Source: Arthrobacter sp. Br18 (GTDB lineage Bacteria > Actinomycetota > Actinomycetes > Actinomycetales > Micrococcaceae). From it: a DNA stretch of 32,018 nucleotides. This document shows positions 1-32,018 of the stretch, in pieces. The stretch's first letter is position 1. Each line of letters starts with the position of its first letter. The notes beneath the pieces were generated by a model. It saw only the letters and a program-made list of their open reading frames with translations, was not told the DNA's origin and did not search any database. The stretch spans positions 55,605 through 87,622 of the forward strand of contig NZ_KI914868.1 of assembly GCF_000520555.1 (NCBI RefSeq), in the 5' to 3' direction. The position numbers and the translations under genes are program-made.

Positions 1-31
1 AGGGCCCCGCCGTCGTCGTCGTGCGGTGGGT

Positions 32-1414
32 TTACTTCTTTGATGCCGCCAGCAGGTCGGCCGTGCCCTTGGCGTCAGCTTCGTCGACGTCGTGCAGTGA
101 GATGCCGCGGGTTTCCTTGAGCATCAGCACGGCGAACGCTGTGATTGCGCAGGCGCAGAGGAGGTAGATGGCGATCGGCGTCGAGGAGCCGTATTCCTGC
201 AGCAGGGCGGTGGCGATGATCGGGGCCAGCGAGCCGGCCACGATCGAGGTCACCTGGTAGCCGAGGGATACCCCGGAGTACCGCATGCGTGTGGGGAACA
301 TTTCGGCCATGATCGACGGCTGCCCCGCATACATCAGTGCGTGGAACATGAGGCCGATGGTCACGGCCGCCAGGATGATGACCTCGTTGCCCGTGTCCAT
401 CATCGGGAAGGCGAAGAAGCCCCAGGTCGCTCCAAGCAGGGCGCCGGCCATGTAGACCGGGCGGCGACCGAGGCGGTCCGAGAGCTTGCCGACCAGCGGC
501 ACGGTGCAGAAGTGGATGAAGTGGGCGATCAGCAGCAGGAGCAGGATCCGGGAGGTGTCGGTCTCCACCACCAGTCGCAGATAGGTGATGCTGAACGTCA
601 CGACGAGGTAGTACAGGATGTTTTCCGCGAAGCGCAGGCCCATGGCGGTGAAGACGCCGCGGGGGTAGCGCTTGAAGACCTCGAGGACGCCGTAGCCCTT
701 TTCTTCTGCGACTACTTCCTTGCGTGCCTCGAGGAAGATCGGTGCATCGTTCACCTTGGTGCGGATATAGTACCCGACGATCACGATCACGGCGGACAGC
801 CAGAACGCGATGCGCCAGCCCCAGCCGAGGAAGTCCTCGGAGGAGAGGGTCGAGGAGAGGATGAAGAGCACGCCGGTGGCGAGCAGGTTTCCCATCGGCA
901 CGGCTGACTGGGGCCAGCTGGACCAGAAGCCGCGTGACTTGCTGGGGCTGTGCTCGGCCACGAGCAGGACGGCGCCTCCCCATTCGCCGCCGACGGCGAA
1001 GCCCTGGATGAAGCGGAGCACCACGAGGAGTCCCGGAGCCCAGTAGCCGATCTGGTCGAACGTCGGCAGGCAGCCCATCGCGAAGGTCGACACACCCACG
1101 AGGATGATGCTCAGCTGCAGCAGCTGCTTGCGGCCGTACTTGTCGCCGAAGTGTCCGAAGACGATGCCGCCGATGGGGCGAGCCACGAACCCGACGGCGT
1201 AGGTCAGGAAGCCGGCGATGATGGCGTCGAACTCGGTCTCGGCGTTCGGGAAGAACACCGTGGCAAACACGAGCGTGGCGGCTGCCGCGTAGAGGAAGAA
1301 CTCATACCATTCGACGACGGTGCCTGCCATGGATGCGACAACAACCTTTTTAAGCCCCGACTCTTTGACATCGGGTTCCTCGCGCCTGGCGGGGGTGGAC
1401 TGGGTGGAACTCAT
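32..1414 (-). CDS. MHS-family MFS transporter (proton symporter)
   Basis: Predicted inner-membrane secondary transporter of the metabolite:H+ symporter branch of the major facilitator superfamily (ProP/ShiA/KgtP-like), which takes up organic acids, betaines or similar solutes with protons; the substrate cannot be read from sequence. The 460-residue protein has about 12 hydrophobic segments, the loop 2-3 signature GHFGDKYGRK, the matching second-half motif GKLSDRLGRR, and the MHS-typical VEWYEFFLYA in the first helix. The frame is open upstream, but the start is placed at 1414 because GAAGGAG lies 8 bases before that ATG, and the extra N-terminus from 1462 is polar and lacks a ribosome site. 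It is transcribed alone, divergently from the small gene at 1635. It has no linked enzyme or regulator, so its role is open. Confidence 0.9.
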   Translation of the reverse strand: MSSTQSTPARREEPDVKESGLKKVVVASMAGTVVEWYEFFLYAAAATLVFATVFFPNAETEFDAIIAGFLTYAVGFVARPIGGIVFGHFGDKYGRKQLLQLSIILVGVSTFAMGCLPTFDQIGYWAPGLLVVLRFIQGFAVGGEWGGAVLLVAEHSPSKSRGFWSSWPQSAVPMGNLLATGVLFILSSTLSSEDFLGWGWRIAFWLSAVIVIVGYYIRTKVNDAPIFLEARKEVVAEEKGYGVLEVFKRYPRGVFTAMGLRFAENILYYLVVTFSITYLRLVVETDTSRILLLLLIAHFIHFCTVPLVGKLSDRLGRRPVYMAGALLGATWGFFAFPMMDTGNEVIILAAVTIGLMFHALMYAGQPSIMAEMFPTRMRYSGVSLGYQVTSIVAGSLAPIIATALLQEYGSSTPIAIYLLCACAITAFAVLMLKETRGISLHDVDEADAKGTADLLAASKK

Positions 1415-1519
1415 GCGGGCTACTCCTTCGGTGTCTCCGTTGACACGGTACGCCTTGACCATGCTGTGGTTTCCGGGGTGTCCGCTCTTGTGACGCTGAG
1501 CACACCGGAGGCATATCGA

Positions 1520-1547
1520 GTATTACTCTTGATCGCAGGCAGTTCAA
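1520..1547 (-). promoter_or_regulatory. Candidate sigma70-type promoter of the MFS gene
   Basis: Read on the minus strand, TTGAAC (1547-1542) is followed after 16 bases by TAATAC (1525-1520), a fair match to the primary sigma factor consensus. The -10 overlaps a small inverted repeat, GAGTA-T-TACTC at 1518-1528, a possible repressor site. The implied leader is about 100 bases, which is long. Confidence 0.4.
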
Positions 1548-1634
1548 CTCCAATTAGTGCAGAGCTGTCCTGCGAAAACGCACACCGGGAATTGTCTACA
1601 CCGCGGGGCTCCTGCCGCGTATATCGTAAGCAGT

Positions 1635-2084
1635 ATGGCTACTCCCGACACCCCAGGCCCCGACACCAACCACCAGCGGCCTGACGGCGCTACCGACGGC
1701 ACCATCGAGGCCCTCGGGAAGCTGTCCGAGGCGCTCGAGGTGATCGAGCATGCGAGGGGTTACCTCTACGGTTTCCACCGGCTCACGGGCAAGGCCGACC
1801 TCAATCTCGGCGAAGCCGTGGAACTGCTGCGCAAAGCCGGCCACACCGAACTGGCGGACACGATGAATGAGGAAATCATCGGCCGCAACGTCATCGAGGG
1901 CCGCTGGACGTTCCAGATCGTCGAGGATTACGACGACCACTACTACGCGGAGTTGAAGGCGTTCGAGAAGCGGGCCCGGAACGAACTCGTCGAGGGCAAA
2001 CGCCACCTCTTCGAAGCGGAAATGAAGGAAGACCGCCGCACCAAGGGCCGCGAGCACCACGAAGCGTTGCCGCCGGAGGCCTGA
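1635..2084 (+). CDS. Conserved actinobacterial hypothetical protein, 149 aa
   Basis: A soluble, strongly charged, mostly helical protein with no signal peptide or membrane segment. The N-terminal 20 residues are Pro/Asp-rich and probably disordered. The core has a recognisable conserved look (ALEVIEHARGYLYGFHRL near residues 30-50, then GRNVIEGRWTFQIVEDYDDHYY near 83-104) that I associate with uncharacterised Actinobacteria proteins; I know no function. The start at 1635 is preferred because conservation-like sequence starts after it, yet there is no SD site before it. A TATATC box at 1620-1625 ends 9 bases before the ATG, which would suit a leaderless transcript. It converges on the ABC ATPase gene with only 13 bases between the stops. 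Confidence 0.8.
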   Translation: MATPDTPGPDTNHQRPDGATDGTIEALGKLSEALEVIEHARGYLYGFHRLTGKADLNLGEAVELLRKAGHTELADTMNEEIIGRNVIEGRWTFQIVEDYDDHYYAELKAFEKRARNELVEGKRHLFEAEMKEDRRTKGREHHEALPPEA

Positions 2085-2097
2085 GCGAGGATCGCCT

Positions 2098-2979
2098 CTA
2101 AAGCTTGCCTGCCTCACCGATCTGTTCGCCGAGGGTTCCCGGCGGTCTCACTGCCAGCCCTGACCGTTTCAGGAGGGCATAGGTTTTCGCGTGTTTGGGG
2201 TTGAAGAACACCTGGTCGGGCGTGCCCTCTTCGACGATGACGCCCTGATCCATCACCACGATTTTGTCGGCAATGTCCCGGGCGAACTGCATTTCGTGGG
2301 TGACGATCACCATCGTCGTGCCCTGCGCCGCGATGGCCTTGATGACCGCGAGAACCTCTTCCACCAACTCAGGGTCCAACGCCGATGTCGGTTCGTCGAA
2401 GAGCATCACACTCGGATTCATTGCAAGGGCCCGCGCGATGGCGACGCGTTGTTTCTGCCCACCGGAAAGTTTCGACGGGTAGTTATCCTTCCGATCGATC
2501 AAACCCACTTTCTGCAGGTTCTCGAGGGCAATTCCACGTGCTTCCTCCCTCGACATTTTTTTCACGTCCTGTAGAGGCGCCATGACATTCCCCAAAGCGG
2601 TCTTGTTGAGGAACAGATTGAATTGCTGGAAGACCATGCCGAGGTCGGTCCGCTTCTTCGCTGTGACGGACGCCTTTTCGTCGACCAGTTGTCCGGCCCG
2701 CTCCTCGTAACCCACCAGGTGCCCGTTGACGAGGATGCGGCCGTCATCGATGGTTTCGAGCTTGTTCAGGCAGCGTAGGAGCGTGCTCTTCCCCGAGCCG
2801 CTCGATCCGAGGATGACGACGGTCTCGCCCTTGTGGACGTCGAGGTCCACGCCTTTCAGCACTTCGATGATGTTCACCTCGCGCTTCTGTCCTCGAAGGC
2901 GCTGCCACCAGCTGGGATCCCTTCTGACGGTGAAAGTCTTGTGGACCTGGCGGACACTGACAATCAATTCGCTAGACAT
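2098..2979 (-). CDS. Polar amino acid ABC transporter ATPase (GlnQ/HisP family)
   Basis: Cytoplasmic ATPase that powers the importer encoded just upstream in the operon. The 293-residue protein carries Walker [10 protein letters not shown] (58-66), Q-loop region around FQQFN (117-121), signature LSGGQKQR (171-178), Walker [13 protein letters not shown] (191-202) and the switch histidine in VTHEM (H228), so it should be active. The GlnQ/HisP assignment follows from these motifs plus the partner genes. Residues about 21-35 (WWQRLRGQ) form a short basic insert before the usual strand leading to Walker A, making it longer than the usual 240-260 residues together with a C-terminal tail. The start at 2979 overlaps the permease stop by 8 bases, indicating coupled translation. 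A longer open frame reaches 3102, but its first 41 residues are Arg/Ser-rich out-of-frame translation of the permease. Confidence 0.93.
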
Positions 2980-3625
2980 GGACCCTCGCCCTCTTCTCCA
3001 ACGCGCTGACAATTCGGGAAAGCGGAAGACTGATGAGCAGGTAGAGCAGGGCGGCCGCGGTGTATACCGCGGTTGTCTCGAAAGTCTGCGCGTTGATGAC
3101 ATTGGCTGTCTTCAGGATCTCGGTCACGGCGATGACGGACGTCAGCGCGGTGTCCTTGACCATGGCGATGAAGTAGTTGCCGATGGGGCCGAGGGACACC
3201 ACGAATGATTGCGGAAGCACAATCCTCCAGAGCGCTTTCGACGGCGTGTACCCGAGTGACAGAGCTGCTTCCGTCTGCCCTGCCTCGACTGAAAGGATGG
3301 CTGACCTGAACACCTCCGACAGGTAGGCCGCGTAATTCAGACCCAGTCCCAGGATTCCGGCAGGAACCGGATCGATATCGATACCAATTGCCGGCAGTAC
3401 GAAGAAGATGTAGACAAGCTGCACCAACAGCGGTGTACCACGCATGATCTCCACGTAGATCAGGGCAATTACCCTGAGCGCCTTGATCTTGGATATTCTC
3501 GCGAGGGCCAGCAGTAGACCCAGCACGAGGGCCAGCGCCATCGCACCGAGGGCCAACTGCACCACGATCGGTGAAGCCGCCAACAGCCGCGGGAAGTACC
3601 CGATCACGCTTTGGATGAATTCCAT
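2972..3625 (-). CDS. Polar amino acid ABC transporter permease (HisM/GlnP type)
   Basis: Membrane subunit of a polar amino acid ABC importer, 217 residues with about five hydrophobic helices. Family marks are RGTPLLVQL (around residue 62) and the cytoplasmic EAA loop [20 protein letters not shown] (around 119-138), which docks on the ATPase. Only one permease gene is present, so the channel is presumably a homodimer. The start at 3625 has AAGGAAAGG 6-8 bases upstream. The binding-protein gene lies 39 bases upstream and the ATPase gene overlaps the 3' end, so binding protein, permease and ATPase form one transcript together with the HisD-like gene. Confidence 0.92.
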
Positions 3626-3664
3626 TGCCTACCTTTCCTTCAGGATGATGAGGAGCGGCAAGGG

Positions 3665-4471
3665 CTAGTCGACAGCGTTGCTTTCCGTGAGGCCGTACTT
3701 CGTCAGGATCTCCAGGTACTCCGGAGTGGCTTTGAGCTCGGCCAATCCGGAGTTCAGCTCCTCAAGTATCTCGGTGTTCTCCTTGGGCACCGCTGCGCCG
3801 ATCAAACCCGGGAAGAATGGCTCGTAAGGGTCGACGATCTTTATCTGGTCGTTCGGGTTCTGCACCAGGCTGTAGGCGACGACTGCTGCGTCGGTGAAGA
3901 CGACGTCCACCTGCTTGTTCTCGACCGCCGTCAGAAGGGCCGCCTGCGAGTCAAAGTACTTGATTTCCTTGGGCTCGAGGGACTCCGCGAGCTCAATGAA
4001 CGTGGTACCCGTCTGCACCCCGATCACCGAACCGCGGGCATCGTCACGGTTGGTCATGGTCGAATCACCCGGTACCACCATGCCTTCTCCCTGCTGGTAC
4101 CAGGTGTCGGTGAAGTTCACCTCCTCCTTCCGCACGTCAGTGATGTACATGGCGTCGACGACTATGTCGGCTTTGCCCGTCTGGATCGCGGGAATCAGGG
4201 TCGCGAAATCCGAGACGAAAACCTCGATCTCCCAACCCTTCTTCTCGGCAATCCAGTTGATCATTTCACCGTCGATTCCCGTCAGCTCGCCTGCCTCGTT
4301 GGTGAAAGAGAAGGGGGCATCGTTCGACGTCGCGATGGTCACCGTCGTATTGCCCTCCGAGCCGGCCTGTTCTTCCTCTCCCCCGCCGCACGCGGTAAGG
4401 CTCAGCGCGAGCCCAAGGAGTCCCACTGTCATCGTAGGAACAGCGCGCCTGACGTTTCGTGCCTGCTTCAT
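3665..4471 (-). CDS. Polar amino acid ABC transporter substrate-binding lipoprotein
   Basis: Extracellular solute receptor of the family 3 (SBP_bac_3) type, 268 residues. A lipoprotein signal peptide ends in LSLTAC, with Cys28 as the predicted lipid-modified residue, followed by a Gly/Glu linker. The mature domain opens with VTIATSNDAPFSF and continues with LTGIDGEMINWIAEKKGW and KADIVVDAMYITDVRKEEV, the usual lobe I pattern. The ligand cannot be assigned. The ATG overlaps the stop of the upstream HisD-like gene as ATGA (4468-4471), so the dehydrogenase and the transporter are translationally coupled. This ties the transported compound to the enzyme: the importer probably brings in its substrate or a precursor. 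Confidence 0.93.
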   Translation of the reverse strand: MKQARNVRRAVPTMTVGLLGLALSLTACGGGEEEQAGSEGNTTVTIATSNDAPFSFTNEAGELTGIDGEMINWIAEKKGWEIEVFVSDFATLIPAIQTGKADIVVDAMYITDVRKEEVNFTDTWYQQGEGMVVPGDSTMTNRDDARGSVIGVQTGTTFIELAESLEPKEIKYFDSQAALLTAVENKQVDVVFTDAAVVAYSLVQNPNDQIKIVDPYEPFFPGLIGAAVPKENTEILEELNSGLAELKATPEYLEILTKYGLTESNAVD

Positions 4472-5814
4472 GATCGATCCTCGATTGCTGTCGTGTTGGC
4501 GTGAAACCTTGCTATCCGCAGATCCGCGGTTCTCTGATGGGCTTCCATCTCCTCGTAGGAGGAGATCTCAGAGACCAGGGGAGCCAGCTGCATCGTCGCT
4601 GACATGTCGACCCGCTGGAACGTCAGTGGCTTGAGGAACCGGGAGACTGACAAACCTGCGGAAGAGCGTGCCCCTCCACCGGTGGGGAGAACGTGGTTGG
4701 TGCCGGTGATTCCCTTGTCCGAGTAGGCCACGGTGGACCATTGACCGAGGAAGAGGGATCCGTAGTTGGTGAGATTCTCCTGGAAATAGTCGTCATCGGA
4801 GGTAATGACCTCCAGATGCTCCGGGGCGAGCACGTCCATTACCTCCACGGCGGTTTCCCGGTCTTCTACCCAGTACACCGATCCATAGTTCCGCCACGCC
4901 GGTCCGGCGATCGCTTCGGTCGACAGATCCAGCAATTGCCGGTCCACCTCGGCGATGACTGCTCGGGCGAGCTCCCGTGACGTGGTGACAAGGACTGCCG
5001 GAGATTGCGGACCGTGTTCGGCTTGACCCAGGAGGTCAGCGGCCACCAGCGTCGGATCGGCGGTCTCATCGGCGATGACGGCGACTTCCGAAGGCCCGGC
5101 CAGCAGGTCCATTCCCACCCGTCCGAACAACTGCCGTTTGGCTTCAGTGACATAGGCGTTTCCTGCGCCCACCAACATATCCATGGGCCGTTCTCCCAGC
5201 AGTCCGAACGCCATTGCGGCCAGCGCCTGGACACCTCCGACCACGAAGGCACGGTCCACCCCCGATAGGTAGGCCGAATAGAACACGGCGGGGTTTCCAG
5301 CGGTGGGCGTCGTCGGCGGTGAACAGGCGACGACGGTAGGCACTCCCGCTGTCTTTGCCACACCCACCGTCATGAAGGCGCTGGCAAGAATCGGGAACCT
5401 TCCGGCGGGAAGATAGGCACCCACGCGCTGCACCGGGATGTATCTCTGGCCCGCGAACACGCCGGGCAGCACTTCTGTCTCGAAGTCCTTCAGGTGTTCA
5501 CGCTGCAAGTCAGCAAATTTCCGTGTGCGTTCCGCGCCGGCTTCCAGTGCGCTGCGCAGCTCGGGTTTCAGTAGGTCACCGGTTCTTCTCAGGCTTTCTG
5601 CACTCATCTCAAGATCGCTCCCCGCCCAGTTATCCAGCGAGCGCGAATACCCGAGAAACGCATCGAGGCCCTTCTTCTCGATGGCGGACAACATGTCCGA
5701 TACCGTCGAGACAACGTCGGGCAGCCGCTGAGCCGGAACTCCTCCGATGGCGGGCTTCTTTATACATTCATAGGTGCCAGTGATGAACGGTGCGTAGGTG
5801 GCATTCAACTCCAT
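4468..5814 (-). CDS. Histidinol dehydrogenase-family enzyme in a catabolic setting (HpsN-like paralogue)
   Basis: NAD-dependent, zinc-binding alcohol dehydrogenase of the HisD fold, 448 residues. Family residues are intact: zinc ligands Q264 and H267 (GQAEHG), D366 and H426; catalytic pair E332-H333 (APEHLEV); AGPSEVAVIAD at 239-249; GTNHVLPT at 371-378. The family normally oxidises histidinol in two steps, but catabolic members such as HpsN oxidise dihydroxypropanesulfonate to sulfolactate. The C-terminal AHQRTADLRIARF resembles those catabolic members, by recollection. No other his gene is near; the gene is fused by a 4-base overlap to an amino-acid-type ABC importer and is divergent from a LysR gene. 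I infer a degradative enzyme for an amino alcohol or a hydroxylated sulfonate. The start has no strong SD; the next in-frame Met (residue 41) would cut into the fold. Confidence 0.85.
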   Translation of the reverse strand: MELNATYAPFITGTYECIKKPAIGGVPAQRLPDVVSTVSDMLSAIEKKGLDAFLGYSRSLDNWAGSDLEMSAESLRRTGDLLKPELRSALEAGAERTRKFADLQREHLKDFETEVLPGVFAGQRYIPVQRVGAYLPAGRFPILASAFMTVGVAKTAGVPTVVACSPPTTPTAGNPAVFYSAYLSGVDRAFVVGGVQALAAMAFGLLGERPMDMLVGAGNAYVTEAKRQLFGRVGMDLLAGPSEVAVIADETADPTLVAADLLGQAEHGPQSPAVLVTTSRELARAVIAEVDRQLLDLSTEAIAGPAWRNYGSVYWVEDRETAVEVMDVLAPEHLEVITSDDDYFQENLTNYGSLFLGQWSTVAYSDKGITGTNHVLPTGGGARSSAGLSVSRFLKPLTFQRVDMSATMQLAPLVSEISSYEEMEAHQRTADLRIARFHANTTAIEDRS

Positions 5815-5822
5815 GCAGTGCG

Positions 5823-5877
5823 CATAGGGGGCCGCTGATCATAGGGGAACCCTGCCTGTGGTTATATAACCCATAGG
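5823..5877. promoter_or_regulatory. Divergent control region between hisD-like operon and lysR gene
   Basis: The 71-base gap holds three ATAGG motifs in one direction: CATAGGGG at 5823-5830, CATAGGGG at 5840-5847 and CATAGG at 5872-5877. A perfect 12-base palindrome GGTTATATAACC lies at 5860-5871. On the minus strand TATGAT (5843-5838) is a good -10 for the hisD-like operon with a poor -35, as is common at LysR-activated promoters. These sites are the likely target of the adjacent LysR protein; binding is inferred. Confidence 0.5.
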
Positions 5878-5885
5878 CTTACCCT

Positions 5886-6800
5886 GTGACTCTTAGCCAG
5901 CTGAATGCCTTCCTCGCCGTGTACAGCTGCGGGTCCATCTCGAAAGCCGCACGTGAGCTTTTCGTGAGCCAGGCGTCCGTGTCCGAATCCATTGCGCGGC
6001 TCGAGGAGGAGCTGGGTATTCGCCTCTTCCTCCGCAGTTCGCAGGGGCTTGTTCCAGCCGCGGCTGCGGACGAATTGAGGCCCCATGCCCTGGATTGCGT
6101 CAACGCCGCTCGGCGAGGGTCGGAAGCCGTCAAGTCGCTGCACTCCCTCACGGGGGGAGTGTCGACTTTCGGCGTGCTCCGCTATGCGGCGAACTATGAT
6201 CTGGCCAACCTGGTGGTTGGTTTCCACGAAAAGTATCCCGATGTACGCGTGCGGATGATCGGGCTCAATTCAGAGCTGGTGGCTCAGTCAATATCATCAG
6301 GAGAGATTGAGTGCGGGCTCGTTGTGTTGCCGGTCAGCGGAAACAATCTCCGGTTCAAGAAGCTGGCACAGGACGAGGTCCGCTACTTCTCAACGACCCG
6401 GGAGGCAGACGCCGGAGCCGTGACCATCGAGGAGTTTGCCGCAGCGAAGCTGGTCCTCTATGACGCCCATGCCGGGTGGAATGATCCAACGCGGAGGCAA
6501 CTCCGGGAGCGGGCCAGCCTTGCCGGCCTCACCATTGAAGCAAACATGGAGGTTGAACACGCGGAAACGGCGTACAACCTCGTGGCCGCAGGAGCGGGAG
6601 ACTCGATGATGGCGAGCGGCATACTCCGATCCTTCGGCCCCGATCCGAAGATCCGGAGTTTCCCCTTCTCGGAGCCTCTCTACGACATCATTGCTCTGGT
6701 GCAGCGTGAGCATGGCTACCTCTCACCCGCCACGCGCCGGTTTGCAGCGCTCGCTGAACGCGCCGTGTTGAACCAGCCTGGGCTCACCCCCCTGGCATGA
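5886..6800 (+). CDS. LysR-family transcriptional regulator
   Basis: DNA-binding regulator, 304 residues, near the family norm of about 300. The N-terminal winged helix-turn-helix spans residues 1-60 (LSQLNAFLAVYSCGSISKAA then FVSQASVSESIARLEEELG), with the linker helix after it. A periplasmic-binding-like effector domain covers about 90-295. The start is GTG at 5886, which gives the standard LysR N-terminus MTLSQLNAF. It is divergent from the hisD-like/ABC operon across a 71-base shared control region with repeated ATAGG motifs, so it probably controls that operon and itself in response to the transported compound. It converges on the manD gene, with a palindromic repeat in the gap. Confidence 0.92.
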   Translation: MTLSQLNAFLAVYSCGSISKAARELFVSQASVSESIARLEEELGIRLFLRSSQGLVPAAAADELRPHALDCVNAARRGSEAVKSLHSLTGGVSTFGVLRYAANYDLANLVVGFHEKYPDVRVRMIGLNSELVAQSISSGEIECGLVVLPVSGNNLRFKKLAQDEVRYFSTTREADAGAVTIEEFAAAKLVLYDAHAGWNDPTRRQLRERASLAGLTIEANMEVEHAETAYNLVAAGAGDSMMASGILRSFGPDPKIRSFPFSEPLYDIIALVQREHGYLSPATRRFAALAERAVLNQPGLTPLA

Positions 6801-6950
6801 CCAGTTTCTGTTGCGGAGACGGCCCGCGGCACGCACTCCGCACCGTCTCGGAAATATTCGCCCATCACCAGGGAGCCGGCCGGAGCACGAACCTCAAGGG
6901 GCTTCAGGGGCGGAGGACGACATCGCCTGCCGGACAACGCCCTGGAGCTC

Positions 6951-7010
6951 GAAACTTGTGCACATGTGGTGGGTGCCGCCGTCGTGCACCGACCACTGCT
7001 GCACAACTTC
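6951..7010. repeat. REP-like palindromic repeat, copy 1
   Basis: A 60-base imperfect palindrome, 53/60 identical to the copy at 16054-16113. The core stem is GTGGTGGGTGC / GCACCGACCAC with one mismatch around a 9-base loop CGCCGTCGT, and outer arms GAAACTTGTGCAC and GTGCAACTTC-like continue the stem. It sits in the 324-base gap between the convergent lysR and manD genes, where it could end transcription from both sides. The rest of this gap (6801-7124) shows no gene. Confidence 0.75.
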
Positions 7011-7124
7011 GCAGACAGAACGCGGACGGGACGCAAACGGGACACCGGCGCCGCCTACGGGATCCCCCGAGGACGCGGTGGACGACGGGACGCGGTGGAC
7101 CCAGACGGCACCCGCCCGCCCCTC

Positions 7125-8354
7125 CTACCAGTCGTGGATGGTGCCGTCCTTGAGCCGGTTGAACGGCAGGTAGGCCGGATCATAGGGGTGCGCGGCAGCT
7201 GCTTCCATGTTCAGCTCGACGCCGAGTCCGGGCTGGTCCCCCGGGTGCAGGTGCCCGTCGGCGAAGGTGAAGGACTGCTCGAAGACCTCGTTGGTGAGGT
7301 CGCCGTGCCGCATGTACTCCTGGATGCCGAAGTTGTGGATGGCCATGTCCAGGTGCAGCGCTGCAGCCATGCCGACGGGCGAGATGTCGGTGGGCCCGTG
7401 GATCCCGGATTTGATCTGGTACTGCGCCGCGAAGTCGAGGATCTTCTTCATGGCGCTGATTCCGCCGGTGTGGGTCACGGCGGAGCGTACGTAGTCGATC
7501 AGCTGCTCCTGGATCAGCGTCTGGTAGTCCCAGACCGTGTTGAAGACCTCACCGATCGCCAGGGGCGTGGTGGTGTGCCGGCGAACCAGCCGCAGCGCCT
7601 CCTGGTTCTCGGCAGGGGTGCAGTCCTCGAGCCAGAACAGGTCGTACGGTTCGAGCGACTTGCCCAGCCGTGCGGCCTCGATGGGCGTCATGCGGTGGTG
7701 ACCGTCGTGGAGCAGCGGCAACTCCGGTCCGAACTCATTCCGGACGGCCTCGAACACTGTGGGAATGTGCCGCAGGTAGGCGCGGGTGTCCCAGTCCTCC
7801 TCAGCGGGAAGTGCGGCGCGCTGCGCCGGCTCGTAGTCGTACCTGGTTCCGCCGGCGCTGGGCTGCGCGGCAACACCGTAGACGGCGTTGATCCCGGGCA
7901 CGGCCGTCTGGATGCGGATGGACTTGTACCCCAGGGCCAGGTGCTCGTGCACGGAGTCGATGATCTCCGGGATGTCGCGCCCGCTCGCATGGCCGTAGGC
8001 GCGCACGGCCGTGCGGCTTGCACCGCCTAGCAGCTGGTAGAGCGGCATGCCCGCGGCTTTCGCCTTGATGTCCCAGAGCGCGACGTCGACGGCTGCGATC
8101 GCGGCCATGGTCACCGGTCCGCGCCGCCAGTAGGCGCCACGGTAGAGGAACTGCCAGGTGTCCTCGATGCGATGCGCATCGCGGCCGATGAGGAGCGGGG
8201 CAACGTGGTGCTCGAGGTAGGCGGCAGCGGTCAGCTCCCGCCCGTTGAGCGTTGCATCACCCAACCCGGTGAGTCCCTCGTCGGTGGTGATCTTCAGGGT
8301 CACGAAGTTGCGGTCGGGGCTTGAGACGATGACTTCGGCACTCGTGATCTTCAC
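7125..8354 (-). CDS. manD: D-mannonate dehydratase family protein (ManD/RspA, enolase superfamily)
   Basis: Mg-dependent sugar-acid dehydratase, 409 residues against about 402 for the family. It should dehydrate D-mannonate to 2-keto-3-deoxy-D-gluconate (EC 4.2.1.8). Visible family marks: metal ligands D217, E243 and E269 ([25 protein letters not shown]), general acid/base H219, Y159 in VYGV with R147, H319 in [11 protein letters not shown], and the conserved C-terminal Trp. Some ManD members act weakly, or instead on D-gluconate, so substrate is not certain. The start is GTG at 8354 with AAGGAG 6-7 bases upstream. It is the last gene of the aldonate operon, 26 bases after the KDG kinase gene. 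Confidence 0.93.
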
Positions 8355-8380
8355 GGCATTCTCCTTCAGCGTGGATGGTT

Positions 8381-9349
8381 CTAGCGGATGGTGCTGCCGG
8401 CGGTACGGTCCGCCAGGGCGAGTTCACTACGGGTGGGAAGGTTCTCCCAGTCGCCGGTGGCAGCCACCGCGAAAGCACCGAGGACCGCCCCACGCTGCAG
8501 TCGCGCCTCCATGGGGTCGCCGTCGAGCAGCGCGGACAGGTAGCCCGCCGTGAAGGCGTCCCCCGCCCCGACCGTGTCCACGGCAGTGACCGGCACAGCA
8601 CCCTGGTGGATCGCCACTCCCCCGGACCAGCCGGTCGCTCCGTCAGCACCTCGCTTGATGATCACGTCCCGCACTCCCCTCTCGTGGAGGGCGCGCACGG
8701 CGTATTCCTCATCGGTACCGGGTGAGACCAGTTCCAGTTCGTCGTCGGACGCGATGACGATTTCGGCGAACCCTGCTAGCCGCGTGAGCACTGACGATGC
8801 CGCGGCAGGGTCCCACAACTTCGAGCGGTAGTTGACGTCGAAGGAAACCAGGATGCCACGGCGCCGCGCCTCCGATGCCGCCCACAGCGCGGCGTCGGCC
8901 GCTTCCGGCGACAGGGCGGGCGTGATTCCGGTGAGGTGGAGGATGTGGGGCGCCGCCTCGAGGGACGCCTCGAGATCACTGACGGTCAGCGCTGATCCTG
9001 CGGACGAGCGGCGGTAGTACAGGGCCCGGGACACCCCTGATAGTCGGGATTCGAGCAGCATCAGGCCGGTGGTCCGGTGGGGGTCGATCACGACGGCGTC
9101 CGTGGTGACGTTCTCGGCGCGCAGGGTGCGGAGGGCGAAGACTCCCACCTCGTCGTCCCCCAGGCGTCCCGTCCACCGCACGGAGTGGCCGAGCCGCGCG
9201 AGGCCGATCGCCACGTTCGTTTCGGCCCCGCCGAGGGACATGGACATATCGCCGCCCAGCCTCACCGGCCCCGCGGCACGGAGGGACCCCATGGTCTCCC
9301 CGAAGGTCAGCACCTCGACCGGCGTCAGGGGAGGAGGGATTGCACTCAC
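8381..9349 (-). CDS. kdgK: 2-keto-3-deoxygluconate kinase (PfkB family)
   Basis: Sugar kinase, 322 residues, predicted to phosphorylate 2-keto-3-deoxygluconate (KDG) at C6 with ATP; with DgoD in the operon it may also take the C4 epimer 2-keto-3-deoxygalactonate. PfkB marks: N-terminal [10 protein letters not shown] and the Gly pair in [17 protein letters not shown] (38-54), DVNYR at 171-175 (typical of KDG kinases), and the C-terminal signature DTVGAGDAF (258-266) with catalytic D264. The start is GTG at 9349, sharing GTGA with the stop of the upstream aldolase gene (4-base overlap). No strong SD precedes it, which fits translational coupling. A later start at Met20 would remove the first beta strand. 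Confidence 0.92.
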
Positions 9350-9984
9350 TGCTGGAGTCCGGCTGCCGCCGCGAGGAACTGCCGCGCGCGTACACGAAGC
9401 GCAGGAAGGTCCCCGCCGGACGCCGCGTCGCCGATGAGCGGCGATCCGATTCCCACCGCGAGCGCACCCCGGGAAAGATAGTCGACCGCGGCACTTTCGT
9501 CGACGCCGCCCACCGGCACGAACGAGATATCCGGGAAGGGATCGCGCAGGGCGGACAGGTATCTCGGCCCGCCGAGGGAGGCGGGAAAGAGCTTGATCGC
9601 TGCCGCACCCCGGTCCATGGCTGAATACACCTCCGAGGGCGTGAACGCCCCGGCGAGAACGGGCAGATCCAACCGGACAGCCTCGGCAACCGACGGCGCG
9701 AGGGCAGGGGTGACGATGAACTGCGCTCCGGCTGCGGCGACCCTCGCGACGTCGTCGACGGAGAGCACAGTCCCCGCGCCGATCGTAGCCCCGGTACCTA
9801 CTTCGTCGTGCACGGCTGAGATGACATCGACTGCGTCCGCGGTGTTGAGCGACACCTCGAGATACCGGAAGCCCTCCTCCACGAGGGCGACGGCGGTGCG
9901 CACTGCCGCCTGCGTGTCGTTTCCCCGGACGATGGCGAGCAGCCTGGCCGCGCCTAGTTCACGGGTGAACTGATTCGGTGTCAT
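9346..9984 (-). CDS. eda: 2-dehydro-3-deoxy-phosphogluconate/galactonate aldolase
   Basis: Class I aldolase, 212 residues, that splits KDPG, and perhaps KDPGal, into pyruvate and glyceraldehyde 3-phosphate. The Schiff-base lysine is K131 in AAIKLFPAS; E43 in YLEVSLNT is the general acid/base; R20 in IVRG binds the substrate carboxylate; GAGTVL (70-74) and PVGGVD (157-162) complete the TIM-barrel pattern. It could equally be named dgoA, since the operon also holds dgoD; motif reading does not separate the two. The start ATG at 9984 has AAAGGAC upstream. It lies 42 bases after dgoD and overlaps the kinase gene by 4 bases. Confidence 0.92.
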   Translation of the reverse strand: MTPNQFTRELGAARLLAIVRGNDTQAAVRTAVALVEEGFRYLEVSLNTADAVDVISAVHDEVGTGATIGAGTVLSVDDVARVAAAGAQFIVTPALAPSVAEAVRLDLPVLAGAFTPSEVYSAMDRGAAAIKLFPASLGGPRYLSALRDPFPDISFVPVGGVDESAAVDYLSRGALAVGIGSPLIGDAASGGDLPALRVRARQFLAAAAGLQQ

Positions 9985-10026
9985 ACAGGTGTCCTTTCAA
10001 AAGGGGCGGCAGGTTGGGAGCGCGGG

Positions 10027-11172
10027 TCACCACTCGGCGTAGGAGCCGTCGTCGTGCCGCCAGATCGGCGACCGCCACGCGTGCCCGGCCTTGTCCACCC
10101 GGCGGACCGCGGCTTCGTCGATCTCGATGCCGAGGCCCGGTGCGGTCAACCGTTCCACGGAGCCGTTCACGAATTTGAGCGGCGTCTTGTCCAGCACGTA
10201 GTCCAGCACTTCGGCGCCCTGGTTGTAGTGGATGCCGATGCTCTGCTCCTGGATCAGGAAATTCGTCGTGGCGAACCCGACCTGGAGGCAGGCCGCCAGC
10301 GCCAGCGGACCCAGCGGGCAGTGGGGTGCCAGCTGGACGTCGTAGATCTCCGCGAGGGAGGCGATCTTCCGCACCTCGGTGATGCCGCCGGCATGGGAGA
10401 GATCCGGCTGGGCCACCGCGATGCCGGCCTGCAGCACGGGCAGGAATTCCTGCCTGTTGTACAGGCGCTCGCCGGTGGCGATCGGAATGGAGGTTGACCG
10501 CGTGAGCCCGCCGATCAGGTGCGAATTTTCGGGGACGGTCGGCTCCTCGAGGAACAGGGGCCGCAGCGGCTCGAGCAGGGGCGCCACCCTGCGCGTGTTC
10601 GCGAGGGTGAAGCGGCCGTGGAAGTCGACGGCGACATCGCGGTGCGGACCGAGGACCTCACGCGCGGCGGCGACCCGCTCCACCACCTCGTCGATCTCCG
10701 CGACGCTGCCCAGCGGGCTCATCCGTCCGCTGGCGTTCATCTTGACAGCGGTGAGGCCCACCGCCATCTGTGCTTCGACGGCGTCGGCGATCTCTGCAGG
10801 TTCATCGCCCCCGATCCAGCCGTACATGCGGATGCGGTCGCGGACGTGTCCCCCGAGCAGCTGGTGTACGGGTACGCCGAGCGACTTCCCGTGGATATCC
10901 CAGAGCGCCTGGTCCAGACCGGCGACGGCGCTCGCGAGGATGGCGCCCCCGCGGTAGAAGGACCCCTTGGTCATGACCTGCCACAGGTCCTCGATCCGCA
11001 GCGGGTCGGCCCCGATCAGCAGTTCGGACAGCTGCTCGACGGCGGTGCGCACGGTTTCGGACCTGCCCTCCACCACAGGCTCTCCCCACCCCACGATGCC
11101 GCTGTCGGTCTCCACCCGCACGAAGAGCCAGCGTGGGGGGACAAGGAAGGTTTCAATCCTGCTGATGCGCAT
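10027..11172 (-). CDS. dgoD: D-galactonate dehydratase
   Basis: Enolase-superfamily dehydratase, 381 residues, that converts D-galactonate to 2-keto-3-deoxygalactonate (EC 4.2.1.6). The whole chain lines up by eye with E. coli DgoD (382 residues): PPRW near the N-terminus, GWGEP(V) at 28-33, YRGG at 73-76, QALWDI at 88-93, metal ligands D183, E209 and E235, acid H185 (VDFHGR), D257-H284 dyad (QPDLSHAGGITE; APHCPLGP), E309 in QEQSIGIHYN, and the C-terminal WRHDDGSYAEW. The ATG at 11172 has CAGGGG upstream and lies 20 bases inside the end of the gluconokinase gene. With the linked kinase and aldolase it completes the De Ley-Doudoroff galactonate route. Confidence 0.95.
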   Translation of the reverse strand: MRISRIETFLVPPRWLFVRVETDSGIVGWGEPVVEGRSETVRTAVEQLSELLIGADPLRIEDLWQVMTKGSFYRGGAILASAVAGLDQALWDIHGKSLGVPVHQLLGGHVRDRIRMYGWIGGDEPAEIADAVEAQMAVGLTAVKMNASGRMSPLGSVAEIDEVVERVAAAREVLGPHRDVAVDFHGRFTLANTRRVAPLLEPLRPLFLEEPTVPENSHLIGGLTRSTSIPIATGERLYNRQEFLPVLQAGIAVAQPDLSHAGGITEVRKIASLAEIYDVQLAPHCPLGPLALAACLQVGFATTNFLIQEQSIGIHYNQGAEVLDYVLDKTPLKFVNGSVERLTAPGLGIEIDEAAVRRVDKAGHAWRSPIWRHDDGSYAEW

Positions 11173-11686
11173 GGCCCCTGCTTTCGGTCAAGGAATCCGC
11201 GATCCGGTCCACGAGGACGGTCGGCGGAAAGGCGATGTCCACGGTCATGCCCGCCTCGTCCTCCCGCAGGGCCTCGAGGGCGTCATACTGCGAGGTGAGG
11301 AGCGACGGCGGCATGTACTCGTGCTCGCGGGCGGAGATGCGCGCGGCCACCAGTTCGATCGGACCGTAGGGATGAACGACGACGACGCCCGGCACGTAGC
11401 TCCGCAGCAGGTCCCGGTAGGAGCGCTTCAGTGCCGAGCACACGACGACGATTCCCGTGCCGGCGCCGCTGCTGAGGGTCTCCCCGACGGCCCTGAGCCA
11501 GGGCAGCCGGTCGGTGTCCGTCAGGGGAATTCCCGCGGCCATGAGTGCGATGTTGTTCTCGGAATGCAGGGCATCGCCGTCGACGAACGGAACGGCGAGC
11601 CGCTCGGCCAGGAGCGCGCCGAGCGTGCTCTTGCCGCAACCCTGCACCCCCATCACTACGATGACGGGAGGTGGCTCATCAGCCAT
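11153..11686 (-). CDS. gntK: Gluconokinase (GntK type)
   Basis: Small P-loop kinase, 177 residues, typical of GntK/IdnK, making 6-phosphogluconate from gluconate and ATP (EC 2.7.1.12). Motifs: Walker A GVQGCGKST at 13-21, GDALHS at 37-42, SALKRSYRD at 84-92, and YMPPSLLTSQYDALE at 124-138, the family's conserved substrate and lid region. The start is 3 bases after the permease stop, with AAGGG inside the permease end as ribosome site. The 3' end overlaps dgoD by 20 bases. Its presence adds gluconate to the acids served by this operon; the product would enter the pentose phosphate pathway, as no Edd dehydratase gene is visible here. Confidence 0.93.
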   Translation of the reverse strand: MADEPPPVIVVMGVQGCGKSTLGALLAERLAVPFVDGDALHSENNIALMAAGIPLTDTDRLPWLRAVGETLSSGAGTGIVVVCSALKRSYRDLLRSYVPGVVVVHPYGPIELVAARISAREHEYMPPSLLTSQYDALEALREDEAGMTVDIAFPPTVLVDRIADSLTESRGHAHQQD

Positions 11687-11689
11687 GGT

Positions 11690-12586
11690 TCAGCCCTTCG
11701 TCGCGCCGGCGGTCAGGCCGGACACGATGTACTTCTGGGTGAACAGGGCGATCACCATGATGGGGATGGTCACTACGACGGAGGCCGCCATGAGGCCTCC
11801 CCAGTCGATGCTCGCGTAGGCCACGAAGTTGAAGATCGCGACGGGCAGGGTCTTGGTATCCGCACCCGACAGCACGAGGGCGAACATGAAGTTGTTCCAC
11901 GAGAAGATGAACGCCAGGATGCTCGCCGTCGCGATACCGCCCACCGACAGCGGGAGGGTAACCCGCAGGAAGGCGCCGATGTGCGTCAGCCCGTCCACGC
12001 GCGCGGCCTCCTCGAGTTCGAGGGGCATGGAGTCGTAGTAGGACATCAGGATGTAGACGATCAGCGGAAGCGCCACGAACATGTGGGACAGGATCAGTAC
12101 GCCGTAGCCGCCCACGAGGGACAGGTTCGAGAACACGTAGTACCAGGGCACCAGGAGGCTCACGCCCGGGATGATGCGCGCCATGAGCACCACGAGCGCG
12201 GAGCGGCGCATTGCGAACCGGCTCATCGAGTAGGCGGCGGGTACGCCGATGATCAGCGAGAGCACCGTGGAGGCGAACGCCACCCAAAAACTGTTGATCA
12301 CGAAGGAGAAGTAATTGTTGCGGCCCAGCACGGTCTCGTAGTTCGCCGTCGTCGGCGTGAAGATGAGGGTCTTGCTGGCGTCGTAGATGTCGACGTTGGT
12401 CTTCAGCGAGGCCAGCAGCATCCAGGCCAGCGGCGCCAGGAAGGCGGCGACCACTGCGATCAACGCAACGACGCGGAACACCTTGTAGGCGCGGGAGCGG
12501 AGCGGCTTTCTCCGCCGGGGTGTCGATGTGCCCGGGGCGTCTGCGCCCGAACCGGGCCGGAGCATCTTCGGCGTGACAACGCTCAT
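11690..12586 (-). CDS. CUT1 sugar ABC transporter permease (MalG/UgpE type)
   Basis: Second membrane subunit of the operon's carbohydrate importer, 298 residues with six predicted helices. A basic N-terminal stretch (TPRRRKPLRSRAYK) precedes the first helix. The ATPase-docking EAA loop is EEAARVDGLTHIGAFLRV followed by LPLS, and the protein ends GLTAGATKG, typical of MalG-like subunits. The start at 12586 shares one base with the upstream stop (TAATG), with AAGGACG as SD; an extension to 12622 would only add upstream-gene sequence. No ATPase gene lies in the operon, so the complex presumably uses a shared MsiK-like ATPase from elsewhere. Confidence 0.92.
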   Translation of the reverse strand: MSVVTPKMLRPGSGADAPGTSTPRRRKPLRSRAYKVFRVVALIAVVAAFLAPLAWMLLASLKTNVDIYDASKTLIFTPTTANYETVLGRNNYFSFVINSFWVAFASTVLSLIIGVPAAYSMSRFAMRRSALVVLMARIIPGVSLLVPWYYVFSNLSLVGGYGVLILSHMFVALPLIVYILMSYYDSMPLELEEAARVDGLTHIGAFLRVTLPLSVGGIATASILAFIFSWNNFMFALVLSGADTKTLPVAIFNFVAYASIDWGGLMAASVVVTIPIMVIALFTQKYIVSGLTAGATKG

Positions 12587-13524
12587 TACTGCACGTCCTT
12601 CCGGCGGCGGGTCAGGACCCACATGGCGGCGATGATGATCAGGAAGAAGAGGATCAGCACGGTCGAGGACAACCCGTAGTCGTTGTAGTCGAAGCTGAGT
12701 CCGTAGGCGTAGATGTTGAGGGTTTCCACCTCGTTGAAGGATCCGCCGCCCCGTCCCTTGGTGGCGTAGAGGAGGTCGAAGGTCTTCAGCGCGTCGATGC
12801 TCCGCAGGAGGATCGCCACGATGATGGTCGGCATCAGCAGCGGAACGGTGATGAAGCGGAAACGCTGCCAGGCGCTGGCGCCGTCGATCCTCGCGGCCTC
12901 ATCAGGCTCTTCGGACAGCGAGGTGAGGCCTGCCAGCAGGATGATGACCACCATGGGCGTCCACTGCCAGATATCGATGAAGATCACGGTGGGCAGTGCG
13001 GTGTGCTCACCCGACAGCCAGGGCTGGGCGGGGATACCGAGGAGGCCCAGCATCTGGTTCGCGAAGCCGATATTCGGATCGAAGATCAGCCGCCACATCA
13101 TGCCGACGGCCACAGGCGTTGCCACCAGGGGAAGGAGAATGGCCACCCGGACCCATTTCTCACCCTTGAACGGGCGCCACAGCAGCAGGGCGATGCACAT
13201 GCCGAGCACCATCTGCACGAGGAGCGCCACGCTGGTGAAGATGAAGGTGCGCGCTACCGCGGGCCAGAAGCGGTCGCCGTCGGAAAGCACTTCGAGGTAG
13301 TTCGCGAAGCCGATGAACTCCGATTCCGCGCGCACCGATCCGGAGGAGTCGGTGAGGCTGAGGTACAGCGTCCAGCCCAGCGGGAAGATGATGAGAATGG
13401 CAACGAAGATCATGGCCGGTGCGGCGAAGAGCCATTTGCGGTGGTTGTTCGCCCAGTCGGAGTAGGCCTTCCACGCGTTCTGCTTCTGCGGTTTTCTCTT
13501 GGCCGGTAGAGAGGTGACAGCCAT
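12586..13524 (-). CDS. CUT1 sugar ABC transporter permease (MalF/UgpA type)
   Basis: First membrane subunit of the importer, 312 residues with about six helices and a Lys-rich N-terminus. Docking loop DEAARIDGASAWQRFRFITV then PLLMPT lies around residues 207-235. The start is set at 13524, where AAGGA lies 8 bases upstream; the frame stays open to 13683, but that extra part is translated spacer DNA made of short repeats. The binding-protein gene is 246 bases upstream across a spacer with a strong hairpin, while the next permease overlaps by one base. Confidence 0.92.
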   Translation of the reverse strand: MAVTSLPAKRKPQKQNAWKAYSDWANNHRKWLFAAPAMIFVAILIIFPLGWTLYLSLTDSSGSVRAESEFIGFANYLEVLSDGDRFWPAVARTFIFTSVALLVQMVLGMCIALLLWRPFKGEKWVRVAILLPLVATPVAVGMMWRLIFDPNIGFANQMLGLLGIPAQPWLSGEHTALPTVIFIDIWQWTPMVVIILLAGLTSLSEEPDEAARIDGASAWQRFRFITVPLLMPTIIVAILLRSIDALKTFDLLYATKGRGGGSFNEVETLNIYAYGLSFDYNDYGLSSTVLILFFLIIIAAMWVLTRRRKDVQ

Positions 13525-13610
13525 GATCCACATCCTTGAGGGCTGGTAGGTCGAGAAGTCTGGAGCGACGGGGAACTGTTCGGGGCCGCCGGTTGTCCGG
13601 ATCGGAGTAG

Positions 13611-13689
13611 CCCCGGCGGGATCGCCCCGGCGGGATCTCAGCGCCAGGATTTCAGCGGAGAGATTCCACCGCCGGGATTTCACCGGCGG
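13611..13689. repeat. Short-repeat tract in the binding-protein/permease spacer
   Basis: CCCCGGCGGGATC occurs twice head-to-tail (13611-13623 and 13625-13637). GGATTTCA occurs at 13647-13654 and 13675-13682, and CCGCCGG/CCGGCGG (13669-13675, 13683-13689) form a small inverted repeat with a 7-base loop. The tract lies between the hairpin at 13705 and the permease start. Function unknown; it could form RNA structure in the processed leader of the permease mRNA. Confidence 0.5.
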
Positions 13690-13704
13690 GGCTTTCAGTG
13701 ACGG

Positions 13705-13758
13705 CGCCCAGCGCCGTCGTGCCTGGTTTGCTGACCGGGACGACGACGGCGCTGGGCG
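13705..13758 (-). terminator. Strong intra-operon hairpin after the binding-protein gene
   Basis: A perfect 16-base stem, CGCCCAGCGCCGTCGT paired with its complement, flanks a 22-base loop. It starts 12 bases after the binding-protein stop (minus strand) and has no clear U-tract. It probably acts as a leaky terminator or 3' stabiliser, keeping the binding-protein mRNA above the permease mRNA. Confidence 0.65.
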
Positions 13759-13770
13759 GTGCGGGTCTGT

Positions 13771-15069
13771 CTACTCGCGTTCGTCGTCGAGGAACTGCTG
13801 GAACGCTTCGTCGGCGGCGTCTGCTGCCGCAGCGACGTCGCCGCCGGTGATGCCGACCACGATCGGGTCGCCGACCACTTCACGGGCTTCGCCGACGTTG
13901 ATGACCAGCGGGCGGTCATGCCCGACGCCGTTTTCTGCACTGACCTCGATGGCTGCAGCGAGGTCCTCGGGGTAGGTCTCGGTGCCGGCGGGGTCCGACC
14001 AGACCGAGTTGCGCGGTCCGGGAACTCCCGCCTGCTGGATCTCCAGGACCATGTCCTTGCTGGTGGCCCACTCGATGAACTTCCAGGCGTTGTCCTGGTT
14101 GTTCGAGGCTTCGTTGATGCCGAGGCCCCACGAAGGAACGTTGTAGGGCTTCGACCCTGCAGGGCCTGCAGGCATCGGCGCGAATCCGACCGTCTCGGCA
14201 ACCTGCGAGTTGGCAGGGTCGGTGGCGTTCTGGTACAGGCTGTCGGCCTCGGTGTAGAACGCGGCGCCGCCCTGGGTGAAGATGGCCATCGCCTCGGGCC
14301 AACTCATGTCGGTGCTGACGTTCGCCGGTCCGTACTGGTTGATCATGCGTCCGTAGTACTCGTAGGCTTCCTTCGCCTCGGGTGAGGCGACGGCGGAGTT
14401 GCCCTCGTCGTCGATGAAGTCGCCACCGAATCCGTAGAGGAAGCTGGAGAACTGCGTCACCGCCGGTGATTTGCCCGTGCGTGCGACGAAGCCCGCGATG
14501 TCCGGGTTTGCTTCATTGATCTGCTTGGCAGCGGCTTCGAGGTCCTCGAGGGTTTCGGGCACTTCGAGGCCGGCCTGCTCGAGGAGGTCCGTGCGGTAGT
14601 AGAGCACTTCGCGCTCGGTGATCGTCGGGACGCCTACCACCTGGTCCTCGAAGCTGGTGGAATCGACGGGGCCGTCCTGGAAATCGTCCCATTCCCACTC
14701 GGGGTTGGAACTGACCCGCTCGGTGAGATCGGCAAGGTAACCGTTCTGCGCGAAGAGCTTGCCCTCCTGCAGCGGCCGGTACATCATGACGTCTATCTCA
14801 TCCGTGCCGGCGTTGAGCTGCACGTTGTACTGGGCGGACAACTGGTCCTCACCCAGCTGGGTGAGCTCGACGGTGAGGCCGGTTTCTTCCTCGAACTCGG
14901 GAATGGACTCGATGATCTTCTCGGTCCACACGTGGTTTGCAAGGGTGACGCGCACGGTCTCGGAAGCCGCTTCGTCACCCCCGCCGCCACTGCACGCCGC
15001 CAAGGATCCGCCTGCAAGGATGGCTGTGACCGCCGTCATTCCGGCGACCCGCAAAGTTTTGCGTTGCAC
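13771..15069 (-). CDS. CUT1 ABC transporter substrate-binding lipoprotein (family 1)
   Basis: Extracellular receptor of the aldonate-linked importer, about 432 residues. A lipoprotein signal ends LAGGSLAAC, then a Gly/Asp/Glu linker and an SBP_bac_1 domain beginning VRVTLANHVWTEKIIESIPEF. Two starts are possible: ATG at 15090 (439 residues, no SD) or GTG at 15069, preferred here because GGAG lies 5 bases upstream and the signal peptide is then the usual length (Cys26). First gene of the aldonate operon, divergent from the FadR-type regulator. The ligand is inferred from context to be a sugar acid or an oligosaccharide containing one; CUT1 systems usually take di- or oligosaccharides, so a glycoside of galactonate or gluconate is possible. 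Confidence 0.9.
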   Translation of the reverse strand: MQRKTLRVAGMTAVTAILAGGSLAACSGGGGDEAASETVRVTLANHVWTEKIIESIPEFEEETGLTVELTQLGEDQLSAQYNVQLNAGTDEIDVMMYRPLQEGKLFAQNGYLADLTERVSSNPEWEWDDFQDGPVDSTSFEDQVVGVPTITEREVLYYRTDLLEQAGLEVPETLEDLEAAAKQINEANPDIAGFVARTGKSPAVTQFSSFLYGFGGDFIDDEGNSAVASPEAKEAYEYYGRMINQYGPANVSTDMSWPEAMAIFTQGGAAFYTEADSLYQNATDPANSQVAETVGFAPMPAGPAGSKPYNVPSWGLGINEASNNQDNAWKFIEWATSKDMVLEIQQAGVPGPRNSVWSDPAGTETYPEDLAAAIEVSAENGVGHDRPLVINVGEAREVVGDPIVVGITGGDVAAAADAADEAFQQFLDDERE

Positions 15070-15225
15070 TGTTTCTCCAGCTCTCTTCATTGAGTAGCGA
15101 CCGGTGTTGGCGGCGCCAGGAGTAGATGCGCGTTTACATCTGCTATAAAAAGCAATGGTAGTGAGTTAGATCATACTTATGCAACCAGGAGGGTTCATTG
15201 GTATGCGCTTGGTACGCTGTCCGAC
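15070..15225. promoter_or_regulatory. Divergent control region of the aldonate operon and FadR-type gene
   Basis: An AT-rich block at 15135-15180 stands out from the GC-rich surroundings. It contains a minus-strand TATAGC (15147-15142) as candidate -10 of the operon, TGCT-N6-AGCA around it, and a CATA-CT-TATG palindrome at 15172-15181. A perfect AGGAGG is at 15187-15192. The FadR-type protein should bind here, but I cannot pick its operator with confidence. Confidence 0.4.
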
Positions 15226-15981
15226 ATGCACACGGCCGAACAATCCCAGGTCCTCACCGTCGCACCCACTGTTGCCTTCGCGGGCCTGCACGCATCGATC
15301 GTGGACAAGATGGGCCTCGCCGTGAGCGCCGGGGACATGGCCAGCGGGTCCGTCGTGCGGATCGAGGAGCTTGAGGAGCGCTTCGGCGTGTCCCGCTCCG
15401 TGATCCGTGAAGCCCTGCGGGTCCTGGCGTCGATGGGGATGGTCGAGTCCCGTCGGCGCGTCGGAATACAAATCCTGCCGGCCACGGAATGGAACCTTTA
15501 CGACCCCCAGGTGATCCGGTGGCGCCTGGCATCACCCGGGCGCGTGGCCCAGCTGAGATCGCTGACCGAGCTGCGGACCGCCGTCGAACCCCAGGCAGCG
15601 CGGCTCGCCGCCCTGCGTGCGCCACTCGCGGATGCGAGCGAGCTGATGGGGCTCGCCGGGAAGCTGTGGGCGGCGGGGCAGAACGGGGATACCGAGTTGT
15701 TCCTGAAGCTCGACATACGGTTCCACCGCCTGGTGCTCTCGAGCTCGGGCAACGAGATGTTCGGCAAGCTGAACTCACTCGTGGCGGAGGTTCTCACCGG
15801 CCGCACGCACTACGGGCTCATGCCGGAGCACCCGCACGAAGAGGCGCTGCAGATGCACGTCGATGTGGCGAGCGCCATCCAGCGTGGCAACCCGGTGGAT
15901 GCGCAGGCAGCCATGCTCGCCATCATGGATCGCGCACTGACCGAAATGAGCACGCTCTGGGATGAGGAAGCACACCAGTAG
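15226..15981 (+). CDS. FadR-family (GntR/FCD) regulator, DgoR-like
   Basis: Ligand-responsive repressor, 251 residues. The winged helix-turn-helix covers residues about 20-85 (VRIEELEERFGVSRSVIREA, then LRVLASMGMVESRRRVGI). The linker WNLYDPQVIRWRLAS is typical of FCD regulators of uronate and aldonate genes. The C-terminal FCD effector domain shows the metal motif D163-x3-H167 (KLDIRFHRL) and a further His in EALQMHVDVASAI (H211). It is divergent from the aldonate operon and is probably its repressor, released by a sugar acid such as galactonate, as E. coli DgoR is. The chosen ATG has no near SD; the only AGGAGG lies 33 bases upstream, so the start may differ or the mRNA may be leaderless. 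Confidence 0.9.
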   Translation: MHTAEQSQVLTVAPTVAFAGLHASIVDKMGLAVSAGDMASGSVVRIEELEERFGVSRSVIREALRVLASMGMVESRRRVGIQILPATEWNLYDPQVIRWRLASPGRVAQLRSLTELRTAVEPQAARLAALRAPLADASELMGLAGKLWAAGQNGDTELFLKLDIRFHRLVLSSSGNEMFGKLNSLVAEVLTGRTHYGLMPEHPHEEALQMHVDVASAIQRGNPVDAQAAMLAIMDRALTEMSTLWDEEAHQ

Positions 15982-16053
15982 CTCCTCACGTGTCCGGCAC
16001 GGCCCCCTTCCCCGCACGCTCGTTTCCCCACAGCCCCTCCACCACGTGGCTCC

Positions 16054-16113
16054 GAAACTTGTGCACACGTGGTGGGTGTCGCCGTCGTACACCCACCACA
16101 TCTGCGCAACTTC
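16054..16113. repeat. REP-like palindromic repeat, copy 2
   Basis: Second copy of the 60-base palindrome. Here the core stem GTGGTGGGTGT / ACACCCACCAC is a perfect 11 pairs around the loop CGCCGTCGT, and weaker pairing extends to about 25 per arm. The loop-closing pair is T-A here and C-G in copy 1, a compensatory change. It lies 72 bases after the FadR-type gene, in the 351-base gap before the ScyD/ScyE-like gene. Confidence 0.75.
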
Positions 16114-16201
16114 TTGGGGCGGCAGGGCGGCAGCGGCGCTGATCCCGCGCACGATTCCTGGAACCGTGGGCTGACCGACCTCTGGACGCTCGTTTGACCC
16201 C

Positions 16202-16274
16202 GGCGTAGCATAAAGCACACGCCTACCGGACTTCGCAGTGTCCGTAGAAGGCCTAGACCAGCGGTATGCCCGCT
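16202..16274 (+). promoter_or_regulatory. Candidate structured leader upstream of the ScyD/ScyE-like gene
   Basis: Three small inverted repeats stand in a row before the gene: GGCGT-N12-ACGCC (16202-16223), CGGAC-N8-GTCCG (16227-16244) and AGCGG-N5-CCGCT (16260-16274). The stems are short and may arise by chance in GC-rich DNA; no known riboswitch was recognised. Confidence 0.25.
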
Positions 16275-16332
16275 GCTCGGTTGCTGGGACCGGACGTCAG
16301 TCTCTCACCCGTATCGCCCATAGGACACCATC

Positions 16333-17568
16333 ATGAAGGATACAAACACGTCCATTTTGACTGCAGCCCTGCTCAGCATCGCCTTTGTATCAGCCACCGC
16401 GCCGACCGCCGCTGCCGATGACCGTCACTCGCACCGCGGCTGGACTGTCACAGCAGGCGAAGAAACCATACTCACCGAGGGTTTCGCCGGCCCCCTGCGC
16501 GTTGCCGTCGGACGCGGCAACACCGCCTACGTCTCCCAGAATTTCGGTGGTCTGCTCACGGAAGTTGATCGGAAGGGCAACCCAGCCGAGCTCTACAGCA
16601 ATCCGGGGACCGAGGTAGGGGGCGTTTCCGTGGACAAGGGCAGCATCTACTTCACCGAGAGCATCGGCGGTCCGGACGAACCACGTCCCGACGTTGCCAA
16701 CCTCAGCGTGTACAAGAGGGGTGCGGTATCGAAGCTCGCAGACCTGAATGCGTATGAGGTCAAGAACGACCCCGACAAGAAGGCCGCCTATGGTTTCCAG
16801 GGCGTCAAGGACACCTGTCCATTGCCGACTGAAGCCGTCCTCTTGACGGGGCCGCGCGGTGGAGAGGTGTATTCGCATCCCTTCGCCACGGCTCCATCCC
16901 GCAGCGAGATCTATGTTGCGGATGCCGGGGCCAATGCGATCCTCGCAGTGAACAAGCACAACGGTGCCATCAGAACGGTTGCCGCACTCCCGCCGGTGCC
17001 CATCGCAGTCGACACGAAAGTGCTGGCTTCGCTCCAGGCTTTCCTGAAACAGGTTCCGGAGTTCAAGAACGTTGTACTTCCGGAGTGCACGGTCGGTTCC
17101 ACCTTCAATTCCGAACCGGTACCCACCGACATCGAGATCGGTGACGACGGGTTCCTCTACGTCACGTCACTTCCGGGAGTACCCGAAGCTCCCGGGTCCG
17201 GCTCAGTGCTGCGGGTCAATCCATGGTCCGGGGAGATCACGAAGGTTGCGACCGGTCTCACGGGGGCCACGGGTCTGGCCATCGACAAGCGGGGGAACAT
17301 CTTTGTAGCCGAGTTGTTCGCCGGCCGCATTTCCGTGATCGCAGCAGGAACCAGCACGCCGACGCTGTTCACCGAAGCAGCGTCGCCGGCCGACGTCGAA
17401 ATCGACGGCAAGTACCTGTACGCGACAACGAATGTGCTCCCGAGTGGACCCCCTCCCGGAGGAGAGCCCCCTGCCGAAGGAGAGCCCGCTCCCGCAGCGG
17501 ATACCAGCGCTCCGGAACCGGAGGGCATGCTCGTCAAGATCCGGCTCGAGTACGACCGTGGCCGCTGA
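16333..17568 (+). CDS. ScyD/ScyE-like secreted beta-propeller protein
   Basis: Predicted exported protein, 411 residues, with a Sec signal peptide (hydrophobic core ILTAALLSIAFVSATAPTAA, cleavage near residue 28). The mature part is built of NHL/SMP-like propeller strands: GPLRVAVGRGNTAYVSQNF, SEIYVADAGANAILAVNK, PTDIEIGDDGFLYVTSLPG, ATGLAIDKRGNIFVAELFAG and PADVEIDGKYLYATT. The PTDIEIGDDGFLYV block is typical of the family named after cyanobacterial scytonemin genes, widespread in Actinobacteria with unknown role; nothing here suggests scytonemin synthesis. A Pro/Glu/Gly-rich stretch (371-397) precedes the last strand. No lipobox, anchor or sortase motif is visible. AGGAC lies upstream of the ATG. 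It is followed by a stress-protein gene on the same strand. Confidence 0.85.
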   Translation: MKDTNTSILTAALLSIAFVSATAPTAAADDRHSHRGWTVTAGEETILTEGFAGPLRVAVGRGNTAYVSQNFGGLLTEVDRKGNPAELYSNPGTEVGGVSVDKGSIYFTESIGGPDEPRPDVANLSVYKRGAVSKLADLNAYEVKNDPDKKAAYGFQGVKDTCPLPTEAVLLTGPRGGEVYSHPFATAPSRSEIYVADAGANAILAVNKHNGAIRTVAALPPVPIAVDTKVLASLQAFLKQVPEFKNVVLPECTVGSTFNSEPVPTDIEIGDDGFLYVTSLPGVPEAPGSGSVLRVNPWSGEITKVATGLTGATGLAIDKRGNIFVAELFAGRISVIAAGTSTPTLFTEAASPADVEIDGKYLYATTNVLPSGPPPGGEPPAEGEPAPAADTSAPEPEGMLVKIRLEYDRGR

Positions 17569-17713
17569 GGCATTGCCCGGAGGGTGCCCTGGCGCCCCCC
17601 CGGGTCCCCCGGAAAAGACGCCTCCCGCCGGGTCAGGAAGTGCGCCGGAGACGTAAAATGAGCAGTATCATCCAGCGTCACCGGATGGCGCTGTCCACCA
17701 AAGGAGAACTGCC

Positions 17714-18208
17714 ATGGACACCACTCCGGAGGGGCCTCGAATCGTCGTCGGCGTTGACGGTTCGGAACCTTCCATTCTTGCGCTACGGTTGGCGGCACAG
17801 CTCGCGCCGGCCCTCGAGGCACGGGTGCACGCCGTCTCCTGTTGGGATTTTCCACCCCTCTTTGCCGGGTACCTCCCGCCCGATTTCTACACGTTCGAGG
17901 GCAAGGCGACGAAAATCCTCCACGAGGCCCTCGAGAAAGCCTTCGGAGCTGAGCCTCCTCCCGGGATGACCACCGCTCTGGAGCGCGGCCCGGCTCCGGC
18001 CACGCTCGTCAAAGCGGGAGCCGACGCGCAGATGCTGATCGTCGGCCGGCGCGGACACGGCGGTATCCGGGGCATGCACCTCGGCTCCGTGAGTACGGCC
18101 TGCGTTGCCCATGCGCCGTGTCCGGTCCTTGTGGTGCATGAGGAGACGAAGCCCAAGCCGCCTCGGCGCCCGAGGCCCAAACGACAGGCGGAGCTGTACG
18201 TCCACTAA
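17714..18208 (+). CDS. Universal stress protein (UspA family)
   Basis: Single-domain USP, 164 residues, cytoplasmic. The N-terminal IVVGVDGSEPS supplies the conserved Asp, and the C-terminal GRRGHGGIRGMHLGSVS matches the G-2x-G-9x-G-(S/T) ATP-binding pattern, so it belongs to the nucleotide-binding class. The end is an extra basic Pro/Arg/Lys tail (KPKPPRRPRPKRQ) beyond the usual fold. A strong site AAAGGAGA lies 6-8 bases before the ATG. It lies 145 bases after the ScyD/ScyE-like gene; GGGTGCC/GGCGCCC at 17582-17597 in that gap might form a weak terminator. Confidence 0.93.
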   Translation: MDTTPEGPRIVVGVDGSEPSILALRLAAQLAPALEARVHAVSCWDFPPLFAGYLPPDFYTFEGKATKILHEALEKAFGAEPPPGMTTALERGPAPATLVKAGADAQMLIVGRRGHGGIRGMHLGSVSTACVAHAPCPVLVVHEETKPKPPRRPRPKRQAELYVH

Positions 18209-18257
18209 TTCACCTCGCCGTAACCTTCCGGCAACGGCGGCTCGCAATACTGGGTTC

Positions 18258-19011
18258 ATGAGGCGGAAAATCAAGCAGTTCCCGACAGCGGAGCTTCGCT
18301 GCGACTCGTGCGGTTCGCTTCCCGAGCCGGGTAGAACCCGACTCACCCTGGCCAATGTGGCCGTGATGCTTCCCATCGAACTGGTGGTTCACGCCCTGGT
18401 GGTCGATACCGGGTTGCCCTATCTTGCGAAAGTCGCCGTCCTGGCCGTGGCAGCAACAGCCCTTGTCATCTGGGTGGCCGAGCCGTCGGCTATGCGCCTG
18501 CTGCGCTCCTGGCTGCATGCCCCCCGCCCTCCACCACCGCAGCAGGCCGGCCGCGGCGCCCGCACTCTGGCGGGCGAGGGTGGTGCTGGCCGATCGACCC
18601 GGCGCCCTTGAGCAGATCACCCACCAACTGGCCCGGCGAAACGTCAACACCCTCGGAATCTCTGTGCACCCCGTGGTGGTCGGTGTCTGGCCCACCACAC
18701 CGCTGGCGCTGGCTGACGGCCAGACGCGTGCGCTGAACCTGGCGACGCACCTCGCGCGTCATCCTGACAGGCTTCCGGACGCCATCTCCGAACTGCTGGG
18801 CGCCGACGTCGTTCCACCACACCGGCACGCAAGCGCTCGTGCTGGTTCCGCCGTCCTGAAAGTTCCCACTGCCTGGAACGGGCCGCTGATGTTCTCCCGC
18901 GAGGGCCAGCCCTTCACCCCCGCGGAATCGGCACGGGCGCACCGGCTGGCCGAACTCGCTGAGATCCTCGGGCAGCTCCGGCAGTCGCCTGCTCCCACTC
19001 CCTGCTCCTGA
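18258..19011 (+). pseudogene. Frameshifted membrane/ACT-domain protein gene
   Basis: The first frame (ATG 18258, possible product 117 residues) encodes a CDSC motif, two hydrophobic helices (NVAVMLPIELVVHALVV and AKVAVLAVAATALVIWVAEP) and then LLRSWLHAP. After a run of six C at 18520-18525 its sense is lost, and a different frame picks up as PALHHR followed by an ACT-domain start (LWRARVVLADRPGALEQITH) and a C-terminal module with PFTPAESARAHRLAELAEIL. Removing one C joins both into a single protein of about 250 residues. The ACT part also looks short: the first beta-alpha-beta half runs straight into WPTTPLALADGQTRALNLA, suggesting an internal deletion. Either a decaying gene or a sequence error in a homopolymer. 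Intact homologues would be small-ligand sensors at the membrane; ligand unknown. Confidence 0.6.
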
Positions 19012-19063
19012 TCGGCGTCCGCCGACCAGGGCTCCCTTCCTGCACTCCGCGAAAGGCTCCACC

Positions 19064-19717
19064 ATGAGAGTTGGTCTCATTCGGGCACTATCCACCACCG
19101 ACCAGCGGCTGCTCCACACGCACGGCCGCCTGCTGAATACCACCTTCGGGTTCGACGTCACCACGCGCTGCATTCCCGATCAGCCCTACGGAGTCCACGA
19201 CGCCGCGTCCCTTGAGGCAGCGGGTCCCAAGGTGGTTGACCTGGCTCGGGAGATGGCCGGAGAAGTCGACGCCCTCATCATCAGCTGCACCGCCGATCCA
19301 GGGCTCGAGGAAGCCCGGGCCGTCGTCAGCATTCCGGTGATCGGGGCCGGGTCGGCAGCCGCTGCGGCGGCCCTCACCTTCGGCGGCCGCGTGGGCGTCC
19401 TCGGCCTCAAGCACTCAGTGCCCAGCCCGGTTTCCAGCGCGTTGGGGGAACGGATGGTCCTCATCGACGGGCCCGACGGCGTGGAAACTCCCAATGGCTT
19501 CCTCCTGCCCACGGGCATCTTCGACACCCTCGCGGGGGCCCAGATGCTCGCCGAAGCCGGGGCCGGCGTCATCCTCCAGGCGAGCACCGGCCTCAGCAGC
19601 ATCGGCATGGCCGAGGTACTCCGCCGCAAGCTCGGCCTTCCGGTGATCGACGCCGTGACGGCCGCCGGTTCCATGCTGACCTCGGCGGTGTCGATGCGGA
19701 GCCCGCAGCTCGTTTAG
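19064..19717 (+). CDS. Asp/Glu/hydantoin racemase-family protein lacking the second cysteine
   Basis: Cytoplasmic protein of 217 residues with the Asp/Glu/hydantoin racemase fold. The first-half active-site cysteine is present (C75 in LIISCTADPG), with GAGSAAAAAALTFGGRVGVLG following. The second-half position, usually Cys in a GC(A/T)GM-like motif, reads LQASTGLSSIGM (A173/S174), and no other Cys exists in that half. Two-cysteine racemisation is therefore unlikely. Single-Cys relatives include arylmalonate decarboxylase and maleate isomerase-like enzymes, so another isomerase or decarboxylase role is possible. GAAAGG precedes the ATG. It ends 22 bases from the convergent amidase gene; the neighbouring N-carbamoyl-amidohydrolase-like operon makes a hydantoin or N-carbamoyl substrate plausible. 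Confidence 0.82.
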   Translation: MRVGLIRALSTTDQRLLHTHGRLLNTTFGFDVTTRCIPDQPYGVHDAASLEAAGPKVVDLAREMAGEVDALIISCTADPGLEEARAVVSIPVIGAGSAAAAAALTFGGRVGVLGLKHSVPSPVSSALGERMVLIDGPDGVETPNGFLLPTGIFDTLAGAQMLAEAGAGVILQASTGLSSIGMAEVLRRKLGLPVIDAVTAAGSMLTSAVSMRSPQLV

Positions 19718-19739
19718 GAGACGCTGCATCCGCGACTCG

Positions 19740-21179
19740 TCAGCCCGGTTCAGGTGCCCGCTGAGCCCAGCCCGTGGCCTGCTCGAATGCGTATGCGACC
19801 TGCAGCAGCTCGACATCCCTGCCGGACGCCGTGGCCAGCTGCAGGCCCACGGGCAGGCCGCCCTCGCTGAAGCCGGCCGGAACCGACACCGCCGGCAGCC
19901 CGGTCGCCGAGATCAGGCACGCTGACCGCATCCAGTCGAGGTACGTTTCGAAGTCCACCCCGTTGACCGACGTCGGATACCGCTCCACGGCATCGAACGG
20001 CAGCACCTGGGTGGCCGGGCTCGCGAAGACGTCGAACGTTCCGAAGAATTGCCGCACACTGTTGTCCAACCGGGTACGAGCCAGGGCTGCGTCCACGAGG
20101 TCCTGCCCTGTCAGTTCCCACCCTTTCACCACGTTCCACCTCACCTCGGGCTTGATGACCTCGCCGTGCTCGATGACCAGGTCGCCGTAGTTCAGCGCGA
20201 AGTCGAACGCCCGGGTGGTACCGAACACCTCGTCGGCGTCGCGCAGGTCCGGGGCGGCTTCCTCCACGGTCGCGCCGAGGTCCGCGAACACGGCGAGCTG
20301 GCTTTCGAGGACGCGCAGCACCTCCCGGTCCACCGGCACACCGAGACCGAAGTCCGCCGACCACCCGATCCGCATCCCTGTCAGGTCCCGCTGCAGGGGA
20401 GCGCTGAACGGACCCAGCACCGGATAGCCGTAGGGCGAAGCGGCGTCGGGGCCGGCAATCGCTGTCATGCCCAGCGCGATATCCTCGACACCGCGCGCCA
20501 TGAGCCCTGCCCGGCCCAGCCAGGACCATGCGTTACGGGTGGGTGCGATCGGCACCACCCCGAGCGACGGCCGGTAGCCCACCACGTTGCAGAACGACGC
20601 CGGAATGCGCAGCGAACCGCCCATGTCGCTGCCGTCGCCGAGCGGCTGGATCCGTGCCGCGATCGACGCCGCCACTCCCCCGCTGCTGCCGCCGGCGCTG
20701 CGCGAGAGGTCGTACGGGTTGACCGTCGTGCCGAAGACCTCGTTGAAGGTGTGCGACCCGGCCGCGAACTCCGGCACGTTCGACTTGCCCGTCGTCACCA
20801 CACCGGCGGCCTTGAGCCGGCCGATGATGAGGTCGTCGAACGTCGGCACGAAATCCCGGAAGATGACCGAGCCCTGCGTGGTCCGCAGGCCCTTCGTGTT
20901 GTTCGTGTCCTTGTGCGTCATGGGCAGGCCGTGCAGGGGCGGGAGGTCGGCGCCCGACGCCGCGAGCTCGTCCGCCGCGAGCGCCAGCTCGGCAGCTCCC
21001 TCGCGGTCCTGCGTCACGATGGCGTTGATTGCACCGTTCACCTCGTCGATCCGTGCGAAGTGCGCCCCGAGCGCCTCCCGCGCCGATATGTCCCGACGTC
21101 GGATGGCACCGGTGAGCGCGGTGGCGGACATCGTGCAGATGTCGGTGCCGGTTGCGCTGCCCGGAGGTGCTTCACTCAT
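19740..21179 (-). CDS. Amidase (amidase-signature family)
   Basis: Amide hydrolase of 479 residues with the Ser-cisSer-Lys triad: K90 (PMTHKDTNN), S165 (SAGGSSGG) and nucleophile S189 (GDGSDMGGSLRIPA). It cuts carboxamides to acid plus ammonia or amine; the family is broad (aryl and alkyl amides, GatA, indoleacetamide) and the substrate cannot be told. There is no GatB/GatC nearby, so it is not the tRNA amidotransferase. The start at 21179 shares ATGA with the stop of the M20D gene, a coupled pair; the frame stays open far upstream only as antisense-like noise inside that gene. Last gene of the amidohydrolase operon. Confidence 0.9.
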   Translation of the reverse strand: MSEAPPGSATGTDICTMSATALTGAIRRRDISAREALGAHFARIDEVNGAINAIVTQDREGAAELALAADELAASGADLPPLHGLPMTHKDTNNTKGLRTTQGSVIFRDFVPTFDDLIIGRLKAAGVVTTGKSNVPEFAAGSHTFNEVFGTTVNPYDLSRSAGGSSGGVAASIAARIQPLGDGSDMGGSLRIPASFCNVVGYRPSLGVVPIAPTRNAWSWLGRAGLMARGVEDIALGMTAIAGPDAASPYGYPVLGPFSAPLQRDLTGMRIGWSADFGLGVPVDREVLRVLESQLAVFADLGATVEEAAPDLRDADEVFGTTRAFDFALNYGDLVIEHGEVIKPEVRWNVVKGWELTGQDLVDAALARTRLDNSVRQFFGTFDVFASPATQVLPFDAVERYPTSVNGVDFETYLDWMRSACLISATGLPAVSVPAGFSEGGLPVGLQLATASGRDVELLQVAYAFEQATGWAQRAPEPG

Positions 21180-22411
21180 GAAGCGGTCCCGACCTTTGAC
21201 AGCAGCGCCGTCATCGCCGCCCGCACACCGGTGGTCAGCGTCGGCTCGATCTGCGGCGCGAAGAACGGCGAGTGGTTCCCGGGAGGCGGGGTGTCGCCGT
21301 CGAGCTTGTCCTGCGGGTGGCCGCCGAAGAACCAGTACACGCTCGGCACTCCGATGGCCTCGGCGAGGAGCCCGAAGTCCTCGCTGCCCATCACCGGCGG
21401 CGACTCGATCACCGCGTCCTCGCCGAGCACTCCGCCCAGTACGTCCATCAGGTCCGCGGTGGAGGAAGGATCGTTGTAGCACTGCGGGAAACTCGAGATC
21501 TCTGAGATCTCGGGCGACGGCGCCCCCGACGCGTCAGCCTCTGCTGCGAGAATCCGCCGCAGCGAGCCGAGGACCCGCTCGCGCACTTCCGGATCGAAGG
21601 TCCGCACGTTCAGCGAGAACTCCGCCGATGCCGGAATGATGTTCTCCTTCAACCCGCCGTGGAAGGTGCCGACGGTCACCACCGCCGACTTCATGGGGTG
21701 CACCTCGCGCGCCACGATCGTCTGAATGCGCACCACCATGTGCGCGCCGAGCACGATGGGATCGATCGACTGCTCGGGCTGCGAGCCGTGCGCCTGTTTC
21801 CCGTGCACGATCACCTTCCAGGAATCCGCCATCGCCATCGCGGTGCCCTTGCTGATGTTCACCGTCCCGGCGAGCCCCGGCCACACATGCTGTCCGTAGA
21901 TGATCGACGGCTTGGGCGCCTTGTCCCACAACCCGTCCTCGACCATCGCCTTCGCCCCGGCCCCGGTTTCCTCCCCCGGCTGGAAGATGAACACCACGGT
22001 TCCTGCCCACGCGTCCCGATTCTCCGTCAGCAGCTGCACCGCGGTGAGCGCCACAGTGATGTGGGTGTCGTGCCCGCAGCCGTGCATCACCGGCACCTCC
22101 GTGCCGTCGGCCAGCGCGCCCGTCGTCGTGCTCGCGTAATCGAGCCCGGTGTCCTCCTGCATCGGCAGGCCGTCGGTGTCGGCGCGGTAGCCGATCACCG
22201 GACCGTCGCCGTTGCGCAGGATCCCGACGACGCCGGTTCCGCCGCACAGGAACGAATCGAGTCCGAGGTGGGTGAGTTTTTCAAGGATGAACGCTGCCGT
22301 GTGCGTCTCCTGCATGGACAGTTCGGGGTGCGCGTGGAGGTGCCGATAGAGCTCGTGCATCGAGGATTCGTGCGCTTCGGAGAGGTGAAAGACGGCGGTG
22401 TCGATGGTCAT
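21176..22411 (-). CDS. M20D-family amidohydrolase (N-acyl amino acid hydrolase type)
   Basis: Two-metal peptidase-family hydrolase, 411 residues. Metal ligands and catalytic residues are visible: C112 and H114 in MHGCGHD, E147/E148 in QPGEETGAG, H175 in YGQHVWPG, and H380 in GNHSPFFAP. The dimerisation-lid motif HGKQAHGSQPE lies near 203-213. Family members release amino acids from N-acyl, N-benzoyl or indole conjugates. The start at 22411 is supported by AAAGGAAA just upstream. It lies 29 bases after the 241-residue membrane protein gene and overlaps the amidase gene by 4 bases. Confidence 0.92.
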   Translation of the reverse strand: MTIDTAVFHLSEAHESSMHELYRHLHAHPELSMQETHTAAFILEKLTHLGLDSFLCGGTGVVGILRNGDGPVIGYRADTDGLPMQEDTGLDYASTTTGALADGTEVPVMHGCGHDTHITVALTAVQLLTENRDAWAGTVVFIFQPGEETGAGAKAMVEDGLWDKAPKPSIIYGQHVWPGLAGTVNISKGTAMAMADSWKVIVHGKQAHGSQPEQSIDPIVLGAHMVVRIQTIVAREVHPMKSAVVTVGTFHGGLKENIIPASAEFSLNVRTFDPEVRERVLGSLRRILAAEADASGAPSPEISEISSFPQCYNDPSSTADLMDVLGGVLGEDAVIESPPVMGSEDFGLLAEAIGVPSVYWFFGGHPQDKLDGDTPPPGNHSPFFAPQIEPTLTTGVRAAMTALLSKVGTAS

Positions 22412-22440
22412 GGGTTTCCTTTCGGGGGACGGGAGGAGGT

Positions 22441-23166
22441 CTAGTTGACGAGCGTAGTGGGCGCCGCAGCGTCCTTGCGGGAGCGCAGGAACCAGGCGAG
22501 CGTCGCGGTGAGCAGCACGACGATGCCGGTGGCGGGCTTCGCGAGGGCCGGGACGGCGGGCACCAGGACGAAGAGGACCAGCAGGGCGACCGCGAAGGCG
22601 ATCACGGTAACGCGGGGCTGCCGCACTGTGACAATCAGCTGCACGAGGACCGCTCCGATGATGCTGGGGAAGATGTACAGGCGGGCGACGTCGACGACGT
22701 CCGCCGGGATGATGCTGACCAGGTAGGTGCCGAGCACCCCGACGAAGAGCAGCATCGAGAACACGTGCACCATCGCCGCGCCGCAGATGGCCATCAGGGC
22801 GGAGAACTCTCCGCGCTTGGTACCGGCCTTCGCTCCGATGGTCGCCTGCGCCACCAGCGCCGAGGGCAGGAGTTTGTTGGCGATGTTGCCGATCATGAAC
22901 GCCTGGTACATGGCGGCCGGGCCGAGCACCGGGAAATAGGTGATGGGCTCCACGAACCACAGCACGAAGAAGGCGGCAGCCACTGCGAGGTAGGCGGCCC
23001 AGATCATGCTCCCGGTGATGCCGAGGTCCGTGGAGAACACCAGATAGACCGGTGCAGCGAGGGAGAGGATGAGGGCGGTGATCATGGTGATCCGGCCCCA
23101 GCGGGTGGTGGTGCGGTCGAACTCGGCGATGGAGCCCGAGGTGGCCGCGGCAGTGCGTGAAGACAT
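22441..23166 (-). CDS. Polytopic membrane protein, putative partner of the DUF5058-like protein
   Basis: Hydrophobic protein of 241 residues with about seven predicted helices (for example ITMITALILSLAAPVYLVF, MIWAAYLAVAAAFFVLWFV, VTVIAFAVALLVLFVLV). A conserved-looking loop MYQAFMIGNIANKLLPSA then ATIGAKAGTKRGEF sits between helices 2 and 3. I do not recognise the family. It lies 29 bases downstream of the DUF5058-like gene and 29 bases upstream of an M20D hydrolase gene, all in one direction, so I infer it forms a two-subunit transporter with its neighbour. There is no binding protein or ATPase in the operon. The start at 23166 is chosen for AAAGGG upstream and a polar N-terminus; the frame continues to 23520 only over the neighbouring gene. 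Confidence 0.8.
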   Translation of the reverse strand: MSSRTAAATSGSIAEFDRTTTRWGRITMITALILSLAAPVYLVFSTDLGITGSMIWAAYLAVAAAFFVLWFVEPITYFPVLGPAAMYQAFMIGNIANKLLPSALVAQATIGAKAGTKRGEFSALMAICGAAMVHVFSMLLFVGVLGTYLVSIIPADVVDVARLYIFPSIIGAVLVQLIVTVRQPRVTVIAFAVALLVLFVLVPAVPALAKPATGIVVLLTATLAWFLRSRKDAAAPTTLVN

Positions 23167-23195
23167 CGTTTTTCCCTTTCGAGGAGGAATACTGC

Positions 23196-23951
23196 CTAGG
23201 CCGCCGGGGCCATGCCGGAGGTGTGGGCGATGTAGGCGACGGCGAGGCCCACCAGGATAGAGATGCCGAGCCCCCACTCCCGCAGCCAGGACGCCGACAT
23301 CGCTTTGGCGAGCAGCAGGCAGACGAACATGGTCGCCGCGGAGACGAGGATGGAGATGATGTGGACGGGTGTCTTGCCGAACTCGGCGACGCCAAGGCTC
23401 GCGAACGCCCCGATGAGCGCCGCGGCGGGGACGATCATCATGAGGGCGGGATTCACCCTGCGCAGCTTCGAGTCTCCCCGTGTGAGGATGGGCGTGAGAA
23501 TCAGCGTGGCGAGCATCCACCCGGCGCCCGACAGGCTCATGGCCATGAAGGCCACCACGAAGACCGCCTGCGTGTAGTCCGGCCCGCCGAGGGCTGCGCC
23601 CATGGTGCCCGCTGCGAGGCTGGCGGATGCCGATTCAGTCGCCGCCGATCCCACCAGCCCGATCCGCACCAGCACGGCCGGTGTGCCGAAGAGGGTCAGG
23701 AGCGCAATGCTGACCAGCACGACGGCGAGGGACGGCCCGATCGCCGCCACTGCGCCCGCACGGAACGAGTCCTTCAGCTCCGCGGCCGAGATGTCGGCGG
23801 CCGGGCCTGCCTTCTTCGCGGCCTTCATGTAGACCAGGGACTGCACGATGATGGCGCCGAAGACGCCGATGGCCAGGACCCACAGGACCGGCAGGTTCGC
23901 GATGCCGAGGATGTCCGTGGATGCTCCCTCGGGCGTGAGTGTTGTTTTCAT
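23196..23951 (-). CDS. DUF5058-family-like membrane protein
   Basis: Polytopic protein of 251 residues with six to seven helices. The N-terminal ANLPVLWVLAIGVFGAIIVQ, then SFRAGAVAAIGPSLAVVLVS and GTPAVLVRIGLVGSAATES, resemble the uncharacterised DUF5058 family as I remember it; this needs a profile search. Family function is not established; genes I recall near it are often amidohydrolases or M20 peptidases, as here. GGAG lies 5 bases before the ATG. It sits between a Zn-dependent amidohydrolase gene (25 bases upstream) and the second membrane protein gene (29 bases downstream), consistent with a transporter for the hydrolases' substrate. Confidence 0.8.
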   Translation of the reverse strand: MKTTLTPEGASTDILGIANLPVLWVLAIGVFGAIIVQSLVYMKAAKKAGPAADISAAELKDSFRAGAVAAIGPSLAVVLVSIALLTLFGTPAVLVRIGLVGSAATESASASLAAGTMGAALGGPDYTQAVFVVAFMAMSLSGAGWMLATLILTPILTRGDSKLRRVNPALMMIVPAAALIGAFASLGVAEFGKTPVHIISILVSAATMFVCLLLAKAMSASWLREWGLGISILVGLAVAYIAHTSGMAPAA

Positions 23952-23976
23952 GGCTGCTCCGAACTGAGAAGGATGT

Positions 23977-25251
23977 TCATGGGGTTGCCGTCACCCGTGT
24001 CAGGTCGGCGGTGTCGAGGGCCTGCAGTGCGTGGACCAGCGCCGTGACGCCGGTCGCGATGTCGCTGGTGTCGCTCCACTCCTCGGGGCAGTGGCTCTTG
24101 CCTGCCCGTGAAGGGAGAAAGATCATGCCCATCGGCGCCAGCGTCGCCATGTGGACGGCGTCGTGGGTCGCCCCGCTGGGAATGGGCATCCAGGGGATGC
24201 CGAGGGTGTCCGCCGCAGACGCGACGACGTCCTGGACTCCGGGACTCGCGTGCACCACCTCGTTGTCGGTCGACCAGTCGAAATTGACGTCCACACCGTA
24301 TTCCCCGGCTTTGGCGAGGATTTCGCCGGTCAGCCGGCCCTTGACACCGCCGAGCCAGCTGGTGTCGACGCTGCGGACCTCGCTCATCATGCGCACCAGG
24401 GACGGCACCACGTTCGGCGAGCGCGATTCGGACTCGACGCGGGTGGTGGTGGCGACTCCGTGGGTGGGAGCACCGCAGCCCTCGCGGCGGACGGCCAGGA
24501 CGGCTTCGGCGGCAGCGATCATCGCATCCTGCCGGTCCGTCATCGCCGTCGTCCCCGCATGGTCCGCGCTGCCGGAGAAGGTGGCGATGAACCGTTCGAT
24601 GCCGGTGATGGCGGTGACGATCCCGAGCGGCAGTTGCCGCTGCTCGAGCGTCGGCCCCTGCTCGATGTGCAGTTCGAGGAAGGCGTGGAGCGGTTTTCTC
24701 GCCCACTGGACCTGCGTCAGCGCATCGGGGTCGAGGCCGAAGTCCGTGTAGGCCTGGCCGAGGCTGACCCCGCGATAGTCCTTCCGGTCGAGATCCGCCG
24801 GCGTCAGCTCCCGTGCGGCGGCGCGGCTGCCGAGGCAGCTCAGGCCGAAGACGTTGGATTCCTCGCCGAGGAAATCCACCACGAGCAGGTCCCGGGAGAG
24901 CCGCGTTCCGGACTCCCGCAGTTGACGTGCGGCCTCGATCGCCCCCACCACACCTACGATGCCGTCGAACCGCCCACCGCCGTCCACGGTGTCGGTGTGT
25001 GATCCCGTAACGAGGGCGGGTGCGTTCGGACTGGCTCCCTCGAGTCGCCCGATGATGTTGCCGGCGGGGTCGGTCGAGACGTCGAGTCCGGCGTCCCTCA
25101 TCCGTGCTGCTGTCCACTGGCGTGATTCCCGGTAGGGAGCGCTGAACACTTCGCGCGTCCAGCCGTTCCGGTCCGGATCCCGGTATCCGGCCAGTTCCGT
25201 GATGCCCGAATCGAGGCGCTCGATGGTGCCGGTGTCGTGGTCGCTCGTCAT
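23977..25251 (-). CDS. Zn-dependent hydrolase, N-carbamoyl-L-amino acid hydrolase/allantoate amidohydrolase type
   Basis: M20-clan hydrolase of 424 residues. Metal and catalytic residues: H85 in GSHTDTV, D96 in GRFDGIVG, E130/E131 in FLGEES, H195 in ELHIEQGP, and H387 in KSHCPEEW; SGATHDAVHM (359-368) is the usual substrate-side motif. The group covers N-carbamoyl amino acid, beta-ureidopropionate and allantoate hydrolases, all releasing ammonia and CO2 or ureidoglycolate from a ureido group. AGGAATGT before the ATG is the ribosome site. First gene of the five-gene operon, divergent from a LacI-type regulator; a LacI-operator-like palindrome lies 19 bases before its start. The partly matching racemase-like gene lies at the far end on the other strand. 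Confidence 0.92.
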   Translation of the reverse strand: MTSDHDTGTIERLDSGITELAGYRDPDRNGWTREVFSAPYRESRQWTAARMRDAGLDVSTDPAGNIIGRLEGASPNAPALVTGSHTDTVDGGGRFDGIVGVVGAIEAARQLRESGTRLSRDLLVVDFLGEESNVFGLSCLGSRAAARELTPADLDRKDYRGVSLGQAYTDFGLDPDALTQVQWARKPLHAFLELHIEQGPTLEQRQLPLGIVTAITGIERFIATFSGSADHAGTTAMTDRQDAMIAAAEAVLAVRREGCGAPTHGVATTTRVESESRSPNVVPSLVRMMSEVRSVDTSWLGGVKGRLTGEILAKAGEYGVDVNFDWSTDNEVVHASPGVQDVVASAADTLGIPWMPIPSGATHDAVHMATLAPMGMIFLPSRAGKSHCPEEWSDTSDIATGVTALVHALQALDTADLTRVTATP

Positions 25252-25269
25252 ACATTCCTCATCCGTGGT

Positions 25270-25281
25270 GCAATCGTTTGC
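25270..25281. promoter_or_regulatory. LacI-type operator candidate, hydrolase-operon side
   Basis: GCAATCGTTTGC is a palindrome with one mismatch and a central CG, extended by T/A to 14 bases (25269-25282). CG-centred palindromes of this kind are typical LacI-family operators. It lies in the expected leader of the hydrolase operon and matches the site at 25393 in 10 of 12 bases. Confidence 0.5.
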
Positions 25282-25318
25282 AGAAGCGTGCCAGGCCGGG
25301 TGATGCCGATGGAATATG

Positions 25319-25353
25319 ATCTATATCACACTAGATGTCGGGGATTTCGTCAA
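25319..25353 (-). promoter_or_regulatory. Candidate promoter and inverted repeat of the hydrolase operon
   Basis: On the minus strand TTGACG (25353-25348) is a near-consensus -35. TGTGAT (17-base spacing) and TGATAT (19-base spacing) are possible -10 boxes. An inverted repeat ATCTA-N8-TAGAT (25319-25336) covers that -10 region and may be a second regulator site. Confidence 0.4.
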
Positions 25354-25392
25354 GGTTTCCAATGAATTAAGTTCGAAGGGCTCTGTTTACCC

Positions 25393-25432
25393 GCAAACCT
25401 TTGCACGCTCCACGCGCTGGTGCCCCTACACT
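25393..25432 (+). promoter_or_regulatory. LacI-type operator candidate over the regulator's own promoter
   Basis: GCAAA-CC-TTTGC (25393-25404) is a perfect inverted repeat with a 2-base centre. It overlaps a possible -35 TTGCAC (25401-25406), with TACACT (25427-25432) as -10; the 20-base spacing is long. Placement suits autorepression. Confidence 0.45.
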
Positions 25433-25461
25433 GCCTGTAAGTCCAATGAAGGAGTCCCGCC

Positions 25462-26481
25462 ATCGCACAGCACACTGCCTCCGCGGGGCATCCGCGCGTC
25501 ACCCTGGCAACAGTGGCCCGCCACGCGCAGGTGCACATCTCGACAGCCTCGCGGGCGCTGGGCGACGACGCCGCCGGGGTGAGCGCCGAGACGGTCCAGC
25601 GCGTGCGGGAACTCGCGGCGATGCTCGGCTACCGGCGTGACGTCGGCGCGGCGGGCCTGAGGACCGGAAGTTCCCGGCTCATCGGCGTCCTGGTTCCCCG
25701 CCTCACCGACATCGTGCTGGCCACCATCTACGAGAGCATCGACGTCGCAGCCGGTGCCGCCGGGTACAGCACCGTCGTGGCGAACACGCTCGACGACGCC
25801 ACGCACCGCCGTTCACGCCTTGACGCCATGCTCTCGAGGCGCATCGACGGCGTCATCATCGGCGACTCGCACCTCGGCGACACGGCTGCGTTCGAGCTGC
25901 AGAAGCTCGGGGTCCCCTACGTGCTGGTGATGCGGAAACTCGAGGGGCACTTGTCCATCACCACCGATGATCACCGTGGTGGGCGCCTTGCCGCCGAGCA
26001 CCTGCTGGGGCTGGGTCACCGGCGGGTTGGTGTCATCGCGGGGGATCTGCTGGCCAGCACCGGCATCGAACGCACCGAGGGGTTCCGGCGGGCGTTCGAG
26101 GCGGCGGGTTATCCGATCGATGACCGGTACGTCATCAGTTCCGGTTTCGACACCAGGGGCGGTCTGGCTGCCGGGACGCAGCTGATGAAGCTGGCCGAAC
26201 CTCCCACCGCGATCTTCGCGGTGAACGACTTCATTGCCCTGGGCGCCATGGGTGCGATCCGCGACGCCGGCAGGAAGCTGCGGGAGGATGTGGCGCTGGT
26301 GGGGTACAACGACATCGACCTCGCGGCAACCCTGCCCGTCCCGCTGACTTCAGTGCGATCGGAGCTGGGCGAGATGGGCAGGCTCAGTGTCCAAGCACTG
26401 CTGCAGCGAATGGAGGGTTCATCAGCGGAGTCGGTCCTGCTCCCACCGGTGCTGGTGCCCCGAGCGACGACGGTCGGCTAG
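25462..26481 (+). CDS. LacI-family regulator with apparent ATC start codon
   Basis: Repressor-type regulator of about 339 residues: helix-turn-helix RVTLATVARHAQVHISTASRAL, hinge near 60-80, then a periplasmic-binding-like effector domain (SRLIGVLVPRLTDIVLATIY to the end). The frame opens at 25450 and holds no ATG or GTG before GTG 25513, which would cut off VTLAT from the first DNA-binding helix. ATC at 25462 lies 7 bases after a perfect AAGGAG and gives a natural N-terminus (MAQHTASAGHPRVTLAT if initiated with Met). Either a rare ATC start, a start-codon mutation lowering expression, or a base error. It is divergent from the amidohydrolase operon and likely its repressor, although LacI proteins usually sense sugars. 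Confidence 0.85.
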   Translation: MAQHTASAGHPRVTLATVARHAQVHISTASRALGDDAAGVSAETVQRVRELAAMLGYRRDVGAAGLRTGSSRLIGVLVPRLTDIVLATIYESIDVAAGAAGYSTVVANTLDDATHRRSRLDAMLSRRIDGVIIGDSHLGDTAAFELQKLGVPYVLVMRKLEGHLSITTDDHRGGRLAAEHLLGLGHRRVGVIAGDLLASTGIERTEGFRRAFEAAGYPIDDRYVISSGFDTRGGLAAGTQLMKLAEPPTAIFAVNDFIALGAMGAIRDAGRKLREDVALVGYNDIDLAATLPVPLTSVRSELGEMGRLSVQALLQRMEGSSAESVLLPPVLVPRATTVG

Positions 26482-26485
26482 CAGT

Positions 26486-26503
26486 CTCGCCTCCGGGAGC
26501 GAG
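26486..26503. terminator. Weak hairpin between convergent genes
   Basis: CTCGC-N8-GCGAG lies just after the lacI-type stop, in the 73-base gap to the convergent PGPGW gene. The stem is only five pairs and there is no U-tract, so terminator function is doubtful. Confidence 0.25.
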
Positions 26504-26554
26504 CAGTTGATGCTGCGACGGAGCGCTACGCAACCTCCCGGGCGCGGGCCCGCT

Positions 26555-27007
26555 CTACGACGTTCTGGGCCGGAAGCGGCGAATGCTGTACACGATGAAC
26601 GCGGCGGCGAGGAGCCCCGAGAGGATGAGGCTCGAGCCCACACTCCAGCCGCCGGGCAGCCACCAGCGCTCGCCGAGCGGCCACCAGCTCGGCATCGGCG
26701 GCTGCAGGCCCCAGAGGACCCCGAGCGCTATGAGGACAAGCGCACCGCCGAAGCTCAGGGCAATATTCCGCTTGGACTTCACCCCCTGCGCGGCCGCGGC
26801 GAACGCCTTCGTCTTGACGGGCTGCAGCCACTTCCGAGCCCACTCGTACTGCTGCGCGAGGAGGGTCAGCCCGGCAACGAGCGCCAGGAGTCCCGGGCCA
26901 GGAAGGACCAGTGCGGCGAGACCGATCAGCACGAGAGTCCATCCCAGCACCAATCCGACCACGCGGCCGACCCCGTGTGGCTTGGTTCGTCCGCCGAATC
27001 TGGCCAT
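26555..27007 (-). CDS. PGPGW-motif transmembrane protein (TIGR02611-like)
   Basis: Small membrane protein of 150 residues. The hallmark is LVLPGPGLLALVAGLTLLA (PGPG at 36-39) between two hydrophobic stretches, followed by YEWARKWLQPVK and two further helices (IALSFGGALVLIALGVLWGL; SSLILSGLLAAAFIVYSI). This matches the putative transmembrane PGPGW family common in Actinobacteria, of unknown function. GGGAAGG lies about 12 bases before the ATG. It is monocistronic, facing the lacI-type gene and divergent from the alpha-glucoside operon, with no evident link to either. Confidence 0.88.
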   Translation of the reverse strand: MARFGGRTKPHGVGRVVGLVLGWTLVLIGLAALVLPGPGLLALVAGLTLLAQQYEWARKWLQPVKTKAFAAAAQGVKSKRNIALSFGGALVLIALGVLWGLQPPMPSWWPLGERWWLPGGWSVGSSLILSGLLAAAFIVYSIRRFRPRTS

Positions 27008-27223
27008 GACGATGTGCCTTCCCGTCTGCTTCTCCCCCGATCATCCTGCCCGCTGGGCTGGAACTCCCACAACGTAAATCTTCGACGGCTGGAGCAAACG
27101 CCCTCGGGGTGGGTCGGATCCCGCCAGCTTCATTCGTCGGATTGGATGGCGGAAGAACGCCGGCCATGATCTTGCACCTTTCGATCAGGCGACCGTCATC
27201 GACCCCTGATCCGTGGCTTCCAG

Positions 27224-27308
27224 GTGCGTTTACGAAACGCACGGCATTTTCTTCATAGTCGATTTACGGTTAGTGCTGCAGCTCACGAAACCGTTTACGT
27301 AAACCGTT
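27224..27308. promoter_or_regulatory. LacI-type operator cluster upstream of the alpha-glucoside operon
   Basis: GTGCGTTT-ACG-AAACGCAC (27224-27242) is a perfect 8-base inverted repeat. About 60 bases on, GTTTACGTAAAC (27293-27304) is a perfect palindrome, flanked by two direct AAACCGTT copies (27288-27295 and 27301-27308). The second site lies 31 bases before the lacI ATG. Shared AAACG/CGTTT half-sites indicate binding by the encoded LacI protein and autoregulation of the whole operon. The rest of the 328-base gap shows no gene. Confidence 0.6.
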
Positions 27309-27335
27309 CGCGTAACGCCTCAGAGGGGAGGAACC

Positions 27336-28376
27336 ATGACGACTATCCGGGATGTCGCCAAGCAGGCCGGGGTCTCCCCCGCCACGGTCTCCCGCGTCGT
27401 CAACGGTCTCGTCGGATACTCGGACGAGACACGCAAACGGGTGGAAGACGCCGTGCTGCGGCTCAACTACGAGCCCGATTCGCTCGCCCGGACACTCAAG
27501 ACGCGCCAGACCTCCGTCATCGGCCTGCTCGCCCCGATGGTGTCCGACGCCCTGGCCTCCCAGGTGATGCGCGGCGTCGAAGACGCCGCGCGCGAGCACG
27601 GCTACGCCGTCATGCTCGGCCGTACCGGCCTGAAGTCGGCCTACATCGCGGGCTACCTCCGGACGCTGCGCACCTACCGGGCCGCCGGTGTCATCCTCAT
27701 CTCTGCCGTCATCACTCACGACATGCGTCAACTCCTCGGCCCGGCGATCCCCATCATCTCCGTGGCGATCAGTGACAAGTCGGGGTCGCCGAGCGTCGCG
27801 ATCAATGACGAACTTGCCGCCTACGACGCCACGCGGTATCTCCTCAAGCTCGGCCATCGGCGGATCGGACTGCTCGCGGGCGATCCGGTGTCCATCTTCG
27901 TCGCCCGGCCCCGCCGGCGCGGCTACGAGCGCGCCATGGCCGAAGCCGGCTGCAGCCCGGTGATCGCGGAGGGCACGTTCTTCTACGAGAGCGGAGCACC
28001 CGGCCTCGAGGAACTGCTGCGGCAGGAGCCCGAGCTCACGGCCGTCTTCGCCATGAGCGATGAAATGGGTGCCGCGGTCGTCAACGAACTCCAGAAGCGT
28101 GGCCGCAGGGTTCCCGAGGACGTCTCCGTCCTCGGCTTCGACAACACCTCGACTTCCCAGCACGTCCATCCGCCCCTCAGCACCATCGCGCAGCCGCTCG
28201 AGGACATGGGACAAATGGCCGTGAAGAAGCTTCTTCGATCCCGTGACCTCGGGCCGAGGATCATGCCGCACCGCCTCATCGAACGCGGATCGACGGCGGC
28301 ACCGCGGGCCGGTTCCCAGCGGCAGCACCAAGTATCACCTGCAGAACAAAAACAATCACCAAGGAGCACTACATGA
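27336..28376 (+). CDS. LacI-family regulator of the alpha-glucoside operon
   Basis: Full-length regulator, 346 residues. Helix-turn-helix TIRDVAKQAGVSPATVSRVV (3-22) with hinge helix DSLARTLKTRQT, then the effector domain starting SVIGLLAPMVSD. The tail after residue 325 is Gln/Ser/Arg-rich and probably disordered. The strong site GGGGAGG lies 5-6 bases before the ATG. It is the first gene of its own operon: its stop shares ATGA with the start of the binding-protein gene. Together with upstream palindromes this indicates autoregulated repression lifted by an alpha-glucoside or its derivative. Confidence 0.93.
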   Translation: MTTIRDVAKQAGVSPATVSRVVNGLVGYSDETRKRVEDAVLRLNYEPDSLARTLKTRQTSVIGLLAPMVSDALASQVMRGVEDAAREHGYAVMLGRTGLKSAYIAGYLRTLRTYRAAGVILISAVITHDMRQLLGPAIPIISVAISDKSGSPSVAINDELAAYDATRYLLKLGHRRIGLLAGDPVSIFVARPRRRGYERAMAEAGCSPVIAEGTFFYESGAPGLEELLRQEPELTAVFAMSDEMGAAVVNELQKRGRRVPEDVSVLGFDNTSTSQHVHPPLSTIAQPLEDMGQMAVKKLLRSRDLGPRIMPHRLIERGSTAAPRAGSQRQHQVSPAEQKQSPRSTT

Positions 28377-29707
28377 GGCAACGTCGCCACACCCGGCACA
28401 TTCTTTCCACCACCGCAGCACTCACGATCTCGGCCCTCGCTCTGACGGGTTGCGGCGGCGGCAGCGGAGAGGCTGCACCCGAGTCCTCGCAGGGCGCAGC
28501 CGCATCCGAAGCCGAATTCGAGGGGCGCGGTCCCATCAACTACGTCTCCTCGCGTGACGCCTCCGGAGCTGCCCAGGACAGCCTCGACAAATGGAACGCC
28601 GAGCACCCCGATGAGCAGGTCACCCTCATCGAACTGCCGGATTCTGCGGACCAGCAGCGCCAGCAACTGATCCAGAACGCGCAGATCGAATCGGACACCT
28701 TCAGCGTGCTCAACCTCGACGTCGTCTGGACCTCCGAGTTCGCGGCGAACCGCTGGATCCTGCCCCTGCCCGACGATGCGCTGCCCACCGACACCATGAT
28801 TCCCGCGACGGTCAATGCCGCGTCCTACCGCGACACACTCTATGGAGCCCCCTATTACACGGACGGCGCACTGCTCTACCACCGCACCGATCTCCTGCAG
28901 GCGGCGGGAATCGATGCACCACCTGGGACCTGGGACGAGATGGAAGCGGCCTGTGACGCCGTCCTGGCGCTTCCCGAAGCCGAGGGGATGTCCTGCTATG
29001 CGGGCCAGTTCGACAAGAACGAGGCACTCACCGTGAACTTCACCGAAGCCGTCGCTTCGGCGGGCGGTGCCGTGTACGACGACGAAGGCAATCCGACAGT
29101 CGATACCCCCGAAGCCCTGGCCGGCCTCACCCAGCTGAGCGATGCCTTCACGGACGGCCTCGTTCCGAGCGACGCCATCACATACCTCGAGGAGCAGGGA
29201 CGCCGTGCTTTCCAGGACGGGGATGTGGTGTTCCTGCGCAACTGGCCGTTCGTCTACGCCTCCCTGACCGCCACCGACGGCTCCAGCCAGGTGGTGGACA
29301 AGTTCGGCATCAGCTCGGTACCGGGTATCGGAGAGAACCCCGGCGTCTCCACGCTCGGCGGACGCAACCTCGCCGTCTCGCCGTTCACCACGAACAAGGC
29401 CACGGCCCTGGATTTCATCAAGTTCTTCACCAGCGAAGAGGAATCCCGTGCACGGCTCGACAAGAGCTCGCGTGCTCCGGTCTACGCCTCACTTCTCGAG
29501 GACCCCGCCGTCGTCGAGCAGCGGCCCTTCTACCCCACGCTGCTCGAATCGCTTGAAAACGCCCAGCCCCGCCCGAAGGTCGTCCAGTACGGCGCCACCA
29601 CAACGGCTATCCAGGAAGAGGCGTACGCGGCGCTGACCGGCGAGAAGGATGCCGAGGCTGCGCTTGCCGACATGCAGGCGAAGCTCGAGGAACTGTCCGC
29701 CGAGTAA
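28373..29707 (+). CDS. CUT1 ABC transporter sugar-binding lipoprotein (family 1)
   Basis: Extracellular receptor, 444 residues. Lipoprotein signal ends ALALTGC (Cys27), then an acidic/Ala linker. The mature domain (GPINYVSSRDASGAAQDSLDKWNAEHP) is of SBP_bac_1 type, with LDVVWTSEFAANRWILPL and YGAPYYTDGALLYHRTDLLQ as usual ligand-cleft segments. AAGGAG precedes the ATG, which overlaps the lacI stop by four bases. The GH13 glucosidase gene at the operon end suggests an alpha-glucoside such as trehalose, maltose, sucrose or isomaltose-type sugar; the exact ligand is open. Confidence 0.93.
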   Translation: MRQRRHTRHILSTTAALTISALALTGCGGGSGEAAPESSQGAAASEAEFEGRGPINYVSSRDASGAAQDSLDKWNAEHPDEQVTLIELPDSADQQRQQLIQNAQIESDTFSVLNLDVVWTSEFAANRWILPLPDDALPTDTMIPATVNAASYRDTLYGAPYYTDGALLYHRTDLLQAAGIDAPPGTWDEMEAACDAVLALPEAEGMSCYAGQFDKNEALTVNFTEAVASAGGAVYDDEGNPTVDTPEALAGLTQLSDAFTDGLVPSDAITYLEEQGRRAFQDGDVVFLRNWPFVYASLTATDGSSQVVDKFGISSVPGIGENPGVSTLGGRNLAVSPFTTNKATALDFIKFFTSEEESRARLDKSSRAPVYASLLEDPAVVEQRPFYPTLLESLENAQPRPKVVQYGATTTAIQEEAYAALTGEKDAEAALADMQAKLEELSAE

Positions 29708-29714
29708 CTCCCCT

Positions 29715-29746
29715 GGTGTCCGCCCGGGCTCGCCCGGGCGGACACC
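29715..29746 (+). terminator. Strong intra-operon hairpin after the second sugar-binding protein gene
   Basis: A perfect 15-base stem (GGTGTCCGCCCGGGC and its complement) with only two bases between the arms starts 7 bases after the binding-protein stop. It has no U-tract. Same position and likely role as the hairpin at 13705: partial termination or protection of the upstream mRNA. Confidence 0.7.
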
Positions 29747-29781
29747 ACCCGCCTTCGAACCTGCTTCCCAGTGAGGACCCC

Positions 29782-30792
29782 ATGAGTACGAGAACCGCCG
29801 CGGCTTCGCGGCCGACCCCGGACACCCGGCCGCCCGGACGGAAGAAATCCGGTAAGCGCTCGGCAGGCGAAGGCCGGATGGCCGCGATGCTCCTCTCACC
29901 AACCCTGCTGGTGCTCGCACTCGTGATCGCGTACCCCCTGGTCTCGGCGCTGTACCAATCGATGTTCCGTGAGCAGTCAGGCCTCGATGCCAGCGGCTTC
30001 GTCGCCGAGGGCGAGATCTTCGTCGGGCTCGGCAACTACACCGATCTCTTCGTCGGTGAGTCGGGCGCCCGTTTCCTCAACGCTTTCGGGAACACCACCT
30101 TCTTCACCGTCACCACGGTCGCGCTCGAGACGGTCCTGGGGCTCTGCCTCGCCCTGGCGATGAACCGGGCCTTCCGGGGCCGAAGCTTCCTCCGGGCGAG
30201 CATCCTGATCCCCTGGGCCATCCCCACTGCCGTCTCCGGGCTGCTCTGGCGGTGGATCTTCCAGTCGGACGGTATCGCCAACAGCCTCATCGGCAGTGAG
30301 ATCCTCTGGACCGCCGAAGGCCTGACCGCGAAGATGGCCGTCATCATCGCCGAAGTCTGGAAGACCGCCCCCTTCATCGGACTCCTCGTCCTCGCGGGCA
30401 TGCAGATCATTCCGGAGGAGATCTATGAGGCGGCGAAGATCGACGGTGCGGGCTTCTGGCGCCAGTTCCGTTCGATCACCCTTCCCCTCGTGAAGCCCAC
30501 GCTTCTCGTCGCCGTCCTGTTCCGCCTCCTCGACGCACTGCGGATGTTCGACCTCCCGTTCGTGCTCATCGGTCCCGGCAAGGAATCGGTCGAAACGCTC
30601 TCGATGCTCGCGTGGGACGAGTCGAACCAGCTCCGCTACGGCTCGGCGTCGGCCTTCGCGATCATCCTGTTCCTCTACGTGGCGCTCGTTGCCATCGTCT
30701 TCGTCAAGCTCCTCGGCGCGGACGTCGCCGGGACCAAAGAGGTGCGGGCACTGCGCCGGGCCACCCGCACCCGAAAGGCCAAGGCACTCTGA
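29782..30792 (+). CDS. CUT1 sugar ABC transporter permease (MalF type)
   Basis: Membrane subunit of 336 residues with six main helices after a basic, Pro-rich N-terminus (RPPGRKKSGKR). The docking loop is YEAAKIDGAGFWRQFRSITL then PLVKPT. The start is put at 29782, with GAGGA upstream; the open frame before it (from 29716) translates the hairpin. It lies 74 bases after the binding-protein gene and shares one base (TGATG) with the next permease gene. Confidence 0.93.
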   Translation: MSTRTAAASRPTPDTRPPGRKKSGKRSAGEGRMAAMLLSPTLLVLALVIAYPLVSALYQSMFREQSGLDASGFVAEGEIFVGLGNYTDLFVGESGARFLNAFGNTTFFTVTTVALETVLGLCLALAMNRAFRGRSFLRASILIPWAIPTAVSGLLWRWIFQSDGIANSLIGSEILWTAEGLTAKMAVIIAEVWKTAPFIGLLVLAGMQIIPEEIYEAAKIDGAGFWRQFRSITLPLVKPTLLVAVLFRLLDALRMFDLPFVLIGPGKESVETLSMLAWDESNQLRYGSASAFAIILFLYVALVAIVFVKLLGADVAGTKEVRALRRATRTRKAKAL

Positions 30793-31682
30793 TGACCCAG
30801 ATTCCCGTCCTCACTCCCGTGGAAACACCGGATGACGCCCCCCAGCGCGTGGCATGGAAACGTGGCTGGAAGTCCTACTCCGTGTACCTGGGCCTCGCCG
30901 CGATCCTCGTGTACTGCCTGGCGCCGTTCTACTGGATGCTCGTGTCGAGCTTCCGCCGGACGGCTGATATCTTCGACAACACCCTGCTTCCCCAGCCGTT
31001 CTCGGCCGAGAACTACATCAAGGTCTTCGACGGCTCCACCCTGTTCGGGCAGGCACTGCTCAACAGCCTGATCGTGGCCGGTGTGACGACGGCGGCGGCC
31101 CTGGTGCTGGGCATCTTCGCGGCTTACGCCATATCGCGGCTCAACTTCCGGTTCAAGTCGGTGATCCTCGGCGTCATCATCGCAACATCGATGTTCCCCG
31201 GGATCTCCGTCGTCGTGCCGTTGCTGCGGCTCTTCACCGATATCGGCTGGATCAACACCTACCAGGCCATGATCGTGCCAAACCTGTCCTTCGCCATTCC
31301 GCTGGCCGTGTGGAATCTGACCACCTTCATGAAGGCGCTGCCGTTCGATCTCGAGGAAGCCGCCATGATCGACGGCTGCAGCAAATGGCAGGCGTTCCGA
31401 AAGGTCCTGCTGCCCCTGGCCGCGCCGGGCGTCTTCACCACCGCGATCCTGACCTTCATCCACAGCTGGAACGAGTTCATCATCGCCCTGTCCATGGTGA
31501 ATGATCCGACGGTCCAGACCGCCACGGTTGCGATCTCCAAGTTCACCGGTGCCACCGAGTTCCAGGCGCCGTTCGGCGAGCAGATGGCGGCCGGCGTGAT
31601 CGTCACCATCCCTCTCGTGATCATGGTGCTGATCTTCCAGCGCCGCATCGTCGAGGGACTCACCTCCGGAGCCACCAAGTGA
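30792..31682 (+). CDS. CUT1 sugar ABC transporter permease (MalG type)
   Basis: Membrane subunit of 296 residues with six helices. The docking loop is EEAAMIDGCSKWQAFRKVLL then PLAAPG, and the protein ends GLTSGATK, as MalG-type subunits do. It starts at the ATG that overlaps the upstream stop (TGATG) and ends overlapping the GH13 gene (GTGA), so all three are translationally coupled. As with the aldonate importer, no ATPase gene is linked; a shared MsiK-type ATPase is expected elsewhere in the genome. Confidence 0.93.
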   Translation: MTQIPVLTPVETPDDAPQRVAWKRGWKSYSVYLGLAAILVYCLAPFYWMLVSSFRRTADIFDNTLLPQPFSAENYIKVFDGSTLFGQALLNSLIVAGVTTAAALVLGIFAAYAISRLNFRFKSVILGVIIATSMFPGISVVVPLLRLFTDIGWINTYQAMIVPNLSFAIPLAVWNLTTFMKALPFDLEEAAMIDGCSKWQAFRKVLLPLAAPGVFTTAILTFIHSWNEFIIALSMVNDPTVQTATVAISKFTGATEFQAPFGEQMAAGVIVTIPLVIMVLIFQRRIVEGLTSGATK

Positions 31683-32018
31683 GTGGTTCCTGGTGGGAAT
31701 CGGCGGTCATTTACCAGGTGTATCCGCGGTCGTTCGCGGACGGGGACGGCGACGGCGTGGGAGACCTCACGGGCCTCCTCGCCCGCCTGCCGTACATCGC
31801 CTCACTCGGCGTGGACGGTCTGTGGATGACGCCGTTCCAGCCCTCGCCCCAGGTGGACCAGGGCTACGACGTCAGCGACTACTGCGGTGTCGATCCGCTC
31901 TTCGGCACCCTGGAGCAGTTCGACCAGGTGCTTGACCTCGCACATTCGCTGGGGCTGCGCGTCCTGCTCGACGTCGTCCCGAACCACTGCTCGTCCGAGC
32001 ACCCGCTGTTCCGGCAGG
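31679..32018 (+). CDS. GH13 alpha-glucosidase, N-terminal part (cut by window end)
   Basis: Only the first 113 codons are in the window. The start is GTG at 31679, overlapping the permease stop as GTGA. The sequence WWESAVIYQVYPRSFADGDG, then GVGDLTGLLARLPYIASLGV and GLWMTPFQPSP, is the opening of the GH13 TIM barrel. DVVPNH is conserved region I. The SDYCGVDPLFGT segment is typical of alpha-glucosidases and related oligosaccharide hydrolases. The catalytic Asp and Glu lie beyond the edge, so exact specificity and integrity cannot be judged. No signal peptide is present, so the sugar is probably hydrolysed inside the cell after import by the ABC system upstream. Confidence 0.92.
   Translation, partial: MSGSWWESAVIYQVYPRSFADGDGDGVGDLTGLLARLPYIASLGVDGLWMTPFQPSPQVDQGYDVSDYCGVDPLFGTLEQFDQVLDLAHSLGLRVLLDVVPNHCSSEHPLFRQ

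Follow-up and report, generated by a model that had tools for sequence, protein, structure and literature searches.

A membrane protein pair encoded beside an M20D aminoacylase gene in Arthrobacter is probably a novel two-component importer of acyl-amino acid conjugates

Organisation of the operon and its membrane proteins

The window, i.e. the whole stretch of 32,018 nucleotides from Arthrobacter sp. Br18 that was analysed, contains a five-gene operon lying entirely on the minus strand, which runs from an M20 carbamoylase-like hydrolase gene through the genes for a DUF5058 membrane protein, a 241-residue membrane protein (the partner) and an M20D aminoacylase to an amidase gene (Table 1). The intergenic gaps are, in gene order, 25, 29 and 29 nt, and the M20D and amidase genes overlap by the sequence ATGA. 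The first-pass annotation had described adjacent, co-directional genes for a DUF5058-like and a second polytopic protein flanked by three hydrolases, and this arrangement was confirmed. It had also reported that no ABC ATPase, binding protein or known permease was present; our Pfam and NCBIfam scans agree, as none of the five operon genes scored as an ATPase, a binding protein or a permease that Pfam recognises. With no TRAP subunit among them either, the system does not belong to the ABC or TRAP importers. The amidase was scanned with two extra residues and the partner with one, the partner being rescanned later with its exact ends. A promoter scan over the operon found none, and a terminator scan found one terminator-like site vs 1.9 in shuffled sequences.

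Table 1. Features of the operon and its divergent neighbour
Feature	Role	Coordinates	Strand	Basis
M20 hydantoinase/carbamoylase-family hydrolase	optional member	23977..25251	-	TIGR01879; near-miss to NF058540
DUF5058 membrane protein, 251 aa, ~7 TM	proposed first subunit of the transporter	23196..23951	-	PF16481
Partner membrane protein, 241 aa, 6-7 TM	proposed second subunit of the transporter	22441..23166	-	no family-model match
M20D amidohydrolase	putative AgaA-like aminoacylase	21176..22411	-	TIGR01891; nearest solved structure 6slf
Amidase-signature amidase, 479 aa	frequent but optional member	19740..21179	-	PF01425
LacI-family regulator, divergent	probable regulator in this lineage	25513..26481	+	Peripla_BP_3; LacI HTH sub-threshold

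The divergent regulator scored above the cut-off for Peripla_BP_3 and narrowly under it for the LacI HTH (25.6 vs 27). Genes of the cluster to which this regulator belongs were present near 15 of 75 related cassettes (a set that leaves out the window itself and L061, L062, L090, L104 and L108, where DUF5058 was missed by the gene caller). A racemase gene at 19064-19717 was considered as a further part and rejected, because its cluster has no gene beside these 75 cassettes.

The DUF5058 protein matches PF16481 over the full profile (positions 1-222 of 222; 199 bits vs a cut-off of 28.2) and has seven hydrophobic segments. The exact partner sequence gave no Pfam or NCBIfam match, and its homologues were found in haloarchaea, Paracoccus and Vibrio with E values of 2e-34 to 5e-41. 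Charged and amide residues are conserved in both proteins: the DUF5058 alignment, whose 19 rows span Actinomycetota, one alphaproteobacterium and haloarchaea, has 21 invariant columns (including Q37, R96, W145 and E225), and the 19-row partner alignment has 15 (including E73, N94 and Q107). An hhalign comparison of the two proteins gave E values of 0.086 and 0.047 across 19 columns, which does not establish homology between them, and neither profile found a solved structure at E values up to 1. The predicted single-chain models were poor (pLDDT 69.8 and 67.1), their low-confidence parts being the conserved loops 83-102 and 77-97. Fold searches with these weak models (Foldseek, VIA-align) gave no convincing match; the best Z scores among the rows shown were 6.3 and 6.1 over 53-133 residues, a range that the tool rates as common. 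A profile search of both proteins, suggested as a check in the first-pass annotation, matched neither to a characterised transporter or enzyme class. Clostridia are also reported to have members of the DUF5058 family; a literature search found nothing on DUF5058 or PF16481.

Co-occurrence and spread of the two families

Adjacency of the two families across genomes, the other check put forward at the outset, gave a clear result. The order was sampled with 396 genomes, of which the same 42 had strong matches to DUF5058 and to the partner, with 45 copies of each, and the two genes were adjacent in 45/45 cases (one DUF5058 copy, in G560, is a fragment, and another, in G331, is interrupted by a stop). 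These counts exclude a chance association. Weaker matches were left out of the 42, i.e. DUF5058 in G658 (5e-5) and G342 (1e-4) and the partner in G557 (2e-4) and G310 (4e-4); these weak matches do not coincide. In a survey of 72,556 plasmid records both families occurred in the same 12, from Actinomycetota, Pseudomonadota and haloarchaea, ten of which were examined at the locus level (all except H5 and H7, two more plasmids of Paracoccus pantotrophus); phage records gave no match. We also compared named loci, comprising the best 80 of 232 relatives from a genome scan, all of them actinobacterial except L036. The partner adjoins DUF5058 in 79 of these, and the 80th stops at a contig edge. The partner profile was made only from partners beside DUF5058, and a divergent partner elsewhere could therefore escape detection. 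In the samples the two membrane families are one inseparable pair.

The distances of the three proteins were compared over 72 loci. The raw correlation was slightly higher for the partner and M20D (0.909) than for the partner and DUF5058 (0.899); after M20D distances were removed, DUF5058 and partner distances still correlated with r = 0.51, and the value for DUF5058 and M20D given the partner was r = 0.33.

Hydrolases that accompany the pair

The first-pass annotation had envisaged a 'peeling sequence' of three amide hydrolases. As stated, this was not supported. Of the 78 named loci that could be tested (from the best 80 of 232 relatives, omitting L042 and L102, which are cut by contig ends, and counting broken-looking M20D genes such as that of L077 as present), 75 have the M20D gene next after the pair, and M20D also adjoins the pair on 8 of the 10 plasmids examined. 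The amidase is near 52 of the 75 related cassettes and the carbamoylase near 19. Only the M20D is thus nearly constant in the relatives, and the other two hydrolases are optional. With the carbamoylase found so infrequently, a hydantoin pathway was rejected as the general function. M20D genes often occur without the pair: in another order, that around Rhodococcus, 172 of 200 genomes had an M20D match and only 2 had DUF5058.

The M20D protein scored 273.5 bits against TIGR01891 (cut-off 153.75) on a 393-aa stretch with 12 surplus residues at its start and 30 absent at its end; the comparison with solved structures used the exact protein. It carries the motifs HGCGHDTH (110-117), EE (147-148) and H (175), which we take to be the zinc site. 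Its closest solved structure is 6slf, an N-alpha-acyl-glutamine aminoacylase (312 bits, the next scoring 179) presumably from Corynebacterium striatum, and going by this best solved relative it is a putative AgaA-like aminoacylase. The amidase scored 308.7 bits against PF01425. The carbamoylase-like M20 protein is a TIGR01879 member (315.7 bits vs a cut-off of 204) and falls below the equivalog cut-off for the ErtE N-carbamyl-L-glutamate amidohydrolase, NF058540 (498.8 vs 520).

The nearest solved relative of the M20D varies between lineages (6slf at 312 bits, 3io1 at 291, YxeP at 256), the haloarchaeal M20D being closest to 3io1, which is annotated for aminobenzoyl-glutamate utilisation. This variation bears on the suggestion that the pair does not transport but is an enzyme, a sensor or an anchor in the membrane, whose task would be to act on the acyl product or to draw the hydrolase there. 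Sequence and fold searches, the latter with weak models, showed no similarity of either protein to a known transporter, as this suggestion would allow. Each protein has 6-7 hydrophobic segments, though, with no soluble domain recognised in either, and the pair stays while its nearest M20D relatives change, which makes a specific docking surface less likely. We regard such a role as highly improbable.

Proposed role of the pair

Because the pair is found near-constantly beside an M20D gene across bacteria and haloarchaea, it is probably an importer for acyl-amino acid conjugates, of a new, two-part kind. The two proteins are best read as having a transport role, and we have reasonable, though far from complete, confidence in a fuller version of this reading, in which a two-subunit secondary importer takes up N-acyl amino acids or related amides that the M20D splits, with further hydrolases added in Arthrobacter. 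DUF5058 and the partner would assemble into one complex, powered by a coupling ion and not by ATP, and would carry in N-acyl amino acids, or amides closely resembling them that also bear a free carboxylate; the M20D aminoacylase would then yield an acid and an amino acid inside the cell. The amidase and the carbamoylase-type hydrolase would have joined the cassette in this Arthrobacter lineage, broadening the range of usable amides.

LrgAB/PftAB, AzlCD and YjjPB are two-subunit secondary transporters, and like the pair they consist of two small membrane proteins without an ATPase or binding protein; the matches listed in the Pfam and NCBIfam scans gave no link between them and the pair. With a layout comparable to that of AzlCD or YjjPB, the pair might instead export, as a two-part system, a product of the hydrolysis, either the acid that is set free or amino acid in excess; small membrane proteins that co-occur as a pair and lack an ATPase would suit an exporter too. 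AsnC/Lrp-type regulators, which are known beside amino acid exporters, are moreover encoded near 34 of the 75 related cassettes. However, where DUF5058 is lacking, an AgaA-like M20D gene can directly follow a DcuA/DcuB gene (2 of 9 loci examined, L235 and L237; the other 7 had no directly adjacent co-directional permease-like gene), and the DcuA/DcuB family is known for uptake and exchange. In addition, glycine-cleavage, lipoate or serine/glycine genes lie within 7 kb of 5 of 6 haloarchaeal loci (three with glycine-cleavage genes, two similar Haloterrigena loci with lipoate/dihydrolipoyl and serine/glycine genes, and none at L119), which fits amino acid use and not export. We therefore consider export unlikely. 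The DcuA/DcuB gene resembles the pair in lying directly upstream of and co-directional with the M20D gene, but encodes a single chain of another Pfam family (PF03605).

The layout is shared with the YjiH-YjiG (Gate) system of Enterobacterales and Vibrionales, in which two small co-directional membrane genes likewise precede a hydrolase gene; M20 hydrolases or IadA followed the YjiH-YjiG genes in 4 of 5 annotated loci examined (L167, without annotation, was omitted), whereas in Vibrio sp. HDW18 no peptidase or amidohydrolase gene follows. This layout would be explained if the pair were a highly divergent branch of Gate (PF07670). The LG..G...GNI.N stretch of the partner gave a weak hhalign alignment to YjiH, spanning 64 columns at E 0.07, and the best stretch of DUF5058 lay on a conserved segment of the YjiH family, but at E 0.47. 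With a 14-row YjiH-family profile (A9) the partner reached E 0.15, in an alignment that falls elsewhere than the first, and DUF5058 0.47, whereas the positive controls YjiH and YjiG gave 2.2e-8 and 4.6e-6. The Pfam families listed include no Gate match, the Gate proteins differ in length (227 and 153 aa vs 251 and 241 aa) with no profile homology detected, and an annotated M20 gene lay within 3 kb of none of eight single-chain YjiH-family loci examined (one incompletely annotated). The kinship, suggestive with few sequences, was thus not upheld by the broader profile, and we consider it still less probable than export.

A two-part importer also has a functional parallel in AbgT with AbgA/AbgB of E. 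coli, which serve p-aminobenzoyl-glutamate utilisation and likewise combine an M20D enzyme that cleaves an N-acyl amino acid with an importer; Carter et al. 2007, cited in PMC6002978, reportedly name both uptake and cleavage in their title. AbgT is one large permease unrelated to the pair, and its place would be taken here by two small proteins. For AgaA of Corynebacterium striatum, a passage of PMC12609316 states that the cognate importer, i.e. the transporter of the acyl-glutamine precursor, is unknown. Our literature searches found no work pairing the exact phrase N-alpha-acyl-glutamine aminoacylase with a transporter, and none linking N-acyl amino acid, transporter, M20, amidohydrolase and operon. 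At even odds, DUF5058 and the partner constitute an undescribed transporter family of bacteria and haloarchaea that is dedicated to N-acyl amino acids, an AbgT counterpart for several M20D types and a candidate class for the skin acyl-glutamine importer.

The pair has been kept together across two domains of life, and its second member matches none of the family models searched. If it is an importer, two protein families would be named at once, and a route for the uptake of amide-linked amino acids in bacteria and haloarchaea would be revealed. The M20D relative AgaA frees body-odour acids from acyl-glutamine. Micrococcus, Kocuria and Brevibacterium, genera that include members of the skin flora, are among the cassette-bearing loci (best 80 of 232 relatives), so that the question of the skin acyl-glutamine transporter could be addressed in harmless laboratory strains.

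Operon structure and co-occurrence of the two membrane proteins

The coordinates bore out the order and minus-strand orientation of the five genes that the first-pass annotation had described as a possible two-part transporter operon with three amide hydrolases (see table). Given intergenic gaps of 25, 29 and 29 nt and an ATGA overlap between the M20D amidohydrolase and amidase genes, the five are likely to form a single transcript. By alignment-wide hydropathy, DUF5058 (PF16481) has seven hydrophobic segments and the 241-residue protein encoded beside it, here the partner, has six. The partner was the sole operon gene without a Pfam match and neither membrane protein was matched in the NCBIfam scan of the window, in both of which three genes were scanned with slightly wrong ends; rescanning the exact partner gave the same result. 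A gene of the Asp/Glu/hydantoin racemase family (PF01177; 19064-19717, plus strand) converges with the operon, and is probably unrelated to it because no member of its cluster lies alongside any of 75 related named cassettes. The distant flanks hold genes that, judged by eye, look like parts of two sugar ABC importers, namely solute-binding proteins and permeases (13771-15090, minus strand, and 28373-31682, plus strand), the right-hand set preceded by a second LacI-like gene (27336-28376).

DUF5058 is rare: of 296 genomes from the phylum, three have a match over the Pfam cut-off. Of 396 whole genomes from the order, 42 scored over the cut-off of the Pfam model, which owes nothing to the present study, and our partner profile (A6), run against an equally large sample of that group, gave E of 1e-74 or better in 42 genomes bearing the same handles. 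The two genome sets were identical and held 45 copies of each gene, all 45 adjacent on the same strand with matched ends 42-122 nt apart (Fisher probability ~1e-57, ignoring the kinship of the genomes); two further weak matches per search (near 1e-4), in different genomes for the two proteins, were left out of the counts. Among the best 80 of 232 relatives from a one-genome-per-species scan (the named loci), the closest was that of Arthrobacter sp. H41 (DUF5058 95% identical), and the partner lay next to DUF5058 in 79, the 80th contig ending there. The record titled Vibrio cholerae strain 35D (L036, WNZI01000006.1) carries an Arthrobacter-type cassette with DUF5058 86% identical to that of the window, and is probably a mislabelled assembly. 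Searches of 72,556 plasmid records by tblastn, one with DUF5058 and one with the partner, hit an identical set of 12 records (Arthrobacter, Paenarthrobacter, three Paracoccus pantotrophus, Vibrio diabolicus and six haloarchaea); the actinobacterial partner profile matched the haloarchaeal, Paracoccus and Vibrio partners at 2e-34 to 5e-41. In the samples examined the two membrane families are inseparable, with the proviso that every partner query came from a gene beside DUF5058, so that a diverged partner located at another site may have been missed.

Hydrolases beside the pair and what may replace it

By tblastn, M20D follows the partner in 74 of the 78 testable named loci. A 75th (L104) has a more distant M20D (TIGR01891, 239 bits) that by our own reading of its sequence resembles AbgB; none was found in L079, L083 or L086, the L083 contig having only 1.6 kb left. 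M20D adjoins the pair in eight of the ten plasmid loci opened, upstream of it in Paracoccus, and does not in L114, where the partner matched only as two pieces, or L120, which has transposase genes nearby; the partner match of L121 spans only 117 residues. Judged from best structure matches, the nearest solved relative of M20D varies by lineage, being N-alpha-acyl-glutamine aminoacylase 6slf for the window (312 bits), aminobenzoyl-glutamate utilisation protein 3io1 for Natronococcus (291 bits) and YxeP 1ysj for Paracoccus (256 bits). A 200-genome sample of the order around Rhodococcus had M20D matches in 172 genomes and DUF5058 in two, one of which is the sample centre, picked for having the cassette; the nearest two M20D relatives, at 68% and 59% identity, come from these two genomes. 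The pair is almost always accompanied by M20D, whereas M20D, on these counts, does not require the pair.

Around the 75 named cassettes with called genes, an amidase was near 52, a carbamoylase near 19 and both near 17, with AsnC/Lrp-type regulators near 34 and LacI-type near 15. Co-occurrence strengthens the membrane pair of the first-pass annotation, but its three-hydrolase pathway does not hold as a general feature; M20D is near-constant (75 of 78) and the full pathway is a lineage-specific elaboration. CoA-transferase III and carboxyltransferase genes lie near 13 cassettes (e.g. L066:11763-12989), in which the acid freed could perhaps be dicarboxylic, for instance malonate.

We opened nine loci (L231-L238 and L240) with an M20D resembling AgaA, the N-alpha-acyl-glutamine aminoacylase of Corynebacterium striatum, from genomes of the 200-genome sample without a DUF5058 match. 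In L235 and L237 a co-directional DcuA/DcuB transporter gene (PF03605, 309 and 299 bits) lies directly upstream, 29 and 40 nt away. The remaining seven, including L233 with a 107-aa gene encoding two hydrophobic segments, have no directly adjacent upstream transporter of this kind, which counts against a fixed replacement rule. YjiH-YjiG, a Gate-family (PF07670) membrane pair, shares with its hydrolase the gene layout of the pair and M20D, and the M20 hydrolases that follow it in three plasmids suggest a possible amide-importing role for YjiHG as well. An isoaspartyl dipeptidase follows YjiH-YjiG in E. coli K-12, neither enzyme does so in one Vibrio locus, and no annotated M20 gene lies within 3 kb of single-chain YjiH relatives at eight loci.

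Locations of the operon genes and of comparable loci pairing membrane proteins with hydrolases
Feature	Location	Strand	Remarks
M20 carbamoylase-like hydrolase	25251..23977	-	1st in transcription order; Pfam match
DUF5058 membrane protein	23951..23196	-	2nd; Pfam match, no NCBIfam match
Partner, unclassified membrane protein	23166..22441	-	3rd; no Pfam or NCBIfam match
M20D amidohydrolase	22411..21176	-	4th; Pfam match
Amidase	21179..19740	-	5th, last; Pfam match
DcuA/DcuB + AgaA-like M20D	L235:4309-6905	-	DUF5058-less locus
DcuA/DcuB + AgaA-like M20D	L237:3295-5899	+	DUF5058-less locus
YjiH-YjiG, then M20D-type hydrolase	L164:2947-5236		Serratia plasmid
YjiH-YjiG, then another M20 type	L165:2956-5296		Salinivibrio plasmid
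YjiH-YjiG, then M20D-type hydrolase	L168:3001-5214		Klebsiella oxytoca plasmid; YjiH matched, absent from gene table

Relatives, candidate substrates and proposed mechanism

Against a 14-row YjiH-family profile the partner gave an hhalign E of 0.15 and DUF5058 one of 0.47, which on sequence places neither in that family; the positive controls YjiH and YjiG gave 2.2e-8 and 4.6e-6. AlphaFold models were weak (pLDDT 69.8 for DUF5058 and 67.1 for the partner), and Foldseek and VIA-align searches with them returned no usable fold match. The least confident parts were conserved loops (83-102 in DUF5058, within 77-97 in the partner), as might be expected if each protein needs the other. Our literature search returned no mention of DUF5058 or PF16481, and a 2025 review gives the precursor importer of C. 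striatum Ax20 as unknown (PMC12609316). What lies beside the putative aminoacylase appears to be a two-part membrane system, and the searches uncovered no relatives of either of the families that compose it.

Over 19 divergent rows, the invariant residues include R96, Q37 and E225 in DUF5058 and E73, N94 and Q107 in the partner (window numbering), and would suit substrate and ion binding within the membrane. Distance correlations across 72 actinobacterial loci were similar for DUF5058-partner (0.899), DUF5058-M20D (0.877) and partner-M20D (0.909); with M20D distances removed, the DUF5058-partner value was r = 0.51, which argues weakly at best for contact.

Glycine-cleavage genes lie within 7 kb in three of six haloarchaeal loci (L115, L118, L122) and glyA, lpdA and lipA are near two similar Haloterrigena loci (L117, L123), all five cassettes being plasmid-borne; one of the six has beta-oxidation genes in place of glycine-related ones. 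Because of these glycine-related neighbours, the haloarchaeal M20D would fit an enzyme freeing glycine from N-acyl glycine. In the window the M20D is AgaA-like and the carbamoylase falls narrowly under the N-carbamyl-L-glutamate hydrolase model (498.8 against a cut-off of 520 bits), from which we speculate, as a long shot, that a compound of the acyl- or carbamoyl-glutamine/glutamate type may serve as substrate.

AbgT with AbgAB, the p-aminobenzoyl-glutamate importer and hydrolase of E. coli, would be a functional parallel of the pair with M20D. We consider it probable that the pair is a transporter, in either direction, and somewhat less probable, though more likely than not, that it is a secondary importer feeding M20D. 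DUF5058 and the partner would then form one importer, in which a conserved arginine may grip an N-acyl amino acid by its carboxylate; driven by an ion gradient, this substrate would enter the cell and be cleaved by M20D in the cytoplasm, and the freed amino acid and acid would then be used.
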